From positions 186,001-250,000 of the forward strand of contig NZ_JAHUWT010000001.1 of NCBI RefSeq assembly GCF_019218885.1: a DNA stretch of 64,000 nucleotides, written 5' to 3'. Position 1 is the first letter of the stretch; the number at the start of each line of letters is the position of its first letter. The notes below the pieces were generated by a model, which saw nothing but the letters and a program-made list of their open reading frames with translations, made no database searches and was not told the origin of the DNA. The DNA comes from Bordetella sp. BOR01 (lineage in GTDB: Bacteria > Pseudomonadota > Gammaproteobacteria > Burkholderiales > Burkholderiaceae_B). The position numbers were made by a program, and so were the translations under genes. This document shows, in pieces, positions 1 to 64,000 of this stretch.

Positions 1-240
1 CTGGGGCGGGCCCAGTCCGCCCTGGTGTCGTTCAATATCGAGGGCATGGCGGCGGCCGATGTGCGTTCCGGCCTGGCCCGGCAAGGAATCAATATCACCG
101 CCAACGGCGTGCCCTACACCCCGCTGGACATGCGGGCCAGGGGCCTCGACGTTGTGGCGCGGGCATCGGTCAGTTATCTGACTTCGGGGGCTGAGTTGGA
201 TCGCCTGGTCGTGGGGGTGACTGGACTGACGGCGCGTTGA
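1..240 (+). CDS. Class V aminotransferase-like PLP enzyme, C-terminal fragment
   Basis: The reading frame is open from base 1 and stops at 238-240, so only about 79 C-terminal residues are present. The sequence has the typical end of aminotransferase class V / cysteine-desulfurase-like fold-type I enzymes: a small domain with a 'SFNIEG' strand, a helix (MAAADVRSGLARQGI), then 'RASVSYL' and a closing helix with 'ELDRLV'. The PLP lysine lies upstream of the window, so substrate and exact subfamily cannot be told. A large inverted repeat follows it. Confidence 0.6.
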   Translation: MGRAQSALVSFNIEGMAAADVRSGLARQGINITANGVPYTPLDMRARGLDVVARASVSYLTSGAELDRLVVGVTGLTAR

Positions 241-270
241 TGCTGGCAGGGGCATGTGGGATGCGTGTGT

Positions 271-366
271 GGTTCTCCTGGCGTCGTCGCGGGGCGCCCT
301 GCGCGCCCGGTTCGGCCCCGAGGCGCCGCGGCGCTCACGCCACCCCGCGACGACGCCAGAAGAACC
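271..366. repeat. 24-nt near-perfect inverted repeat, 48-nt loop
   Basis: Bases 271-294 and 343-366 are reverse complements over 24 positions with one mismatch (position 277). The arms contain GGCGTCGTCGCGGGG and its complement. The 48-nt centre is itself very GC rich. It lies in the 251-base gap between the PLP-enzyme fragment and the enoyl-CoA hydratase, both on the + strand. No T-tract follows, so it is not a textbook intrinsic terminator; it could be a strong RNA hairpin or a small repeat element. Confidence 0.75.
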
Positions 367-491
367 GCATCTTTCCGTTCAATATAGTGACCACCCCCTC
401 GCGCCCCAAATCAATCCCGGGATGGTCGTATGATTCAGTATCCCCCTCTCATCGATAACCGCAGGCCAAGCGCCCGCCAGGAGCCCTGTGC

Positions 492-1259
492 ATGTCCGAG
501 CTGATCAATGTGGAAGTGGTCGACGGTATCCAGATCATTACCATCAACCGCCCCGAAGCCAAGAACGCCATCAATATGGAAGCCGCGCAGGCCATGGCCG
601 CCGCGCTGGACCAGCTGGACAGCCGCGATGACGTGCGCATCGGCATCCTGACAGGCGCGGGGAACACTTTCTCGTCGGGCATGGACCTGAAGGCCTTCGC
701 CCAAAGCCGCCAGCGCCCGGTGCTGCCGGGCCGTGGCTTTGCCGGCCTGAACGAACGCCCGCCGCGCAAGCCGTTGATCGCCGCCGTCGAAGGCTACGCC
801 CTGGCTGGCGGTTGCGAAATGGCCCTGGCGGCCGACCTGATCGTGGCGGCCAACAATGCCAAGTTCGGCCTGCCCGAGGTCAAGCGCGGCCTGGTGGCCG
901 GTTCGGGCGGCATGCTGCGCCTGCCGCGCCGCCTGCCGTACCACGTAGCCATGGAAATCATCCTGACGGGCGACATGCTGACCGCCGAGCGCGCCTACGG
1001 CCACGGCTTGGTCAATCGCCTGACCGAACCGGGCAAAGCGCTGGACGGCGCCCTGGAACTGGCCCGCGTCATCGTGGAAAACGGCCCGCTGGCCGTGCAG
1101 ACCGCCAAGAGCATCGTGACCCAGGCCATCGATTGGAACCAGGACGACATGTTCGACCGCCAGCGCCCGCTGATCGCGCACATTTTCTCGTCCGACGACG
1201 CCAAGGAAGGCGCCACCGCCTTCGCCGAAAAGCGCAAGCCCGTGTGGCAGGGCAAATAG
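492..1259 (+). CDS. Enoyl-CoA hydratase / crotonase family
   Basis: 255 residues, the normal length of a single-domain crotonase. It adds water across 2-enoyl-CoA thioesters in fatty-acid or organic-acid breakdown in the cytoplasm. The oxyanion-hole segment 'SSGMDLKAF' (about 61-69) and 'AGGCE' are present. Both catalytic glutamates of the hydratase type can be matched, Glu109 in AGGCE and Glu129 in 'LPEV', 20 residues apart as in mitochondrial enoyl-CoA hydratase. This favours real hydratase activity over other crotonase reactions, though the substrate is unknown. The ATG at 492 is preceded by AGGAG (479-483). It is followed 98 bases later by the fumarase. Confidence 0.9.
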   Translation: MSELINVEVVDGIQIITINRPEAKNAINMEAAQAMAAALDQLDSRDDVRIGILTGAGNTFSSGMDLKAFAQSRQRPVLPGRGFAGLNERPPRKPLIAAVEGYALAGGCEMALAADLIVAANNAKFGLPEVKRGLVAGSGGMLRLPRRLPYHVAMEIILTGDMLTAERAYGHGLVNRLTEPGKALDGALELARVIVENGPLAVQTAKSIVTQAIDWNQDDMFDRQRPLIAHIFSSDDAKEGATAFAEKRKPVWQGK

Positions 1260-1357
1260 GCTTTTCCGGCAACGGTCATAAAATAGGCTGTTGACCGCGC
1301 GGCCCGCCCGTCTGGCCGCGCGTTTTTCCTTTTTCCATCGCTTCCGCTCATACCGCC

Positions 1358-2881
1358 ATGTCCGCCCTCATCAAAGAAGAAGACTTCATCCAGTCTATCG
1401 CCGATGGCATCCAGTTCATCAGCTACTACCATCCCGTCGACTACATCCGCCACCTGGCACGCGCCTACGAGCGCGAAGAAAGCCCGGCCGCGCGCGACGC
1501 GATGGCGCAGATCCTGACCAACTCGCGCATGTGCGCCGAAGGCAAGCGCCCGCTGTGCCAGGATACCGGCATCGTCAACGTGTTCCTGAAAGTGGGCATG
1601 GACGTGCGCTTCGACACCAGGCTTACCCTGCAAGACCTGTGCGACGAAGGCGTGCGCCGCGGCTATACCAACCCCGACAACCCGTTGCGCGCCTCGGTAC
1701 TGGACGATCCGATCTTCGCCCGCAAGAATACCCGCGACAACACACCCTGTATCCTGCACGTCGACCTTGTCCCCGGTGACAAGGTCGACGTGCAAATCGC
1801 TTCGAAGGGCGGCGGTTCCGAAAACAAATCCAAGTTCGCCATGCTGAATCCCAGCGATTCGCTGGTCGACTGGGTGCTGAAAACCGTGCCTACCATGGGT
1901 GCGGGCTGGTGCCCGCCCGGCATGCTGGGCATCGGCGTGGGCGGCACTGCCGAAAAAGCCATGTTGATGGCCAAGCAGTCGCTGATGGACGACATCGACA
2001 TGTACGAACTGCTGGCCCGCGGCCCGCAGAACAAGCTGGAAGAGCTGCGCATCGAGCTGTACGAAAAGGTCAACGCGCTGGGCATCGGCGCGCAGGGCCT
2101 GGGCGGCCTGACCACCGTACTGGACGTCAAGATCAGCACCTTCGCCACGCACGCGGCATCCAAGCCCGTGGCCATGATCCCCAACTGCGCAGCCACGCGC
2201 CACGCCCATTTCGTGCTCGACGGTTCGGGCCCCGCGCGCCTTGATCCTCCGTCGCTGTCCGAGTGGCCCGAAGTGCACTGGGCGCCCGACTACAACAAGT
2301 CCAGGCAAGTCGACCTGAACACGCTCACTCCCGAAGAAGTGGCCAGCTGGAAGCCCGGCCAGACCCTGCTGCTGTCGGGCAAGATGCTGACCGGCCGCGA
2401 TGCCGCGCACAAGCGCATCCAGGACATGCTGGCCAAGGGCGAATCGCTGCCGGTGGACTTCACCAACCGCGTCATCTACTACGTGGGCCCGGTCGACCCG
2501 GTGCGCGACGAAGTGGTCGGCCCGGCCGGCCCCACCACCTCTACCCGCATGGACAAGTTCACCGACATGATGCTGGCGCAAACGGGCCTGATCGCCATGA
2601 TCGGCAAGTCCGAGCGTGGCCCGGTCGCCATCGAGGCCATCCGCAAGCACAAGTCGGCCTACCTGATGGCCGTGGGCGGTGCTGCCTACCTGGTGTCCAA
2701 GGCGATCCGCGAAGCCCGCGTGCTGGCCTTCGACGACCTGGGCATGGAAGCCATCTACGAGTTCGACGTGAAAGACATGCCGGTCACCGTGGCGGTCGAC
2801 GCGCAGGGCACGTCGGTGCACACCACCGGCCCGAAAGAATGGCAGGCCCGCATCGGCAAGATTCCGGTGGCCGTGGCCTGA
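1358..2881 (+). CDS. Fumarate hydratase, class I (iron-sulfur, single chain)
   Basis: 507 residues. Class I fumarases interconvert fumarate and malate in the TCA cycle using an oxygen-sensitive [4Fe-4S] cluster. Three cysteines match the cluster ligands: Cys67 in 'RPLCQDTG', Cys185 in 'GWCPPG' and Cys277 in 'IPNCAATRH'. Their spacing (118 and 92) is close to that of E. coli FumA (119 and 94). The N-terminal alpha-like and C-terminal beta-like parts are fused in one chain ('STRMDKFTD', 'GKSERGP', 'GGAAYLV' near the C-terminus). It is not the class II FumC type. A strong hairpin follows the stop. I leave the symbol blank because fumA/fumB naming is not decidable here. Confidence 0.93.
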   Translation: MSALIKEEDFIQSIADGIQFISYYHPVDYIRHLARAYEREESPAARDAMAQILTNSRMCAEGKRPLCQDTGIVNVFLKVGMDVRFDTRLTLQDLCDEGVRRGYTNPDNPLRASVLDDPIFARKNTRDNTPCILHVDLVPGDKVDVQIASKGGGSENKSKFAMLNPSDSLVDWVLKTVPTMGAGWCPPGMLGIGVGGTAEKAMLMAKQSLMDDIDMYELLARGPQNKLEELRIELYEKVNALGIGAQGLGGLTTVLDVKISTFATHAASKPVAMIPNCAATRHAHFVLDGSGPARLDPPSLSEWPEVHWAPDYNKSRQVDLNTLTPEEVASWKPGQTLLLSGKMLTGRDAAHKRIQDMLAKGESLPVDFTNRVIYYVGPVDPVRDEVVGPAGPTTSTRMDKFTDMMLAQTGLIAMIGKSERGPVAIEAIRKHKSAYLMAVGGAAYLVSKAIREARVLAFDDLGMEAIYEFDVKDMPVTVAVDAQGTSVHTTGPKEWQARIGKIPVAVA

Positions 2882-2892
2882 TCGCCGCCTGC

Positions 2893-2933
2893 GGGCCGTA
2901 CCGGCCGCCGCGTCGCCGCGGCCGGTACGGCCC
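2893..2933 (+). terminator. 16-bp perfect hairpin after the fumarase gene
   Basis: Bases 2893-2908 (GGGCCGTACCGGCCGC) pair perfectly with 2918-2933, leaving a 9-nt loop. It starts about 12 bases after the fumarase stop and has no T-tract behind it. It is probably a transcript-end or RNA-stability hairpin rather than a classical intrinsic terminator. Confidence 0.6.
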
Positions 2934-3016
2934 TGCCGGGATATCACTATCTCGCGGGTGTCATGGAAACTTGGTAATGTTCAGGAACCAGTCAGGCTTC
3001 GGACGATCTACCAAGT

Positions 3017-3721
3017 ATGCATATCAAACCGTACCAGCCTGTCGTGCTGTCCATCCTGCGCCAGCATGGTGCACGCGTCGTGCTGGACATGCCCTGCGGG
3101 ACCGGTTGGCTGGGCCAGGCCGTCGCCCGGCAGCAGCTTGACCTGGACGCGCTCGACGGCCTGGGCCTGTGGGAATTTCCCGCCGCCGATCTGCCGTACC
3201 GCCAGGTAACCGAACATGACCTGGATAGCCCCATGGCCGGCGCTACCGACTACGACGCCATTGTGTGCGGCGAAGCCATCCACCTGTTGCGCAACCCCGG
3301 CCTGATGCTGCATGGGGCTTTCCAGGCGTTGCGGCCCGGCGGCCGACTGATCATTACCACGCCCAATACCTGGCGGTCAGGGTCACGCCTGGGCTATTTG
3401 CTGCGTGGCTTTCATTACGGCTTCGCGCCCATGGTGAGCAAGCAGCGCGGCGACTACGTTACTTATGTGCCTTGGTCGTTCCCGCAATTGCACGTGTTCC
3501 TGGCGCACCAGGGCTACACGGACATCATGCTGCACGAGGTGAACGAGCCCAAGCCCAAGCACCTGGCTGAATACTTGGCGGGCTGGCCCTCCCGGCTGTA
3601 TTGCCGATCACGCCAGCGGGCCGCCGGCAACCCGGCCGAGCACGAATACTGGCGCCATGCCGGTAGCGCCCAGGCCTTGTATGGCAGCTGGCTGGTGGTG
3701 TCGGCCCGGCGGCCCGCGTAG
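3017..3721 (+). CDS. Class I SAM-dependent methyltransferase
   Basis: 234 residues with a Rossmann-type methyltransferase core. Motif I is 'VVLDMPCGTGWLG' (about 21-33), where the acidic residue and glycine loop bind S-adenosylmethionine. 'YDAIVCGEAIHLL' (about 80-92) is the motif III/IV region, and 'ALRPGGRLIITTPN' is the post-motif typical of UbiE/Ubie-like methyltransferases. The acceptor is not identifiable. The ATG at 3017 has no clear Shine-Dalgarno sequence. It precedes a CNNM-type membrane protein gene by 51 bases and may share its transcript. Confidence 0.8.
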   Translation: MHIKPYQPVVLSILRQHGARVVLDMPCGTGWLGQAVARQQLDLDALDGLGLWEFPAADLPYRQVTEHDLDSPMAGATDYDAIVCGEAIHLLRNPGLMLHGAFQALRPGGRLIITTPNTWRSGSRLGYLLRGFHYGFAPMVSKQRGDYVTYVPWSFPQLHVFLAHQGYTDIMLHEVNEPKPKHLAEYLAGWPSRLYCRSRQRAAGNPAEHEYWRHAGSAQALYGSWLVVSARRPA

Positions 3722-3772
3722 AATCTGTAACTTGTTTCACTCTTGCGGGCTGTATCTTGCTCGCCCTTGTCG

Positions 3773-5104
3773 ATGACGTTCGGCCAGAACCTTTTGCTGC
3801 TGCTGGCGCTGCTGGTTGCCGCGGCGTTTTTCTCGGTCGCCGAGATCGCTATCGCCGCTTCGCGCCGCCTGCGCCTGCGGCAGATGGCCGAGAACGGAGA
3901 CGCGCGGGCCGAAGAGGTCTTGCGCGTGCAGCAGCAGCCCGGCCATTACTTCACGGCTATACAAATCGGCGTCAACTCGCTGGCGATACTGGGCGGCATC
4001 GTGGGCGAAGGCATCTTCAGCCCCGCCTTCGCGCGCTTCCTGGGCAACTGGTTTTCCCCCGACATGGCGGCAACGCTGGGCTTCCTGGGTTCGTTCGTGC
4101 TGGTCACGTCATTGTTCATCATCCTGACCGATCTCATCCCCAAGCAGGCGGGCATGGCCGAACCCGAACGCTTTGCCCTGGCAGTGATCGGCCCCATGCG
4201 CATCCTGGTGCGTATTTTCTCGCCGCTGGTCTGGATCTATTCGCGCACCGCCGATCACCTGATGCGCCTGCTGCGGCTGCCATCGCGACGCGACGAACGC
4301 GTTACCTCGGACGACATCCTGGCGCTGGCCGAGGCCGGCACGCGCTCGGGCGTGCTGGCGCGCGGCGAGCAGCGCATCATCGAGAACATCTTCGAACTCG
4401 ATACGCGCACGGTGTCCAGCGCCATGACCCAACGCGACCGCATCGCCTGGTTCCGCGAAGACGATCCCGCAGACATCATCCGGGCGCGCATCGCGGAAGA
4501 GCCGTTCTCCACGTATCCGGTATGCCGAGGCGACATCGACCATGTCATCGGGTATGTGGATACCCGCGACCTGTACCAGCGGCTGCTGATCGGCCAGTCT
4601 ATTTCCCTGGCCGACAACAAGCTCATCCACAAGGTCCTGGTGGTACCCGACAGGCTGACCCTGGCGGAAGTGCTGGAACAGTTCCGGCAAGTGGGCGAAG
4701 ACTTCGCCATGATCGTCAATGAATACAGCCTGATTGTCGGGCTGGTGACGCTCAACGACGTCATGAGCACGGTGATGGGCGAGCTGGTGTCCCCTTGGGA
4801 TGAAGAACTCATCATCCAGCGCGATGACAACTCCTGGCTGATCGACGGCGCCACGCCCATCCAGGATGTGCGGCGCGTGCTGGGCATCGAAGAGCATCTG
4901 CATGGCGAAGAATACGAGACGCTGGCTGGCTTCCTGATGGATGCGCTGCGCAGGGTTCCGCGGCGTACCGACGTGGTGTCGCTGGGTGGGTATCACTTCG
5001 AAGTGCTGGACGTGGACACCTACCGGGTGGACCAGGTACTGGTGACCCGATCGGCGGTGTCCCACCCATCGGCCGCGGCGGTAGTGGGCCCGCGCACCGA
5101 GTAG
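3773..5104 (+). CDS. CNNM/CorC-family membrane protein (DUF21 - CBS pair - CorC_HlyC)
   Basis: 443 residues from the ATG at 3773. An in-frame TTG at 3743 exists, but it would put a non-hydrophobic leader before the first membrane segment. The DUF21 transmembrane domain spans about 1-190 ('LLLLLALLVAAAFFSVAEIAI', cut here as the first helix, then three more). A CBS-domain pair follows at about 205-330 ('VSSAMTQRDRIAWF', 'YPVCRGDIDHVIGYVDTRDL') and a C-terminal CorC_HlyC domain at about 345-430. Such proteins are often annotated as hemolysins but are related to CorC/CNNM magnesium or cobalt efflux and homeostasis proteins of the inner membrane. Its stop lies 12 bases from that of the convergent GNAT gene. 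Confidence 0.88.
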   Translation: MTFGQNLLLLLALLVAAAFFSVAEIAIAASRRLRLRQMAENGDARAEEVLRVQQQPGHYFTAIQIGVNSLAILGGIVGEGIFSPAFARFLGNWFSPDMAATLGFLGSFVLVTSLFIILTDLIPKQAGMAEPERFALAVIGPMRILVRIFSPLVWIYSRTADHLMRLLRLPSRRDERVTSDDILALAEAGTRSGVLARGEQRIIENIFELDTRTVSSAMTQRDRIAWFREDDPADIIRARIAEEPFSTYPVCRGDIDHVIGYVDTRDLYQRLLIGQSISLADNKLIHKVLVVPDRLTLAEVLEQFRQVGEDFAMIVNEYSLIVGLVTLNDVMSTVMGELVSPWDEELIIQRDDNSWLIDGATPIQDVRRVLGIEEHLHGEEYETLAGFLMDALRRVPRRTDVVSLGGYHFEVLDVDTYRVDQVLVTRSAVSHPSAAAVVGPRTE

Positions 5105-5116
5105 CGGCGGCGGCGC

Positions 5117-5623
5117 TCAGGCGGCCGGCAGCCGCAGCGCCATCAGTATCTCGTCGTAGAAGCGGCCGTCGATCTTCAGGGCGCGGGGCTCGCGCCCGTA
5201 TTCCTCGAAGCCCAGCTTGCGATACAGCGCGTGCGCCGTCGTATTGGATGCCTCGACCGTCAGCAGCAAGGTATCCAGCCGGCCCGTGACCTGCGCGATG
5301 AGTTCGCGTATCAGTGCCTGCCCCATGCCGCTGCCGCGCGCATCCGGGTGTACGTAGACGCTCACGATGGTGCCCTTGTGCCGTGTCTTGATGCCGTCGT
5401 GCACAAAAACCCCGGCCGTGCCGCACAGATGCTCGCCCAGCCAGCCGCCCAGCATCAGCATGTGTTCCAGGCGCGCGGCAAACCATTCCCGGGGCCGCGC
5501 GCTTTCTTCGTCCCAAGAACTGCCAAAGGCGGTGGGATAGGCTTGCAGCGCTTCCAGCCGCAGGTGGCGGTAAGGGTCGGCGTCGGTGGCGCCCAGGCGC
5601 CGCAGCGCAAACGAAGATTGCAC
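5117..5623 (-). CDS. GNAT-family N-acetyltransferase
   Basis: 168 residues if translation starts at the GTG at 5623 (CAAGAG-like ribosome site just upstream). The leftward frame stays open further, but that part is antisense to the aadA-like gene and reads as noise. Acetyl-CoA binding motif A is 'SVYVHPDARGSGMGQALI' (about 93-110), with the R/Q-x-x-G-x-G/A pyrophosphate loop as RGSGMG. 'NTTAHALYRKLGFEEYG' is the typical motif B. The substrate is unknown. It is divergent from the aminoglycoside adenylyltransferase gene, 129 bases apart, so the two could share regulation. A drug or peptide acetylation role is only a possibility. Confidence 0.85.
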   Translation of the reverse strand: MQSSFALRRLGATDADPYRHLRLEALQAYPTAFGSSWDEESARPREWFAARLEHMLMLGGWLGEHLCGTAGVFVHDGIKTRHKGTIVSVYVHPDARGSGMGQALIRELIAQVTGRLDTLLLTVEASNTTAHALYRKLGFEEYGREPRALKIDGRFYDEILMALRLPAA

Positions 5624-5752
5624 GATATGCTCTTGCCGAATGATGTGATAAAGAAGAAAAAACCGTCCGGGCAGCATTGCCCGGCTGGCGCAAAAATGCA
5701 AGGCCGTCCACATCGCGCCACCTTGAATCTGCACGTTTTCCCCTTCATTGCC

Positions 5753-6544
5753 ATGCCAGCATCCATCCCCGCCGAGATCGCCCAGCAACTGTCGCAGGCA
5801 CGCGCCGTACTCGAACGCCATCTGGCTGGCACATTGCAGGCCATTCACCTGTTCGGATCCGCCGTCGATGGGGGCTTGAAACCCTGCAGCGATATCGACT
5901 TGCTGGTTACCGTCGGCACCGCGCCCGCCGAACCGGTGCGGCGCGCATTGATGCTGGATTTGCTGGCCGTGTCCGCCTGGCCAGGCACCCACCCGTCTTG
6001 CCGCGCGCTGGAAGTGACCGTGCTGGCCCGCGCTGCGGTGGTGCCCTGGCGCTACCCGGCGCGGCGCGAGCTGCAATTCGGCGAATGGCTGCGCGATGAC
6101 CTGCGGGCCGGCGCTTTCGAGCCCGCCATGCCGGACCACGACCTGGCGATCCTGCTGACCAAGGTGCGGCAGCACAGCATCAGCCTGCTGGGGCCGCCGG
6201 CCGCCGAATGGTTCGACCCGGTTCCCAAGGCGGATTTCGAACATGCGCTTGCCGATACCGTGGCCCAGTGGAACCAGCCGGCCGACTGGGAAGGCGACGA
6301 GCGCAACGTGGTGCTGGCGTTGGCGCGCATCTGGTACAGCGCAACAACCGGCGAGATCGCCGCCAAGGACGTGGCGGCCGACTGGGCGCTGCAAAGGCTG
6401 CCGCCCGCGCACCAGGCCGTGCTGGCCCGCGCGCGCGCCGGCTACCTGGGGCAGGGCGGTGACGATGCCGCGGTTCGCGCCGCGGACATCGGGCCGCTTG
6501 TCCATTACGTCAAGGCGGCTGTGGCGGGCACCGGCCCGGCCTGA
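5753..6544 (+). CDS. aadA: Aminoglycoside (3'')(9) adenylyltransferase, AadA-like
   Basis: 263 residues, the length of classical AadA. This enzyme AMP-ylates streptomycin and spectinomycin in the cytoplasm. The nucleotidyltransferase motif is Gly35-Ser36 ... Ser46-Asp47-Ile48-Asp49. All active-site positions I know from Salmonella AadA fall at the same numbers: Ser36, Asp47, Asp49, Glu87 (base), Trp112, Trp173, Asp178 and Asp182. Long blocks such as 'PWRYPARRELQFGEW' and 'GDERNVVLALARIWYS' are nearly AadA itself. There is no attC site, integrase or IS beside it and base composition matches the neighbours, so it looks like a resident chromosomal gene. The ATG at 5753 is preferred because it gives the family N-terminus; a longer upstream frame is antisense to GNAT. 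Confidence 0.93.
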   Translation: MPASIPAEIAQQLSQARAVLERHLAGTLQAIHLFGSAVDGGLKPCSDIDLLVTVGTAPAEPVRRALMLDLLAVSAWPGTHPSCRALEVTVLARAAVVPWRYPARRELQFGEWLRDDLRAGAFEPAMPDHDLAILLTKVRQHSISLLGPPAAEWFDPVPKADFEHALADTVAQWNQPADWEGDERNVVLALARIWYSATTGEIAAKDVAADWALQRLPPAHQAVLARARAGYLGQGGDDAAVRAADIGPLVHYVKAAVAGTGPA

Positions 6545-6608
6545 ACAAAGCCGCGCAGCCCCTCGGAAACATTTGCTCAGGCGTGGAAACCCATCGAGCC
6601 TTGAATAC

Positions 6609-6625
6609 ATGCATGCCGCATGCAT
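6609..6625. promoter_or_regulatory. Palindrome ATGCATG-CCG-CATGCAT, candidate MarR operator
   Basis: Perfect 7-bp arms (6609-6615 and 6619-6625) around a 3-base spacer, 11 bases before the preferred MarR ATG at 6637. MarR proteins usually bind such 16-20-bp inverted repeats at their own promoter. The assignment is by position only. Confidence 0.5.
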
Positions 6626-6636
6626 ATGATGAATCC

Positions 6637-7194
6637 ATGGATACAGATACAGATCGCCTTGCCAATCTTCTTGCCGCGGCTTCTCTGGCCGTCCACGGCA
6701 AAGTGTCGGACGCAGTCGGCCGCGCGGTGGGCGGGGGGGCCAGCGTGCCGGCGGCCCTGGTCACGCTGGCCAGCGAACCGGGAGTGGGTATCACGGAATT
6801 GGGTATGCGTATCGGCATGAGCCAGCCCGCCGCGGCGCGGCTGGTCGCTTCAATGGTCTCGCAAGGCCTGGTCGAACGCCGATCCGGCCCCGATGGCCGC
6901 AGTCAATCGTTGGTGCCCACGCGGCGCGGCATCGAACGGGCGAGCACGGCCTTGGCCATGCGCAACGACCTGGTCCGCCGCCTGTTGGTCCCGTTGGATG
7001 AAGACGAGCAGGCGATGCTGACCCGGGCGTTGGAAAAAATCCTGTTCCAGGTTACCGGCAGCGATACACGGCCTTTCTTTCATTGCCGCTTGTGCGACCG
7101 GCAGGCCTGTATCGCCTGCGGCCAGAAGTGTCCGGTCAGCGCGGCGGCACGGCTGCAAGAGTCGGCAGGCGCGGGCCCGGCGCCCTCATCCTGA
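6637..7194 (+). CDS. MarR-family transcriptional regulator with C-terminal cysteine cluster
   Basis: 185 residues from the ATG at 6637; an in-frame ATG at 6613 lies inside the palindrome and is less likely. The winged helix-turn-helix covers about 35-105 ('ITELGMRIGMSQPAAARLVASM', cut at the recognition helix, and wing 'RSGPDGRSQSL'). After the dimerisation helices comes a short cysteine-rich tail, 'HCRLCDRQACIACGQKCPV' (about 148-166). It has five cysteines spaced C-x2-C-x4-C-x2-C-x3-C that could bind metal or sense redox state. It precedes an MFS transporter gene by 22 bases, so it probably controls that gene. Confidence 0.85.
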   Translation: MDTDTDRLANLLAAASLAVHGKVSDAVGRAVGGGASVPAALVTLASEPGVGITELGMRIGMSQPAAARLVASMVSQGLVERRSGPDGRSQSLVPTRRGIERASTALAMRNDLVRRLLVPLDEDEQAMLTRALEKILFQVTGSDTRPFFHCRLCDRQACIACGQKCPVSAAARLQESAGAGPAPSS

Positions 7195-7216
7195 CGGGCA
7201 GGGCGTGCGGGTGGTG

Positions 7217-8416
7217 ATGGGCATGGACAGCCAGGCATACCGGTATCGCCATAGCGTCTCGATTGCCATGCTGGTGGTCGGGACCGCATTCCTGGGCGCC
7301 ACGCTGGCCACGCCTTTCTACCTGGCGTACCAGCAGTCTTTCGGTTTCAGCGACTTCACCCTGACGCAGATCTACGCGGTTTATGTGCTGGGCAATATGG
7401 TGGCGCTGCTGTTCCTGGGGCGGCTGTCGGACAGCCTGGGCCGCAAGCCCGTCCTGATGGCCGCTTTGGTGCTGGCCTGCCTGTCCACCCTGTTGTTCAT
7501 CTTCGCGGCCGGCACCGCCTGGCTGTTCATGGCCCGGCTGGTCAGCGGGCTGGCAGTGGGCCTGGCGTCCAGCACCGGCACGGCCTGGCTGGTCGACATC
7601 GACGCCAGGCAACAGACGGGACATGCCACCTTGCAGGCGGCAGGCGCGAACTTCGTCGGGTCGGCTATGGGTCCCTTGGCCGGCGGCGTGCTGTACCAGT
7701 ACGCGTTCGCGCCCATGCAGTTGGCGTGGGTTTGCTATCTTGCAGCGTTGGCCGCCGCGCTGATCCTGCTGCATCGCGTGCCGGCGGACAGGCCGATGAC
7801 AGCCGGCCGGCTGGACCTGCGGCCGCGCATCGCGGTGCCGGGGCACGTACGCCCATACTTCGTCGCGCCGGCCCTGACGGCCTTCTGCGTCTTCGCCTTC
7901 ATCGGTTATTACCTGGCGTTATTGCCCAGCATCGTGCATGCGACCTTGTCGCCTGGCGGCGGCGTGGTGTCCGGCGCCATCATGTTCTTGTTGTTCATCG
8001 GAGGCTTGGGCGCGATGCTGGCCGCGCGTCATTCGCCTTGCGATCGCAGCATGAGCCACGGCCTGATGTTGCTGGTGCCGGCGCTGTGCACGTTCTACCT
8101 GGCACAGCACGCGGCATCGCTCTGGCTGCTGGTCCTGGGCACGCTGCTCGCGGCCTTGGCATCGGGCATGGGTTTCGGCGGCAGCCTGCGTGTCGTCGGC
8201 CGGATCAGCCCGCCCCGCCACCGCGCGGCGATTGCCTCGGCATACTATGCCGCCTGCTTTGCCGGCGCATCCATCCCGATACTGGGCATCGGCCTGGCAG
8301 CGGTGCTGTGGGGGTTGCCGACCGCCAGCCTGATATTCACGCTGCTGACTTGCCTGCTGGTGGCGGCGGCGCTTATCGTCCGGAAAGATACGGCCCAACC
8401 AGGAGAGCACCCATGA
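7217..8416 (+). CDS. MFS transporter (drug/metabolite efflux type)
   Basis: About 399 residues with roughly 12 hydrophobic segments. The loop 2-3 signature of the major facilitator superfamily is 'GRLSDSLGRKPVL' (about 71-83). 'LVSGLAVGLASSTGTAWL' resembles the helix 4-5 region of proton-coupled efflux pumps. It acts in the inner membrane; the substrate is unknown. The start is uncertain among GTG 7205, ATG 7217 and ATG 7223, as none has a strong ribosome site. It follows the MarR gene closely and overlaps the next gene by 4 bases (ATGA), so the three genes are probably one transcript. Confidence 0.85.
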   Translation: MGMDSQAYRYRHSVSIAMLVVGTAFLGATLATPFYLAYQQSFGFSDFTLTQIYAVYVLGNMVALLFLGRLSDSLGRKPVLMAALVLACLSTLLFIFAAGTAWLFMARLVSGLAVGLASSTGTAWLVDIDARQQTGHATLQAAGANFVGSAMGPLAGGVLYQYAFAPMQLAWVCYLAALAAALILLHRVPADRPMTAGRLDLRPRIAVPGHVRPYFVAPALTAFCVFAFIGYYLALLPSIVHATLSPGGGVVSGAIMFLLFIGGLGAMLAARHSPCDRSMSHGLMLLVPALCTFYLAQHAASLWLLVLGTLLAALASGMGFGGSLRVVGRISPPRHRAAIASAYYAACFAGASIPILGIGLAAVLWGLPTASLIFTLLTCLLVAAALIVRKDTAQPGEHP

Positions 8417-8859
8417 ACGCAACCCGGCGCAAACTGCCCGAAGAAGAAGGCGTGCCGGCCGCCCGTTTGATCGATGCGCGCATCGCAGAACTGGGCGGTT
8501 GGCGCGGCCCGATGCTGGCGCGTATTCGCGACATCATCAAGCAGGCGGACCCCGATATCGTCGAAGAATGGAAGTGGCGGGTGCCGGTATGGTCGCATGG
8601 CGGTATCGTCTGCACCGGCGAAGCCTACAAGAATGCCGTGAAGACCACCTTCGCCAAGGGCGCCTCGTTGCCGGACCCAGCCGGTTTGTTCAATTCCAGC
8701 CTGGAAGGCAATGTCCGGCGCGCCATCGATTTCCGCGAAGGCGGCCAGATAGACGACAACGCCTTGAAGGCGCTGGTGCGCGCGGCCGTGGCACTGAATC
8801 TGTCCATGCCGGCGGTGCCGGCGAAAAAAAGCGCCGGGCAGGCCAAGACGGGCGCTTGA
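8413..8859 (+). CDS. DUF1801-type protein
   Basis: 148 residues. The block 'ADPDIVEEWKWRVPVWSHGG' (about 37-56) followed by 'AYKNAVKTTFAKGASLPDP' is typical of the DUF1801 / YdhG family, whose biochemical role is not established. AGGAGAG at 8401 sits 6 bases before the ATG, and the start overlaps the MFS stop (ATGA), indicating translational coupling. The lysine- and alanine-rich tail is probably flexible. Confidence 0.8.
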   Translation: MNATRRKLPEEEGVPAARLIDARIAELGGWRGPMLARIRDIIKQADPDIVEEWKWRVPVWSHGGIVCTGEAYKNAVKTTFAKGASLPDPAGLFNSSLEGNVRRAIDFREGGQIDDNALKALVRAAVALNLSMPAVPAKKSAGQAKTGA

Positions 8860-8865
8860 CCGGCC

Positions 8866-9480
8866 ATGCTACGCATCGACAATCTCAGCAAACGCTATGG
8901 CGACCATCTGGTATTCCAGGGGCTGGCTCATACCTTTCCTGCGGGATGCGCGGCGCTTTGCGAAGAAGACAGCACCGGCAAATCCACCTTGCTGGGCGTC
9001 ATCGCAGGCCTGGTCGCGCCGGATAGCGGAGACGTCTGGATCGACGGGCATTCGCTGCGCCAAGCGCTGCCGCAGGCCAAGGCCCGCCTGGCCTACGTGC
9101 CCGATAATTGCCTGGCGTGCCCTACCCGGACGGGGCGCGCGCTGCTCGAACAAGCCGCCTTGGAAAAGAACACCGCTCTCGACGATGCCACTTTCGATTT
9201 GGCGCACCGCCTGGGGCTGGGGCCTCATCTGGACAAGCGCTTCGAACAGATGTCGACGGGCACCCGTCGCAAGGTCTTCTTGACGGCGGCGGCCTTGGGC
9301 GACCCGGCTGTCGTCGTCGCCGACGGCCCGAGCAACGGGCTCGACGCACAGGCCCGCGACGTGCTGGCCGAACTGTTCAACACCTGGGGGCAAGACCGCG
9401 TCGTGCTGTTCGCCAGTCACGATTCTGAATTGGTGCAGGCCTGTGGGGCAAGAACCTTCGAGGTTGCGGGGCTGCGCTAG
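8866..9480 (+). CDS. Orphan ABC ATPase with degenerate catalytic motifs
   Basis: 204 residues, an ABC nucleotide-binding domain of the ABC-2/CcmA exporter type. Several key residues are altered. Walker A reads 'EEDSTGKST' (33-41), with Glu33 in place of the first glycine; Lys39 is kept. The Q-loop position is 'YVPDN' with no glutamine. The signature is 'MSTGTRRKV' (129-137). Walker B reads 'VVVADGPSNGLD' (149-160), with Gly154 where the catalytic glutamate should be. The H-loop His185 is kept. No permease gene is adjacent. It starts 6 bases after the DUF1801 stop and is likely co-transcribed. It may bind ATP but hydrolyse it poorly; a regulatory role or a decaying gene are both possible. Confidence 0.8.
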   Translation: MLRIDNLSKRYGDHLVFQGLAHTFPAGCAALCEEDSTGKSTLLGVIAGLVAPDSGDVWIDGHSLRQALPQAKARLAYVPDNCLACPTRTGRALLEQAALEKNTALDDATFDLAHRLGLGPHLDKRFEQMSTGTRRKVFLTAAALGDPAVVVADGPSNGLDAQARDVLAELFNTWGQDRVVLFASHDSELVQACGARTFEVAGLR

Positions 9481-9519
9481 CAAAAGGGCGGCCGCTCGCG
9501 GCTAGGGAATCCTGTCGGC

Positions 9520-9771
9520 TCAGTTTCTGTTGATCCAGTCCTGTGTATCCTGGATGAACCAGGGAAGGTTCAACCTTTCCCCCTCGCCGGACTGTATGGT
9601 CAAACGCTGACCCGAGGAACCAGGGGTGCGGTTCGCACCCTGCGTGGTGGAAGATGGCTGGCTTTGATAGTCCAGATCGGTTTGCCGGGGGGGATTATCC
9701 GCGCAGGCGGCAATCGACGCGCACGCGACCGCGACAAGGACTGGCCGCAGTGCTAAACGAAGGGTCTTCAT
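9520..9771 (-). CDS. Small lipoprotein of unknown function
   Basis: 83 residues from the ATG at 9771. The N-terminus is a lipoprotein signal peptide, 'MKTLRLALRPVLVAVAC' followed by a lipobox 'SIAAC' with the lipidated cysteine near residue 22. The mature part is short, rich in Ser, Thr, Gln and Pro, and ends in 'LPWFIQDTQDWINRN'. No domain is recognised. A longer upstream frame exists but lacks a sensible leader. It converges with the ABC ATPase gene, 39 bases apart. Confidence 0.65.
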   Translation of the reverse strand: MKTLRLALRPVLVAVACASIAACADNPPRQTDLDYQSQPSSTTQGANRTPGSSGQRLTIQSGEGERLNLPWFIQDTQDWINRN

Positions 9772-10002
9772 GATGTTCGGTTCCGCTGGCGGCACAGGCC
9801 GAAGTGCCGGGCAATCAAGGCCTCTACTCCGTACCATACTCGCAATCGGTGCCGGATCAAGTACCGGTCAAAGACTGTTATCGGGATGAGGGTGATGCAA
9901 AAAGTATCGTTCCACGCTGTGGCTAAGGCGACAAAAAGCCGCAAGCGTGGGCGCGCTGCGGCGTGGCATTCCAAGATGCCTGCTTTTTTGTGGTGCCATG
10001 TT

Positions 10003-10626
10003 TTAACGGCTGCTGGCCAGGCGTATCCCCAATCCCACGAGTGCTGCGCCCATCAAGGCGTCGACCACTCGGCTCACGCGTGCATAGACAGATCGAACGC
10101 GCCCCACGGAAAAGAACGCGGCGAGCGCCCCCAGCCACCCGGCCGTTATCAGGCCGACCAGCGCAACCACGCTGACATACACCCAGGCGGGCGCGCCGAC
10201 CGGCAGTACGGTCACGAACAGGGTGGCAAAGAAGGTCGCCGTCTTCGGATTCGTGATGCCGACCATGAAACCCTGGCGCCACGCTTGCAGCGCCCCGGCT
10301 CGCGGAACACCCTCGACGCGCGGAGCGCTGTTCCCGGCCTTGAACGAGGCTATCAGCATCCGCGCGCCGAGGTAGATCAGGTAAGCCGCGCCGACCAGGC
10401 GGATGGTTTCATAGAGCCAGAACAACTCCTTGATAAGCAATCCAAACCCAAGGATGGCCAAGGTTGCCCAGACGACTACTGCGCAAGCGATGCCCAGGCC
10501 GACGAACATGCCGGATCGCCGGTCATTCAAGGCATTGGACGTGACGGCAACGAAGTCCGGCCCGGGGCTGATGCAGGCCAGGAGAACGATGCCGGAGAGC
10601 GTGAGCAATTGGGACAGGTATTCCAT
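10003..10626 (-). CDS. LysE/RhtB-family amino-acid exporter
   Basis: 207 residues with about six hydrophobic segments. The family signature 'LLACISPGPDFVAVTSNAL' sits at about 15-33, and 'GFMVGITNPKTATFFATLF' at about 116-134 is the second conserved block. Members export amino acids or homoserine lactone/threonine-like compounds from the cytoplasm. The substrate cannot be assigned. It is followed upstream by a 315-base gap containing its promoter region. Confidence 0.9.
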   Translation of the reverse strand: MEYLSQLLTLSGIVLLACISPGPDFVAVTSNALNDRRSGMFVGLGIACAVVVWATLAILGFGLLIKELFWLYETIRLVGAAYLIYLGARMLIASFKAGNSAPRVEGVPRAGALQAWRQGFMVGITNPKTATFFATLFVTVLPVGAPAWVYVSVVALVGLITAGWLGALAAFFSVGRVRSVYARVSRVVDALMGAALVGLGIRLASSR

Positions 10627-10772
10627 GAATCCAACTCGAGACGTTATTGATCGGAATTCGGCGCTGCGCCAGCTGGCGTATATGGAACCTTACCATCGCC
10701 ATAGAACCGCTTGCGCGTGGCTTAGGCAACCCAGACCAGATGCCGTGCGGCTTCGCGCACCGCCAAATGAGT

Positions 10773-10795
10773 GGGCCTCCCCATGGGGGAGGCCC
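10773..10795. terminator. 10-bp perfect hairpin with 3-nt loop
   Basis: GGGCCTCCCC (10773-10782) pairs with GGGGAGGCCC (10786-10795) around ATG. It is a very stable stem in the gap between the porin end and the LysE-like promoter. No T-tract is seen on either strand, so its role as a terminator is uncertain. Confidence 0.4.
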
Positions 10796-10903
10796 GACCC
10801 TTCGGAACGCCGGATAGCCCGGGCGGGCTTGGGGATACGTCACTCGCGGACAACGGAGGGGAAGCCGCGTGATCGGACAGGACACCCGCAACCGGGCCGG
10901 CCA

Positions 10904-10926
10904 GGCCGCCGAGTCCCAGGGCGGCC
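10904..10926 (-). terminator. GC hairpin just past the porin stop
   Basis: GGCCGCC (10904-10910) pairs with GGCGGCC (10920-10926) around a 9-base loop, 16 bases beyond the porin stop codon. The run of four T follows on the + strand side (10931-10934), not on the porin strand, so it would be best as a terminator for rightward transcription or as a two-way transcription barrier. Confidence 0.4.
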
Positions 10927-10941
10927 GGCCTTTTCCGTCGA

Positions 10942-12045
10942 TCAGAACCGGTGGCGAATACCCACGGCCACGGCCGTGTTCTTCACGTCTTCCTGGAAAG
11001 CGAAGTTGTTGCCGTAGGCCCCGTAGGCATACAGGTTGGTGCGCTTGCTCAGGTCATACGTCATTCCCAGGGCGAAGACGTCGAACGCTTCGTCGTCGCC
11101 GGTGAGCTTGCTGTTCTTCGGATCGGCGCGCTGCCAGGCGCCGAACACCTTGGTGGCGCCCAGCGGCACGGTCACGCCCAGCATCATCGAGTTCACGCGC
11201 GCGCCGTCCACCACACGCAGGCTGCCCAGCGAATTGAAGTTGTCCGGGCTGGTGCCCATGCTGATGCCCGAGAACCAGCCGTCGTAGGTCTGGCCCCATG
11301 CGCCGTGCACGGCCAGGACTTCGAAATCGTACTCGGCGCCGATGATGTATTCCTGCAGGCTGGTGTCCTGCGCATCGGAAACGGTGTTGGTGGGGTTCAG
11401 GCGGTCGTACGTGGCGGCCACGGTCAACGGGCCGTTGCTGTACTGCGCGCCGAACGTGATGACACGGTTGTTGTCGCCGGTGGCGAAGTTGCTTTCCTTT
11501 TCGTCGTCGGCATTGAACGAATAGCCGATGCCGAAGCTGAAGCCGGACAGGTTGGGCGACTGGTACATCACCATGTTGTCCAGGCGCAGCGACTTGGCCG
11601 AGCCGAAGGCGCTGCCGATGCCGGCAATACCGTAGTCGGTGCCGAATGGGCTGATGCCGCCGATGTACTTCGACGCCATATTGGTCTGGCGGCCGAATTC
11701 CAGCTTGCCCCAGGAATCGCTGGCCAGGCCCACGGTGGCCTGGCGGCCGAACAGGCGGCCGCTTTGCGACGAGGTGCCATTCTGGCTGTCGAAACCGGAT
11801 TCCAGCGTGAAGATCGCCTTCAGGCCATCGCCCAGATCTTCAGTGCCCTTCAGGCCCCAGCGCGACCCGCCGCTGACGCCGGTCGTGCCGCCTATGCGGC
11901 TTTCCTTGAAGCCATTGGGGCCCTTGACCTGTTCATAGCCAATACCCGTATCGATCAAGCCGTACAGCGTGACGCTGGTGCTGGCCGCTTGCGCAGCACC
12001 AACGAAACCCGTTGCCAGCGCGGCAGCGAGCAGAGTCTTCTTCAT
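10942..12045 (-). CDS. Gram-negative trimeric porin
   Basis: 367 residues with a 20-residue signal peptide ending 'AQA' before 'ASTSVTLYGLIDTGIGY'. This is the typical N-terminus of betaproteobacterial (Bordetella/Neisseria type) general porins. It alternates amphipathic strands and ends in 'NTAVAVGIRHRF', where the terminal phenylalanine is the outer-membrane beta-barrel insertion signal. It forms a diffusion channel in the outer membrane. The 5' untranslated region contains a small perfect hairpin (12066-12080). It stands alone, with no operon partners. Confidence 0.93.
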   Translation of the reverse strand: MKKTLLAAALATGFVGAAQAASTSVTLYGLIDTGIGYEQVKGPNGFKESRIGGTTGVSGGSRWGLKGTEDLGDGLKAIFTLESGFDSQNGTSSQSGRLFGRQATVGLASDSWGKLEFGRQTNMASKYIGGISPFGTDYGIAGIGSAFGSAKSLRLDNMVMYQSPNLSGFSFGIGYSFNADDEKESNFATGDNNRVITFGAQYSNGPLTVAATYDRLNPTNTVSDAQDTSLQEYIIGAEYDFEVLAVHGAWGQTYDGWFSGISMGTSPDNFNSLGSLRVVDGARVNSMMLGVTVPLGATKVFGAWQRADPKNSKLTGDDEAFDVFALGMTYDLSKRTNLYAYGAYGNNFAFQEDVKNTAVAVGIRHRF

Positions 12046-12065
12046 GTAATGCTCCTGTGTTTACG

Positions 12066-12080
12066 AACGACACCGTCGTT
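12066..12080. promoter_or_regulatory. Small palindrome in the porin leader
   Basis: AACGAC-ACC-GTCGTT, perfect 6-bp arms, 21 bases before the porin start codon. It could be a leader hairpin affecting porin translation or a protein-binding site; no regulator can be named. Confidence 0.35.
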
Positions 12081-12304
12081 GCGGCGTTAGAGATCCGTGC
12101 CGCAGACGTCGGTATGGGCGCAGTCTAGGAGACGGAGTCGATCGGGATTATTACGGTGTGGTGGAAAAACACCTTCCATCCGATGGCAGGGGACACTGCA
12201 TGGGATGTCATGAAAACCGGGTATTGGATGAGGGCGTGGCCCGGGATATCATGCAGGAACCAAGCCATATTCGCTGCCTATCGCTACCCACAGGGGCACG
12301 AGCC

Positions 12305-12739
12305 ATGCAAATGCAGCAAGCGGTGCAAGCGTTATTTGACCGGTACGAGCGTAGCTTCAACGATGCATTGACGGCCGAGCCCGACCTTGACGCCATTGCC
12401 GATCTCTACACGGACACGTTCATTGCGGCATCGCCGGCCGGCATCGTGTCGGGCAACAACGACGATCAACTCAAGAAGGCCATGACCGATGGCTTCGTGC
12501 GTTACCGCAAGATGGGCACGAAGCAGATGCAGCTTCGTCATCTGCGCGTGGTGCCGATTGACCCGCTTCATGGCCTGGCACATGTGGAATGGCGCGCCAT
12601 TTACGACATCGAAGGCGCGCAGAAGATGATAACGTTCACCAACGTGTATCTGGTCCGGATCGAGAACGACAAAGGCAAAGTGTTTGGCTGGATCACGGGC
12701 GACGAGGATGCGGAACTGAAAAAGCACGGCATCACGTGA
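12305..12739 (+). CDS. NTF2-like / SnoaL-like small protein
   Basis: 144 residues from the ATG at 12305 (a second ATG lies at 12311). The pattern of an N-terminal helix ('QAVQALFDRYERSFNDAL'), then 'LYTDTFIAASPAGIVSG', and late beta strands ('HVEWRAIYDI', 'ITFTNVYLVRIEND', 'VFGWITGDED') fits the NTF2-like fold of small dehydratases, isomerases and unknown proteins. No catalytic residues can be assigned. A longer upstream frame to 12158 reads poorly. It stands alone between the porin and IclR genes. Confidence 0.7.
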   Translation: MQMQQAVQALFDRYERSFNDALTAEPDLDAIADLYTDTFIAASPAGIVSGNNDDQLKKAMTDGFVRYRKMGTKQMQLRHLRVVPIDPLHGLAHVEWRAIYDIEGAQKMITFTNVYLVRIENDKGKVFGWITGDEDAELKKHGIT

Positions 12740-12835
12740 TCGTTTCCCAAGATCCATGCCCGGCGGGAACACCGCCTTGGCGCGCCGAGACGCTGCAGAT
12801 CCGGAAGCCGCGGCTTGCGTTCACTGCTGCCAGGT

Positions 12836-13615
12836 TCAGGTCAAGCCCTGGCTGATCTCCCTGGCCAGATGCTGCAGGCTGGGCAGGAAGCTGGGTACCA
12901 CTCCGTCCACGGGATGCTTGGCCTGGTTGAGGCTGGTGGTCAGTGCCGCCACCAGCTGGCCCTGGCGATTGTGCACGGGCACTGCCAGCGCGCAGACACC
13001 CAATTCGTAATGCTGGCTGGCCAGCGCATAGCCCTGGGCTTGCGCCGCCTGAATTGCTGCCCGCAGCGGCTGGGCGTCTACCAGTGTGTGCGGCGTCAGC
13101 CGCTCAAACGGCACTTGCGCAAGAAAGCCATCCAGTTCTTGCGGCGCCAGCTGCGCCAGCAGGACATGGCCCGTGGATGTGGCGTGCGCGGGAAGGCGTT
13201 CGCCGGTGATAAGCCGCCGGGCCGATGGGCTGCGGATCTCGGCGCGCGCCACATAGATGATGTCGTTCTTGTCCAGCACAGATAAAGAGCAGATTTCGCC
13301 GTGTTCGCGCGCGAATTGCTCCAGGTAGGGCAAGGCCACTTCGCGCAGCGACAACGAGTTCAGGTAGGAATACCCGATGTCCAGCACGGCTGGGGTCAAT
13401 GAGAACGTGCGCCCGTCGATGCGCGCATAGCCCAGCGTGACCAGGGTGTGCAGCAGGCGCCGCGCTCCTGCCGGTGTTACGCCCGCGCGTTCTGCCACTT
13501 CGGAAAGGGTCAGTTCCCTGCTGGATGGCCCAAACGCGCGAATCACGGCCAAGCCACGCGCGAAGGCCTCGACAAACAAATCACTGCCTTTGGGTAATCC
13601 CTGATGCTGGGTCAT
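12836..13615 (-). CDS. IclR-family regulator (PobR/PcaR-like)
   Basis: 259 residues. The N-terminal winged helix-turn-helix spans about 15-75 ('LTLSEVAERAGVTPAGARRLL'-type recognition, cut to the helix) and the C-terminal IclR effector domain about 90-255 ('EICSLSVLDKNDIIYVARAE', 'LPAHATSTGHVLLA', 'YELGVCALAVPVHN'). The sequence style is that of activators of aromatic-acid catabolism such as PobR and PcaR. It is divergent from the TfdA-like dioxygenase gene with 96 bases between, where a clear inverted repeat sits, so it most likely controls the dioxygenase-Bug-aldolase operon and itself. Confidence 0.9.
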   Translation of the reverse strand: MTQHQGLPKGSDLFVEAFARGLAVIRAFGPSSRELTLSEVAERAGVTPAGARRLLHTLVTLGYARIDGRTFSLTPAVLDIGYSYLNSLSLREVALPYLEQFAREHGEICSLSVLDKNDIIYVARAEIRSPSARRLITGERLPAHATSTGHVLLAQLAPQELDGFLAQVPFERLTPHTLVDAQPLRAAIQAAQAQGYALASQHYELGVCALAVPVHNRQGQLVAALTTSLNQAKHPVDGVVPSFLPSLQHLAREISQGLT

Positions 13616-13640
13616 AGAACGATCCTTTATGATTATTTCT

Positions 13641-13669
13641 ATAGACGAATTATTTTTCGATAGTCGAAA
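13641..13669. promoter_or_regulatory. Candidate IclR operator between divergent genes
   Basis: TTTCGA-TAG-TCGAAA is a perfect inverted repeat (13655-13669). The half-site ATAGWCGAA also occurs as a direct repeat starting at 13641 and 13660, 19 bases apart (about two helical turns). This AT-rich island lies between the IclR and dioxygenase starts. On the leftward strand a perfect TATAAT (13669-13674) overlaps the palindrome's edge and could be the iclR -10 box. Confidence 0.6.
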
Positions 13670-13711
13670 TTATAGCGATTCCGGCAAAAGACAGTCTAAG
13701 GAGATTCCCTA

Positions 13712-14599
13712 ATGCTTGACATCACACCGGTGGCTGCCGATTTCGTGGCAGAGGTCGCCGGCATCGATCTGCGTAAACCGCTGTCGCCCGAGTTGGCGCA
13801 AGGCCTGCGGGACGCCTTGAACAAATACGCAGTGTTGATCATCCCGGATCAGCCTTTGGATGAAGCGCAGCAACTGCAGGTCGCGCAAATCTACGGCCCG
13901 CTGGAGACATCCATTGGCTCGTACATCGCGAACGACAAGAAACCGCGGCGGCTTGGGCACGCCCAGCTGTCCGATATCTCGAACCTGGACGAGCAAGGCA
14001 AGTTGATCGGCGAGGCGGACATCCGCCGGCTGGTGCTGCTGAGCAATCAACTTTGGCATACCGACAGTTCATTCAAGAAAACACCGGCCAGTGCATCCCT
14101 GTTGAGTGCCCAGGAAGTGTCGCCGGTTGGGGGAGCGACCGAATTCGCCGATATGCGTGCGGCCTGGGACAAGCTGGACCCAGCCACGCAAGAGCAGATC
14201 AGGGATCTGGTCGCCATCCATGATTATTTCCATTCCCGCAGCCTGCTGGGCCTGGAGGATTACTCGATTCCGCAAGAGTGGAAAGAGCGCCAGCCGCCTG
14301 TGAAGCAGGTGCTGGTGCGCAATAACGCCCACAACAGTCGCAGGTCGTTGTACCTGGCTTCCCATATCAAGGGCATAGAAGGAATGAGCGAGCAGGAAAG
14401 CCGCGTGCTGCTCGACAGGTTGATGACGTTTTCCACGCAGCCGCAGTTCGTGTATCGGCATCGATGGCGCCTGAACGACCTGGTTATCTGGGATAACCGC
14501 TGCACCATGCATCGCGGCACGAACTACAACCAGGCGTACAGGCGAGCGATGCGCCGGGCCACCGTCCAGGATATCGGCCCCACCGTTCCTGCACAATAA
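13712..14599 (+). CDS. TfdA-like Fe(II)/2-oxoglutarate-dependent dioxygenase
   Basis: 295 residues of the TauD/TfdA family. These enzymes use Fe(II), O2 and 2-oxoglutarate to hydroxylate a substrate, often cleaving an ether or C-S bond. The iron triad is visible: His116 and Asp118 in 'NQLWHTDSSF' and His267 in 'CTMHRG', with the 2-oxoglutarate arginine in 'RAMRRAT' (about 278-284). Blocks 'LSDISN', 'FADMRAAWD' and 'FVYRHRWRLNDLVIWDNRC' match TfdA (2,4-dichlorophenoxyacetate dioxygenase) closely, more than TauD. The true substrate is not proven. AAGGAGA lies 8 bases before the ATG. It heads an operon with a Bug receptor and an HpcH aldolase. Confidence 0.9.
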   Translation: MLDITPVAADFVAEVAGIDLRKPLSPELAQGLRDALNKYAVLIIPDQPLDEAQQLQVAQIYGPLETSIGSYIANDKKPRRLGHAQLSDISNLDEQGKLIGEADIRRLVLLSNQLWHTDSSFKKTPASASLLSAQEVSPVGGATEFADMRAAWDKLDPATQEQIRDLVAIHDYFHSRSLLGLEDYSIPQEWKERQPPVKQVLVRNNAHNSRRSLYLASHIKGIEGMSEQESRVLLDRLMTFSTQPQFVYRHRWRLNDLVIWDNRCTMHRGTNYNQAYRRAMRRATVQDIGPTVPAQ

Positions 14600-14616
14600 A
14601 CAAGAGAGAGACAAAC

Positions 14617-15597
14617 ATGAAAACAATACACCTGGCCAAGCAGGTCTTGTTTGGATTGGGCATTCTGGCCGGCACCTCGCTCGCGGGCTCCGCGGCGCTT
14701 GCTGCATATCCGGACCGGCCCATTACTGTCGTTGTGCCATTTGGCGCAGGTTCGGGTACCGATGCCATCGCGCGCATGGTGGCCCAGGGGCTTGCCGAGA
14801 AGCTGGGCCAGCCCGCCGCCGTGGCAAACAAGCCCGGTGCCGGGGGCATTATCGGCGCTTCTTTCGTGGCCAATAGCGAACCGGATGGCTACACGCTGCT
14901 GGTGGCCACCAGTGGCCCCATGGCGGCAAATGCCAGCTTGTACAACAAGCTGGCCTACGATCCGCAAGCCGATTTCGAACCTGTCTCGATCGTGGCAAAG
15001 CGGCCGATGGTGGTGCTTGCCAGCAAAGAGGCCAAGGCCCATAGCTTCAGTGAAATCGTGGCCGAGGCCAAGGCGAACCCCGGAAAAATCAACTTCGGTT
15101 CCAGCAACACCACGTCGCGCGTGTTCGTGGAACTGCTGAAGAAAAGCCAGGACATCCAGGTAGAGACGGTTCTGTACAAGGACGTAAGCAGCCTGATGAC
15201 GGACCTGATCAGCGGCCGGGTCTCGTATGCCTTCGAGGACGCGGGGCCGTCGCTCACCCAGATCAAGGCAGACCGCGTGAACCTGGTAGCGGTCAGCGAC
15301 AAGAAGCGGGCAGGCTTCGCCCCCGATACCCCCGCCACGAGTGAATACGGATTCGATGATCGGGGGCTGGTGACGTGGTACGCCGTTTTCGCGCCCAAGA
15401 ACACGCCGCCCGAGGTGGTTGCACAGCTGAACAAGACCATCAATGCCTACATCCAAGGCCCTGAAATGAAAGCGATGGCCAAGGAAGTCGGGCTGGAACT
15501 CACCAACGTGACGCCGAGCGAGTTCAAGGAATTCCAGAAAGCAGAGATCATCAAGTGGAAACACCTGGTCGACCTTACCGGCGTGAAACTGGATTGA
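14617..15597 (+). CDS. Bug-family periplasmic receptor
   Basis: 326 residues. A signal peptide ends near 'SAALAAYPDRPITVVVPFGAG'. This is the Bug/TctC-like fold, marked by 'GAGSGTDAIARMVAQGLAEK' and 'VANKPGAGGIIGASFVA' (about 42-90) and 'PFG/PDGYTLL' strands. Bug proteins bind small organic acids in the periplasm for tripartite tricarboxylate transporters or for sensing. It lies 17 bases after the dioxygenase stop and 2 bases before the aldolase, so it is in one operon and probably binds the pathway substrate. No TctAB membrane genes are nearby. Confidence 0.9.
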   Translation: MKTIHLAKQVLFGLGILAGTSLAGSAALAAYPDRPITVVVPFGAGSGTDAIARMVAQGLAEKLGQPAAVANKPGAGGIIGASFVANSEPDGYTLLVATSGPMAANASLYNKLAYDPQADFEPVSIVAKRPMVVLASKEAKAHSFSEIVAEAKANPGKINFGSSNTTSRVFVELLKKSQDIQVETVLYKDVSSLMTDLISGRVSYAFEDAGPSLTQIKADRVNLVAVSDKKRAGFAPDTPATSEYGFDDRGLVTWYAVFAPKNTPPEVVAQLNKTINAYIQGPEMKAMAKEVGLELTNVTPSEFKEFQKAEIIKWKHLVDLTGVKLD

Positions 15598-15599
15598 CC

Positions 15600-16361
15600 A
15601 TGGAAACTGACAACCCCTTCAAGCAGGCGCTTCAGTCAGGCCAGCGCCAAATCGGACTCTGGCTGTCGATGGCGAACCCCTACTGCGCGGAAATGTGCGC
15701 AAGCTGTGGCTTCGACTGGGTGCTGATCGACGGCGAGCACTCGCCCAATGACCTGAACTCAATTCTTGGCCAGCTGCAGGCCATTGCTTCCTACCCCACC
15801 CATGCGGTGGTGCGCCCGCCAGTGGGCGAGACGTGGCTGATCAAGCAATTGCTCGACCTGGGGGCCACCAGCCTGCTGGTGCCCATGGTAGATACTGCAG
15901 AACAGGCGCGCCAACTCGTGCAGGCGGTGCGCTATCCGCCGCACGGTGTACGGGGAGTGGGTTCCCGCCTGGCCCGCGTATCGCAATTCGGCGCTCAACC
16001 TGACTACATCAAGAAAGCGAACGATCGTATCTGCCTGCTGGTACAGATCGAGTCTCGCCTCGGGCTGGAAAACCTTGTTGAGATCGCGGCCGTCGACGGT
16101 GTCGATGGCGTGTTCATCGGGCCCTCCGATCTTTCAGCGTCGATGGGCCTGATTGGCCAGCCCGGCCATCCTGAAGTGCAGGCTGCCATCGCCGGTGCGA
16201 TCAAGCGCATCGCCGCAGCGGGCAAGCCGTCGGGAATTCTCAGCCTGAACACTGAAGATTCGCATCGCTATGTCGGGATGGGAGTCTGCTTCGTGGCGGT
16301 GGGTGGCGATATCGCCATTCTTACCGATGGGGCTCGGGAGCTTGCGAAGCAGTTCAAATAA
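15600..16361 (+). CDS. HpcH/HpaI-type 2-oxo acid aldolase
   Basis: 253 residues. This is a class II (metal-dependent) pyruvate aldolase of the HpcH/HpaI family, which splits 4-hydroxy-2-oxo acids into pyruvate (or a homologue) and an aldehyde. Visible active-site residues are His47 in 'DGEHSPND', Arg72 in 'VVRPPVG', metal ligands Glu151 in 'QIESRLG' and Asp177 in 'GPSDLSAS'. The ATG at 15600 follows the Bug stop by 2 bases and gives the usual N-terminus; a longer frame overlaps Bug. Context suggests it acts late in the pathway begun by the TfdA-like enzyme. Confidence 0.9.
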   Translation: METDNPFKQALQSGQRQIGLWLSMANPYCAEMCASCGFDWVLIDGEHSPNDLNSILGQLQAIASYPTHAVVRPPVGETWLIKQLLDLGATSLLVPMVDTAEQARQLVQAVRYPPHGVRGVGSRLARVSQFGAQPDYIKKANDRICLLVQIESRLGLENLVEIAAVDGVDGVFIGPSDLSASMGLIGQPGHPEVQAAIAGAIKRIAAAGKPSGILSLNTEDSHRYVGMGVCFVAVGGDIAILTDGARELAKQFK

Positions 16362-16550
16362 TCGTGGAGGCGGCCAGCTGTACCGCATCGGTGAACCATG
16401 GGTGCGGTGCCGGTCTTTCAACTCGATGTCAGCCTCGCAGGCACGAGACTGGCGGGCGGCTTAGTATGTGGTGTATCTCGCTACCGCCCGGGCTGGGAAC
16501 CGCGCCGACCCCGCGCCGCAATCCCGCCCGGCACACCAAGGAGAGACGCC

Positions 16551-17519
16551 ATGCAAGGAAGATTCCTGGGCGCGTTCGCGCTGTCGGCGGCCGCCTTGTG
16601 TTCCGCCAGCGCGAGCGCTGCGGACACCTGGCCCGCCAAACCCATCACCATCGTCGTGCCGTTCTCGCCCGGTGGGGCCAATGACCTGGTCGCCCGGCTG
16701 TACGCAAAGCAGATCGCCCGCGATCTCGATGCCGATGTGATCGTCGAGAACCGTGCCGGCGCGGGCGGCATCGTGGGCGCGGCCCACGTGGCACGCACAC
16801 TGCCCGATGGCTATACCTTCCTGGCCGCGTCCAATGGCACGGTCACCAATAGCCTGATTCGCTCCGACCAACCCTACAAAGACGAAGACATCGAGCCCGT
16901 GGCGCTGCTGTCCATCGTGCCCTCGATCATCGTCACCCATCCGTCCAATCCTGCCACCGATCTGAAGGACTTCGTCGCGCGGGCCAGGCAGCACGCTGAC
17001 AGGCCCGTCACGTTTTCCACCGCAGGCATGGGCAGCACGCCCGATTTCGTGAGCGCCATGGTGAAACTGGAATCGGGCATCAATGTGCAATCGATACCGT
17101 ACAAGAGTGGTTCCGAAGGCGTCACCGCCGTGATGGGCGGCCAGACTGACATGACCTCGGAGGCCAGCATGGTAACGCTGCCGCTGATCCAGTCCGGCAA
17201 ACTCAAGGCCCTGGCCACCACATGGGACAAGATGCCCTCTGCACCCGATATCAAGACCACCGCCGAACTGGGTTTTCCCAATATCCGCATTGGACACTGG
17301 GAAGGCCTGTACGCCCGCGCCGGCACGCCGCCGGAGATTCTCGACAAGGTGAACGCCGCGGTTCGCAAGGCCTCGCAATCCAGGGAAGTGCTGGATACAC
17401 TCAACGCCAGCAGCATCGTGCCGGGCACCATGACCCGCGCCGAATTTACCCAGTTCACGCAGGACGAGCGGGCGCGCCTTGGCAAAGTCGTGAAGGCCGC
17501 GCACATGCAGCCCGATTGA
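16551..17519 (+). CDS. Bug-family periplasmic receptor
   Basis: 322 residues from the ATG at 16551, which has AAGGAGA 7 bases upstream. The frame stays open upstream to 16398, but the leader from 16551 is a proper signal peptide ('FLGAFALSAAALCSASASAA'). Family markers are 'ITIVVPFSPGGANDLVARL', 'VENRAGAGGIVGAAHVA' and 'LPDGYTFLA'. It is separated from the aldolase by 189 bases and may have its own promoter, but the orientation fits the TfdA-like cluster. Confidence 0.9.
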   Translation: MQGRFLGAFALSAAALCSASASAADTWPAKPITIVVPFSPGGANDLVARLYAKQIARDLDADVIVENRAGAGGIVGAAHVARTLPDGYTFLAASNGTVTNSLIRSDQPYKDEDIEPVALLSIVPSIIVTHPSNPATDLKDFVARARQHADRPVTFSTAGMGSTPDFVSAMVKLESGINVQSIPYKSGSEGVTAVMGGQTDMTSEASMVTLPLIQSGKLKALATTWDKMPSAPDIKTTAELGFPNIRIGHWEGLYARAGTPPEILDKVNAAVRKASQSREVLDTLNASSIVPGTMTRAEFTQFTQDERARLGKVVKAAHMQPD

Positions 17520-17772
17520 GCGTTACCGCCCGCGCGTGATCCCCGAACGAACCGAGACGACGTGAATGGCAGTTACCGCGCTGGAATCAGGGTGGTGGTT
17601 TGATGCGACCGCTTTTCTTGCTCCGCCCCCCGCATCCCCGCATCCAGGCCGAATGCCGATCCGTCTCCATGCTTGAAAACTCGTCTGGCCGATGGCGGGA
17701 AATGCACGTATTTCCGCTGGAATGCCGTCCCATGGCATGATAGCGGCGTTAATTTTCATGCCTGCTCCGAAT

Positions 17773-19074
17773 ATGTCGAATTTGATCGTACATGGCGGTC
17801 TTCCGTTACGCGGCCAGATCGTGCCATCCGCCAACAAGAATGCCGTTCTTCCCATCTTGTGCGCCACGCTGCTTACCGACCAGCCGCTACGCCTGGTCGG
17901 CGTGCCCGAGATTACCGACGTCAAGAAGATTCTTCAGATCTTTCGCACGCTGGGCAGCGACGTGAGAGTGGACTTTGCCACCGGCATCCTCGACGTGCAT
18001 CATCGGGCCACGCAGTTTGATCCCGCCGAGCACAAGCTGCCCGAAGAGATGCGTTCTTCGATCATGTTGGTGCCGCCGCTGTTGGCCCGGTTTGGCGTTG
18101 CGCGCCTGGAGAACGATGTCAAAGGCTGCACCCTGGGCGTGCGCGAAATCGATCCGCACGTCGAGGTATTCGAGCGCTTCGGCGCCTGCGTGGAACGCAC
18201 CGCCGGGTCGCTGATCGTGCGCACGGGCTCGACTATGGTCGCCAATGACCATTGGCTGGACTACGCATCGGTTACCACCACCGAAAACTTCGTGCTGTGC
18301 GCGGCGTCCGCCGACGGTGCATCGACCTTGGTCAATGCCGCATCGGAACCCCATGTGCAGGAATTCTGCCGTTTCCTGGCAATGCTGGGCGTAGAGATCG
18401 GCGGTATCGGCACGTCGCGCCTGAGAATAGAAAAAGGCCGCAAGCTCGGCGGCGGCGAATTCCGCTTCAGCGAAGATTTCCACGAGATTGCTACCTTTCT
18501 TGCGCTGGGTGCCATCACCGGGGGCGATATCGTGGTCAAGAACAGCGCGCCAGAACAGTTCCCGCTTATCGACCGTACCTTCGCCAAGTTCGGCGTGGAA
18601 GTGGTGCATCGCGATGGCTGGTCGCGGACCATCCTGGATGGCCCCTTGCGGGTGCGCAAGCCCTTCACCCAGAATATTCTTACCAAGGTGGAAGCGGCGC
18701 CGTGGCCCTATCTGCCGGTGGATTTGCTACCCATTTTCATCGCGCTGGGTGTCAAGGCAGAAGGCAGCGCGATGTTCTGGAACAAGGTCTACGACGGGGC
18801 CATGGGCTGGTCCGTCGAATTGTCCAAGTTCGGTGCGCACGTATTCTTGTCCGACCCGCATCGCCTGGTGACTTTCGGCGGCCTGCCGCTAAGCCCCGCC
18901 AAAGTCGAGAGCCCATACATTATTCGCGTGGCCATAGCACTGCTGATGGTGGCCGCAAGCGTCAAGGGCCGCTCAGAGATCGCCAACGCGCTGCCTATCC
19001 GGCGCGCGCACCCCGGTTTTGTGGAAAACCTGTGTTCGGTGGGCGCGAACGTGGAGTGGACCAGCGGCGAATAA
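17773..19074 (+). CDS. Divergent MurA-type enolpyruvyl transferase
   Basis: 433 residues from the ATG at 17773 (in-frame ATGs at 17692 and 17758 are possible). MurA transfers enolpyruvate from PEP to UDP-GlcNAc, the first committed step of peptidoglycan synthesis. Catalytic positions can be matched: Lys22-Asn23 in 'SANKNAVLPIL', Arg94 in 'EMRSSI', Cys119 and Arg124 in 'KGCTLGVRE', Asp in 'LPVDLLPIF' and Arg in 'YIIRVAIALL'. Outside these the sequence differs greatly from the usual proteobacterial MurA. It is not next to cell-envelope or his genes, so it is probably a second, paralogous enzyme. The substrate is unproven. It converges with the DksA-like gene. Confidence 0.85.
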   Translation: MSNLIVHGGLPLRGQIVPSANKNAVLPILCATLLTDQPLRLVGVPEITDVKKILQIFRTLGSDVRVDFATGILDVHHRATQFDPAEHKLPEEMRSSIMLVPPLLARFGVARLENDVKGCTLGVREIDPHVEVFERFGACVERTAGSLIVRTGSTMVANDHWLDYASVTTTENFVLCAASADGASTLVNAASEPHVQEFCRFLAMLGVEIGGIGTSRLRIEKGRKLGGGEFRFSEDFHEIATFLALGAITGGDIVVKNSAPEQFPLIDRTFAKFGVEVVHRDGWSRTILDGPLRVRKPFTQNILTKVEAAPWPYLPVDLLPIFIALGVKAEGSAMFWNKVYDGAMGWSVELSKFGAHVFLSDPHRLVTFGGLPLSPAKVESPYIIRVAIALLMVAASVKGRSEIANALPIRRAHPGFVENLCSVGANVEWTSGE

Positions 19075-19107
19075 TCGCTCCAGGCGATCGATACCGCCGC
19101 GGCCCGG

Positions 19108-19578
19108 TCAGGCCCGCCGGGGTTCCGCCATTCCGGATTCGACCCGTTCGTGGCGTTCCTGGGCCTCGATGCACAGTTCGGCGGTAGGGCGGGCCAGCAG
19201 CCGGCGCAAGCCTATCGGTTCGCCAGTGTCGCGGCACCAGCCGTAAGATCCGTCGCGAATGCGTTCCAGCGCCAGGTCGATCTTGCGCAATTGCTTGAAT
19301 TCCCGGTCGCGCAGCCGCAGTTCCAGCGAGTGCTCTTCCTCGATGGACGCCATGTCGGCGGGGTCGGCGTGGGCTTCGTCGTCTTTCAGCCGGCTTTGCA
19401 TGTCATAGGCCGACACCAGCAGTTCCGCACGAGCCAGGATCAGGCGTGCGCGGAAAAACTGCAGTTGCCGCTCGGACATGTAGTCGCTCTTGGGGGCTTT
19501 CAGCAGCGCAGCCTGTGTCAAGGGCAGATCGGCGGCTGTCGCCAGGGCGCTGGCAAGTTCAGCGGATGGAATTTTCAT
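19108..19578 (-). CDS. DksA/TraR-family protein with only two zinc-finger cysteines
   Basis: 156 residues. DksA proteins enter the RNA polymerase secondary channel and, with ppGpp, retune transcription. The start of the DksA core is 'YMSERQLQFFRARL' (33-46). The coiled-coil tip keeps the key acids as Asp72-x2-Asp75-x-Ala77 ('DPADMAS'). The zinc finger keeps only Cys115 and Cys136; the other two positions are Thr118 ('WCRDTG') and Ala139 ('CIEA'). Loss of ligands resembles DksA2 of Pseudomonas, which works without zinc. It stands alone, convergent with the murA-like gene. Confidence 0.85.
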   Translation of the reverse strand: MKIPSAELASALATAADLPLTQAALLKAPKSDYMSERQLQFFRARLILARAELLVSAYDMQSRLKDDEAHADPADMASIEEEHSLELRLRDREFKQLRKIDLALERIRDGSYGWCRDTGEPIGLRRLLARPTAELCIEAQERHERVESGMAEPRRA

Positions 19579-19631
19579 GAGACCCCCTTTTATCGGGTTG
19601 TCGCATGTCCACTGGCCACAGCGATTTCGAT

Positions 19632-20066
19632 TTACTGGCGCAGGAACAGCGATATGTCTAAATGAGGACTGCGATCCAGGTCGGTGGATGCAGCAACATG
19701 TTCTGCAGGTTGCGCCAGGGACCGTTCAAGTTTGGACGCAATCAGTTGTTTGGAAGCATCGGCCAGCAGTGCTGGCAACGAGGGCCAGGGGCCGTTGTCG
19801 GCGCCCGTACCCAGCGTATACGTCAGTAAAGCATCGGCACCGGCATAGCTGCCTATGCTGATGATGCGGCCTGTTTCTCCGCGCAACAGCAGCCTTGAAT
19901 CGATTGCATACAGGCGGTAGATGCGCCACTGCGACTGCAAGGCGTTCCGGCGGTGCGGCTGGGAAGGCGACGCCCGGACATCGTGTTGCCCGGCCTGCTT
20001 GGCGCGCGGCAACAGCTGTACCACGACATTCAGCAAGCGCGCGAGGAAGCGCTCCAGGACCTTCAT
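19632..20066 (-). CDS. Hypothetical protein
   Basis: 144 residues from the ATG at 20066, preceded on its strand by AAGGCGGAA. The N-terminus ('MKVLERFLARLLNVVVQLL') is amphipathic to hydrophobic. The rest shows no recognised domain, with a possible beta-rich part 'WRIYRLYAIDSRLLL'. No homologue family is recognised. It lies between the dksA-like gene and the oligopeptidase, both also leftward. Reality as a gene is likely but not certain; the frame reads more protein-like than the alternatives. Confidence 0.45.
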   Translation of the reverse strand: MKVLERFLARLLNVVVQLLPRAKQAGQHDVRASPSQPHRRNALQSQWRIYRLYAIDSRLLLRGETGRIISIGSYAGADALLTYTLGTGADNGPWPSLPALLADASKQLIASKLERSLAQPAEHVAASTDLDRSPHLDISLFLRQ

Positions 20067-20194
20067 AACAATTTCCGCCTTGATGTAGCCTGCCCGAGAA
20101 TATGCATCGCCACATGCACGCATCCAATGAGCATACGCCTATAGTGCGGAAATAACGATGTTTGTATGTTTCCGTTCGCATTCAGCCACTGCGG

Positions 20195-22261
20195 TCAGGC
20201 TTGGGGACGCACCTCGAGCCCTGTCCAGTACGCCGCGAAGGCCCACGTGTCGGCGACTTCTTCAATGACCTTGGCCATGGGCTTGCCCGCGCCGTGGCCG
20301 GCCCGGGTCTCGATGCGGACCAGATGCCACTTGTCGCCGATATCGGCTGCCTGGACGGCGGCAATGTACTTGAAGGTATGGCCAGGAACCACGCGGTCGT
20401 CGGTATCGGCGGTCGTGGCCAGGATGGCCGGATAATTCTTGCCCGGGCTGATATTGTGATAGGGCGAATAGGCATGCAGGCGGTGGAAATACGCCTCTTG
20501 CTCTGGATCGCCGTAATCCGTCACCCATAGTTGCCCGCCCGTGAACCGGCGGTAGCGCAGCATGTCCATCACGCCCACGCCCGGCAAGGCGGCGGCAAAC
20601 AGATCCGGCCGTTGATTGACGACGGCGCCTATCAGCAGGCCGCCATTGGATTCGCCCTGGATCGCCAGCCCGTCGGGCGATGCGATGCCTTCCGCCTTCA
20701 GATATTCGCCGGCCGCGATGAAGTCGTCGAAGGCATTCTGCTTGTTCTCCAGGCGCCCCGCGTCATGCCATGCCTTGCCGTACTCGCCGCCGCCGCGGAT
20801 GTTGGCGATGGCCAGTGTTCCTCCTTGCTCCACCCAGGCCAGCTGCGGCGGCGAATAGTAGGGGATCATGCTGATCCCGAACCCGCCATAGGCGTAGAGC
20901 AGGGTGGGTGCCGGCCCGGTGCTGTCCGTACGCCGGACGATGAACATCGGAATGCGCGTGCCATCCTTCGATGTGTAGAAGCGCTGCTCGACCGCAATGC
21001 GGTCGACGTCGAAGCCCGCGTCCGGCGCGGCCCACACCGTGCTTGTGTTGTCCGTCAGGTCATGGCGGTAGACCGTGGTGGGGGCGTTGAAGCTGGTGAA
21101 GACGAAGAAGGCCTCGGCGCTTTGCTGACGGCCCTGGAAACCGCCGGCGCTGCCTATGCCGGGTAGCCGCACCTTGCCGGCGGGCGTACCGTCGAGACGG
21201 TAGCGGCGGATTTCGGTTTTCGCATCGACCAGGTACGACGCAATCAACTGCCCGCCCAGCAGCCAGGCGTTGGTCAGTACAGCTTCTTGCTGGGGCACTA
21301 TATCTTTAAATGCAGGCGCGGCATCGGCAAGGTCCAGCGTCACGATTTTCTTGCGTTCCGCGCCCAGGCTGGCCAGGGCGTACAACTGGGTGGCCACATT
21401 GCCGAAGACCAGCCATTCGGTATCGACATTCTCGACCAGCTTGCGGGGCTGCCAGTCGGCGGTGGCGAGATCGATGATGGCCAGTGCATTGGCGCCGGGC
21501 CCTGGCGTGGACGTGATGACGGCATAGCGGCCGTCTTCGGTGACGTCGGCCAGGTGCAGCAGGTTTGGCTGGTCCGGCGTTGCGTACACCAGCCGGTCTT
21601 GCGATTGTGCAGTGCCCAGCGCGTGATAGTAGACCGCGTGGTTTGCCACGCCGGCCAGGGACGAGGCACCTGGTTCCGCAGCAGGGTAGCGGGAATAGAA
21701 GAAACCCGCGCCGTTCCTTGCCCAGGCGATGCTGGTGAAGCGCGCCCATTCGACCTGGTCCTGCAGCATCTCGTTCGAGTCCACGACCAACACCTTGATC
21801 GTGCGCCAGTCGGAGCCTGACTGTTGCACCGCATAGGCGACATGCGAGCCGTCATCCGACGCCGCCCATTCGGCCAGCGCGGTCGTGCCATCCTTTGCCC
21901 AGCCGTTGGGGTCGATCAGCACGCGCGCCGACCCGTGGACACCGTCGCGCATGACCAGCATTGCCTGGTCCTGCAGGCCGGAATGCCGCATATAGAAATA
22001 GCGGCCGCCGCGTTCGTGCGGTACGGTCACTTGCTCGTGATCGAACAGCGCACTCAGTCTTTTCCTGAACACGTTGCGGCCGGGCAGGGTACCCAGATAG
22101 TCCTGGGTCAGCCTGTTCTGGGCCTGGACCCAGGCGACAACCTCGGCATCGCTGCGAGCGTCGTTTTCGAGCCAGCGGTAGGGGTCGTGCACAGCCTGGC
22201 CAAAATGCGTTTCCACCTTGCCGACACGCCGGGTTTCCGGATAGGCGATTTGTTGCTTCAT
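20195..22261 (-). CDS. Prolyl oligopeptidase family serine peptidase (S9A)
   Basis: 688 residues from the ATG at 22261. Prolyl oligopeptidases cut short peptides after proline. The N-terminal part (about 1-75, 'DPYRWLENDARSD') and a seven-bladed propeller (about 75-415) precede the alpha/beta-hydrolase domain. The catalytic triad is visible: Ser538 in 'GESNGG', Asp622 in 'DTDDRVVP' and His656 in 'RAGHGAG'. There is no signal peptide, so it is probably cytoplasmic. The frame is open further upstream, but the family N-terminus fits 22261. It is unlinked to peptide transport genes here. Confidence 0.93.
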   Translation of the reverse strand: MKQQIAYPETRRVGKVETHFGQAVHDPYRWLENDARSDAEVVAWVQAQNRLTQDYLGTLPGRNVFRKRLSALFDHEQVTVPHERGGRYFYMRHSGLQDQAMLVMRDGVHGSARVLIDPNGWAKDGTTALAEWAASDDGSHVAYAVQQSGSDWRTIKVLVVDSNEMLQDQVEWARFTSIAWARNGAGFFYSRYPAAEPGASSLAGVANHAVYYHALGTAQSQDRLVYATPDQPNLLHLADVTEDGRYAVITSTPGPGANALAIIDLATADWQPRKLVENVDTEWLVFGNVATQLYALASLGAERKKIVTLDLADAAPAFKDIVPQQEAVLTNAWLLGGQLIASYLVDAKTEIRRYRLDGTPAGKVRLPGIGSAGGFQGRQQSAEAFFVFTSFNAPTTVYRHDLTDNTSTVWAAPDAGFDVDRIAVEQRFYTSKDGTRIPMFIVRRTDSTGPAPTLLYAYGGFGISMIPYYSPPQLAWVEQGGTLAIANIRGGGEYGKAWHDAGRLENKQNAFDDFIAAGEYLKAEGIASPDGLAIQGESNGGLLIGAVVNQRPDLFAAALPGVGVMDMLRYRRFTGGQLWVTDYGDPEQEAYFHRLHAYSPYHNISPGKNYPAILATTADTDDRVVPGHTFKYIAAVQAADIGDKWHLVRIETRAGHGAGKPMAKVIEEVADTWAFAAYWTGLEVRPQA

Positions 22262-22408
22262 GGGGAAAATTCCAAAGTCGGGGCCGTGCAACTGCCAAAG
22301 GCCGGCCTTGCAGCTCGATGGGATCGCAGATCGGCAGCGTGCTTGCCGTTCTGATGGCCTTGGCCAACTGGTCGATGACCTTGGCAAGCGTGAACTTGCG
22401 GCCATCGA

Positions 22409-23062
22409 CTACCTGGCTGCAAGGGCGTCCCTTGCTATTCCATTGACATAGATGTCTACGCCCAGTTGCCGTTGTGTAAAGGCAAAGTCGCTTTCTCGCA
22501 GATAACCGTCGAACCAGTTCAAGAGTTCTTTAGCGGTCGCGCTGTTCCGGTAGGCAATAAGCTCGACAGTAAGCGGCGCGCTGAAGCCAATATCGAATTT
22601 CGTGTCGAATAGCGACTCGCCCGCAAGTCGAGCCCGGAATAGGCCATCGCCATCGTAGCGGAAGGAGATTTCGGCTTTGGTGAACAACTCGTCGCTGTAG
22701 GTCGCGATCAACCCGGGGGATTCCCACCAATCGTCCCCGGTCAACGAGTTCGGCGTGCCTTCGCCCTTGAAGTCGATATGGATTTTTTCAAGGCTGCGAT
22801 AATCACGCTCGTGGAAGCGCTTGAGGGGAATTTTCAGCCATTGCGTCTCAAGGTAGGGATCCAGCCATTGGGATGCGTCATCTTCTGGATCATTGTTCGG
22901 ATCGAAGAAAAACCTTGGCGATGTCGCTCGCAAGTTCAAGGTAGCGAACTCGTCCAGGGCCTGGCCTGGCCAGGATCCGCTGGTCGCTCGCAGTGTGAGG
23001 CTGGGCTCTATGGCGGGAACTTCAATCGGATGATCCTGGTAGGTCAGCTTGAAATATCCCAT
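22409..23062 (-). CDS. Hypothetical protein
   Basis: 217 residues, with an AGGGA ribosome site before the ATG at 23062. No domain is recognised. It is acidic and aromatic rich, with beta-strand-like stretches ('SLTLRATSGSW', 'AEISFRYDGDGLFRARLAG', 'APLTVELIAYRN'). It has no signal peptide and no membrane segment. Codon use looks less GC-biased than that of neighbours, a hint of transfer. A role as a partner or immunity-type protein cannot be excluded but has no support. Confidence 0.6.
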   Translation of the reverse strand: MGYFKLTYQDHPIEVPAIEPSLTLRATSGSWPGQALDEFATLNLRATSPRFFFDPNNDPEDDASQWLDPYLETQWLKIPLKRFHERDYRSLEKIHIDFKGEGTPNSLTGDDWWESPGLIATYSDELFTKAEISFRYDGDGLFRARLAGESLFDTKFDIGFSAPLTVELIAYRNSATAKELLNWFDGYLRESDFAFTQRQLGVDIYVNGIARDALAAR

Positions 23063-23160
23063 GATTTTCCCTGGATTCCTCTGGCATAGGCAATTGATCC
23101 AAGCAATCGACTATACAAGAGAACGACTGCTGCCGGCCTGCAGAACCAGCCGCTTGCGGG

Positions 23161-23190
23161 CCGTAGCGGGCACCCACATGCACGCTACGG
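23161..23190. terminator. 8-bp perfect hairpin
   Basis: CCGTAGCG (23161-23168) pairs with CGCTACGG (23183-23190) around 14 bases, in the 254-base gap between the hypothetical gene and the YcaC-like gene, both leftward. No T-tract is seen on the leftward strand. It could mark the end of the YcaC-like transcript. Confidence 0.35.
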
Positions 23191-23316
23191 ATCATGGCCG
23201 CAGTTGCTGAACGTTCGATCTTGCCAAAGGCCAAAATAGAGAGGGATGGCGAGGCTAGCCGAGCAATCGGCCTTTTCGCCAGGCGTCGCTCAATAATCTC
23301 TTCATCCCGGCTCAGA

Positions 23317-23970
23317 TCAGCCCGCGTTGCCAGGCACAGGCGTGTTGAGCAGCTGCTGTTCCCACAGGAACGCGATGCCGCTACCGCCGGCGTGCTGCGT
23401 GACCACTTCCGTCAGTGCGATGGCTTGATCGGTCCGAGCCCAGTCGCGCTGCCATTCGGACGCCACCGCCAGCCAGGTCATCATGTTCGCGCCGGCCGCG
23501 ATCATGCGCTGGATGGCGACCTGATGGGCCTCGACCGAAACAGCGCCCGACGCGTCGGTGACCACGGTAACGTCCCAGCCTTCGCCGAGGGCCTGGATTG
23601 TCGGCATCGCGACGCACACCTCGGTCCACAGGCCAGCGATGATCAGCTGCTTGCGGCCTGTCGCCTTGACCGCGTCCACCACCTTCTGGTCCTGCCAGGT
23701 GTTGATGAACGTACGGTCGATCACCTCTTGGCCGGGAAACACATCGGTGATCTGGGGGAACAGCAGTCCGCCCCGGTCAGCGATCACCGTCGTCAGGATG
23801 GTAGGGACGCCGAAGGCCTTGGCGGCCTTTGCCAGGCCCGCCGTATTGTTGATCACCATCTGCGGTTCGTGGCTGTTCACGTTCGCGAGTTGGTAAGGCT
23901 GGTGGTCGATCAGAACGAGTACCGAGTCTTCCGGACGAAGAAGCGAAGCAAGGCCGTTACGAAAAGTCAT
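23317..23970 (-). CDS. YcaC-like isochorismatase-family hydrolase
   Basis: 217 residues from the ATG at 23970; the open frame further upstream is antisense to the LysR gene. It belongs to the isochorismatase-like cysteine hydrolases and is strikingly like E. coli YcaC across 'VDAVKATGRKQLIIAG', 'TEVCVAMP' and 'VVTDASGA'. The nucleophile is Cys119 and the triad aspartate is Asp22 ('LIDHQPYQ'). The lysine of the triad is not obvious at the expected place ('IDRTFINTW'). The physiological substrate of YcaC proteins is unknown. It is divergent from a LysR regulator 137 bases away. Confidence 0.88.
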   Translation of the reverse strand: MTFRNGLASLLRPEDSVLVLIDHQPYQLANVNSHEPQMVINNTAGLAKAAKAFGVPTILTTVIADRGGLLFPQITDVFPGQEVIDRTFINTWQDQKVVDAVKATGRKQLIIAGLWTEVCVAMPTIQALGEGWDVTVVTDASGAVSVEAHQVAIQRMIAAGANMMTWLAVASEWQRDWARTDQAIALTEVVTQHAGGSGIAFLWEQQLLNTPVPGNAG

Positions 23971-24106
23971 TAGTGCATCCTTTGCAGTGGTGAGCGGGAT
24001 AGGCTTCCGGGGGGCACGCGCCAGCGGCGAGGTTGCCGGGAAGCCATATTCTGCTGTTCCCGTATTCGATGCGGTAGTACCATTTTGCGGCGAGCTGTGT
24101 CGCAGA

Positions 24107-25018
24107 ATGGGGAACACTGAATTGGACTTAGAAGAGCTACGGACATTCGTGGAGGTGGCTGATGCCGGGGGAGTTTCGCCTGCTGCGCTGCGGCTGGGCG
24201 TGTCCAAATCGATCGTCAGCCGTCGGCTCGCCCGGCTTGAAGCGGAACTTGGTGTCCAGCTGCTTGCGCGATCCACCCGCGGGGCTGCTCTCACAGAGGC
24301 CGGGGCCACGTTCCGGAACTATGCGGCCAGAGTCTGCGCCGAGATCGACGTGGCCAGGGAAACGATCCTGCCGGCCGGCGACCTGCGCGGCCGCTTGCGA
24401 GTTGCCGCGCCGCTTACTTTCGGCCCGACTCACTTCGCTCCGGCGCTGGCGGAAATGGCACGACGCCACCCCCAGCTTCATATCCAGACCTGCTACAGCG
24501 ATCGCTTCGTTGATCTGATCGCGGAGGGCTACGATTGTGCGATACGGGTTGGCTATCTTCAGGACTCCAACTTGATCGCAAGACGCATCGGCCCGATCCA
24601 CGGGAAGCTGGTCGCGAGTCCGGACTATGTCAAGGCGCACGGGTCACCTGAAACACCGGAAGACCTCGTCGCCCATCAGGCCCTTATGCAAGGCACCGAA
24701 GCCTGGAGACTCTTGGATGGCGACAAGGTCATCACGGTTCGTCCGCAGGGGCGCTTCAAGGCCGACAACGGCACGGCTTTAGTCGCCGCTGCGGCAGCAG
24801 GACTGGGGATCGCTTATCTGCCCGATTGGCTTACCCACGAATATGTGGCCTCTGGGACGCTCGTGCCGGTCATGACACGCTATCCTCCCCCTCCGGCAGG
24901 CGCATATGTCGTCCGGCCGCCAGGCCAGCATCCCGCACGGAAGATTCGGGTCCTTACTGAACTGCTGATCGAGTATTGCGGCCGGTCTGCGCACCCTGCA
25001 CGGGCTACCGCTGCCTGA
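24107..25018 (+). CDS. LysR-family regulator (divergent from ycaC-like gene)
   Basis: 303 residues from the ATG at 24107. The N-terminal helix-turn-helix is at about 6-65 ('LEELRTFVEVADAGGVSPAA', 'LGVSKSIVSRRLARLEAELG'). The C-terminal substrate-binding domain covers about 92-295 ('LRGRLRVAAPLTFGPTHFAP', 'YDCAIRVGYLQDSNLIARR'). It resembles the CrgA/YafC-type LysR group. Being divergent from the YcaC-like hydrolase, it most likely regulates that gene. The inducer is unknown. Confidence 0.9.
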   Translation: MGNTELDLEELRTFVEVADAGGVSPAALRLGVSKSIVSRRLARLEAELGVQLLARSTRGAALTEAGATFRNYAARVCAEIDVARETILPAGDLRGRLRVAAPLTFGPTHFAPALAEMARRHPQLHIQTCYSDRFVDLIAEGYDCAIRVGYLQDSNLIARRIGPIHGKLVASPDYVKAHGSPETPEDLVAHQALMQGTEAWRLLDGDKVITVRPQGRFKADNGTALVAAAAAGLGIAYLPDWLTHEYVASGTLVPVMTRYPPPPAGAYVVRPPGQHPARKIRVLTELLIEYCGRSAHPARATAA

Positions 25019-25077
25019 GTGGTGCAGGCGCAATGAAAATCCGCTTCTGGCCCGAGCGGGCTTTGCCTCGCAGCCAG

Positions 25078-26466
25078 TCAGAACTCTTCCAGAAAGCGCA
25101 TGCGGAACCGGCGTCCCTTGATATTGCTGTTCGAGACGCGTGAAAACGCCTGTTTGGCGATCTGGCGGTCCAACGCCACATAAGAGTTGAACTCGGTGAT
25201 ATTGATCTTGCCGACCTGCTCGAAAGTCAGGCCGCCATCACCGGTCAGGGCCCCCAGCAGGTCGCCGGGACGCAGCTTGTCTTTCTTGCCGCCCTGTATG
25301 CACAAGGTAACCATGGGCGCGCGCAAGGGGCGGTCGGACTTGGGCCGCAGCGATTTGAGATCGGCCCATTTCAGCGGAGCGCCCTGGTATTGCTCGATCA
25401 GGTTGGCCCAGCGCATTTCATTGGGCGAACACAGGCTCAGCGCCAGCCCTTTCTGGTCGCCGCGGCCGCTGCGGCCGATGCGGTGCACGTGGACCTCGGT
25501 GTCCTTGGTCACGTCCACATTGATCACGGCGCCCAGGTTCTGGATATCCAGGCCGCGAGCGGCCACGTCGGTGGCGACCAGCACGGCGCAGCTCTGGTTG
25601 GCGAACTGGATCAGGATTTCGTCGCGCTCTCGTTGTTCCAGGTCGCCGTTGAGCGCCTGGGCGCTGATGCCCTCGGACCGCAGGCGTTCGACCAGATCGT
25701 GGCTGCGGATCTTGGTGTTGCAGAATGCCAGCGTGGATGCCGGGCGGAAGTGAGCCAGCAGCGTGGCCACGGCGTCCAGCCTTTCGCCTTCGTCGATTTC
25801 GTAGAAGATCTGTTCGATGCGGCTGGCGTCATGCTGGGCTTCTACCTTCACTTCGGCCGGGTTGCGCAGGAAGCGCGCGCTGAGCTTGCGGATGTTGTCG
25901 GGGTAGGTGGCCGAGAACAGCAAGGTCTGGCGCTTGGCCGGGCAGTGCGAGGCGATGGCGACGATGTCGTCGTGGAAACCCATGTCCACCATGCGGTCGG
26001 CCTCGTCCAGCACCAGCGTGTTCAGGCCGGACAGGTCCAGGCTGCCGCGCTGCAGGTGATCCTGGATGCGGCCGGGCGTACCCACCACCAGATGCGCGCC
26101 GCGGGCCAGCGACTCGACCTGGGGACGCGCGGCGGCGCCGCCGCACAGGGTCAGTACCTTGACGTTGGGGATCAGGCGGGCCAGCCGGCGCAGCTCTTGG
26201 GCCACCTGGTCAGCCAGTTCGCGGGTAGGGCAGACCAGCAGCGCTTGCGGGACCAGGCGGTTGACGTCCAGGTTCTGCAGCACGCCCAGGCCGAACGCCG
26301 CGGTCTTGCCGCTGCCGGTCTTGGCTTGCGCGATCAGGTCGCGGCCTTCCAGGATAAGCGGCAGGCTCTGCGCCTGGATGGGCGTCATCTGTTCGAAACC
26401 CAGGCCTTGCAGGTTGTCCAGCAAGGCGGGCAAGAGGGGCAGGGAGGAGAAGGGCGTGTTGGTCAC
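25078..26466 (-). CDS. dbpA: DEAD-box ATP-dependent RNA helicase DbpA
   Basis: 462 residues from a GTG at 26466; no ATG fits, and E. coli DbpA has 457. All core motifs are present: 'AQAKTGSGKT' (Walker A), 'PTRELADQ', 'TPGRIQDHL', 'DEADRM', 'SATYP', 'TDVAARGLD' and 'HRIGRSGRG'. The C-terminal DbpA RNA-binding domain is recognisable from 'LCIQGGKKDKLRPGDLLGAL' onward (about 375-395). That domain recognises hairpin 92 of 23S rRNA, so the protein acts in large-subunit ribosome assembly. It stands between the LysR gene (convergent) and the ars operon. Confidence 0.92.
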   Translation of the reverse strand: MTNTPFSSLPLLPALLDNLQGLGFEQMTPIQAQSLPLILEGRDLIAQAKTGSGKTAAFGLGVLQNLDVNRLVPQALLVCPTRELADQVAQELRRLARLIPNVKVLTLCGGAAARPQVESLARGAHLVVGTPGRIQDHLQRGSLDLSGLNTLVLDEADRMVDMGFHDDIVAIASHCPAKRQTLLFSATYPDNIRKLSARFLRNPAEVKVEAQHDASRIEQIFYEIDEGERLDAVATLLAHFRPASTLAFCNTKIRSHDLVERLRSEGISAQALNGDLEQRERDEILIQFANQSCAVLVATDVAARGLDIQNLGAVINVDVTKDTEVHVHRIGRSGRGDQKGLALSLCSPNEMRWANLIEQYQGAPLKWADLKSLRPKSDRPLRAPMVTLCIQGGKKDKLRPGDLLGALTGDGGLTFEQVGKINITEFNSYVALDRQIAKQAFSRVSNSNIKGRRFRMRFLEEF

Positions 26467-26560
26467 AATGAGGTGGATCGCAAAAACCGCGAAAGGCTGG
26501 ATTGACTGACAGTGTATGCTTTTGCACCTTTTGCCACGTTCGGCGGCCCAAACGCCGGCT

Positions 26561-27235
26561 TCACCTACACCTGCGCTCGCTGTAGCGATCCACCAAGTAT
26601 GGCGCGGCATCGCGCGTCAGCAAGGTGAATTTCATCAGTTCTTCTACGACGTCAACGATCCGGTCGTAGTAGGGCGAACACTTCATGCGCCCGGTGTCGT
26701 CAAACTCTTGGTAAGCCTTGGCGACCGAAGACTGGTTCGGGATGGTCAACATGCGCATCCACCGGCCGAGCAGCCGCATCTGGTTTACGGCATTGAAGGA
26801 TTGCGAGCCGCCCGACACCTGCATTACCGCGAGCGTCTTGCCCTGGGTCGGGCGTACGGCGCCGACTGATAGCGGAATCCAGTCGATCTGCGTCTTCATC
26901 AAGCCGGTCATGGCGCCGTGACGTTCCGGCGAGCTCCAGACCATGCCTTCCGACCATTGAACCAGTTCATGCAGCTCGCGGACCTTGGGATGGTTCTCGC
27001 TGGTGGCGTCATCGACCAGGGGCAGTCCGGAAGGGTTGAATAGCCGGGTGTCGCCACCCAGGGCCTGAAGCAGGCGGGCCGCTTCCTCTGCGACCAGGCG
27101 GCTGTATGAGCGCTCGCGCAGCGACCCATACAGCAGCAGGAAGCGCGGTGCGTGGCTGGCGCGCTTGGGCGAGAACAGGCTGGTGGTGTCCGGCTTGTGA
27201 AGCAGCGTAGCGTCGACGTTGGGCAGGTCGGCCAT
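26561..27235 (-). CDS. arsH: ArsH, NADPH-dependent FMN reductase / organoarsenical oxidase
   Basis: 224 residues from the ATG at 27235; a GTG at 27247 overlapping the arsC stop is the alternative. ArsH is a flavodoxin-like NADPH:FMN oxidoreductase that oxidises trivalent methyl- and aromatic arsenicals to less toxic pentavalent forms. Markers are the FMN phosphate loop '[19 protein letters not shown]' (about 33-51), '[20 protein letters not shown]' and '[19 protein letters not shown]'. It is the last gene of the leftward ars operon, 4 bases after arsC. Confidence 0.93.
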
Positions 27236-27239
27236 GGAA

Positions 27240-27662
27240 TCAGACACGACGGCCCTCCGTATCGGTGACGGGCTCGCCGTCTTCCTTGTTGAAGGCCCCG
27301 CGCTGCGGCCGAGGCAGAATGTCCAGGACGGCCTCCGACGGCCGACACAGGCGCGTTCCCATCGGCGTGGCGACGATAGGCCGATTGATGAGGATCGGGT
27401 GTTCAAGCATGAAGTCGATCAGTTGCTCGTCGGTCCATTTCGGATCCGACAGCGCCAGCGCCTCGTAGGGCGTACCCTTCTGCCGGAGAACGTCGCGCAC
27501 GGGTATCCCCATGGCGGCGATCAGGCGTTTCAATGTCTTCCGGTCAGGCGGGGTCTTCAGGTATTCGATGACGGCCGGTTCCTCGCCGCTGTTGCGGATC
27601 AGGCCCAGCACGTTGCGCGATGTGCCGCAGGCGGGGTTGTGATAGATCGTGATCGAACTCAT
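27240..27662 (-). CDS. arsC: ArsC arsenate reductase, glutaredoxin-coupled type
   Basis: 140 residues. It reduces arsenate to arsenite using glutathione and glutaredoxin. The thioredoxin-fold active site is '[10 protein letters not shown]' with Cys12 as the nucleophile. The arginines that bind oxyanion in E. coli plasmid ArsC have candidates in '[20 protein letters not shown]' (about 92-111). It is one of two unrelated arsenate reductases in the operon. It starts 29 bases after the MFS gene. Confidence 0.93.
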
Positions 27663-27691
27663 GAAATGCCTCTTGATGCAGGATTGGAAAT

Positions 27692-28888
27692 TCAATGAAT
27701 GCGGAAGGACGAGGCCGGCGCGCGCAATAGCATCAGTGCGCCAAAGGCCGCCAGGCCTATTGCGCCGGATAGCCACAGGGCATTGGCGCCCCAGGCATCC
27801 AGTGCCAGTCCGAAGAGAAATGGCGACAACGCTTGCGCTACCCGTGCCGGCATCATCAGCCAGCCCTGGCGGGCGCCATAGCCTTGGGTGCCAAAAAGCG
27901 CGAGCGGCAAGGTCCCCTTGGCGATGGTCAAGATGCCGTTGCCCGCGCCATGCAGAATGGCGAAAGCGGGAGCCAGTGCGGGGCCTGCCGCCAGCAATAC
28001 CGCCACGCCGGCGGGATGGGCCAGGGCTGCCAGGCGCGCCGACAACAGCGGGTGGACGCTACGCAGCAAGCCGAACTCGAGCATGCGGCCGGCAACCTGC
28101 GAGGGGCCGATGAGCGCTCCGATTCCGACCGCGGCGGCAAGGCTGGCCCCCGCGGCCTCCAGTATCCGTGGCAGGTGCGTGGCCATCGCCGTGCTGATGA
28201 ACCAGGTCGCGGCGAAGACGAAAGCAAGAAGCGCGGTCGCCGTTCGCGGGCGATCCGGCGCTTGGGCGGAAGACGGGACGGCTTGGGCGGGAGCGTCGAC
28301 TGGCGGCATTCCTGTCCTGGCACCTGTTGGCGTGCCCGGAAGCCGGGCATTCAATGGCAGGCCGATCAGCAAATGCATCGCGGCCCAACCAAAGCACGCG
28401 CCACGCCAGCCGAACTGCGCTTCCATCCAGGCGGACATGGGCCACCCGACAGTGCTGGCAAAGCCAGCGATGAGTGTGATCCCGGTGATGGCGCCCCGGG
28501 CATTCTGGCCGTACAAGCGGACCAGGCTGGAGAACGCGGCCTCATAGAGGCCGGATCCCATTGCCACGCCGATGACGAGCCACGCGATGACCATCGACCA
28601 GGGCCCCTGGGTGAGCCCCAGCATGGCCAAGCCGAGCGAGAACAGCAGGCTGGTGCCGAGCAGCACGATGCGCCCGCCATGGCGATCGATTGCCTGGCCC
28701 GCCCAGGGGCCGACCAAGGCCGATGCGACGAGCGCGCCTGAGAAGGCTGCATAGACCATCGGCGAGGGAAGGCCCAATTCGCTGGCCATCGGGGCTGCCA
28801 GCATCGCCGGCAGGTAGTACGAGGAGGCCCAGGCCAGCGTTTGGGCTGTGCCTAGGGTGCCTACTACCCGGGCCGATGTTCCCGCCAC
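27692..28888 (-). CDS. MFS transporter embedded in the ars operon
   Basis: 398 residues with about 12 membrane segments. The MFS loop signature 'GPWAGQAIDRHGGRIVL' sits at about 60-76, and there is a long cytoplasmic loop rich in Pro/Ala (about 193-222). It starts 3 bases after acr3, so it is certainly in the operon. MFS pumps in ars clusters have been linked to efflux of arsenite, methylarsenicals or arsenate esters (ArsK, ArsP-like and ArsJ roles). There is no gapdh gene next to it, which argues against the ArsJ pair. The substrate is therefore open. Confidence 0.82.
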   Translation of the reverse strand: MAGTSARVVGTLGTAQTLAWASSYYLPAMLAAPMASELGLPSPMVYAAFSGALVASALVGPWAGQAIDRHGGRIVLLGTSLLFSLGLAMLGLTQGPWSMVIAWLVIGVAMGSGLYEAAFSSLVRLYGQNARGAITGITLIAGFASTVGWPMSAWMEAQFGWRGACFGWAAMHLLIGLPLNARLPGTPTGARTGMPPVDAPAQAVPSSAQAPDRPRTATALLAFVFAATWFISTAMATHLPRILEAAGASLAAAVGIGALIGPSQVAGRMLEFGLLRSVHPLLSARLAALAHPAGVAVLLAAGPALAPAFAILHGAGNGILTIAKGTLPLALFGTQGYGARQGWLMMPARVAQALSPFLFGLALDAWGANALWLSGAIGLAAFGALMLLRAPASSFRIH

Positions 28889-28891
28889 GAA

Positions 28892-29971
28892 TCAGCCCCG
28901 CCCGGCGCCGGCGTCGTACCAGCCTTTGCTCTGGTTGACGATACGGACAACCAGCAGCATCACCGGGACCTCGATCAGCACACCCACTACCGTGGCCAGG
29001 GCTGCCCCGGAATGCACGCCAAACAGGCTGATCGCGACCGCGACGGCGAGCTCAAAGAAATTGGACGCGCCGATCAGCGCGGACGGGCACGCAATGCTGT
29101 GCTGCTCGCCGACGCGGCGATTGAGCCAGTAGGCGAGTCCGGAATTGAAGAAAACCTGGATCAGGATAGGCACTGCCAGCATGGCGATCACGAGCGGCTG
29201 GCCGATGATGGCTTCGCCCTGGAAAGCGAATAGCAGCACCAGCGTGAGCAGCAGGGCGCCCATTGAAATGGGTCCAATGCGCGCCAACGCCGCGTCGAGG
29301 GCGGGCTGCCCGCGGCGTAGCAGCGCGCGGCGCCAGAGTTGGGCCAGTATGACCGGAACCACGATGTACAGCCCTACGGACACGAGCAGCGTATCCCAGG
29401 GCACGCTGATGGACGACAGGCCCAGCAGCAGGCCGACGATGGGCGCGAAAGCGAACACCATGATCGTATCGTTGAGCGCAACCTGGGATAGCGTGAAAGC
29501 GGGGTCGCCGCCAGTCAGCCGGCTCCAGACAAAGACCATTGCAGTGCAGGGTGCCGCGGCCAGCAGGATCAGGCCGGCGATATAGCTGTCCAACTGCTCG
29601 GCGGGCAGCCACGGGGCAAAGACCTGGCGGATGAACAGCCAGCCCAGGAAAGCCATGGAGAACGGCTTTACCGCCCAGTTGATGAACAGCGTCACACCGA
29701 TGCCGCGCCAATGCCGCCGGACCTGGCCCAATGCCGCGAAGTCTACTTTGAGCAGCATCGGGATGATCATCACCCAGATCAGTATCCCGATGGGCAGATT
29801 GACCTGCGCGACTTCGGCACGTCCGATGGCCTGGAACACCAGGGGCATGAACTGCCCGAGCGCCACCCCCAGCACGATGCACAGGACCACCCACAGCGTA
29901 AGGTAGCGCTCGAAGGTGCCAATGGCGGGTCGCGCCTGCGCAGCGGGCACCGTTTGCGTGCTGGAGGACAT
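28892..29971 (-). CDS. acr3: Acr3-type arsenite efflux permease
   Basis: 359 residues with ten hydrophobic segments, the normal size of bacterial Acr3. It exports As(III) across the inner membrane using the proton gradient. The essential cysteine is Cys142 in 'LLAAAPCTAMVFVWSRLTGG', and the conserved glutamate is in 'ASNFFELAVAVAISLFG', the two residues known to be required in Acr3. It starts 4 bases downstream of the arsC2 stop. Confidence 0.95.
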   Translation of the reverse strand: MSSSTQTVPAAQARPAIGTFERYLTLWVVLCIVLGVALGQFMPLVFQAIGRAEVAQVNLPIGILIWVMIIPMLLKVDFAALGQVRRHWRGIGVTLFINWAVKPFSMAFLGWLFIRQVFAPWLPAEQLDSYIAGLILLAAAPCTAMVFVWSRLTGGDPAFTLSQVALNDTIMVFAFAPIVGLLLGLSSISVPWDTLLVSVGLYIVVPVILAQLWRRALLRRGQPALDAALARIGPISMGALLLTLVLLFAFQGEAIIGQPLVIAMLAVPILIQVFFNSGLAYWLNRRVGEQHSIACPSALIGASNFFELAVAVAISLFGVHSGAALATVVGVLIEVPVMLLVVRIVNQSKGWYDAGAGRG

Positions 29972-29975
29972 CGGC

Positions 29976-30476
29976 TTATTCCTGCGTCTTGCCGATGCCG
30001 CGCAGCTCGGCTTGCAGCGACATGGCGTCCAGGCGTTCGAGAGGCAGGGAAAGGAAGAGTTCGATGCGGCGTTTGAGCACGCGCGCCGCGCCATGGAACG
30101 CCCGGGCCCGCTCGTCTTCAGAACCGCCATGGGCCGCGGGGTCCGGAACGCCCCAGTGCGCCGTCATGGGCCGGCCGGGCCATACAGGGCAAACTTCACC
30201 GGCGGCGTTGTCGCAGACGGTAATGATGAAGTCCATGCTTGGCGCGCCCGGGGCCGCGAATTCATCCCAGCTCTTGCTTCGGTAGCCGTCGCTTGGCAGC
30301 GAGTACGACTTGAGCGTGGCGAGGGCCAGCGGGTGAACTGTGCCCATAGGGGCGCTGCCGGCGGAATAGGCCTGGAAGCGGTCGCCACCCAGGCCTTTGA
30401 GCAGGCCCTCGGCGAGGATGGAGCGAGCCGAGTTGCCCGTGCAGAGGAACAGCACGTTGTAGGGAGAGTGCGGCAT
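29976..30476 (-). CDS. arsC: ArsC2 arsenate reductase, low-molecular-weight phosphatase type
   Basis: 166 residues. The P-loop 'FLCTGNSARS' holds the nucleophile Cys12 and the oxyanion arginine Arg18. 'ITVCDNAAGEVCPVWPG' (about 85-101) carries the further cysteines of the arsenate reductase branch rather than a protein tyrosine phosphatase, followed by 'HWGVPDPA' with the acid Asp. It reduces arsenate by a thioredoxin- or glutathione/mycoredoxin-type relay. It belongs to a different fold family from the other ArsC in the same operon. Confidence 0.92.
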   Translation of the reverse strand: MPHSPYNVLFLCTGNSARSILAEGLLKGLGGDRFQAYSAGSAPMGTVHPLALATLKSYSLPSDGYRSKSWDEFAAPGAPSMDFIITVCDNAAGEVCPVWPGRPMTAHWGVPDPAAHGGSEDERARAFHGAARVLKRRIELFLSLPLERLDAMSLQAELRGIGKTQE

Positions 30477-30484
30477 GGAAGATC

Positions 30485-30946
30485 CTAGCAGCAGCGGGTT
30501 GGCGTCGAGGCCTGGACGGGCGTTGAACAGCAGGCGCCGGCCTCGGGCTGGCTTGCGGATTCGCCGCGCGATTCGCCGTAGACGGGGATGCTTCCTAGCG
30601 TATGGAAGTGTTCCCATGCCAGGCCCTGCGGGTCGGTGATCCAGTATTTCTCGCTATGCGCGTAGCAGCATGACGTCTTGCCCTGGTCTTCCAGGGCAAG
30701 ACTGGCCGCCTCGGCCCTGGCCTGCAGCGCGGCGAGCTCTTCGGCGTCGCCGGCTTGAATTCCGAAGTGATCCAGCCCATGGGCGGCGCCTCGGGTCGAG
30801 ATCGCGAAGTTCACAGGAGGGTCGTCGAGCATCCACTTCGCATAATCCGATTCGACGCGGGCGGGATCCTGCGCAAACAACCGGGAGTAAAAGCCGATGT
30901 TCCTGGCCAGGTCATCGACGTGCAGATGGACGTGAAAGCGCTTCAT
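30485..30946 (-). CDS. arsI: ArsI C-As lyase (ArsI/CadI vicinal-oxygen-chelate protein)
   Basis: 153 residues. ArsI is a non-haem iron dioxygenase that cleaves the carbon-arsenic bond of trivalent organoarsenicals such as methylarsenite, releasing As(III). Metal ligands His5 ('RFHVHLHV'), His60 ('GLDHFGIQ') and Glu112 ('AWEHFHT') are in place. The vicinal cysteine pair Cys93-Cys94 ('TSCCYAHSEKYW') that binds the arsenical is present; these positions correspond to His5, His62, Cys96-Cys97 and Glu115 of Thermomonospora ArsI. Extra CC pairs end the chain ('GACCS', 'TRCC'), perhaps an arsenic-binding tail. Confidence 0.9.
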   Translation of the reverse strand: MKRFHVHLHVDDLARNIGFYSRLFAQDPARVESDYAKWMLDDPPVNFAISTRGAAHGLDHFGIQAGDAEELAALQARAEAASLALEDQGKTSCCYAHSEKYWITDPQGLAWEHFHTLGSIPVYGESRGESASQPEAGACCSTPVQASTPTRCC

Positions 30947-30959
30947 GGGCTGTTCCTTG

Positions 30960-31286
30960 TCAGCACGAAATGCAGGCTTCGGAATCGGAAGCCTCGCAGG
31001 GAACACCTTGGCAGCAGTGTTCGGTGAGATAGCCGAGCAAGCCGTTCATCTGGAGGAAGTCGGCGCGGTAGATCAGGTTGCGGCCTTGCGGTTCGACGCT
31101 GACCAGGCCGGCATGCGACAGTTCTTTCAAGTGGAACGACAGCGTATTGCGCGCGACGCCGAGCTGGTCGGCCAGGATGCTGGGGGTAAGGCCTGGCGGG
31201 CCGGCGACGACCAGGGCGCGGAACACGCGCAGGCGCTGGGCGTGGGCCAGGGCGCCAAGTGCCGAGATAGCTTGGTTTTCGTTCAT
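30960..31286 (-). CDS. arsR: ArsR arsenic-responsive repressor with C-terminal cysteines
   Basis: 108 residues. The ArsR/SmtB winged helix-turn-helix has its recognition helix at about 46-58 ('RNTLSFHLKELSHAG'). It lacks the ELCVCDL motif of plasmid ArsR. Instead the C-terminus carries Cys91-Cys92-x4-Cys97 ('HCCQGVPC'), like the As(III) site of the Acidithiobacillus-type ArsR, plus Cys105 and Cys108. It is the first gene of the ars operon and should repress it until As(III) binds. There is no ribosome site before the ATG at 31286. Confidence 0.92.
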   Translation of the reverse strand: MNENQAISALGALAHAQRLRVFRALVVAGPPGLTPSILADQLGVARNTLSFHLKELSHAGLVSVEPQGRNLIYRADFLQMNGLLGYLTEHCCQGVPCEASDSEACISC

Positions 31287-31287
31287 T

Positions 31288-31322
31288 ATTCGATAATACA
31301 ACGTTTATTGAATTAAAGGCAA
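31288..31322 (-). promoter_or_regulatory. ars promoter and ArsR operator
   Basis: Read leftwards: -35 TTGCCT (31317-31322), 18-base spacer, -10 TATTAT (31293-31298). An inverted repeat ATTCGATAA / TTATTGAAT (31288-31296 and 31305-31313; 8 of 9 pairs) overlaps the -10 box and is the likely ArsR operator. The predicted start of transcription falls at or next to the A of the arsR ATG (31286). Confidence 0.65.
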
Positions 31323-31417
31323 TTCCACCAATCCGCTACCCGTCCAGGGCCATCCACGGCTGGGAACCCGCCATGCACCAGGTTGCCATCCAAGGGTTTG
31401 TCTGGAGACGAATGCTA

Positions 31418-31469
31418 TTGACCGATTCCTGCGGCGCCCATAGTATAAAAAAAGGAAAACGTTTTCCTT
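31418..31469 (+). promoter_or_regulatory. Sigma-70-like promoter with LacI-type operator
   Basis: TTGACC (31418-31423), 17 bases, TAGTAT (31441-31446), then the 18-bp perfect palindrome AAGGAAAACGTTTTCCTT (31452-31469) covering the expected start point. A CG-centred palindrome is typical of LacI/GalR operators. The only LacI-family gene in the window is the last gene of the operon this promoter would drive. A further half-site GTTTTCCT occurs at 31472-31479. Confidence 0.75.
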
Positions 31470-31521
31470 AGTGTTTTCCTGCGATTTCCCTATCGTCCTT
31501 CCTTGTATCCCTGGAGCATCG

Positions 31522-32397
31522 ATGAAAGTCATTCCTGGTGTGTTGTTGCGGCGCGATCCTGGCGAAGCCAGCGCGCCGGTCGTCTACGACATTCCGCGCA
31601 GCGGCACGTGGTATCCCTGTGAATTCATTCCCGCCGCGCCCTTCGTGGATCTGCACCAGTCGGTGTCCATGCATGTGCAGGACCTGTATGGCGATGTGGT
31701 CGACAGCGGCGCGAGCTGGCTGTACGCCACCTTTCCGAATACCTATATCGATGCGAACCGGCACGAGGGGGACATCGATCCCGGCCTGCTGGATGCGCCC
31801 TGGCCGGGCACATTGGAAACGACTGAAAAGTCGCGTCTGGGCATAGGCCTGATCCACTCGAAATGCGGCAAGCGGGGCGTGCAGGTCTATGACGGCAAGC
31901 TGCGGGTACAGGATGTGCAGCGCCGCCTTGAACGCTACTACTGGCCATATCACAACGAACTTTCCAGCATGCTGGCCGAGCGCAAGGACAAGTTCGGCCT
32001 TGCCTATCACATCAGTTGCCACAGTATGGCTTCGGTGGGCGGGCCTTCGACGCTGGATCACGGCAAGCCACGCTCCGATTTCGATATCGGCGATCGCCAC
32101 GGTGCGTCCTGCGACCCGGCTCTGAGCGAATTGATCGTATCGACGCTGAGCGGTTTCGGCTACCGCGTCACCCGGAATTTCCACTATGCCGGCGCGGAAT
32201 CGGTACGCAAGCATGCGCAGCCCGCACAAGGCATACACAGCCTGCAGATCGAGATCAAGCGCGGGCTGTACATGAACGAAGACACTTTCGAACTGAGCGA
32301 CGATTTCCCTGCGGTCAGGAAGCACTTGAGCGAGCTGGCCCATGTGGTGTCGCGCTTTGCGCTCGAGAACGCGCCGGTCAAGAATGTGCAATCGTAG
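31522..32397 (+). CDS. N-formylglutamate amidohydrolase family protein
   Basis: 291 residues from the ATG at 31522. The family hydrolyses N-formyl-L-glutamate to formate and glutamate (last step of one histidine pathway) or related N-acyl/formyl amides. Recognisable blocks are 'VVYDIPRSGTWYP', 'PNTYIDANRHEGDIDP', 'RLERYYWPYHNEL' and 'YHISCHSMASVGG' with the metal-type His and acidic residues. There are no hut genes around it; instead it heads an operon with a peptide-type ABC importer and a LacI regulator. It therefore probably acts on an imported N-acylated amino acid or peptide. That link is inference. Confidence 0.88.
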   Translation: MKVIPGVLLRRDPGEASAPVVYDIPRSGTWYPCEFIPAAPFVDLHQSVSMHVQDLYGDVVDSGASWLYATFPNTYIDANRHEGDIDPGLLDAPWPGTLETTEKSRLGIGLIHSKCGKRGVQVYDGKLRVQDVQRRLERYYWPYHNELSSMLAERKDKFGLAYHISCHSMASVGGPSTLDHGKPRSDFDIGDRHGASCDPALSELIVSTLSGFGYRVTRNFHYAGAESVRKHAQPAQGIHSLQIEIKRGLYMNEDTFELSDDFPAVRKHLSELAHVVSRFALENAPVKNVQS

Positions 32398-32451
32398 TCA
32401 GGTCCACGCAACGGCACCGTGCAGAGTCGCCGTCCCAAAGGGGTACGAACC

Positions 32452-33960
32452 ATGAAGACGCTTTTTCGCATTGCCAGCCTGCTGGCCGCAGCCTGTCTGC
32501 CGCTGGCCGCGGTGCCGACGGCGCACGCCGCGCCCAAGAAAGAACTGGTCGCCACGATCAACTCGAACGTGAATTTCCTCTATCCGGGTCGGGGTGTCGC
32601 CGCCGAGGACTACAACTTCGGCATGCTGGTCTACAACGGCCTGGTGGGCATCAACGAGAAACTGGAGCTGTTGCCCGAGCTGGCCGTCAGCTGGAGCTCG
32701 GACACGGCGGCAAAGGAATGGACGTTCAAGTTGCGCGAAGGCGTGAAGTTCTCGGACGGCAAGCCGTTCGACGCCACCGACGTGGTGCACACCTTCGCCT
32801 TGCTGGCCGATCCGGCACTGGCCTCGCGCGCGCGTTCCACCGCCGAGATGGTCGACCATATCGAGACGCCCGACCCGCACACCGTCAAGTTCGTGCTGAA
32901 AGAGCCCTATGGCGCCTGGCCCAGCATGCTGATCGAGCGGCAATTGAAGATCGTGCCCGACGGCCACTCGGCCGAGCAGTTGATGAAGGCCCCGGTCGGC
33001 ACGGGCCCCTTCATGCTGGATAGCTACACGCCCGGCGATCGCCTGGTGGTGAAGAAGAACCCGAATTACTGGGAGCCGGGCCTGCCGCGCCTGGACCGCG
33101 TGACGCTGCGCATCATGCCCGAAGACGCGGCCAAGATCGCCGCCCTGTCGGCCGGCGATGTCGACATACTGTGGAACGTGCCGCTGGAGTCCATCCAGGA
33201 ACTGAAGGGCATGTCGAACATCCACCTCGACGAAGCCGCCACTTCCACCTGGGACGGCTTCGTCCTGAACAACCAGGTCAAGCCCTTCGACGACGTGCGC
33301 GTGCGCCGTGCGTTCGAGAAGGCCGTCGACAAGAAGAAGCTGGTGCAGTTTGCGCTGTTCGGCGCCGGCGCGCCGACCCACACTCCCATTGCGCCAAACA
33401 GCCCGGCATTCAACTCGGCCCTTTCTTTCGCCCCCGATATCGCAGGCGCGAAGAAGCTGCTGGCCGAGGCTGGGTATCCGGACGGATTCGCCATTACGCT
33501 GAACGTGCCGGTGGGCCGTCCGACGCGCGAGCGTGCCGCCGTGGCGCTGCAGCAGATGCTGAAAGACGTGGGCGTGCGGGTCAAGCTGGAACGCGTGCCT
33601 TACAGCCGCTGGGGAGCAACCATTGCGGGCAAGGCACCGTTCTACATGGATGGCTATCTGGCGCGTCCCACCCTGGATACCGCGACGTATCCCTGGTATC
33701 ACAGCTCGGGTTCCTGGAACAAGCAGATGTGGCACTTCAAGAGCGAGCGCATCGACCAGGTGCTGGACCAGGCGCGCCTGGCCACCGATTCTGCCAAGCA
33801 GGTCGAGCTTTACAAGACTTTCCAGGAATATGCCGTCGAAGATGTGCCGGGGGTGGTGATGTACACCATCAATTTCGCCACGGCGTATCCCGATGCGCTG
33901 AAGGGCTACCACACCCATCCGTATTCCTGGATGGACCTGCGCAATGCCCACTTCGAATGA
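32452..33960 (+). CDS. ABC transporter substrate-binding protein, peptide type (SBP family 5)
   Basis: 502 residues with a signal peptide ending 'PTAHA' near residue 25. It belongs to the DppA/OppA-like cluster of extracellular binding proteins: 'YNFGMLVYNGLVGINEKLEL', 'WTFKLREGVKFSDGKPFDAT' (about 85-104), 'GTGPFMLDSYTPGD' and 'VRRAFEKAVDKKKLV'. It collects the ligand in the periplasm for the two permeases that follow. Ligands of this family include peptides, nickel, glutathione and opines; the operon's amidohydrolase suggests an N-acyl or formyl compound. Confidence 0.92.
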   Translation: MKTLFRIASLLAAACLPLAAVPTAHAAPKKELVATINSNVNFLYPGRGVAAEDYNFGMLVYNGLVGINEKLELLPELAVSWSSDTAAKEWTFKLREGVKFSDGKPFDATDVVHTFALLADPALASRARSTAEMVDHIETPDPHTVKFVLKEPYGAWPSMLIERQLKIVPDGHSAEQLMKAPVGTGPFMLDSYTPGDRLVVKKNPNYWEPGLPRLDRVTLRIMPEDAAKIAALSAGDVDILWNVPLESIQELKGMSNIHLDEAATSTWDGFVLNNQVKPFDDVRVRRAFEKAVDKKKLVQFALFGAGAPTHTPIAPNSPAFNSALSFAPDIAGAKKLLAEAGYPDGFAITLNVPVGRPTRERAAVALQQMLKDVGVRVKLERVPYSRWGATIAGKAPFYMDGYLARPTLDTATYPWYHSSGSWNKQMWHFKSERIDQVLDQARLATDSAKQVELYKTFQEYAVEDVPGVVMYTINFATAYPDALKGYHTHPYSWMDLRNAHFE

Positions 33961-34003
33961 ACGCACTGTCGCTCTGGCAGGCTGACACGGCCAAGGAGGC
34001 ACG

Positions 34004-34960
34004 ATGCTGGAGTATGTGATCAAGCGGCTGGCCTATGTGGTCGCGACCCTGGCGGTGATGTCGGTGTTGATCTTCCTGATCACGCAGATCATGCCCGGCA
34101 ACATCGCGCACCTGATCCTGGGGGATTTCGCCAGCCCGGCCGACATTGCCACCCTGGAAGCGCAGCTTGGCCTGAACGACCCCTGGTATGTGCAATACCT
34201 GCGCTGGGCCTCGGCGATGCTGCATGGGGACATGGGCACGTCGCTGTCCATGAACCAGCCGGTTGCCGACGTGATCTGGGGCGCCGTGGGACGCTCGGCG
34301 CTGCTTGCCGGGATATCCATCGTGCTGGTGGCGATCATCGGCATCTGGCTGGGTGTCTACGCGGGCGTGCGGCGCGGATCGAAATCAGACAATGCGATTT
34401 CGATGGTTACCTATGTGAACATCGCTGTGCCCGAGTTCTTCTGGGCCATCGTCGTGATCATGCTGTTCGCCGGCTATCTGCGCATACTGCCCGCCACCGG
34501 TTATGCCAGCCTGGATGACGGGCTGTGGAACTGGCTGCGCCATTTGATCCTGCCGGTGTTCACGCTGGTGACCGGGCTGATCGCGCACGTATCGCGGCTG
34601 ACGCGGTCCAGCGTCATTGACGTGATGAACACCCAGTACATCCGCGCCGCGCGGGCGCGCGGCCTGTCCGAAAGGCGGGTCGTGCGCGATCACGCCTTGC
34701 GCAATGCACTGCTTCCCGCCATTACCGTGCTGGCCATCGACGTCGGCGTGCTGATGGGTGGCGTGGTGGTGGCCGAGACCATTTTCTCTTTCCCCGGCCT
34801 GGGGCGCACGCTGATCTACGCCATCCAGCACATGGACCTGCCCCTGTTGCAGGCCAGCATGATGGTCGTCACGTTCGTGTACGCCATGGCCAACCTGAGC
34901 GCAGACCTGCTTTATGCCTTTCTCAATCCGAAGATCCGCTACGGGCGCGGCGATGCCTGA
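34004..34960 (+). CDS. ABC permease, DppB-like
   Basis: 318 residues, inner-membrane subunit with six segments. The N-terminal segment 'VVATLAVMSVLIFLITQIMP' and 'LGLNDPWYVQYLRWASAMLH' are typical of DppB/OppB. The EAA loop that contacts the ATPase is seen in 'YIRAARARGLSERRVVRDHA' (about 207-226). Its stop overlaps the start of the second permease gene. It pairs with the next gene to form the channel. Confidence 0.92.
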   Translation: MLEYVIKRLAYVVATLAVMSVLIFLITQIMPGNIAHLILGDFASPADIATLEAQLGLNDPWYVQYLRWASAMLHGDMGTSLSMNQPVADVIWGAVGRSALLAGISIVLVAIIGIWLGVYAGVRRGSKSDNAISMVTYVNIAVPEFFWAIVVIMLFAGYLRILPATGYASLDDGLWNWLRHLILPVFTLVTGLIAHVSRLTRSSVIDVMNTQYIRAARARGLSERRVVRDHALRNALLPAITVLAIDVGVLMGGVVVAETIFSFPGLGRTLIYAIQHMDLPLLQASMMVVTFVYAMANLSADLLYAFLNPKIRYGRGDA

Positions 34961-35789
34961 GCACCGGGCCGCCCGCAATATAAAGGGCCTGCATGTCGGG
35001 CTGGCGCTGTTGCTGTTCATCGTCGTCATGGCGGTGATCGGGCCCAGCGTCTCTCCGTATGAAATGGACGCGACGTCCCTGGAGCAGCGCCTGGCGCCGC
35101 CCAGCGCCATGCACTGGCTGGGCACCGACGAGTTCGGCCGCGACGTGCTGAGCCGCATGCTCAACGGCGCGCAGTCTTCGCTGGTCATGGGTTTCGGGGC
35201 CACGCTGTTCAGCATCCTGGTCGGTGTGCCGCTGGGGCTGGCGGCAGGTTATTTCAAGGGCTACATCGACGACATCATCATGCGCGTGGTCGACGTGATG
35301 ATCTCGGTTCCGCCTGTCATCCTGGGCCTGCTGATACTGTCGCTGACGCCGCCCAGCCTGTGGAAGACGACACTGGCCGTCGGCCTGGTCTATGTGCCCA
35401 TCATGGTGCGGCTGACCCGCAGCGTCACGCTGGAGGTCTGCGGCGAAGAATACGTGCAATCGGCCAAGGCCCGCGCCGAATACAACTGGTACATCCTGTT
35501 TTCGGAAATCCTGCCCAATGCGTGGCCGGCCATCATCGTGGAGTCCGCCTTGCGGGTGACATTCGCCATCTTGCTGGGTGCCGCACTGAGCTTTCTTGGG
35601 TTGGGCGTGCAGCCGCCCGCCTCGGATTGGGGCTTGATGATTGCCGAGGCCAGGCCCTTCATCGCCACGGCGCCCTGGATCGCCTGTGCGCCCGGCATCG
35701 CCTTGTGCCTGACGGTGATGGCGATCAACCTGGTCGGGGACGGGCTGCGCGAGCGCCTGGACCCCCGCCTGAACCGGAGCCGGGCATGA
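34953..35789 (+). CDS. ABC permease, DppC-like
   Basis: 278 residues from the ATG at 34953, which overlaps the DppB-like stop by 8 bases. Markers are 'HWLGTDEFGRDVLSRMLNGA' (about 55-74), typical of DppC/OppC, and the EAA loop 'YVQSAKARAEYNWYILFSEI' (about 167-186). Its last bases overlap the ATPase start (ATGA), so the subunits are translationally coupled. Confidence 0.92.
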   Translation: MPEHRAARNIKGLHVGLALLLFIVVMAVIGPSVSPYEMDATSLEQRLAPPSAMHWLGTDEFGRDVLSRMLNGAQSSLVMGFGATLFSILVGVPLGLAAGYFKGYIDDIIMRVVDVMISVPPVILGLLILSLTPPSLWKTTLAVGLVYVPIMVRLTRSVTLEVCGEEYVQSAKARAEYNWYILFSEILPNAWPAIIVESALRVTFAILLGAALSFLGLGVQPPASDWGLMIAEARPFIATAPWIACAPGIALCLTVMAINLVGDGLRERLDPRLNRSRA

Positions 35790-37693
35790 CGCAGCCCCTG
35801 CTTTCGATACGCAACCTGTGCGTGGATTTCGTGGCCGGCGACAAGCCGGTGCAGGCGCTGCGTAACATCAGTTTCGATATCGCGCCGGGCCAGGCGCTGG
35901 GATTGGTCGGCGAATCGGGGTCCGGCAAGAGCACCCTGGCGTTGGCGGCATTGGGCCTGCTGGACGAAGAGGCCCGCATCCGCGAAGGCGCGGTGGTGTT
36001 CCAGGGGGCCGACTTGTACGCGATGGGCGAAGACGGGCGGCGCGCGCTGCGCGGCGACAAGATCAGCATCGTCTTCCAGGATCCCTTCACCAGCCTGAAC
36101 CCGTCGTTGCGGGTCGGACGGCAAATCGCCGAGCCATTGCTGGTGCATCGCGGGTTCACGCCTGCGCAGGCCGATGCCGAGTGCATTCGCCTGCTTGAAG
36201 AGGTGGGCATCCACGACCCGCGCAAGATGATGCGCAGCTATCCGCACCAGCTTTCCGGCGGCATGAAGCAGCGGGCCCTGATCGCGGCGGCCCTGGCCTG
36301 CGATCCGGAACTGCTGATCCTTGACGAACCCACCACCGCGCTGGACGTGACTGTCGAGGCCCAGATCCTGGAATTGCTGGCGCAACTGCGTACCGTCCGG
36401 AATCTGTCGATGCTGTTCATCAGCCACAACCTGGGCGTGATCGCCCGGGTGTGCGACGAGGTCTGCGTGCTGTACGCCGGCGAGGTGCTGGAACAGGGGC
36501 CCACCAGCCGGGTGCTGGTCGATCCGCGCCACCCCTATACCAAGGGCTTGCTGGCCTCGCTGCCGCACCTGGGCGATCGGCGCCATCGCCTGGAGCCCAT
36601 TCCCGGCCGCTTGCCGCATCCCTCCGCGCGTCCCGCTGGATGCGTGTTCTCGGACCGCTGTGCCTTCGTCCAGGGCGAAGGCTGTGCGCGCCACCAGCCC
36701 ATGGTGGGCCAGGAGCCGGGCCATGATAGCCGTTGCTGGCGATCGCTGGACCTGGCAGGCCAGGGTTGGCGTTCGGCCGTGCCGCAACCGTTGTCTACCA
36801 CGCCGCGCGCGGTGCCGCCTCCGGGCCTGCCGATGGTGACGGTGCAAGGGCTGGAACGTTCTTTCGACGTGGGCGGATGGCGCCTGCCGCGCTTTCTGCG
36901 TGGCCGTAATGCGGCCGCGGCCGACCAGCACATGCGTGTCAAGGCCGTGGACGGCGTGTCGTTGCAGGTTGGTGCGGGTGAAGTGGTGGGCCTGGTCGGC
37001 GAGAGCGGTTGCGGCAAGACGACGCTGGGCCGCTGCCTGATCAACCTGGTCCATCCCTCGGCCGGAGCAATCCGCATCGATGGCAAGGACCTGGTTGCCG
37101 CCGATGCGCGGGGGCGCCGCGCCATCCTGAAAGATGCGCAGATGGTCTTCCAGAACCCGGACTCGTCGCTCAATCCGCGCAAGACCGTGCGCGAGATCCT
37201 GGCGCGCCCAATGCAGTTGTTCGGCATCGCCGATTCCGCAGCCGGCCTGGAGCAGGAAGTCCTGAAATTGCTGGACACCGTACGCCTGGGCGCGCATTAC
37301 GCCGACCGGTATCCGCACCAGATGAGCGGCGGCGAGAAACAGCGCATCGGCATCGCGCGCGCATTGGCTACCCGCCCGCGCTTTATCGTGTGCGACGAGG
37401 CTGTCTCGGCGCTGGACGTGTCGGTGCAGGCATCGATCTTGAACCTGCTGTCGGATTTGCGTGACCAGCTTGGGGTGGCCTATTTGTTCATTTCGCATGA
37501 CCTGGCGGTGGTGTCGCATATCGCCGACCGCATTTGCGTCATGTACAAGGGCAAGATCGTGGAAGAGGGGGCGACCGAGTCCCTGATCGCCGATCCGCGC
37601 CACCCCTACACGCAAAAACTGCTGTCGTCTGTGTCTTCTGTCGAAAAGCACGCCGGGCGCGCGGCGGGCGGGCTTGTCCAGGATGCCTCCTGA
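35786..37693 (+). CDS. Fused double ABC ATPase (DppD-DppF-like)
   Basis: 635 residues with two complete ABC domains in one chain, as in GsiA-type proteins. Domain 1 (about 1-320) has Walker A 'GESGSGKST', signature 'LSGGMKQR' and Walker B 'LLILDEPTTALD', then the oligopeptide-type C-terminal part with a cysteine motif ('CVFSDRCAF', 'GEGCARHQP'). Domain 2 (about 345-620) has 'GESGCGKTT', 'MSGGEKQR' and 'DEAVSALD'. All catalytic residues are intact in both halves. It powers the importer formed by the preceding genes. Confidence 0.93.
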   Translation: MTQPLLSIRNLCVDFVAGDKPVQALRNISFDIAPGQALGLVGESGSGKSTLALAALGLLDEEARIREGAVVFQGADLYAMGEDGRRALRGDKISIVFQDPFTSLNPSLRVGRQIAEPLLVHRGFTPAQADAECIRLLEEVGIHDPRKMMRSYPHQLSGGMKQRALIAAALACDPELLILDEPTTALDVTVEAQILELLAQLRTVRNLSMLFISHNLGVIARVCDEVCVLYAGEVLEQGPTSRVLVDPRHPYTKGLLASLPHLGDRRHRLEPIPGRLPHPSARPAGCVFSDRCAFVQGEGCARHQPMVGQEPGHDSRCWRSLDLAGQGWRSAVPQPLSTTPRAVPPPGLPMVTVQGLERSFDVGGWRLPRFLRGRNAAAADQHMRVKAVDGVSLQVGAGEVVGLVGESGCGKTTLGRCLINLVHPSAGAIRIDGKDLVAADARGRRAILKDAQMVFQNPDSSLNPRKTVREILARPMQLFGIADSAAGLEQEVLKLLDTVRLGAHYADRYPHQMSGGEKQRIGIARALATRPRFIVCDEAVSALDVSVQASILNLLSDLRDQLGVAYLFISHDLAVVSHIADRICVMYKGKIVEEGATESLIADPRHPYTQKLLSSVSSVEKHAGRAAGGLVQDAS

Positions 37694-37762
37694 CCGGCGC
37701 GGAAGAGGCCGGGGAGTTGCTACTATGTGCCTTTCTCCGGGACAGCGGGATAGCCACTTATC

Positions 37763-38812
37763 ATGAGCAGGGATCAGCACCCGGCGCCGCGGCGGGCCAC
37801 GCTGGCCGACATAGCCCGGCGTGCCGGCGTCGCCACGTCTACGGTGTCGCGCATTCTGCTCGACGAAAAGACCCTGAACATCCGTCCCGAAACGCGCCAG
37901 CGCGTGCTGGACCTGGCCCGCGAGCTGGCGTACCGGCCCAACACCCGCGCGCGCAGCCTGCAGGCGCGCCGTTCGTTCTCGGTAGGGCTGGTCGTACCCG
38001 AGATCGACAACCCGGCCTTCACGGCGATCATCCAGGGGGCCCAGCGCGTCGTGCTGGAACGTGGCTATTCGCTGCTGATCGCCTACGCCGACAAAGATTT
38101 TCCCGACCAGGATCTGTACGCCCGGCTGGTCGAGGACAACCAGGTCGAAGGCCTGCTGGTCACCACCATACAAACGGCGCCCGTCTTCGATCCGGTACGC
38201 TGGAGTATCCCGTATGTGCTGGTCAACCGCGAGCGTGGCGGAGACGATCCCAAGGTCATGGTCGATTACCAGGCCGGCACGCGCGACGCCGTGCTGTACC
38301 TGGCCGGGCTGGGCCATCGCCGTATCGCCTATGTCAGCGGGCCCCTGGCGCATTACACGGGCCGTACCCGGCTGGCGGGGTTCAAGGCGGGCCTGGCACA
38401 GGCCGGGCTGGAATTCGACCCGGCGCTGGTGGTGGAATGCGATTACGGGCGGATGCAGGCGGAATCGGCCATGACAGGCCTGCTGCAGGCAGCGCAAGCG
38501 GGCTGGCCGATACCCACCGCGGTCTGCGCGGCGAACGTGGCGGTCTCGGCGGGCATTCTGGCCACGCTGGGGCGTGCGGGTATCGCCGTTCCCCGGCAGA
38601 TGTCGGTGCTGGCCTTGCTGGATACCTTCGTGGCCGACATGCTGACGCCGCCGGTGACGGCGGTCAGTTATCCCTTCATCGACCTGGGGCGTGCGGCCGC
38701 CAGCCATTTGCTGGACATGATCGAGCAGGGCGTGCAACCGGCGCAGTCCCGGCCATTGCCGCATAACGGCATCACGGTGCGCGCTTCTTGCGGGCCGGCG
38801 CCGTCGGTGTAG
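37763..38812 (+). CDS. LacI/GalR-family regulator
   Basis: 349 residues. The LacI helix-turn-helix and hinge are at the N-terminus: 'TLADIARRAGVATSTVSRIL' (about 14-33) and 'YRPNTRARSLQARRSFSVGL' (about 59-78). The periplasmic-binding-like effector domain follows at about 75-340. It lies 69 bases after the fused ATPase on the same strand, so it is probably the last gene of the operon. It is the natural candidate to bind the 18-bp palindrome at 31452-31469. The effector is unknown; the transported ligand or a product is the likely one. Confidence 0.9.
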   Translation: MSRDQHPAPRRATLADIARRAGVATSTVSRILLDEKTLNIRPETRQRVLDLARELAYRPNTRARSLQARRSFSVGLVVPEIDNPAFTAIIQGAQRVVLERGYSLLIAYADKDFPDQDLYARLVEDNQVEGLLVTTIQTAPVFDPVRWSIPYVLVNRERGGDDPKVMVDYQAGTRDAVLYLAGLGHRRIAYVSGPLAHYTGRTRLAGFKAGLAQAGLEFDPALVVECDYGRMQAESAMTGLLQAAQAGWPIPTAVCAANVAVSAGILATLGRAGIAVPRQMSVLALLDTFVADMLTPPVTAVSYPFIDLGRAAASHLLDMIEQGVQPAQSRPLPHNGITVRASCGPAPSV

Positions 38813-38906
38813 GCGCACGCGGCAAGGCAAGCCGGGGTGTCGCGGGCCTGGCCGGCAGGTGTGCAGCAAGGCCTGGAACCGGGCATGGCTTGCGGCGCCG
38901 ACAAAT

Positions 38907-38926
38907 TCAACGAAAATTCGACGCGG
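38907..38926 (+). repeat. 20-bp direct repeat, copy 1
   Basis: Identical to 39084-39103. It contains an inverted CGAA/TTCG core. It sits upstream of the glycosyltransferase operon. Confidence 0.8.
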
Positions 38927-39083
38927 CGCCCCTCACGCTGAACGCCTTTGTCCCGGGGCGCGGCCCATCATGCTTACCTGGCGTCATGCCGACGCCGCCC
39001 ATCGCCATGGTAAGCGCGGGCCTGGGGCGGCTTGCGCTTGCTTCTTGCAAAACCCTGGGAAAACGCATCCGATAAGAAAAAGC

Positions 39084-39103
39084 TCAACGAAAATTCGACG
39101 CGG
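39084..39103 (+). repeat. 20-bp direct repeat, copy 2
   Basis: Identical to 38907-38926. It lies 42 bases before the start codon of the GT2 gene, in the range expected for a promoter-proximal regulator site. Confidence 0.8.
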
Positions 39104-39145
39104 GGGCTGTGCATACTGCGCGTTCCTATCCTGCAAGCACCTGCC

Positions 39146-40225
39146 ATGCCGATCGAGTTCCGCTCCGAGGGGGTAACGTCCGTCTTGCCTTCCTCTCTGG
39201 CTACCGCGCCTTCTTCGCGTGCGGCCATACCGCTGCATGCGCTGCCCGCCAACCCTGACAAGTCTGGCGAAGTGCTCATCAGTTGCGTGATTCCCTGCCT
39301 GAATGAGTGCGATAACTTGCGCCTGTTGCTGCCCGCCCTGCGCGCCCAGCTGGAAGCGCTGTGCCCGCAATGGGAGATCATCGTCGTTGACGATGGCAGC
39401 ACCGACGCCACCCCCGATTTGATGGCCGCATGGGCGCCCATAGAAGGGATGCGCTACATACAGCTGTCGAGGAACTTCGGCAAGGAAGCCGCGCTATCGG
39501 CCGGATTCGAAGCCGCCGACGGCGACGCGGTAATCTGCCTGGATGCCGACCTGCAGCATCCGCCGACGTTGATCGGCGCCATGCTGGAACGCTGGCGTGC
39601 CGGTGCGGAGATGGTCTATGCGGTGCGTGCCGATCGCCACGGCGAGTCCTGGCTAAAGCGCATGGGGGCGCACACGTTCTATCGGCTGCTCAGTGGCGGG
39701 AACCGGGTTCAAGTTCCGGCCCATGCGGGCGACTTCCGGTTGATGGATCGACGCGTGGTCAGCGCACTGATCGCGTTACCCGAACGCACGCGCTTCATGA
39801 AAGGCTTGTATGCCTGGGTCGGTTTTCGCGCCGAAGCCTTGCCTTATACGCCCGATGCCCGCGTGCACGGCACCAGCCGCTACAAAGCCCGGACGCTGCT
39901 GCGCCTGGCACTGGATGGCTTGACCGCCTTTACCACCTGGCCGTTGCGCATGGTCAGCCTGCTGGGCTGCGCATTTTCGCTGGCGTCGTTCGCCTATGGT
40001 GGCTATCTGGTGCTGACCTACCTGGTCAGCGGCAACCAGGTGTCGGGCTGGACCACCATCGTCACCGCGCTGCTGTTCTTTGCCGGTGTGAACCTGATTT
40101 CCCTGGGGGTGGTCGGCGAGTATGTGGCTCGCATCTTCGATGAGGTCAAGGAACGGCCGCTGTTCGTCATTCGCCAGCGGCGCGGCCGCGCCAGGCGCGC
40201 CAGCACGCAGCGGACGCAGCCATGA
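39146..40225 (+). CDS. GT2 polyprenyl-phosphate glycosyltransferase (ArnC/LgmA-like)
   Basis: 359 residues from the ATG at 39146; the frame is open upstream to 39032 but the leader there has no support. The GT-A catalytic domain spans about 44-250: 'ISCVIPCLNECDNLRLLLPA', 'IIVVDDGSTDATPDL', 'CLDADLQHPP' with the DxD-type metal site. Two C-terminal membrane helices follow ('MVSLLGCAFSLASFAYGGYL', 'TIVTALLFFAGVNLISLGVV'). Such enzymes load a sugar onto undecaprenyl or dolichyl phosphate at the cytoplasmic face. The gene overlaps the ArnT-like gene by 4 bases. In Bordetella the equivalent step is loading GlcNAc for lipid A modification. Confidence 0.88.
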   Translation: MPIEFRSEGVTSVLPSSLATAPSSRAAIPLHALPANPDKSGEVLISCVIPCLNECDNLRLLLPALRAQLEALCPQWEIIVVDDGSTDATPDLMAAWAPIEGMRYIQLSRNFGKEAALSAGFEAADGDAVICLDADLQHPPTLIGAMLERWRAGAEMVYAVRADRHGESWLKRMGAHTFYRLLSGGNRVQVPAHAGDFRLMDRRVVSALIALPERTRFMKGLYAWVGFRAEALPYTPDARVHGTSRYKARTLLRLALDGLTAFTTWPLRMVSLLGCAFSLASFAYGGYLVLTYLVSGNQVSGWTTIVTALLFFAGVNLISLGVVGEYVARIFDEVKERPLFVIRQRRGRARRASTQRTQP

Positions 40226-41817
40226 GCCCGTCTCGCGAATCCGGGGCATCGGCCTGGATGCCCCCCGCCGGCCTGTTGCTGCTGGCCGCAGGCATCTGGC
40301 TGGGTTGGCTGGCATGGGCGCGCCCGCTGACCCTGCCCGACGAAGGGCGCTATGCGGGCGTGGCCTGGGAAATGTTGCGCAGCGGGTCGCACGCGGTGCC
40401 CTTGCTCGATGGGATGCCTTATTTCCACAAGCCGCCCTTGTATTACTGGCTGGCCGAATTGTGCTTTCAGCTGTTCGGCCTGAACGAATGGGCCGCCCGC
40501 CTGCCGTCATGGCTGGCCGCCTGGGCGGCATTGGCCGGCCTGTATGGTTTCGTGCGGCGCTATCGCGGCACGGCCACGGCCACCATGGCAGCCGTCATCC
40601 TGGCAACCATGCCTTTCTATTACGGTGGGGCGCAATTCGCCAATACCGACATGCTGGTGGCGGGCCTGGTGACCCTGTGCGTGCTGGCGGGTGCCGATGC
40701 CGTGCTGCGTGCCGAGGCCGGCCACGCCCATCGGGCCATGTCCCTGGCCGCCGCCGCGCTGGCTGCCCTGGCGGTGCTGGCCAAGGGCCTGATCGGGCTG
40801 GTGCTGCCGGGGGCCATCCTGTGTCTGTGGTTACTGCTGGCGCGCCGCTGGCGCGGTTATATCGTGTTGTTGTGGCCGCCCGCGCTGGCCGTCTTCGCGC
40901 TGCTGGCCGTGCCGTGGTTCTGGCTGATGCAACAGCGCTTTCCCGGCTTCTTTCATTATTTCTTCGTGTACCAGCATTTCGAACGGTTCGCGCGGTCGGG
41001 CTTCAATAATGTGCAGCCGTTCTGGTTCTACCTGCCCGTCATCGCCGGCCTGACGCTGCCCTGGTCGTTGTGGGGCGGTGGGGGGTTGCGCAAGGCATTC
41101 TGGACAACGCAAGACCGGAGCGGGCTGCGCAGCCTGATGGCGGTGTGGGTGGTCGTGGTGCTGGGCTTTTTTTCCATTCCCGGTTCGAAGCTGATCGGTT
41201 ATGTGGTGCCTGCGCTGCCGCCCTTGGCCGCCCTGCTGGCCGACATCGTGCACCAGGCCATGCAGCGCGGCGATTCGCTGCGCCAGCGCCGCCTGGCATG
41301 GAAATGCGCAGCGTTGTCGGCCGGCCTGTGTATCGCACTGGTGGCTGTGTTCGCGGCCAACCCGCGGCGCAGCGCAGAACCCCTGGGCCGCCGCATCGCC
41401 GCCGAAATGCGCGCCACCGACATGCTGGTGACGTTGCACGCCTATCCGTTCGACCTGGGCTTTTACACCGGCGCACGGCAGCCCGCCTGGGTGGTCGACG
41501 ACTGGGGCAACCCCGAAATTCCATTGCGCGACAACTGGCGCAAGGAACTCTACGACGCGGGCCGCTTCGCGCCCGGGACCGGCCGGCGTGTCCTGGTGCA
41601 AAGTGAAGCGCTGCCGGCGCGCCTGTGCGCAGCGCCGCCCGAAAGCCGCTTCTGGATCTGGGGCGGTGTTGAGGACGGGGCGCGCTTTCCCGTTCTGCAA
41701 GAGGCACCGGTTCGCTTTTCAGATGCTCATTACAACGTCTGGCGGATCGACACCGATGATGCCTTCAGGCGGCGATTTTGCGGCGAAACGCCCATAGGCG
41801 GCTCGCCAGGAAGGTAA
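40222..41817 (+). CDS. GT39 glycosyltransferase, ArnT-like (LgmB-like)
   Basis: 531 residues with about 12 membrane segments. ArnT-type transferases move an amino sugar from undecaprenyl phosphate to lipid A phosphates in the periplasm. The catalytic first periplasmic loop 'LTLPDEGRYAGVAWEMLRSG' (about 36-55) holds the Asp-Glu pair, followed by 'MPYFHKPPLYYWLAEL'. The soluble C-terminal part is about 130 residues. Its 3' end overlaps the convergent GtrA-like gene by 53 bases. Context makes glucosamine or another sugar on lipid A the likely product; aminoarabinose is unlikely because no arnABD-type genes are present. Confidence 0.88.
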   Translation: MSPSRESGASAWMPPAGLLLLAAGIWLGWLAWARPLTLPDEGRYAGVAWEMLRSGSHAVPLLDGMPYFHKPPLYYWLAELCFQLFGLNEWAARLPSWLAAWAALAGLYGFVRRYRGTATATMAAVILATMPFYYGGAQFANTDMLVAGLVTLCVLAGADAVLRAEAGHAHRAMSLAAAALAALAVLAKGLIGLVLPGAILCLWLLLARRWRGYIVLLWPPALAVFALLAVPWFWLMQQRFPGFFHYFFVYQHFERFARSGFNNVQPFWFYLPVIAGLTLPWSLWGGGGLRKAFWTTQDRSGLRSLMAVWVVVVLGFFSIPGSKLIGYVVPALPPLAALLADIVHQAMQRGDSLRQRRLAWKCAALSAGLCIALVAVFAANPRRSAEPLGRRIAAEMRATDMLVTLHAYPFDLGFYTGARQPAWVVDDWGNPEIPLRDNWRKELYDAGRFAPGTGRRVLVQSEALPARLCAAPPESRFWIWGGVEDGARFPVLQEAPVRFSDAHYNVWRIDTDDAFRRRFCGETPIGGSPGR

Positions 41818-42160
41818 GTACCGCCAGCCCCAGCAAGATAAGCGCCAGCAGTATGTCGTAGCGCAGGCGCGTCGTGTGCAGCAGCAATGCATACGACACT
41901 TCATTGAACAGGAATCCGCACGCCGAGATCAGGAAGAAGCGGCGCGCGGCGATGGTCCAGTGTGACGCCAGATGGCGGAAAGTGAGTCGATAATGGCCCG
42001 TGAACGATACGATGAATGCAACCAGCCAGCCTGCCGCATTGGCGGCCAGGGGCGGCATGCCCAGCAGTTCCACGCAGCCCACGGCAACCCCCCAGTGCGT
42101 GGCCGCGGCCGCGCAGCCTACCGCAATGAACCAGCCTATTTGTTTGATCAAGGGGGGCAT
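41765..42160 (-). CDS. GtrA-like membrane protein (polyprenyl-sugar flippase candidate)
   Basis: 131 residues with four hydrophobic helices; start at the ATG at 42160. The GtrA/DPMS3 family pattern is visible: 'FIAVGCAAAATHWGVAVGCV', 'NAAGWLVAFIVSFTGHYRLT' and 'RFFLISACGFLFNEVSYALL'. GtrA-type proteins are thought to flip polyprenyl-phosphate sugars across the inner membrane, the step needed between the GT2 and ArnT-like enzymes. It is on the opposite strand to both, overlapping the ArnT-like 3' end, and is divergent from the deacetylase gene. Confidence 0.82.
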   Translation of the reverse strand: MPPLIKQIGWFIAVGCAAAATHWGVAVGCVELLGMPPLAANAAGWLVAFIVSFTGHYRLTFRHLASHWTIAARRFFLISACGFLFNEVSYALLLHTTRLRYDILLALILLGLAVLTFLASRLWAFRRKIAA

Positions 42161-42175
42161 GGCGAATCTGGCTAT

Positions 42176-43090
42176 GTGGACAAGTGCCGCACGCAAGGTG
42201 CGGCAGGCGTCTGGTGGAAACGCATCGTGGTGTGTGGCGACGATTTTGGCATGAATACGGCAATCGATGCCGGCATGTTGCACCTGGCGCTATCGGGACG
42301 GCTGAGCGGCATCGGCAGCCTGACGCAGGGCCCCACGTTTGCCGCCCATGGCCCCGACCTGCGTGCCCTGGATCTGGACCTGGGCGTGCACGTGAACCTG
42401 ACCGAAGCCATGGGCTCGGCAGCGCAGGCGCCGGTGATGCCGTTGCACGCGCTGATCGCGCGAGCCTACGCAAACCGCCTGGATGGCGCCTGGCTGGACG
42501 AGCAATTGGCTCGCCAGTTCGACGCCTTTGAAAAGGTGATGGGCCGCTCGCCGGACTATGTGGATGGCCATCAGCACGTGCACCAGTTGCCCGGCGTGCT
42601 GCCGCGCCTGTTGCGCCTGATACGGCAGCGCTACGGCCGATGCGCGCCATGGCTGCGCCATACCGCGCCCGGCATGCAGGAAGGCATCCCGCTGCGCGAA
42701 GCGGCCAAGGCCCGCTTGATCGGCGCCCTGGGTGCCCGCGCGCTTGCGCGGGCGGCCCGTCTTGAGGGCCTGCGCACCAATCGCCGCCTGCTGGGGGTTT
42801 ATTGCCTGCAAGGCGGCGCTCGCCGTTATGCCGAGCTTCTGCAAGGCTGGTTCAGCAACGCCCGCGACGGCGATCTGCTGCTCTGCCACCCGGCCCTTCC
42901 GGGCGCTGGCGATGCGCTGGCCACACAGCGCGCGGCTGAATTCGAAGTGCTGGCGCGTCCGGAACTGGGCGACTGGATGCGATTGAACGGTATATGCATC
43001 ACGCGGCCGCCATCGGGGGGCCGGGGCATCGCAACCGGCATCGGCCGCCATACAGCGGCACGCCTGTGGGCGCCGCCGTGTTCGTCCTAG
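42176..43090 (+). CDS. YdjC/ChbG-family deacetylase (LgmC-like)
   Basis: About 304 residues if started at the GTG at 42176; a GTG at 42227 is the alternative, and no ATG fits. The family is metal-dependent carbohydrate deacetylases. Metal-site motifs are 'VVCGDDFGMN' (double Asp), 'GVHVNLTEAM', 'YVDGHQHVHQLP' and 'LLCHPA'. In Bordetella a deacetylase converts polyprenyl-linked GlcNAc to glucosamine before transfer to lipid A; the neighbours make that role likely here. It begins 16 bases from the divergent GtrA-like gene. A terminator-like hairpin follows. Confidence 0.82.
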   Translation: MDKCRTQGAAGVWWKRIVVCGDDFGMNTAIDAGMLHLALSGRLSGIGSLTQGPTFAAHGPDLRALDLDLGVHVNLTEAMGSAAQAPVMPLHALIARAYANRLDGAWLDEQLARQFDAFEKVMGRSPDYVDGHQHVHQLPGVLPRLLRLIRQRYGRCAPWLRHTAPGMQEGIPLREAAKARLIGALGARALARAARLEGLRTNRRLLGVYCLQGGARRYAELLQGWFSNARDGDLLLCHPALPGAGDALATQRAAEFEVLARPELGDWMRLNGICITRPPSGGRGIATGIGRHTAARLWAPPCSS

Positions 43091-43106
43091 AATAGATGGT
43101 TATTGC

Positions 43107-43125
43107 CGGTGGCTCGATGCCACCG
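43107..43125 (+). terminator. Hairpin with short T-run after the deacetylase gene
   Basis: CGGTGGC (43107-43113) pairs with GCCACCG (43119-43125) around TCGAT, followed by TTT. It starts 17 bases after the deacetylase stop and is the best intrinsic-terminator candidate in this cluster. It separates the deacetylase from the two-component genes. Confidence 0.55.
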
Positions 43126-43178
43126 TTTCCCTCACGGCCGACGAATGCCAAGGTGCCGCGTACCGGATCCCATCGCCC

Positions 43179-43889
43179 ATGACCACCGTCTCCGTCAATG
43201 CACACTACCGGATACTGATCGTCGAAGACGACCTGACTATCGCGGGCAACCTGTACCAGTTCCTGGAAGTGAGTGGCTTCGTGCCCGACGTGGCCTACGA
43301 TGGCCGCACGGCGCTGCGCATGCTCGACGCCCAGCGGTTCGACGCGGTGGTGCTGGATGTGGGGCTGCCCGGGTTGGACGGCTATCAAGTGCTGCACGCG
43401 CTGCGGCTGGAGCGGCGCCAGGCCATTCCCGTATTGATGCTGACCGCGCGCGATGCGCTGGATGACAAGCTGGCCGGTTTCGCGCACGGCGCCGACGACT
43501 ATCTGACCAAGCCCTTCGCGCTGGCCGAGGTGCAGGCGCGCCTGCTGGCCTTGATCCATCGGGCGCAGGGGGCCGTGGTGGACGCGGTGCGCGAGTTCGG
43601 CCCTTTACAGTTCGATGGGCGTACGCGCAGCGTATCCGTGGCCGGACGCCCGGTACGGCTGACCCGCAAATCCGGCCTGATCGTCGAGGCCCTGCTGCGT
43701 GACCCAGGCCGGATGGTCCCGCGCGAGGAACTCGAAGCACTGCTGTGGGATGACGAGCCGCCCTCGACCGATGCGTTGCGCAGCCAGATGCACCTGCTGC
43801 GGCGCGCCCTGGTCGAAGCGGGCTTCGATGGCATCGAGACGATGCACGGCATCGGCTGGCGGTTGGTCATGCCCGAGGCGGGCGCATGA
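43179..43889 (+). CDS. OmpR-family response regulator
   Basis: 236 residues. The receiver domain spans about 10-125 with the acidic pocket 'VEDD', phosphoacceptor Asp60 in 'VVLDVGLPGLDG', the switch 'LTARD' and Lys in 'YLTKPF'. The C-terminal winged-helix DNA-binding domain covers about 140-232 ('RLTRKSGLIVEALLRDPGRM', 'MHGIGWRLVMP'). It resembles the QseB/PmrA branch. It overlaps the kinase gene by 4 bases. It is a plausible regulator of the adjacent glycan-modification genes. Confidence 0.9.
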   Translation: MTTVSVNAHYRILIVEDDLTIAGNLYQFLEVSGFVPDVAYDGRTALRMLDAQRFDAVVLDVGLPGLDGYQVLHALRLERRQAIPVLMLTARDALDDKLAGFAHGADDYLTKPFALAEVQARLLALIHRAQGAVVDAVREFGPLQFDGRTRSVSVAGRPVRLTRKSGLIVEALLRDPGRMVPREELEALLWDDEPPSTDALRSQMHLLRRALVEAGFDGIETMHGIGWRLVMPEAGA

Positions 43890-45187
43890 GGGGTGGCACG
43901 CTTACCCAGCGCGTTGTCTGGGCGCTGACGGGGGCGGTGACCGTGTTCGTCGCTGCGCTGGCCCTGCTGGCGTACCTGGCGTTCGACCAAATGGAAGACG
44001 GGCTGGTCGACCAGATCCTGACGACCGAAGCCGAGCGGGTTGCGCAGCACGTGGCGGCTGAAGCGCAATTCCTGCCACCCCATGGTGCGCGGGAATTGGG
44101 CGGTTCGATGCGGGCCTGGCTGCAGGACGGCCAGGTTCCGGACGACATGCCGGCCCAGTTGCAAGGCCTGTCTCCGGGCCTGCATTTGCTGGAACCGGGC
44201 GCGGAAACCTGGCACGTCATGGTTACCGATACCCCGCGCGGCCGTCTTTACGTGTTGTACAACGCCACCGACCATGAAGCGCGAGTGCGCGATTTCGGCT
44301 TGATCGTGCTGGGCATGGGCGCGCTGTGCATCATTGCCGCCTACGCGCTGTCGCGCCGGGTGGCCGGCGTGGCGGTGGGGCCGCTTCTGGACCTGACCGG
44401 CCGGCTGTCGAACTGGGCGCCCGGTTCGCCCGACATGGCCGTCACGCGCGACGACGAAGCGGGCCAGCTGATCGAAGCCTTCAACCGGGTGCAGAACCAG
44501 GTCGACCGCTCGATCGCCCGCGAGCGCGAGTTTGCCGCCAATCTCAGCCACGAGGCCCGCACGCCACTGGCCGCCATTCGTTCCGACAGCGAGATCATGC
44601 TGCTGGATGCCACGCTTCCCGCCGACACCCGGCTGCGCCTGACGCGCATCGTGACCAATGTCGACCACATCGTGGCCTCGCTGGAAAGCGCGCGTTCCAT
44701 GGCCAGCGATCAACCCCGCCCCGCCGAGGACGTGGATTTGGCGGCTTGCATGGATGACGCCTGGCGTGGCCTGGAGGTCGAGGCCGATGCAGCCGGCCTG
44801 TCGTTCTACAACCGCATTCCCGGCGGCACGGTGTATTTGCTGGATCGCTACGCGCTGTTGACGGTGTTGCGCAACCTGGTGCGTAACTCTATCGAACACG
44901 CTGCCCCGGCGACCCTGACCGCGGCGCTGATCGCCGACGGCACACTAGAGCTGCGCGACACCGGCAAGGGCATCGCCCCCGAAGAGCTGCCGTTCGTGTT
45001 CCAGCGTTATTACAGCGGCCGGCTGGGCGACACGCCTACCGCCTTGCCCGATGACGGCGGCTTTCCTCGCGGCCTGGGGCTGGCCATTGCCAAGCGTGTC
45101 TGCGACATGCAGCGATGGCATCTGCAGGTCGAATCCGAGCGTGGGGGGGAAAGCCATGGCGCGCGCTTCCAGTTGCGCCTGTTATAG
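43886..45187 (+). CDS. Membrane sensor histidine kinase
   Basis: 433 residues. TM1 is at about 12-32 and TM2 at about 135-155 ('LIVLGMGALCIIAAYALSRR'), giving a periplasmic sensor of about 100 residues. A HAMP-like linker and the dimerisation/phosphoacceptor domain with His222 in 'NLSHEARTPLAAIRSD' follow. The ATPase domain has the N box 'LVRNSIEHA', G1 'ELRDTGKGI' and G2 'RGLGLAIAKR'. It phosphorylates the response regulator encoded just upstream. The signal is unknown; cationic peptides, pH or metal would fit a PmrB-like role. Confidence 0.9.
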   Translation: MRGGTLTQRVVWALTGAVTVFVAALALLAYLAFDQMEDGLVDQILTTEAERVAQHVAAEAQFLPPHGARELGGSMRAWLQDGQVPDDMPAQLQGLSPGLHLLEPGAETWHVMVTDTPRGRLYVLYNATDHEARVRDFGLIVLGMGALCIIAAYALSRRVAGVAVGPLLDLTGRLSNWAPGSPDMAVTRDDEAGQLIEAFNRVQNQVDRSIAREREFAANLSHEARTPLAAIRSDSEIMLLDATLPADTRLRLTRIVTNVDHIVASLESARSMASDQPRPAEDVDLAACMDDAWRGLEVEADAAGLSFYNRIPGGTVYLLDRYALLTVLRNLVRNSIEHAAPATLTAALIADGTLELRDTGKGIAPEELPFVFQRYYSGRLGDTPTALPDDGGFPRGLGLAIAKRVCDMQRWHLQVESERGGESHGARFQLRLL

Positions 45188-45218
45188 GTACAGAACAAGC
45201 CATGGATCGAGAACATGG

Positions 45219-46856
45219 TCAGGCCGGTGTTTCGTGCCGCAGGCGTTCGTCGGCCATCTGGCGCAACCTGGCGCGCTGGATCTTGAAGCCGTTGGCGCTG
45301 GCGGCAGTTGGGTATTCATCCACCAGCCACAGGCGGGCCGGCACCTTGAAGGCCGCCAATGACGCGCGCAGGGGCGCCAGCAGGTCTTCTGCGGCAACGC
45401 CCGGATCGGCAATGACGAAGGCGGCGGCGCGTGGCTGTCCGTCCAGGTCGATGCCCACCACCTGCGCGTTGCGCACGCCCGGCAGCCGGGACAGCGCATG
45501 TTCGATTTCGGCGGGGTCGACCAGGAATCCGCCCAGGCGCAGGGTGTCGCCCATGCGGGACAGATACACGAAGCTGCCGTCGGGGCGCAGGTAGCCCAGG
45601 TCGCCGGTGCGGAAGTAGCCGTCGGTAGTCAGGGCCTGGGCAGTGGCGTCCGGGTTGTCCAGGTAGCCGATGAAGTTGCCGGGGGCGCGGATCTCGATCT
45701 CGCCGTGCACGCCGGGCGCGCACAGTTCCGGGCCGGCTGGATCGCGCACGCGCACCTGGGCGTGGGGCGATGCCGGAATGCCGCCGCCCAGCGCGCGCTC
45801 GGCGGCGGGCAGGCCGGGATGCTGCAACGAGAACAAGGCCTGCACCTCGCTGGATCCATACAAGCCGCGCAAGGGAAAACCGCGTTGCTGCAAGGTGTCT
45901 ACCAGTTCGGCCGAGCCGGGGCTGAAACTGGCGAAACCGAACACGCGGGCGTGCGGAAAAGGGCGCTCGCCAGGCGCAAGCTCGGCGATGCGGCGCATCA
46001 TTTCATCGCTGCCGAAGGCATGGGTGATGCGTTCGTCGCGCAGCAGCCGGGCGGCGCGCGGTGCGTCGAACAAGTCCATCATGACTACGGGCGCGCCGCC
46101 ATGCAGGGCGGCCAACACGCCGTTCAGCCCGAACACACCGCACAGCGGCAAGGCGGCCAGCAGGCGCGCGCCGGGCTCGTGCAGGCCGTAGGCGCTGGCC
46201 ACTTGCCGGCTGTGGGCCAGCAGGGTGGCCGCGCTGTGCATGACCAGCTTGGGGCCTTGGGTGGTGCCCGACGTCGTGAACAGGATGACAGGGTGCGTCG
46301 GGTCGGGTGGCCGCGCCGAGGGGGGCTCGGCCGCAAGCTTGCCATTGCTGATGCCATTGCCGATGGCGGGCGGGTAGGCAACCGTGTCGCGGCCGAGGAC
46401 ACGGCCAGGCCGGTCGCTGCCGGCATCGACCAGCGCAATAGTCTGCAAATCGGGCAGGGCGTCTGGCGCCATGCCCGCCAAGACGGCCGGGAAGTCGATC
46501 TTGCGGAATGACGGCTGCATCACCAGCATGCGCGCCCGCGAGCGCGCCAGGATGTACTGCAGTTCGGCGCTGCGGTAGCGGGTGTTGATGGCGACCAGGG
46601 TGGCGCCCAGGCGCGCCAGCGCGAACAGCAGGGCGGGCCATTCGCGGCGATTGGGCAGCCACACGGCCACCTTGTCGCCGGCGGCGATGCCTTGCGCGGC
46701 CAGCCAGCGGGCCGAGCGGGCGCACAGGACATCGAAGCCGCGATAGCTCAGCGCGCCGGTGTCGTCGATCAGTACGGTGTCATCCGGTCGATCACGCAGG
46801 TGCGCGGTGTACAAGTCTGCCAGGGCGTCCGGCCCCGGTGCGGCGTCGGCCGGCAT
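45219..46856 (-). CDS. AMP-forming acyl/aryl-CoA ligase
   Basis: 545 residues of the ANL superfamily. It activates a carboxylic acid to an acyl-AMP and then a CoA thioester. The P-loop A3 reads 'TTSGTTQGPKLVMHS' (Gln where Gly is usual). A5 is 'GLYGSSEVQ', A7 'YFRTGDLGYL', A8 'GDTLRLGGFLVDPAEIEHAL', and the A10 region is 'ANGFKIQRARL' with a candidate catalytic Lys. It starts 14 bases after the livF stop, so it belongs to the liv-type operon and probably activates the acid that the ABC importer brings in. Confidence 0.88.
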   Translation of the reverse strand: MPADAAPGPDALADLYTAHLRDRPDDTVLIDDTGALSYRGFDVLCARSARWLAAQGIAAGDKVAVWLPNRREWPALLFALARLGATLVAINTRYRSAELQYILARSRARMLVMQPSFRKIDFPAVLAGMAPDALPDLQTIALVDAGSDRPGRVLGRDTVAYPPAIGNGISNGKLAAEPPSARPPDPTHPVILFTTSGTTQGPKLVMHSAATLLAHSRQVASAYGLHEPGARLLAALPLCGVFGLNGVLAALHGGAPVVMMDLFDAPRAARLLRDERITHAFGSDEMMRRIAELAPGERPFPHARVFGFASFSPGSAELVDTLQQRGFPLRGLYGSSEVQALFSLQHPGLPAAERALGGGIPASPHAQVRVRDPAGPELCAPGVHGEIEIRAPGNFIGYLDNPDATAQALTTDGYFRTGDLGYLRPDGSFVYLSRMGDTLRLGGFLVDPAEIEHALSRLPGVRNAQVVGIDLDGQPRAAAFVIADPGVAAEDLLAPLRASLAAFKVPARLWLVDEYPTAASANGFKIQRARLRQMADERLRHETPA

Positions 46857-46859
46857 CGT

Positions 46860-46887
46860 TACAGTTCCATCAGTACAGCTCCATCAG
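46860..46887. repeat. 14-bp tandem duplication over the livF stop codon
   Basis: TACAGTTCCATCAG (46860-46873) is followed directly by TACAGCTCCATCAG (46874-46887), one mismatch. The duplicated unit spans the livF stop. Without it the protein would end 'ELMEL' and a TAA just before the ligase start. Confidence 0.75.
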
Positions 46888-47588
46888 TTCGGCGTTGTCG
46901 GCAAAGTCGGCCGGCACGCCAGACCGGATCAGCGCGCCGGATTTCATGACGATGACACGATCGGCGATCTTCATGGCCTCGCGCACGTTCTGTTCCACGA
47001 TCAGTATCGACATGCCGCGCTGCCGTTGCAGGGTGCGGATGGGGCCCATCAGGTCCTGGAACAGCTTGGGCGCCAGGCCGATGGACGGCTCGTCGAGCAG
47101 CAGGCAGCGCGGCTGGCTGAGCAGGGCGCGGCCCAGCGACACCATCTGCTGCTGGCCGCCCGACAGGGTGCCGGCGCGTTGGTGGTAGAACTTGCGCAGC
47201 GCCGGCAGTACCTGCATGACCCATTCCAGGCGTTCGGCATGGTCGGCCTTGGGCACGCCGGCCGACCACAAGCCCAGGCGCATGGTCTCGGCCACGGTCA
47301 GGCCGGGAAAGATGCCGCGGCCTTCCGGCACCATGGATATACCGGCCGCAGCCAGGCGGCGCGGGTCGGCGCGCGATACGGCCTGGCCGTCGAGCAGCAC
47401 GCTGCCGGCTTCGGGAGCAATCAGGCCGAACAGGGCTTTCAGCAGCGTGGATTTACCGGCACCGTTGTGGCCGATCAGGCACAGCACTTCGTTGGCGTCC
47501 AGGCGCATGTCCAGGCCGTCGAGCACGGGCCGTTCGCCATAGCCTGCGCGCAGGCCGCGCGCCTCCAGTACCGGGGGGACGGCGTCGG

Positions 47589-47592
<4 letters not shown>
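46870..47592 (-). CDS. livF: Branched-chain amino-acid-type ABC ATPase, LivF-like
   Basis: 240 residues. Walker A is 'GHNGAGKST', the signature 'LSGGQQQMV' and Walker B 'LLLDEPSIGLAP', the last two typical of LivF. It energises the importer together with LivG. The ATG at 47592 overlaps the livG stop by 4 bases. The extreme C-terminus ('ELMELY') has been altered by a 14-bp tandem duplication. Confidence 0.92.
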
Positions 47593-48319
<727 letters not shown>

Positions 48320-48323
<4 letters not shown>

Positions 48324-49204
48324 GCCTTGCCCCCCATGCGGCGCCCGCCCACCAGCCCGCCGGGGCGGTACATCATCAGCAGCACCATGATGGTGCCGTA
48401 CACGATCTGCTGGACCGTGCCCAGTTCAGAGGGCGGCAGGAAGGGCAGGTAGGTCAGGGCGGCCGGCAGCAGCATCAGCAGGGCCGCGCCGATAATCGGC
48501 CCGAACACCGTGCCGGTGCCGCCGATGATGACCATGGCCATCAACAGGATGGACGTTTCCAGCATGAAGCCTTCGACGTTGACGAAGCTCATGTAGAACG
48601 CGTAGATGGCGCCGGCCACGGCGGCCAGCCCGGCAGAGACTGCCACCGACAGGGTCTTGATGGCGGCTACCCATTTGCCGGCGGCTTGCGCGGCCGACTC
48701 GCTGTCGCGGATGGCCATCAGGCTGCGGCCGAAGCTGCCGCGCAACAGGGCCGTGGTAATGGCCAGCACGGCGGCCAGCCCCGCGATGGCCAGGGCCAGG
48801 AATTCGCCCGGCGTGGTCAGCGCGTGGCCGAATAACGTGGGAGGCGGAATGCCCACCAGTCCGCCCAGCCCGCCCGTGACGCCTTTCCATTCGGAAAACA
48901 CCGTGACGCCGATCACTTGCAGGCCCAGCGAGGCCGCCACGAAGTACTCGCCGCGCACGCGCAGGGCGGGCAGGGCCAGCACCATGGACAGCACGCCCGA
49001 CAGCAGCACGGCGCCGGCCACGCACAGCAGCAGCGAGTCGCTGAAATGCATGGCGATATTGGCGGCGGTGTAGGCCCCCACGCCGAAGAAGATGGCGTGC
49101 GCCAGCGAGAAGATGCCCGCGTAGCCCATGATGAAGTTCAGGGTGACCGCCAGCATGGCGTTCACGCAGAACAGCACGGCGATGTTTTGCAGATAAGCCA
49201 GCAT
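48320..49204 (-). CDS. livM: Branched-chain amino-acid-type ABC permease, LivM-like
   Basis: 294 residues with about nine hydrophobic segments. The start 'NFIMGYAGIFSLAHAIFFGV' (about 23-42) is the conserved LivM N-terminal block. 'LLRGSFGRSLMAIRDSESAA' (about 153-172) is the cytoplasmic loop that meets the ATPases. It forms the channel with LivH. Confidence 0.92.
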
Positions 49205-49252
49205 GCGTTGCCTCGTGATACGGATGCCAGGACCCTTTTGTGAACGGGACCC

Positions 49253-50125
49253 CTAGGACGCGACCGCGCGGCCGAATACGCCGCCGGGCCGGAACAAGAT
49301 GAACAAGAACAGCACCACGAAGGTCACGGCCTCGCTCCATTGCGGGTCGATCCACGCCAGCGACAGGTTCTCGGCCATGCCCAGCAGCAGGCCGGCCACG
49401 GCCGCGCCGCGCAGGCTGCCGACGCCGCCCACGATGGTGGCGGCGATGCTGATCAGCATGACGTGGTGGCCCATGGACGGGTTCAGCCCCGATGTTGCCG
49501 CAGTCAGGATCGCCGCCGGCACCGCCAGCAACGAGCCGATCAGGAACACATACTGCGACAGCCGGCGCGGCGTCAGGCCGTACACGCGCACCAGGTCGGG
49601 GTTCTCGCCCAGCGCGCGCAGGGCCAGGCCCAGGTTGGTGTGCGTCAGCAGCCAATGCAGCGCACCGAAAGCCACCAGGGCGCACAGCACCGCCACCGCG
49701 GCCATCGGCGCCACGTACAGGCCGGGCAGCAGTTCCAGGCTTTTGCTCAGGGGCGTGGGCACGGTCACCAGGCCGCGTCCGAAGACGATGGCGATCAGGT
49801 TCTGCGCCACGATGGCCAGCCCGAACGATGCCACGAACACGGTGAAGAAGGCGCCTTCATGGCGCTGGATGACCGAGTACACATAGCGGTCGACCAGCAC
49901 GCCGAATAATGCCGCCGCCGCACCCGCGCCCAGCGCCGCCAGCGGCCAGGCCCAGCCCAGCACCGTGTACAGCTCGTAGAATACGAAGCCGGCCAGGGTG
50001 AACGTGGCGCCGTGCGCCACGTGGAAGACCCGGGTGGTGCCGAAAATCAGCGAGAAGCCCGCTGCGATCAGGGCATACAGCGCACCGGTCTGTATCCCGT
50101 TGACGAAAAGCTGGATGAACAGCAT
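49253..50125 (-). CDS. livH: Branched-chain amino-acid-type ABC permease, LivH-like
   Basis: 290 residues. The N-terminus 'FVNGIQTGALYALIAAGFSL' is the LivH signature, and 'LGLALRALGENPDLVRVYGL' (about 163-182) is the coupling loop. It lies 26 bases after the binding-protein gene and 48 bases before livM. Confidence 0.92.
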   Translation of the reverse strand: MLFIQLFVNGIQTGALYALIAAGFSLIFGTTRVFHVAHGATFTLAGFVFYELYTVLGWAWPLAALGAGAAAALFGVLVDRYVYSVIQRHEGAFFTVFVASFGLAIVAQNLIAIVFGRGLVTVPTPLSKSLELLPGLYVAPMAAVAVLCALVAFGALHWLLTHTNLGLALRALGENPDLVRVYGLTPRRLSQYVFLIGSLLAVPAAILTAATSGLNPSMGHHVMLISIAATIVGGVGSLRGAAVAGLLLGMAENLSLAWIDPQWSEAVTFVVLFLFILFRPGGVFGRAVAS

Positions 50126-50151
50126 GGGCTGCGGAACCTGGCGTATGCCGG

Positions 50152-51273
50152 TCAGGGCGCGGCGTCGGCGATGGGCTGGGCGCCGTTGTCGCCGATCTTG
50201 TTGATCTGGATGGGGGCCTTGATGGTGCCGTTATCCGCGAACGACACGGTGGCACCGACGAAGTCGAAGGTCTTGGTGGCCTTGCGCTGCGCCAGCAGGT
50301 TCTCGCCGGTGATGGGCTTGCCGGCCTTTTCCAGGGCGGCGGCGAGCACGGCGAAGGTGCGCACGGCGTTGTAGTAGTTCAGCACGTACATACTGGGCGC
50401 CTTTCCGTACTGCTTCTTGTAGTCGTCCAGCATGCGGCGCGTGATGTCGTCGTTCTTGTCCCAATCGACCTTCTGGCTGGTGAAGATCGCGCCCTTGGAT
50501 TCCGGCAGCGTCAGGGTGGACGGAATGGCAAAGGCCGAGTAACTGACGATTTGCTGCGATACGCCGTTGTCGCGCAGTTGCTTGACGATCTGGCCCTGCT
50601 GGCTGCCATACGACGCGATGTAGACCGCATCGGGCTTGACGTCGCGCACCCGCGCGGCAATGCCCGAGAACTGCTGCGCGGTGGCGGGCACCGAGAAGCT
50701 GCCGGCCAGTTCGCCGCCGGCCTTGCCCAGCTCGGCCTGCAATTCCTTGACCACCGACTGGCCCAGCGGGTCGTCGACGTACACCAGGGCAATGCGCTTG
50801 ATGTCGCGCTCCTTGACCAGGTAGGGCACGATGGCGCGCACTTCGAAGTCGACCAGCGGGATCGTGTTCCAGAAATATTCGCCCAGGTCGGCCAGGTCGG
50901 GGCCCACGCCGCCGCCGTTGACCATGACGGTCTTGCTGCGGGTGCCGACGGGAGCGATGGCCTTGGATACGCCTGTGAAGGCACTGAGCACGAACGGCAC
51001 CTTGGCCACGTTGACCAGCTTGTTCATGCCGATGACGCCCTGCATGGGCAGGGCCTGGCTGTCTTCGTACACGATGGACAGCTTGCCGGACAGCATCTTG
51101 GATGCATTGATGTGCTCGACGGCCAGGTTGGCGCCGGAGCTGAAGATCTGGCCGTATTCGGCATTGCTGCCGCTCATGGGCAGCAAGCCGCCGATGGTCA
51201 GGTCGGCCGCATGGGCCAGCGACGTCAAGGTCAGGCCCTGGCATAGCGCCAGGCCGGCAAGCAGCTTCTTCAT
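50152..51273 (-). CDS. Branched-chain amino-acid-type substrate-binding protein, LivK-like
   Basis: 373 residues from the ATG at 51273, which gives a clean signal peptide ending 'LAHAA' near residue 23; the frame is open upstream but without a leader. It belongs to the periplasmic-binding type I family: 'IGGLLPMSGSNAEYGQIFSS', 'KLSIVYEDSQALPMQGVIGM' and 'YIASYGSQQGQIVKQL'. The position next to a CoA ligase suggests an aromatic or short-chain acid rather than leucine. It is the first gene of the leftward operon and divergent from a Bug gene. Confidence 0.9.
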   Translation of the reverse strand: MKKLLAGLALCQGLTLTSLAHAADLTIGGLLPMSGSNAEYGQIFSSGANLAVEHINASKMLSGKLSIVYEDSQALPMQGVIGMNKLVNVAKVPFVLSAFTGVSKAIAPVGTRSKTVMVNGGGVGPDLADLGEYFWNTIPLVDFEVRAIVPYLVKERDIKRIALVYVDDPLGQSVVKELQAELGKAGGELAGSFSVPATAQQFSGIAARVRDVKPDAVYIASYGSQQGQIVKQLRDNGVSQQIVSYSAFAIPSTLTLPESKGAIFTSQKVDWDKNDDITRRMLDDYKKQYGKAPSMYVLNYYNAVRTFAVLAAALEKAGKPITGENLLAQRKATKTFDFVGATVSFADNGTIKAPIQINKIGDNGAQPIADAAP

Positions 51274-51535
51274 GAATGTCTCCGCACGTGTCGTGGTTGT
51301 TGTGCGCCGCAGCGTCATGACGGCCGGCTGGCGGCTATGAAAATGCTAGCCAGTCTGAATGATGCGACCTATTCGGATTTACTTAACTGCGGGTTTTCCC
51401 GTGCGAGGGGTGGCTCGATATATCACCAATACTGATTAATGACAAAAAATTTCTCGTTTGTGGTTGACATTTCGCTTCCCTATGATCGCTGCACTAAACG
51501 CTAACGGTTGTACGCAACCACGAACAGGGGAAGTC

Positions 51536-52558
51536 ATGAATATCTTCAAGCAGGGTGCCCGCGGGGGTGCCCGGGCGGCGTTGCGGGCGATGTCGCGCTC
51601 GGCGGCCGCTATCGCCGTGGCTGCCGGGATTGCCTACGGGCCGGCGGCAAGTGCCAGCAACTATCCCAACGGGCCCGTCACGCTGGTGATTCCGTTTTCG
51701 GCCGGCGGTTCCACAGACGTGATCGGCCGGCTGCTGGGCGACCGCTTGTCGGCGGCGCTGGGGCAGCCCGTCGTGGTTGAGAACCGGGGCGGGGCGGGCG
51801 GCAATATCGGTGCCTCGATGGTTGCCAAGTCGGCGCCGGATGGCCGCACGCTGCTGTTCGGCACGACCGGCATCCTGTCGATGAACGAGTTCCTGTATGC
51901 GAACCCCGGATACAAGATCGGTAAAGACCTGGTGCCGGTGGTCTATACCGCTTCGATCAGCAACGTCCTGATCGTGAATAACGACCTGCCGGTCAAGACG
52001 GTGCAGGACTTGCTCAAGCTGGTGAAGGAAAACCCGGGCAAGTACACCTTTGCCTCGTCGGGCGCGGGCAGTTCCACCCATATGTCGGGCGAGTTGTTCA
52101 AGAGCATGGGGGGCGTGGAAATCATGCACGTTCCCTACCGCGGCAGCGGCCAGGCGCTGGTGGACCTGATGGGCGGCCAGGTCGACATGATTTTCGACAA
52201 TGCGCCGTCATCGGTGCCGCTGGTGAAGGCCGGCAAGGTGAAAGCGCTGGCCGTGACCAGCCGGCGCCGCCTGGCCGCGCTGCCCGATACGCCCACCATC
52301 GATGAATCGGTGCTGCCCGGCTATGAATCGCTGTCGTGGACGGGGATTGCCGTGCCCGGCGGCACGCCGCCCGAGATCATCGAGCGCCTGAGTGCCGAGA
52401 TCAACAAAATACTGAAACAGCCGGACGTGCAGGCCAAGCTGGCCGAGCTGGGCGCTACGGCCACCGGCGGGTCGGCAGCCGATTTCAACCAGCACATCGA
52501 CGGCGAACGCGCCAAGTGGTCGAAGATCATTGCCCAGGCGAAGATTCCCAAGCAGTAG
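51536..52558 (+). CDS. Bug-family periplasmic receptor
   Basis: 340 residues from the ATG at 51536 (AGGGGAA 6 bases upstream). The signal peptide is long, ending about 'GPAASAS'. Family blocks are 'VTLVIPFSAGGSTDVIGRLL', 'VENRGGAGGNIGASMVA' and 'PDGRTLLFG'. It is divergent from the livK-like gene across 262 AT-richer bases that must hold both promoters. It converges with a LysR gene 3 bases apart. Confidence 0.9.
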   Translation: MNIFKQGARGGARAALRAMSRSAAAIAVAAGIAYGPAASASNYPNGPVTLVIPFSAGGSTDVIGRLLGDRLSAALGQPVVVENRGGAGGNIGASMVAKSAPDGRTLLFGTTGILSMNEFLYANPGYKIGKDLVPVVYTASISNVLIVNNDLPVKTVQDLLKLVKENPGKYTFASSGAGSSTHMSGELFKSMGGVEIMHVPYRGSGQALVDLMGGQVDMIFDNAPSSVPLVKAGKVKALAVTSRRRLAALPDTPTIDESVLPGYESLSWTGIAVPGGTPPEIIERLSAEINKILKQPDVQAKLAELGATATGGSAADFNQHIDGERAKWSKIIAQAKIPKQ

Positions 52559-52561
52559 CGT

Positions 52562-53500
52562 TCAGCCTTTGGCCAGCACGCGAACGCCGTCCGGCACCGG
52601 TGTTTCGTGCAGGGTGCGCAGCAGATAGCCCACCAATAGTTCCGAGCTGGGCGACAGCGAACGCAGCTTGCGGGTCAACAGATGCACCTGGCGGGCCAGG
52701 GTGGGGGTGCTGAGCATGCGGAAGACCACGTCCGGCCCGGTGATGCGCGCCGCGGCCAGGGCCGGCAGCACCGAGTAGCCGCCCGTGTTGCACAGGACGG
52801 CCGCCAGCGACGAGCTGTTGGACACCTCGTTGCCACTGTTGGTGAACAGGTCCGGGCGATTGGCATGCTGGCGCAAGTAGGCCCCGATGCCGGTGTCCGC
52901 CGTGAAGCCGATGTAGTCGCTGGCCGACAGGTCGGGCCAGCGCAGCGAACGACGGCTGCGGGCATAGCGATGATCGCTGCTGCATACCAGGCCGAAGCGG
53001 TCTTCGAACAGCGGCGTGTAGACCAGTTCGTCGAACTGCTTGTGCGGGCTGGCAAAGGCGAAGTCCACTTCGCCATGCACCACCATGCGTTCGACCTGTT
53101 CCGAGGCCGCATCGTGCAGCGATACCGTGATGTCGGGATAGTCGCGCCGCAGCTTGCCCAGCGCCTTGCCCAGGAAGTAGTGCGTGACCGATGCCGCCGC
53201 GGCAATCCGCACGTGGCCGCGGCGCCCTTGCGACAGGGCTTCCAGGTCGACGACCGAGCTGTCGAACTGCTTGAGGATGTGTTCGGCCTGGGCCTTGAAG
53301 CGTTCGGCTTCGGGCGTCATGGCCACGCGCCGCGTGCTTCGGTCGAACAGCTTGAAGCCTATCGTTTCCTCGAACTGCTGGATCGTTGCGGTCAGTGCGG
53401 ATTGCGTCAGGAACAGGTCTTGGGCCGCCACGGTAAACGAGGCCGTGTTGGCAACGGCCACAAACGCACGGAAGTGCCGCAGCGACAGGTTTCGGGTCAT
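52562..53500 (-). CDS. LysR-family regulator
   Basis: 312 residues from the ATG at 53500. The helix-turn-helix is 'LRHFRAFVAVANTASFTVAA' plus 'LTQSALTATIQQFEETIG' (about 7-52). The effector domain covers about 90-295 with 'EQVERMVVHGEVDFAFASPH'. It is divergent from the class II aldolase gene, so it probably controls the aldolase - dehydrogenase - aminotransferase operon through the AT-rich repeats at 53517-53572. Confidence 0.9.
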   Translation of the reverse strand: MTRNLSLRHFRAFVAVANTASFTVAAQDLFLTQSALTATIQQFEETIGFKLFDRSTRRVAMTPEAERFKAQAEHILKQFDSSVVDLEALSQGRRGHVRIAAAASVTHYFLGKALGKLRRDYPDITVSLHDAASEQVERMVVHGEVDFAFASPHKQFDELVYTPLFEDRFGLVCSSDHRYARSRRSLRWPDLSASDYIGFTADTGIGAYLRQHANRPDLFTNSGNEVSNSSSLAAVLCNTGGYSVLPALAAARITGPDVVFRMLSTPTLARQVHLLTRKLRSLSPSSELLVGYLLRTLHETPVPDGVRVLAKG

Positions 53501-53516
53501 GGCGGGCGCTCGCTCA

Positions 53517-53572
53517 ATTATCAATGAATATGAATAATAGAAAAATAATAATCATTTGTGTGGATGAATATG
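53517..53572. promoter_or_regulatory. AT-rich LysR-site candidates between divergent genes
   Basis: ATTAT-N12-ATAAT (53517-53538) forms an inverted repeat. The 9-mer ATGAATATG occurs twice in the same orientation (53524-53532 and 53564-53572), exactly 40 bases or about four helical turns apart. This pattern fits a LysR recognition site plus an activation site. Confidence 0.5.
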
Positions 53573-53640
53573 CCCACCCTAGAATGTATCGGCACTAGAG
53601 GACGCATGGTGGCGTTCGCATTATTTGAGGAGATGTCCTG

Positions 53641-54429
53641 ATGTCCCGCCCAGGCGTGCTGAACCTGACTTCCATGAAAGACCGCTGTACGCCCGAAGAG
53701 TGGCAGGCCCGCGTGGATCTGGCGGCTTGTTACCGCCTGGTCGACCTTTACGGGTTGTCGGACATGATGGCCAACCATATTTCGTCGCGCGTGCCGGGCG
53801 AAGAGGGCGCTTTCCTGATCAACCCGTACGGCATGATGTATGAGGAAATCACCGCTAGCTGCCTGATCAAGGTGGACCTGGACGGCAATATCCTGGCCGC
53901 CCCCGATTTTGGCGAGCTGAAGTACGGGGTCAACAAGGCCGGCTACGTCATTCATAGCGCGGTGCATGCGGCACGCCCCGAAGTGGGGTGCGTCATCCAT
54001 ACGCACAGCTGGGCGTCGATGGCGGTGTCGGCGCTTGAATGCGGCCTGCTGCCGATTACCCAGACATCGATGCGGTTCCTGCGCATTGGGTATCACGATT
54101 TTGAAGGCGTGGTGCTGAAGACGAATGAGCAGGCTTCCATCGTGCAGGACCTGGGCCAGAACGAGGCCATGCTGCTGCGCAATCATGGCGCCCTGGTGGT
54201 GGGCAATACCGTGGGTGAAGCCTTCAACTGGATGCACCGCCTGGAACTGGCCTGCCGTACGCAATTGGCCGCCATGAGCGCGCAGTCGCCGTTGCGGGAA
54301 GTCTCGCCCGAGGTGCTGCGTGAAACCTGGAACAACTATCAGCCCGGCACGCGCCGCCCTTATGGCGTCATGGAGTGGCCGGCCTTGCTGCGCAAGCTCG
54401 ACCGCCTGGATCCTTCTTTCCGTGATTGA
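53641..54429 (+). CDS. Class II aldolase/adducin-family protein
   Basis: 262 residues. The fold is that of L-fuculose-phosphate aldolase and relatives, zinc enzymes that split or epimerise sugar phosphates or decarboxylate. Zinc-ligand histidines are His120 and His122 in 'CVIHTHSW' and a third in 'LLRNHGALVVG' (about 183). 'LSDMMANHISSRVPG' and 'FLINPYGMMYEEI' fit the subgroup often found with hydroxyacid pathways. The ATG at 53641 has GAGGAGATG-type purines just upstream. It is the first gene of a three-gene rightward run. Confidence 0.88.
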   Translation: MSRPGVLNLTSMKDRCTPEEWQARVDLAACYRLVDLYGLSDMMANHISSRVPGEEGAFLINPYGMMYEEITASCLIKVDLDGNILAAPDFGELKYGVNKAGYVIHSAVHAARPEVGCVIHTHSWASMAVSALECGLLPITQTSMRFLRIGYHDFEGVVLKTNEQASIVQDLGQNEAMLLRNHGALVVGNTVGEAFNWMHRLELACRTQLAAMSAQSPLREVSPEVLRETWNNYQPGTRRPYGVMEWPALLRKLDRLDPSFRD

Positions 54430-54477
54430 AGCCGCATCGAGCGGCACGGCCCTGCCGTGCCGCCGCTGGCATATATG

Positions 54478-55470
54478 ATGAGCACCGCCATCCATCCCCG
54501 TATCCTGATATCGGCCCAGGCCCGGGCGCGCCTGGGCGATGCGCTGGGGCAGGCCATGCAAGGCCGCCCATATGAAGTCGTGACGCCGACCCCCGATCCC
54601 GCGACAGCGCCCGGCGAGGTGGACCTGGCCTATTGTTCCCGCGACGTGACCGGCCTGTCGACCAAGCACGACGTGAAGCCGCCGCTGGAATCCTTTTACG
54701 CCAGCCTGCGGCGCTCGCCCGGCCTGCAGTGGGTGCATGTGCACTCGGCAGGGGCCGACCGGCCCATTTTTGCCGAACTGGCCCAACGCCAGGTACGCGT
54801 GACGACCTCGCCCGGTGCCAACGCCGAGGTGGTGGCGCACACCGCCCTGGCCGGGCTGCTGATGCTGGCCAGGCATTTTCCGCTGATGCTGGCGCAGCAG
54901 CGCGAGCGCCGCTGGGTGTCGCTGGTGGCCACGGGCATGCCGGCCGACCTGGCGGGACAGACCGCCCTGGTGGCGGGCTGGGGGCCCATCGGGCAGCGTA
55001 TCGCCGCCTTGCTGCGCATGCTGGGGCTTAGGGTCATCGTGGCGCGCAGCTCGAACACGCCGGTCGATGGAGATACCGAGACCCTGGAATTCGAGGGCAT
55101 CGGGCAATGCGCCGCTCGCCTGGACTGGCTGATTCTTGCCTGCCCGCTGACCGATCGCACCCGCCGCTGGATCGACGCCGGCGTGCTGGCGATGCTCAAG
55201 CCCGGGGCACGCCTGATCAACGTGGCGCGCGGCGAGATCGTCGACCAGGATGCGTTGATCCATGCTTTGCGGCAGAGGCACCTGGCGGGCGCGTACCTGG
55301 ACGTGTTCGAGCACGAGCCGCTGGACGCCGATTGCCCGTTATGGAGCCTGGACAACGTCATTGTCACGCCCCATGCGGCCGGACATTCGGACGGCAACGA
55401 GCGGCGCGTGGATCAGATCTTCCTGAATCATTTGCGTGCGTGGCTGGCCCGGCGGCCCGCCCGCGCCTGA
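54478..55470 (+). CDS. D-isomer-specific 2-hydroxyacid dehydrogenase
   Basis: 330 residues from the ATG at 54478 (ATG 54475 directly precedes it). It is an NAD(P)-dependent enzyme interconverting 2-hydroxy and 2-oxo acids. The nucleotide-binding motif is 'VAGWGPIGQRIAALLRML' (GxGxxG form). Catalytic Arg is in 'INVARGEIVDQDAL', Glu in 'DVFEHEPLD' and His in 'VTPHAAGHSDG'. It lies 48 bases after the aldolase gene and 25 bases before the aminotransferase, so the 2-oxo acid may be passed between them. Confidence 0.9.
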   Translation: MSTAIHPRILISAQARARLGDALGQAMQGRPYEVVTPTPDPATAPGEVDLAYCSRDVTGLSTKHDVKPPLESFYASLRRSPGLQWVHVHSAGADRPIFAELAQRQVRVTTSPGANAEVVAHTALAGLLMLARHFPLMLAQQRERRWVSLVATGMPADLAGQTALVAGWGPIGQRIAALLRMLGLRVIVARSSNTPVDGDTETLEFEGIGQCAARLDWLILACPLTDRTRRWIDAGVLAMLKPGARLINVARGEIVDQDALIHALRQRHLAGAYLDVFEHEPLDADCPLWSLDNVIVTPHAAGHSDGNERRVDQIFLNHLRAWLARRPARA

Positions 55471-55495
55471 CCAATTACGGACCACTGGAAACACC

Positions 55496-56698
55496 ATGGA
55501 ATTCATTGCTGCACGGATCGATCGAATCAAGCCTTCCCCCAGCTCGATGGCGGGCCAGCGGGCCCGCGAACTGTCCGCGGCCGGCCGGGACATCATCGGC
55601 CTGACCGCCGGCGAACCCGATTTCGACACGCCCGACAACGTGACGCAGGCCGTCGTCAGGGCGATGGCCGAGTCCAGGACCAAGTACACCGACATCGGCG
55701 GCACGCCCGAACTGAAGGCCGCCATCCAGGCCAAGTTCAAGCGGGAAAACGAGCTGGATTTCGCCACCGGCGAGATCATCGTGGGCACGGGCGGCAAGCA
55801 AGTCATTTTCAATGCCTTGATGAGCACCGTCGACGCGGGCGTGGAGGTCATCGTGCCGGCACCCTACTGGGTGTCGTACCCCGATATCGTGCTGCTGGCC
55901 GGCGGCACGCCGGTGTTCGTGCCGTGCCCCGCCGAGCGGGGGTTCAAGCTGCAGCCCGACGACCTGGAGCGCGCCATTACGCCGCGCACGCGCTGGGTCA
56001 TCCTGAATGCGCCCAACAACCCCAGCGGCGCCATCTATAGCCGCGAAGAGCTGCTGGGCCTGGCCGAAGTGCTCAAGCGCCACCCGCATGTGTGGGTGAT
56101 GAGCGACGACATGTACGAACATGTGTTGTATGACGGCCGTCGTTTTTGCACGATGGCGCAAGTCGCGCCCGAACTGAAATCGCGCACGCTGACGGTCAAC
56201 GGCGTATCCAAGGCCTATGCGATGACGGGCTGGCGCATCGGTTACGGGGCTGCGCCGGCGGCGCTGGTCAAGGCCATGACCAAGCTGCAATCGCAGTCCA
56301 CGTCGAATCCCTCATCCATCAGCCAGGCGGCCGCGGCCGAGGCCCTGAATGGCCCGCAGGGCTTTATTGCCGAACGATGCGCGATTTTCCAGCATCGCCG
56401 CGACCAGGTCGTGGCCGCGCTTGCCGCCATTGCCGGCATCGACTGCCACGTGCCCGAGGGGGCGTTCTACGTGTTCCCGTCGTGCGCGAAGTTGCTGGGC
56501 AAGACGACCCCATCGGGCAAGGTCCTGGAAACCGACGAGGATTTCGTCCTGTACTTGCTCGACGAAGTGAATCTGGCCGTATTGCAGGGCGCGGCCTATG
56601 GTGTTTCGCCGTACTTCCGTATTTCTTTTGCCACCAGCCTGGATTTGCTCGAGCGCGGTATCGATCGGCTTGCCCAGGCCGTAGACAGGCTGCGCTGA
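55496..56698 (+). CDS. Class I PLP aminotransferase (aspartate aminotransferase-like)
   Basis: 400 residues, subgroup I-gamma/Ib style. It exchanges an amino group between an amino acid and a 2-oxo acid. The PLP lysine is Lys239 in 'NGVSKAYAMTGWRIGY', 'NAPNNPSGAIYSREE' is the typical block, and the substrate carboxylate arginine is in 'SPYFRISFATS'. A broad-specificity enzyme acting on the product of the neighbouring dehydrogenase is plausible. A hairpin covering its stop codon may end the transcript. Confidence 0.9.
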   Translation: MEFIAARIDRIKPSPSSMAGQRARELSAAGRDIIGLTAGEPDFDTPDNVTQAVVRAMAESRTKYTDIGGTPELKAAIQAKFKRENELDFATGEIIVGTGGKQVIFNALMSTVDAGVEVIVPAPYWVSYPDIVLLAGGTPVFVPCPAERGFKLQPDDLERAITPRTRWVILNAPNNPSGAIYSREELLGLAEVLKRHPHVWVMSDDMYEHVLYDGRRFCTMAQVAPELKSRTLTVNGVSKAYAMTGWRIGYGAAPAALVKAMTKLQSQSTSNPSSISQAAAAEALNGPQGFIAERCAIFQHRRDQVVAALAAIAGIDCHVPEGAFYVFPSCAKLLGKTTPSGKVLETDEDFVLYLLDEVNLAVLQGAAYGVSPYFRISFATSLDLLERGIDRLAQAVDRLR

Positions 56699-56736
56699 CC
56701 GCGCCACGCCGCGGCAGGGGGGCGGGCAGGTCAGCG
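56693..56736. terminator. Inverted repeat covering both convergent stop codons
   Basis: CGCTGACC (56693-56700) and GGTCAGCG (56729-56736) are perfect complements. Each arm contains the stop codon of one of the two convergent genes (aminotransferase and alpha/beta hydrolase). The 28-base centre holds a further CCGCG/CGCGG pairing. It is a likely two-way transcript end. Confidence 0.5.
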
Positions 56737-57540
56737 GCGGGCGTCTTGCAGCCAATCGCCGATCAGGGCCAGGACCCGCTCGCTTTGCTCGCGATGCGGC
56801 ACATGCCCGCAACCTTCAAGGATGACGGCGCGCCCCTGGGTGAGCCTGGCGATCCGCTCGGCATGAGCCGGTGACCCGTATTCATCCTGGTCTCCGTGCA
56901 GGGCCAGTACCGGGCAATCCACGCGGCGCAGTTCGTCGTCGAGCTTCCAATCGGCAAAGCCCGGCGCCAGCCAGTTGTCTACCCAGGCACTGAGCACCCA
57001 TGCTGCCTTGTCGCCGTGATACTTCATCAGGCGGTCGAGCTGCCCGGGCTGCGCAAAACTGTGCCCGGCTTCCCGTATGCCCGCCAGGGTGCGGTCTTCG
57101 GCAAAGCTTTGTGCCGACACGGTGATCAAGCCCTGGCACAGGCGTCCATGGCGGGCCGCGCAGGCAACCGCCATGCCGCCGCCGACGCTGTGGCCCATGG
57201 CGACGAACCGGTCCAGGGCCAGGTGTTCCCGCACCAGGCGGAAGCCGTCATCGGCTTCGTCATGGACGAAGCGCAGGTCCAGCGTGCCCGGATGCGGATC
57301 GGAACGCCCGAAGCCCAGCCGGTCGTAGGCGATCACGGCTCGTCCGGTGGACTGCGCAAGGCGCTCGGGAAAATCGCGCCATAGTTCCACGCATCCCAGC
57401 GAATCGTGCAGCAGCACAATGGGCGGCGCGTCTTCCGGCTGATGGGAGCGCGGCCGATGGGCGGGCGGCGTCCAGCGCCGTGCAAACAGCTGGCCGCGGC
57501 CGGTGGGGATGAAAAAATCTACGCTCGTGATGGTAGGCAT
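56731..57540 (-). CDS. Alpha/beta-hydrolase
   Basis: 269 residues. The nucleophile elbow is 'AMGHSVGGGMA' (Ser about 117), with acid 'HGDQDEYGSP' and base 'EGCGHVPHREQ'. The oxyanion strand is 'IVLLHDSLGCVELW'. This is an esterase/lipase-like hydrolase; substrate unknown. It is on the same strand as the CoA transferase - MaoC - SDR genes and 77 bases downstream of them, so it could join that pathway as a thioesterase or lactonase, but this is not shown. Confidence 0.85.
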   Translation of the reverse strand: MPTITSVDFFIPTGRGQLFARRWTPPAHRPRSHQPEDAPPIVLLHDSLGCVELWRDFPERLAQSTGRAVIAYDRLGFGRSDPHPGTLDLRFVHDEADDGFRLVREHLALDRFVAMGHSVGGGMAVACAARHGRLCQGLITVSAQSFAEDRTLAGIREAGHSFAQPGQLDRLMKYHGDKAAWVLSAWVDNWLAPGFADWKLDDELRRVDCPVLALHGDQDEYGSPAHAERIARLTQGRAVILEGCGHVPHREQSERVLALIGDWLQDARR

Positions 57541-57617
57541 GGGCGGATTTTATCCAAGAAGGCGGGGTGCCCGCCGCGCGGCCTGGCGGCCGGACGGGGT
57601 TTTCAGTCTTTCGGCAT

Positions 57618-58826
57618 TCAGCCTTCTGCCATGCTGTCTTTGCCCAATAGTTCGCGCAGGATCTCCTGGGTATGTTCGCCCAGCAGGGGCGGCGCCCGCC
57701 GATATACGACCGGCGACCCTGAAAACCGCAGCGGGCTGGCCGTGACGGCGGCCATGCCCCCAAGCGGGTGCGGCAGGTCTTTGCGCAGTTCACGCGCCCG
57801 CACCTGCGGATGCTCGAAAGTCTGCGCGAGGTTGTTGATCGGGCCGCTAGGCACGCCCACGGCTTGCAGTTTCGCGATCCAGTCGTCGCGCCGTCCTCGC
57901 TTCATGATGTCCGACAGCAACGCGACCAGTTCCTCGCGATGGGTCACCCGCAACCGGTTGGTGGCAAAGCGCGGATCGTCGCCCAGTTCCGGCGCCCCGA
58001 TGGCCTTGCAGTAGGCGCGGTACTGCGATTCGTTGCCGGTGGCCACGATCAGGTGGCCATCGCTGGCGGCGAACACCTGGTAGGGCACCACATTCTGGTG
58101 CGCATTGCCTGCGCGCGCGGGGGCGACGCCCGACGCGAAGTAATTGGAATTCTGGTTGGCCAGCAGCGCCACGTGGCAGTCGAGCAGCGCGATGTCCAGG
58201 TGCTGGCCCAGGCCGCTGCGGTGGCGTTCCTGCAGCGCCGCCAGGATGGCCACGCTGGCGTACATGCCGGTGATGATGTCGGTGACGGCCACGCCGGCTT
58301 TCTGCGGCCCGCCGCCCGGCAGGCCGTCGCGTTCGCCGGTGATGCTCATCAGGCCGCCCAGGCCCTGGATCATGAAGTCGTAGCCGGGCAACGAGGCGCA
58401 GGGGCCGTCTTGTCCGAAGCCGGTAACCGAGCAATAGATCAGGCGCGGATTGATGGCGCGCAGGCTGTCGTAGTCCAGGCCATACTTGCGCAGGCCGCCG
58501 ACCTTGAAGTTCTCGACCAGGATGTCGCAGTGCACGACCAGCTCGCGGATCAGCGCCGCGCCCTCGGGCGTGGCCATGTCGGCTTCCAGAGAGCGCTTGT
58601 TGCGGTTGGTGCTGAGATAGTAGGCGGCTTCACCGGTGTCCCGGCCCTGGCCGTCTTTCAGGTAGGGCGGGCCCCAGTGGCGGGTGTCGTCGCCGGTGCC
58701 GGGGCGTTCCACCTTGATGACGTCGGCGCCCAGGTCGGCCAGGTTCTGGGTGCACCAGGGGCCGGCCAGGATGCGGCTCAGGTCGAGCACGCGTATGCCG
58801 TCAAGCGGCGGAGGGCGTGAATCCAT
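57618..58826 (-). CDS. Class III CoA-transferase (CaiB/BaiF family)
   Basis: 402 residues. It transfers CoA between carboxylic acids through an aspartyl-CoA intermediate. The catalytic Asp150 lies in 'LPGYDFMIQGLGGLMSITGE'. 'GIRVLDLSRILAGPWCTQNL' (about 10-29), 'VENFKVGGLRKYGLDYD' and 'YCSVTGFGQDGP' are typical. It is probably the activating step for the acid later handled by the MaoC and SDR proteins upstream in the same operon (gap 33 bases). Confidence 0.92.
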   Translation of the reverse strand: MDSRPPPLDGIRVLDLSRILAGPWCTQNLADLGADVIKVERPGTGDDTRHWGPPYLKDGQGRDTGEAAYYLSTNRNKRSLEADMATPEGAALIRELVVHCDILVENFKVGGLRKYGLDYDSLRAINPRLIYCSVTGFGQDGPCASLPGYDFMIQGLGGLMSITGERDGLPGGGPQKAGVAVTDIITGMYASVAILAALQERHRSGLGQHLDIALLDCHVALLANQNSNYFASGVAPARAGNAHQNVVPYQVFAASDGHLIVATGNESQYRAYCKAIGAPELGDDPRFATNRLRVTHREELVALLSDIMKRGRRDDWIAKLQAVGVPSGPINNLAQTFEHPQVRARELRKDLPHPLGGMAAVTASPLRFSGSPVVYRRAPPLLGEHTQEILRELLGKDSMAEG

Positions 58827-58859
58827 GATGATGCAGGCTCTTTGCGCGTGGCCGCGCGG

Positions 58860-59720
58860 TTAGGGGGTGATCGTGGCGGTGCCGTGGCTCATGACCACGG
58901 TATCGCGCGCCGTGGCGCGCACGACGAATTGCAGGGCGTCGCCCTGGCCGTGCCATATATCGAACTGCAGCGTCTCGCCCGGGTATACCGGCGCCGAGAA
59001 GCGGGCGTTCAGGCTGGTGAGCCGGGTGGCGTCGTAGTTGCAGCAGGTCTTGACGATGGCGTGCGCGGCCATGCCGTAGGTGCACAGGCCGTGCAGGATG
59101 GGCTGCGAATAGCCGGCCTGGCGCGCGATTTCCGGATCGGCATGCAGCGGGTTGCGGTCGGCGCTCAGGCGATACAGCAGCGCGGCGTTGGGCGCCACGG
59201 CCAGGGTGCACTGCCGGTCGGGTGCGCGCGAGGGCGCGGCGGGCAGGGGCGCCGGCCCTGTGTCGCCGGGCCCGAAGCCGCCGTCGCCGCGGCAGAAGGT
59301 GGTGTGCTGCAAGGTTGCCAGGCAGGTGCCGGCTTCATCGTGCAGCGTGCGCTCGGCGACCACCAGGGCGCCCTTGCTTGCGCCTTTGTCGATGACATGC
59401 AGGATGCGGTTCTTGCCGATGACGGTGCCGCTGGCGGGCAGCGGGGCGTGCAGGGCGAGGCGCTGCTCGCCGTGCACCAGGCGCACCCAGTCTATGCCGG
59501 CGCGCGGGTCGCTCATCCAGAAGCCGGGGTATCCCAGCACCGTGGCCAGGGTAGGAAAGGCCTGCAGGCCTTGTTCGTAGACGTAGCGCAGCTGCCCGGC
59601 GTCGAGAGGGTCTTGCCCCAGGCCGATGCCCAGGGCGTACAGCATGGTGTCTTTCTCGTCGTAGCGGTGGTGCACGTCGTCGAAGTGCCAGTGCTTGATG
59701 GTGTCGTAGTCCATGGGCAT
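58860..59720 (-). CDS. MaoC-type enoyl-CoA hydratase 2
   Basis: 286 residues with two hot-dog halves, as in the eukaryotic multifunctional enzyme. The hydratase-2 motif is in the C-terminal half: 'YRLSADRNPLHADPEIARQA' followed by 'GYSQPILHGLCTYG' (about 184-217), with Asp and His as catalytic residues. It makes (R)-3-hydroxyacyl-CoA, the substrate of the adjoining SDR. It starts 7 bases after the SDR stop. Confidence 0.9.
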   Translation of the reverse strand: MPMDYDTIKHWHFDDVHHRYDEKDTMLYALGIGLGQDPLDAGQLRYVYEQGLQAFPTLATVLGYPGFWMSDPRAGIDWVRLVHGEQRLALHAPLPASGTVIGKNRILHVIDKGASKGALVVAERTLHDEAGTCLATLQHTTFCRGDGGFGPGDTGPAPLPAAPSRAPDRQCTLAVAPNAALLYRLSADRNPLHADPEIARQAGYSQPILHGLCTYGMAAHAIVKTCCNYDATRLTSLNARFSAPVYPGETLQFDIWHGQGDALQFVVRATARDTVVMSHGTATITP

Positions 59721-59727
59721 GGCCGCC

Positions 59728-60642
59728 TTAGATGGGGTCCCAGTCGATAACGTCGGGCGAACGTTCCAGCGCGTAGAACTGCTTGCGCATGGCCGGAATG
59801 GCGATCTCGCCGATCAGCTCGGGTGTCCAGCCTTCGCTGTAGTGCACGCTGCGCACCGGGCGCGGCTGGCTCATCAGCATGATTTCGTTGGCTCGCACGG
59901 CGAAGATCTGCGCGTTGACTTCGCTGGCGGCGTCGCTGGCCAGGAATACCGCCAGGGGGGCCACTTTGTTGGCTTCCATTTTCTTCAGTTTCTCGACCCG
60001 GGCCTTTTCGGCCTCGGTCTCGGCCGGGATGGAGCTGGTCATGCGGCTCCAGGCGAACGGTGCGATGCAGTTCGAACGCACGTGGTAGCGCGCCATGTCC
60101 AGCGCAATGGATTTGGACAAAGCCACGATGCCCAGCTTGGCGGCCGAGTAATTGGCCTGGCCGAAATTGCCGATCAAGCCCGAGGTGGACGTCATGTGCA
60201 CAAAGGCGCCCGATTCCTGTTCGCGGAAGTAAGGGGCTGCCGCGCGGCTCATGAAGAACGTGCCGTTCAGGTGCACGTCGAGCACCTGGCGCCATTCTTC
60301 TTCGTTCATTTTGTGGAACACGCGGTCGCGCAGGTTGCCCGCGTTGTTGACCACGGCGTCGATGCGCCCGAAGGCATCGACCGCGGTCTTGATGATGTTG
60401 TGGGCGCCCTGGTAGCTGGCTACGCTGTCGGTGTTGGGGCAGGCCTGGCCGCCGGCGGCCAGGATTTCCTGCACCACCGATTGCGCCGGGCCGTCGCCGC
60501 CGCCTTCGCCCTGCAGCGAGACGCCGATGTCGTTGACCACGACTTTGGCGCCCGCCGCCGCCATCGCCAGCGCGACGCCGCGCCCGATGCCGCCGCCGGC
60601 GCCGGTGACCACCACTACTTTTCCTGCAACGATACCGCTCAT
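59728..60642 (-). CDS. SDR-family (R)-3-hydroxyacyl-CoA dehydrogenase-like
   Basis: 304 residues from the ATG at 60642; the open frame upstream is antisense. The Rossmann motif is 'TGAGGGIGRG' (about 14-23), 'NNAGNLRD' follows, and the catalytic Tyr-x3-Lys is in 'NYSAAKLGIVALSK' with Ser in 'TSTSG'. The insertion 'VSLQGEGGGDGPAQSVVQEI' and the length are those of the dehydrogenase part of peroxisomal multifunctional enzyme type 2. With the MaoC protein it would form a bacterial version of that enzyme as two chains. Confidence 0.92.
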   Translation of the reverse strand: MSGIVAGKVVVVTGAGGGIGRGVALAMAAAGAKVVVNDIGVSLQGEGGGDGPAQSVVQEILAAGGQACPNTDSVASYQGAHNIIKTAVDAFGRIDAVVNNAGNLRDRVFHKMNEEEWRQVLDVHLNGTFFMSRAAAPYFREQESGAFVHMTSTSGLIGNFGQANYSAAKLGIVALSKSIALDMARYHVRSNCIAPFAWSRMTSSIPAETEAEKARVEKLKKMEANKVAPLAVFLASDAASEVNAQIFAVRANEIMLMSQPRPVRSVHYSEGWTPELIGEIAIPAMRKQFYALERSPDVIDWDPI

Positions 60643-60679
60643 GATTGTTCCTCCTGGGGGACGTGCCTGCCCCGACTCT

Positions 60680-60702
60680 CTGCATGGTAGATTCCATGGC
60701 AG
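60680..60702. promoter_or_regulatory. Candidate LysR site between SDR and lysR genes
   Basis: CTGC-ATGG-TAGATT-CCAT-G-GCAG is an interrupted inverted repeat containing the T-N11-A-like spacing of LysR boxes. It lies midway between the divergent SDR and LysR starts. A run of seven C (60727-60733) and four T follows before the lysR ATG. Confidence 0.5.
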
Positions 60703-60750
60703 GCCAGCGGAATTCAAAATTAAAGACCCCCCCCTTTTGCGTGGCAGAAC

Positions 60751-61650
60751 ATGAGACACGACCTGACCGACCTGCGCTTGTTCGTGAACGTAGGAGAAAC
60801 CCTGAACCTGACGCGCGCGGCCGAGCGTACTTTCCTGTCGCTGCCCGCGGCCAGCGCCCGCATCAAGAACATGGAAGAGGCCTTCAAGGCGCGCCTGCTG
60901 GTGCGCCAGGCCACGGGCGTGGCCCTGACGCCGGCCGGCGAAGTGCTGCTCAAGCATGCCCATGCGGTGTTTCGACAGCTGGAATGCCTGAACGCCGACC
61001 TGCAGCCGTATTCCAGCGGCATCAAGGGCCGCCTGCGCCTGCTGGCCAATACTACCGCCACCAATTCATTCCTGGCCGACGCGATGTCCACGTTCCTGGC
61101 CGAGAATCCCGATGTGGATATCGAGCTCGAAGAGAAAATCTCGGGCGATATCGTGCTGGCCATTCGGGCCGGCGCGGCCGACCTGGGCATCGTGGCGGGC
61201 AATATCGACGTCGACGGGCTGGACGTGATGCCGCTGTTTCGCGATGAACTGGCCATCGTGACCTCGCTGGGCCATCCCTTGGCCCAGCTTGAATCGGCGC
61301 GCTTTGTCGATGTGATCGATGCCTACCAGTTCGTGGGCATCCATCCGAACAGCGCCATCCAGACCTTCCTGGAAGATATCGCCTCGGGCCTGGGCAAGCG
61401 CCTGTGCCAGCGGGTGCACGTGGGCAGCTTCGAGGCGGTGTGCCGCATGGTCGAGGCGGGCGCCGGTATTGCGGTGGTGCCGCGCGCCTGCGCGGCGCGC
61501 TATAGCCGCCCGCAGGCTTTGCACGTGCTGCGCCTGCAAGACAACTGGGCGCAGCGCGACCGCCTGCTGTGCCGCCAGCGCGGGCGCGACCTGCCGCGCT
61601 TCGTGGAAGATTTCATCGGGCACGTGCAGGTGGCGGCGCGGGCGGCGTGA
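60751..61650 (+). CDS. LysR-family regulator
   Basis: 299 residues. The helix-turn-helix is 'LRLFVNVGETLNLTRAAERT' and 'LPAASARIKNMEEAFKARLL' (about 8-52). The effector domain spans about 90-290 ('FLAENPDVDIELEEKISGDI', 'FRDELAIVTSLGHPLAQLE'). It is divergent from the SDR - MaoC - CoA transferase operon and upstream of a Bug gene, so either or both may be its targets. Confidence 0.9.
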   Translation: MRHDLTDLRLFVNVGETLNLTRAAERTFLSLPAASARIKNMEEAFKARLLVRQATGVALTPAGEVLLKHAHAVFRQLECLNADLQPYSSGIKGRLRLLANTTATNSFLADAMSTFLAENPDVDIELEEKISGDIVLAIRAGAADLGIVAGNIDVDGLDVMPLFRDELAIVTSLGHPLAQLESARFVDVIDAYQFVGIHPNSAIQTFLEDIASGLGKRLCQRVHVGSFEAVCRMVEAGAGIAVVPRACAARYSRPQALHVLRLQDNWAQRDRLLCRQRGRDLPRFVEDFIGHVQVAARAA

Positions 61651-61789
61651 TGCTGGGCGGCTTGACCCGCGCTGAACAGGGGGTTCGGCAAAAAAGAATC
61701 GGCAAGCCGGGGCCGCCGCGCGAATAATAAACGTATCGCGCAAGGCAGTGCGCCTGTGGCGCGCCAATAAGAAAACCGGAGACACACCT

Positions 61790-62773
61790 ATGCACGATCC
61801 GCAACGCCGCCGCCTGATGGCGGTGCTGGGCGCCGCCTGGGCGGCCGCTTCCTTGCCTTTGCAGGCCCGCGCGGCCAAGTGGCCCGAGCGCCCCGTCAAT
61901 TTCATTGTGCCGTTCCCGCCGGGCGGGCCGGTGGACACCACCGCGCGCTTCACCACGCAGCCGCTGGGGGGAATGTGGCAGGTTCCCGTAGTGGTCGACA
62001 ACAAGGCAGGCGCGGGCGGCATCGTGGGCGCGCAGGCGGCGGCCAAGGCCGAGGCCGATGGCTACAACTATTTTTTCGCCTCGATCCACCACGCGGTGCT
62101 GCCCAGCCTGCGCGGCAATCTCAGCTACGACGTCACCCAGGATTTCGTGCCGGTGGGCATGGCGGCGGTGTTTCCCATTGTGCTGGTGGTGCACGAGTCC
62201 CTGCCCGTGAAAACCGTGCCGGAACTGATCGCCTATGCGAAGCAGCACCCCGGCAAGCTGTCATTCGGCTCGTCGGGCACGGGCGGCGGTACGCACTTGG
62301 CAGGCGAGCTGTTCAACAGCATGACCGGCACGCGCATCCAGCACGTGCCGTATCGCGGCAGCGCGCCGGCCATGCAAGACCTGCTGGGCGGGCAGGTGCA
62401 GGTGATGTTCGCCGATGGCCCGTCGGCCCGGCCGCATCTGGACGGCGGCAAGATCCGCCCGCTGGGGGTGGGCAACCCTGAACCCTCGGCACTGTTCCCG
62501 GGGATTCCCACCATTGCCGCGTCGGGCGTGCCGGGATACGAGGCTTATTCCTGGAGCGGATTGCTGGCACCGGCGGGTACGCCGGTGGATGTCCTCAAGC
62601 GCGTCAATGGCGACATGGTGCAGGTGCTTGGCAACCCCGATACGGCCAAGAGCATGCTGGCCGCGGGTGCCGAGCCCAGGCCGGGCACACCCCAAGAATT
62701 CGGCGCCTTCCTGCAGGCCGAGATCGACAAGTGGGGCAAGGTGATCAAGGCGGCGGGGATCAAGCTGGAATAG
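61790..62773 (+). CDS. Bug-family periplasmic receptor with Tat-like leader
   Basis: 327 residues from the ATG at 61790. The leader 'MHDPQRRRLMAVLGAAWA' begins with a run of three arginines before the hydrophobic core, resembling a twin-arginine signal, unlike the other Bug leaders here. Family blocks are 'VNFIVPFPPGGPVDTTARFT', 'VVDNKAGAGGIVGAQAAA' and 'HVPYRGSAPAMQDLLGGQVQ'. It lies 139 bases after the LysR gene and converges with the nitronate monooxygenase gene. Confidence 0.9.
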   Translation: MHDPQRRRLMAVLGAAWAAASLPLQARAAKWPERPVNFIVPFPPGGPVDTTARFTTQPLGGMWQVPVVVDNKAGAGGIVGAQAAAKAEADGYNYFFASIHHAVLPSLRGNLSYDVTQDFVPVGMAAVFPIVLVVHESLPVKTVPELIAYAKQHPGKLSFGSSGTGGGTHLAGELFNSMTGTRIQHVPYRGSAPAMQDLLGGQVQVMFADGPSARPHLDGGKIRPLGVGNPEPSALFPGIPTIAASGVPGYEAYSWSGLLAPAGTPVDVLKRVNGDMVQVLGNPDTAKSMLAAGAEPRPGTPQEFGAFLQAEIDKWGKVIKAAGIKLE

Positions 62774-62803
62774 GGCGGGCAGGCGATGCCTGGCTTGCGG
62801 GCG

Positions 62804-63772
62804 TCAGGCCCGCGCCAGGTCGATGACGGCCTGTCGGGCTTCGTCGTACTCGCGCGCCAGTTGGTCCACCAGGGCCTGCGTCGACAGCAGTTCCTGCGTG
62901 GCGCCCACGCCCTGTCCCGCGCTCCAGACGTCTTTCCAGGCCTTGGGGCGGTTGCGCTTGTCCAGGTCGACGGGATTGGCTGCCATGTCGTCCAGCAAGG
63001 CGGGGTCCAGCCCGGCGGCGGCAATGCTGGGCACTAGGTAGTTGGCCGGCACGCCCGAGAAGAACGGCGTGTACAGGACGTCGTCGACGCCGGCCCGCAG
63101 CACCATTTCGCGGTAGCGGTCGGGGGCCAGGGATTCATGGGTGGCGATGAAGCGCGTGCCCATGTAGGCGAAGTCGCAGCCCAGTGCCTGGGCCGCCAGC
63201 ACATCCTTGCCGTGGCTGATGCAGCCCGACAGCGCCAGCGGGCCGTCATAGAACGCGCGGATCTCGTTGACCAGGGCGATCGGGTTGACGGTGCCCGCAT
63301 GGCCGCCCGCTCCGGCGGCCACCAGGATCAAGCCGTCGACCCCGGCATCCAGCGCGCGCCGCGCATGGCGCACCGTGGTCACGTCGTGGAACACCAGGCC
63401 GCCGTAGGACCGCACGGCCTTGACCACGGCATCGGGCGCGTGCAGCGAGGTCACGATCAGCGGCACCCGGTGCGCCAGGCAGATGTCCAGGTCGCCCTGC
63501 CAGCGCGCATTGGTGGGGTGCACGATCAGGTTCACGCCGTAAGGCGCCACCACGGCGCCGGGATGGGCCTGGCGGTGTGCCGCCAGCCCTTCCTCGATAC
63601 GCCTCAACCAGTCGCCCAGCACTTCCTGCGGCCGCGCATTCAGCGACGGAAAGGTGCCGACGATGCCCGCGGCGCATTGGGCGATGACCAGGTCGGGCCC
63701 AGATACCAGGAACATGGGGGCGCCGATCACGGGCAGGCGGGTGGTCGAGCGCAGGAAGTGCAGCGCGGGCAT
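62804..63772 (-). CDS. Nitronate monooxygenase / FMN-dependent 2-nitropropane dioxygenase-like
   Basis: 322 residues. It is a TIM-barrel FMN enzyme that oxidises alkyl nitronates, or in related members reduces enoyl groups. The start 'LPVIGAPMFLVSGPDLVIAQ' (about 14-33), 'VVAPYGVNLIVHPTNARWQG', 'LILVAAGAGGHAG' and 'LGCDFAYMGTRFIATHES' are family blocks with the FMN-phosphate loop and the His of 'GGHAG'. It is 16 bases downstream of a Bug gene on the same strand, so the two are probably co-transcribed. Confidence 0.9.
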   Translation of the reverse strand: MPALHFLRSTTRLPVIGAPMFLVSGPDLVIAQCAAGIVGTFPSLNARPQEVLGDWLRRIEEGLAAHRQAHPGAVVAPYGVNLIVHPTNARWQGDLDICLAHRVPLIVTSLHAPDAVVKAVRSYGGLVFHDVTTVRHARRALDAGVDGLILVAAGAGGHAGTVNPIALVNEIRAFYDGPLALSGCISHGKDVLAAQALGCDFAYMGTRFIATHESLAPDRYREMVLRAGVDDVLYTPFFSGVPANYLVPSIAAAGLDPALLDDMAANPVDLDKRNRPKAWKDVWSAGQGVGATQELLSTQALVDQLAREYDEARQAVIDLARA

Positions 63773-63788
63773 GGATAATGTGCTCCGG

Positions 63789-64000
63789 TCAGTTGGTCTG
63801 GATATTGGCCGACTTGATCACGTCGGCCCACAGGGCGTATTCGCGTTCGATGCGCGCCTGCACGGCCTTGCCGTCGCCATCGTCGACGGTGTAGCCGCCT
63901 TCGACCATGGCCTTGCGGAACGCCGGGTCTTGCGAGACATCCGCCAGGGCCTTGGCCAGCCGCGCCTTGATCGGCGCGGGCAAGCCGGGTGGCGCCATCA
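63789..64000 (-). CDS. Bug-family receptor, C-terminal fragment
   Basis: Only about 70 C-terminal residues are inside the window; the gene runs off the right end. The helix 'PIKARLAKALADVSQDPAFR', then 'YTVDDGDGKAVQARIEREYA' and the ending 'LWADVIKSANIQTN' match the closing helices of Bug proteins. It precedes the nitronate monooxygenase gene on the leftward strand. Confidence 0.75.
   Translation of the reverse strand, partial: MAPPGLPAPIKARLAKALADVSQDPAFRKAMVEGGYTVDDGDGKAVQARIEREYALWADVIKSANIQTN

Follow-up and report, generated by a model that had tools for sequence, protein, structure and literature searches.

Glucosamine on the phosphates of lipid A has been published for Bordetella, in which it is reported to affect TLR4 activation and resistance to cationic peptides. 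In Achromobacter lipid A, the sugar was reported as proven to be glucosamine by GC-MS and was associated with polymyxin resistance. Among the Bordetella lgm genes, lgmA-C were reported as essential and lgmD as non-essential in B. pertussis. As for regulators of the PmrAB (BasRS) type, the published PmrA sites of Salmonella are direct repeats of YTTAAK, and both pmrC and naxD are named in PmrA work on A. baumannii.

The window analyzed here is a stretch of 64,000 nucleotides from the 6.18-Mb genome of a Bordetella petrii-group bacterium. Positions 39146-45187 carry a gene set of a known kind, predicted to place positively charged glucosamine on outer-membrane lipid A; here it has moved to another place in the chromosome and adjoins a regulator pair that would sense stress. 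The six genes are the following:

39146..40225, plus strand: lgmA-type GT2, predicted polyprenyl-phosphate sugar transferase (probably UndP-GlcNAc); PF00535, 113 bits
40222..41817, plus strand: lgmB-type ArnT-family lipid A glycosyltransferase (predicted); PMT_2 PF13231, 65.8 bits
41765..42160, minus strand: GtrA-like small membrane protein, antisense, predicted flippase; PF04138, 70.1 bits
42209..43090, plus strand: YdjC family, predicted UndP-GlcNAc deacetylase; PF04794, 136.2 bits
43179..43889, plus strand: OmpR/PhoB-family response regulator, PmrA/QseB-like; Response_reg PF00072 and Trans_reg_C PF00486
43886..45187, plus strand: sensor histidine kinase; HisKA PF00512 and HATPase_c PF02518

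Gene order and chromosomal site

All the genes named in the initial annotation are present, with Pfam matches above the gathering cut-offs by which families were called, and with refinements of start and strand. The GtrA gene has its methionine start at 42160 and reads down to 41765, overlapping the 3' end of the ArnT-like gene by 53 bp; the YdjC gene most likely starts at the GTG at 42209; and the response regulator and kinase genes overlap by 4 bp. The assignment of the YdjC gene to lgmC, and of the genes to lgmA-D in general, was made by function. If lgmD corresponds to the GtrA gene, the latter may be dispensable, in line with the B. pertussis report.

The GT2, ArnT-family and deacetylase genes thus stand together in the window, in the conserved lgm order with an antisense GtrA gene. 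Among 80 named loci, which were those fetched with the ArnT-like family, the four genes were found in the same order and on the same strands in 43 (Bordetella, Achromobacter, Pigmentiphaga, and others), GtrA being antisense in all 43; the rest comprised 35 lone ArnT-like genes and two partial loci. Because order and strands recur in 43 of the 80, the cluster goes beyond chance.

In relatives, lgm adjoins dnaQ and fusA, which is not its position in the window. Chromosomal position is inessential to lgm function. For 14 of the 15 unjoined lgm loci listed, dnaQ and/or fusA lay in the stretch covered, and for one neither did; both were seen in three, two of them in this genus. At the dnaQ-fusA site of the window genome only a YdjC copy remains, and no second ArnT-like gene was found in this genome.

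The regulator pair is unlinked from lgm in most relatives examined, its native site lying beside a D-2-hydroxyglutarate dehydrogenase-like gene. This site is empty, with the flanking genes abutting, in all five joined genomes of the genus. The two-component system had been described as the locus's own, a claim that did not hold: at least 77 of the 200 family genomes contain a match to the kinase (E ≤ 1e-60, with at most eight candidates scored per genome), and the native copies listed lie elsewhere. The pair stands downstream of lgm in G000, G002 and G007, and upstream in G004 and G005. In Achromobacter sp. Marseille-Q4962 (G052), the kinase alone is found upstream of lgm, with no regulator beside it and a PAP2 gene there instead. 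This genome also retains a native kinase, and its joined ArnT groups in the B. petrii-group clade of trees that were built by a quick method and hold many open forks, only named clades being used. A PAP2 gene is present in the joined loci of G002, G004, G007 and G052, each time preceded by the promoter box described below; no PAP2 match was found in the window.

Six relatives also have the acyl-CoA ligase/liv block that flanks the locus in the window. In them, the ligase is followed by about 450 bp of conserved sequence, for which the part of the window that was tested gave no match, and the neighbors beyond it vary among relatives. Precise insertion boundaries were sought by comparing the flanks of relatives and were not found. 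The region yielded no terminator, and its one promoter-like match did not exceed shuffles.

Promoter boxes before lgmA

Three elements were recognized upstream of the GT2 gene:

38906..38923, plus strand: distal regulator-type box TTCAACGAAAATTCGACG, a direct repeat with an 11-bp period
39083..39100, plus strand: proximal box CTCAACGAAAATTCGACG, within a 20-nt exact repeat of the distal box, 177 bp apart
39112..39117, plus strand: putative -10 element CATACT, 11 nt past the proximal box

When TTCRACGNNNNTTCRACG was searched for, the distal box was the only exact match in the 6.18-Mb genome, and with one mismatch allowed, two matches were found in the window versus 0.04 expected. In relatives, most boxes with up to three mismatches are found 22-86 bp upstream of where lgmA is predicted to start. 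Among 66 distinct sequences, some of them related to one another, CATACT follows the box at about 10 nt, and its individual positions are conserved at 79-97%. Upstream of lgmA in B. hinzii, B. pseudohinzii, B. trematum, B. genomosp. 12 and G043, as well as in several more remote loci, the box is weak or lost.

A degenerate form of the box gave 43 matches in 35 of the 200 family genomes and its reversed control gave one; 35 of the 43 were at lgm loci. Of the eight other matches, three are about 1-5 kb from the regulator pair (before two B. ansorpii sulfatase genes and one dgkA), one lies before eptA, next to a similar pair, another lies before a PAP2 gene, and for three (in G018, G054 and G142) no envelope link was found. 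Both eptA and dgkA are among the box-preceded envelope genes of the Pigmentiphaga group (g43). A conserved direct repeat, which this regulator may bind, is found before lgm and before a small number of other genes for the envelope, and its distribution at lgm and at envelope genes near the pair supports possible control of the PmrA type. Inducibility of the PmrAB kind, originally a guess from adjacency, has now gained cis-element evidence.

Readings of the locus

The best explanation, to which we give a probability of about 0.7, is an lgm locus with a PmrA-type promoter that would be bound by the adjacent regulator, the pair and the locus having been joined at a new site. The GT2 would load GlcNAc onto undecaprenyl phosphate, the YdjC enzyme would deacetylate the undecaprenyl-linked GlcNAc to GlcN, the GtrA protein would aid flipping of the GlcN carrier, and in the periplasm the ArnT-family enzyme would transfer GlcN to the phosphates of lipid A. 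The lgmA promoter would be of the PhoB/PmrA activator type: in the place of the -35 element it has an 18-bp direct repeat, separated by about 10 bp from CATACT. The most likely protein to bind this box is the adjacent response regulator, and envelope signals sensed by the kinase would thereby switch the modification on. The lgm genes and the pair, unlinked in most of the relatives examined, were joined at the new site, and a lone YdjC gene was left behind. A wider proposition, which we hold to be evenly poised, is that a conserved PmrA-type promoter governs lgm across much of Bordetella and Achromobacter, including a variant copy in G097 (probable B. pertussis 18323), so that, in addition to BvgAS, a PmrAB-like pair not recognised before would act on lipid A glucosamine; in the B. 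petrii group, the pair, the locus and often the PAP2 phosphatase would form one relocating unit.

The enzymes resemble those of L-Ara4N addition: the best NCBIfam model of the ArnT-like protein is ArnT (NF009784) and its closest solved structure is ArnT (5ezm, E 2e-43), while an ArnC-like model (NF007986) is the second best for the GT2, after PgfS (NF047588, 256 bits, under its cut-off). A classical arn-like locus is nevertheless highly improbable, and was rejected on NCBIfam cut-offs (185 of 567 bits for ArnT, curated cut-off, and 170 of 529 bits for ArnC) and on the motif YFEKP, which here reads YFHKP, although RYA is present; the deacetylase, with its GDDFG, GVHVN and DGHQHVH motifs, and the gene order also match lgm-type loci. 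The histidine of YFHKP, H69, is invariant in all 25 aligned rows, the window included, of a set obtained by whole-genome protein searches, in which only rows with at least 56% identity and no inner stops were aligned (L008-L010, L012, L013, L019, L020 and L025 were omitted). FHKPP was found in 78 of 78 named loci, a biased figure, since FHKPPL[YF]Y was itself among the patterns used for scanning. A galactosamine locus as in Francisella, or decoration of another envelope polymer, is very unlikely. In Francisella novicida, an ArnT-family protein is reported to serve galactosamine, and sugar specificity is not readable from sequence: the GT2 scores best against the sll0501 glycosyltransferase (closest solved structure, E 1e-83), so the donor sugar cannot be read from it. 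However, loci with these same four genes are found in species for which glucosamine on lipid A is published. Homology, the order conserved in named Bordetella and Achromobacter, the YFHKP signature and the published glucosamine-modified lipid A together support the initial annotation of an lgm-type lipid A glucosamine locus, with glucosamine as the predicted sugar and lipid A phosphates as the predicted acceptor.

Control by the adjacent pair has a stronger competitor, which we consider rather unlikely: the box would be read by another OmpR-family regulator, or lgm would be under BvgAS control, and the neighboring pair would be a passenger. In B. pertussis and B. bronchiseptica, lgm is reported to be under BvgAS control, so another regulator may be at work. 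The box also precedes lgm in many genomes in which the pair is unlinked, and two box genomes, G018 and G050, have no kinase match at 1e-60. Among six native regulator loci fetched regardless of the box (L196-L201), two, both from Achromobacter, have a box with up to two mismatches, and no box with fewer than four was found in the four others (G001 and G003 of the B. petrii group, G097, and B. hinzii G150); no box was found before the window's own regulator genes. Against this, the pair is joined to lgm on either side, three of the eight non-lgm boxes are near it, G005 has one box before its joined regulator and kinase genes and another before lgmA, and 33 of the 35 box genomes have the kinase (genomes counted without correction for kinship). 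BvgA sites are different, being inverted heptads. The boxes of L252-L254 cannot count as separate evidence that the regulator is linked to the box, since these loci were fetched for having one.

A second four-gene locus of the B. petrii group (L040-L042; PMT 31%, GT2 43%, YdjC about 62%) was considered as the true lgm and rejected, because the compared Bordetella loci, including G097, match the type in the window.

Comparison with known systems

In A. xylosoxidans and A. deleyi isolates, lipid A glucosamine is reported to rise with polymyxin B, and the box is present at lgm in other strains of both species. The main text of that paper makes no mention of lgm, arn or two-component systems. None of the papers searched combined lgmA, response regulator, polymyxin and Bordetella, and those matching lgmB with Achromobacter were unrelated. 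Together, the box and the regulator pair offer a specific candidate, open to test, for how the lipid A glucosamine modification is controlled, and the shared promoter switch suggests PmrAB-like control of a peptide-resistance trait in Bordetella and Achromobacter.

Like PmrAB, the window has an OmpR-family regulator and a direct-repeat box before envelope genes, but its half-site is TTYRACG-like rather than YTTAAK, and both proteins score under the curated cut-offs (156 versus 330 bits for the regulator, whose best NCBIfam model is PmrA, and 48 versus 314 bits for the kinase against PmrB). In the Francisella galactosamine pathway, NaxD is a YdjC-type deacetylase. The published pathway shares an ArnT-family transferase with the locus, but handles a different sugar, and the two are likened by family only. 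The lgm-type loci of Achromobacter share order and box with the window, but have no adjoining two-component gene in the loci examined, except for the kinase of Achromobacter sp. Marseille-Q4962. As for lgmABCD of Bordetella, the GT2 and the ArnT-like protein are 68% and 69% (over a 312-residue stretch) identical to those of G097, in which no YdjC match was found, and the same four-gene order occurs in B. hinzii, B. pseudohinzii, B. trematum, B. ansorpii, and B. petrii-group records; the locus in the window differs in lying away from the dnaQ-fusA site and in being joined to a two-component system.

Genes and relatives of the lgm-type locus

All six genes named in the initial annotation were found at 39146-45187, every Pfam domain scoring above its gathering cut-off. 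The ArnT-like protein matched the solved ArnT structure 5ezm (E 2e-43), the GT2 protein matched first the sll0501 glycosyltransferase and then ArnC, and YdjC, in which the typical YdjC motifs were found, gave a weak match (E 1e-5) to a chitooligosaccharide deacetylase structure. The GtrA gene is antisense, overlaps the 3' end of the ArnT-like gene and is divergent from the YdjC gene. It occupies 41765-42160 within 40222-43090, and is antisense in 43/43 complete named loci. Any transcript extending to YdjC would be opposed in direction to GtrA, so that a non-contiguous operon is possible.

The proposed match with the four functions of Bordetella lgm held: protein families, and the order GT2, ArnT, antisense GtrA, YdjC common to 43 of the 80 named loci retrieved by their ArnT-family gene, identify an lgm-type locus. 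The remaining named loci were 35 lone ArnT-like genes and two partial loci, one of which ends at a contig end. Relatives occur in Bordetella species, A. xylosoxidans, A. insuavis and A. deleyi, and a close ArnT-like match (71-100% identity) in seven of the nine genomes of the genus, window genome included. Among its genomes, G002 belongs to B. petrii BT 1 9.2, G007 to Bordetella genomosp. 2 and G004 to B. petrii MY10; G001 probably corresponds to B. petrii DSM 12804. Of the other groups, Achromobacter falls in g4, Pigmentiphaga in g43, and B. hinzii, B. pseudohinzii, B. trematum and B. ansorpii in g36.

Several related arrangements were also observed. The lone ArnT-like genes (L088, L089, L091, L095, L096 and 30 more named loci; about 46-61% identity) lack GT2, GtrA and YdjC, and G122, G169 and G052 each have a lone ArnT-like gene plus an lgm locus without ArnT. 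G003, G001 and G002 (L040-L042) carry another set of four genes, again with GtrA antisense, in which the PMT-family enzyme is a different one (31%). The genes around this set look like metal-efflux and two-component genes, and the YdjC gene of the G001 set is broken into two pieces lying far apart. In G097 (L054, 7914-10583), which we take to be B. pertussis 18323, the ArnT-like gene is frameshifted and the lgmA-type gene open, a presumably IS481-like transposase gene lies close by, and a search of the genome for YdjC gave no match at E<=0.001.

The chemistry of lgm-type modification is already known. Published work describes glucosamine (GlcN) on the lipid A phosphates of B. pertussis and B. 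parapertussis, added via lgm, an lgm orthologue with the same modification in B. holmesii, and GlcN demonstrated by GC-MS in Achromobacter lipid A. In the strains AC088 (A. xylosoxidans) and AC075 (A. deleyi), the share of GlcN was greater after polymyxin B, as measured with a method that the authors describe as not quantitative. The literature also describes lgmA-C as essential and lgmD as not. As deduced from protein families and from what is published on lgm and ArnT, the steps would run from loading through deacetylation and flipping to transfer. The motif YFHKP is present in 25/25 aligned ArnT-like rows, whereas ArnT proteins are said to carry YFEKP at the same place.

Relocation and joining to a regulator pair

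Either or both of dnaQ and fusA were present in the flanking stretch examined at 14 of 15 unjoined lgm loci: both at L036 and L037 (G003 and G001, of the window's own genus) and L051, and just one at 11, with dnaQ only at the two Achromobacter loci. Neither was in the stretch examined at L102. The dnaQ-fusA site of the window genome holds a YdjC copy and no other lgm gene:

8658-9446 of L166 (window genome, C23): isolated YdjC gene at the former position of lgm, with an open frame of at least 266 codons

This copy is 76% identical to the YdjC of the locus across 263 residues, with Tyr replacing the first His of DGHQHVH. The same remnant occupies the old site in G002, G004, G005 and G007, and that of Achromobacter sp. 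Marseille-Q4962 (G052) retains GT2, GtrA and YdjC, ArnT being absent. Judged from these sequences, the lgm locus of the window genome has moved from the dnaQ-fusA site.

At E<=1e-60 the kinase has matches in at least 77 of 200 family genomes, with no more than eight candidates scored in each genome. The native pair of response regulator and kinase lies away from lgm in all six copies compared (G001, G003, G097, G199, G150 and the second kinase of G052), and adjoins what we take to be a D-2-hydroxyglutarate dehydrogenase-like gene. A sulfatase-family gene was seen near the native pair in L198-L201 and L252-L254 (PF00884 in the 3/3 tested). The native site is vacant, with abutting neighbours, in the window genome (G000), G002, G004, G005 and G007; the pair is instead 3' of lgm in G000, G002 and G007, and 5' in G004 and G005. 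In G052, only the kinase lies upstream of lgm, and a PAP2 phosphatase gene occupies the regulator's place. An orthologous pair was present within 8-kb flanks of 3/43 complete named loci (L072-L074), and the kinase was seen in L075, a named locus cut at a contig end. The joined ArnT of G052 falls within the B. petrii-group clade (SH-aLRT 99) and a branch with support 99 separates its joined kinase from Achromobacter kinases, whereas its native kinase clusters with the latter (support 100). These placements suggest that the lgm-regulator unit was probably transferred between genera.

A conserved promoter box

Upstream of lgmA lies a direct repeat with an 11-bp period, present twice, at 38906 and 39083. 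The window genome as a whole has a single match to the exact pattern TTCRACGNNNNTTCRACG, and the degenerate pattern TTYNAYGAAAATTYRACG was found 43 times in 35 of the 200 family genomes, against one occurrence of its reversed control. By coordinates, 35/43 matches are located at lgm loci, including ArnT-less loci with GT2 and YdjC (G122, two in G169, the G052 old site) and matches preceding PAP2 genes in G002 and G052. The kinase was found in 33/35 box genomes, a figure that counts related genomes separately. In G097, TTTGATGAAAATTTGACG lies upstream of lgmA; the box was weak or absent in the lgmA promoters of B. hinzii, B. pseudohinzii, B. trematum, B. genomosp. 12 and several more distant loci. 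About 10 nt 3' of the box, CATACT is 79-97% conserved per position in 66 distinct, partly related sequences, aligned on the box and without CATACT as a selection criterion. PhoB/PmrA activator promoters have the same arrangement, with a direct repeat ahead of the -10 element.

Of the eight boxes outside lgm loci, two precede sulfatase genes in two B. ansorpii, at distances of about 2 and 5 kb from the native pair. In G138 a box precedes dgkA, some 1 kb from the pair, in G050 one precedes eptA, a gene that diverges from a similar pair, and in G005 one precedes the PAP2 gene; the other three (G018, G054, G142) were unassigned to an envelope context. Three of the eight thus lie within 5 kb of the pair in genomes of 4-7 Mb, far above chance by arithmetic, although the two B. 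ansorpii are not independent. Among six native regulator loci chosen regardless of the box, two, both from Achromobacter (L199, L201), have a 2-mismatch box directly after the kinase gene, and L198 has a 4-mismatch box between the kinase and sulfatase genes; of 20 simulated sequences of 19 kb, 18 had no copy with fewer than 4 mismatches, and the best copy in the other 2 had 3. A box also precedes the sulfatase gene, with 2 mismatches, in G138, as it does in B. ansorpii. The sulfatase gene is a candidate further member of the regulon.

The PAP2 gene is part of four joined loci (G002, G004, G007, G052; Pfam PAP2 confirmed in G002 and G052), with a box upstream in 4/4, and comparison of the flanks of joined loci, as far as it reached, showed no common genes except PAP2. 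PAP2 genes with their own box were observed in L034, L035, L038, L043 and L247, beside joined lgm or, in G005, alone at another place. A search of the window for PAP2 gave no match, yet it has two boxes, and its distal box may therefore be the remnant of a PAP2 promoter. Loss of the C-1 phosphate from Achromobacter lipid A under polymyxin, described in published work, makes the PAP2 product a candidate lipid A phosphatase.

Predicted control and comparison with PmrAB

The adjacency of lgm and the regulator in two arrangements, together with the shared boxes, is best read as a sign that the neighbouring regulator controls lgm, and such control is predicted on that basis. We call the pair PmrAB-like, and not PmrAB, because it missed the curated PmrA and PmrB cut-offs. 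As far as the literature searched shows, the relocated unit of lgm and regulator pair and the promoter box conserved upstream of lgm are new.
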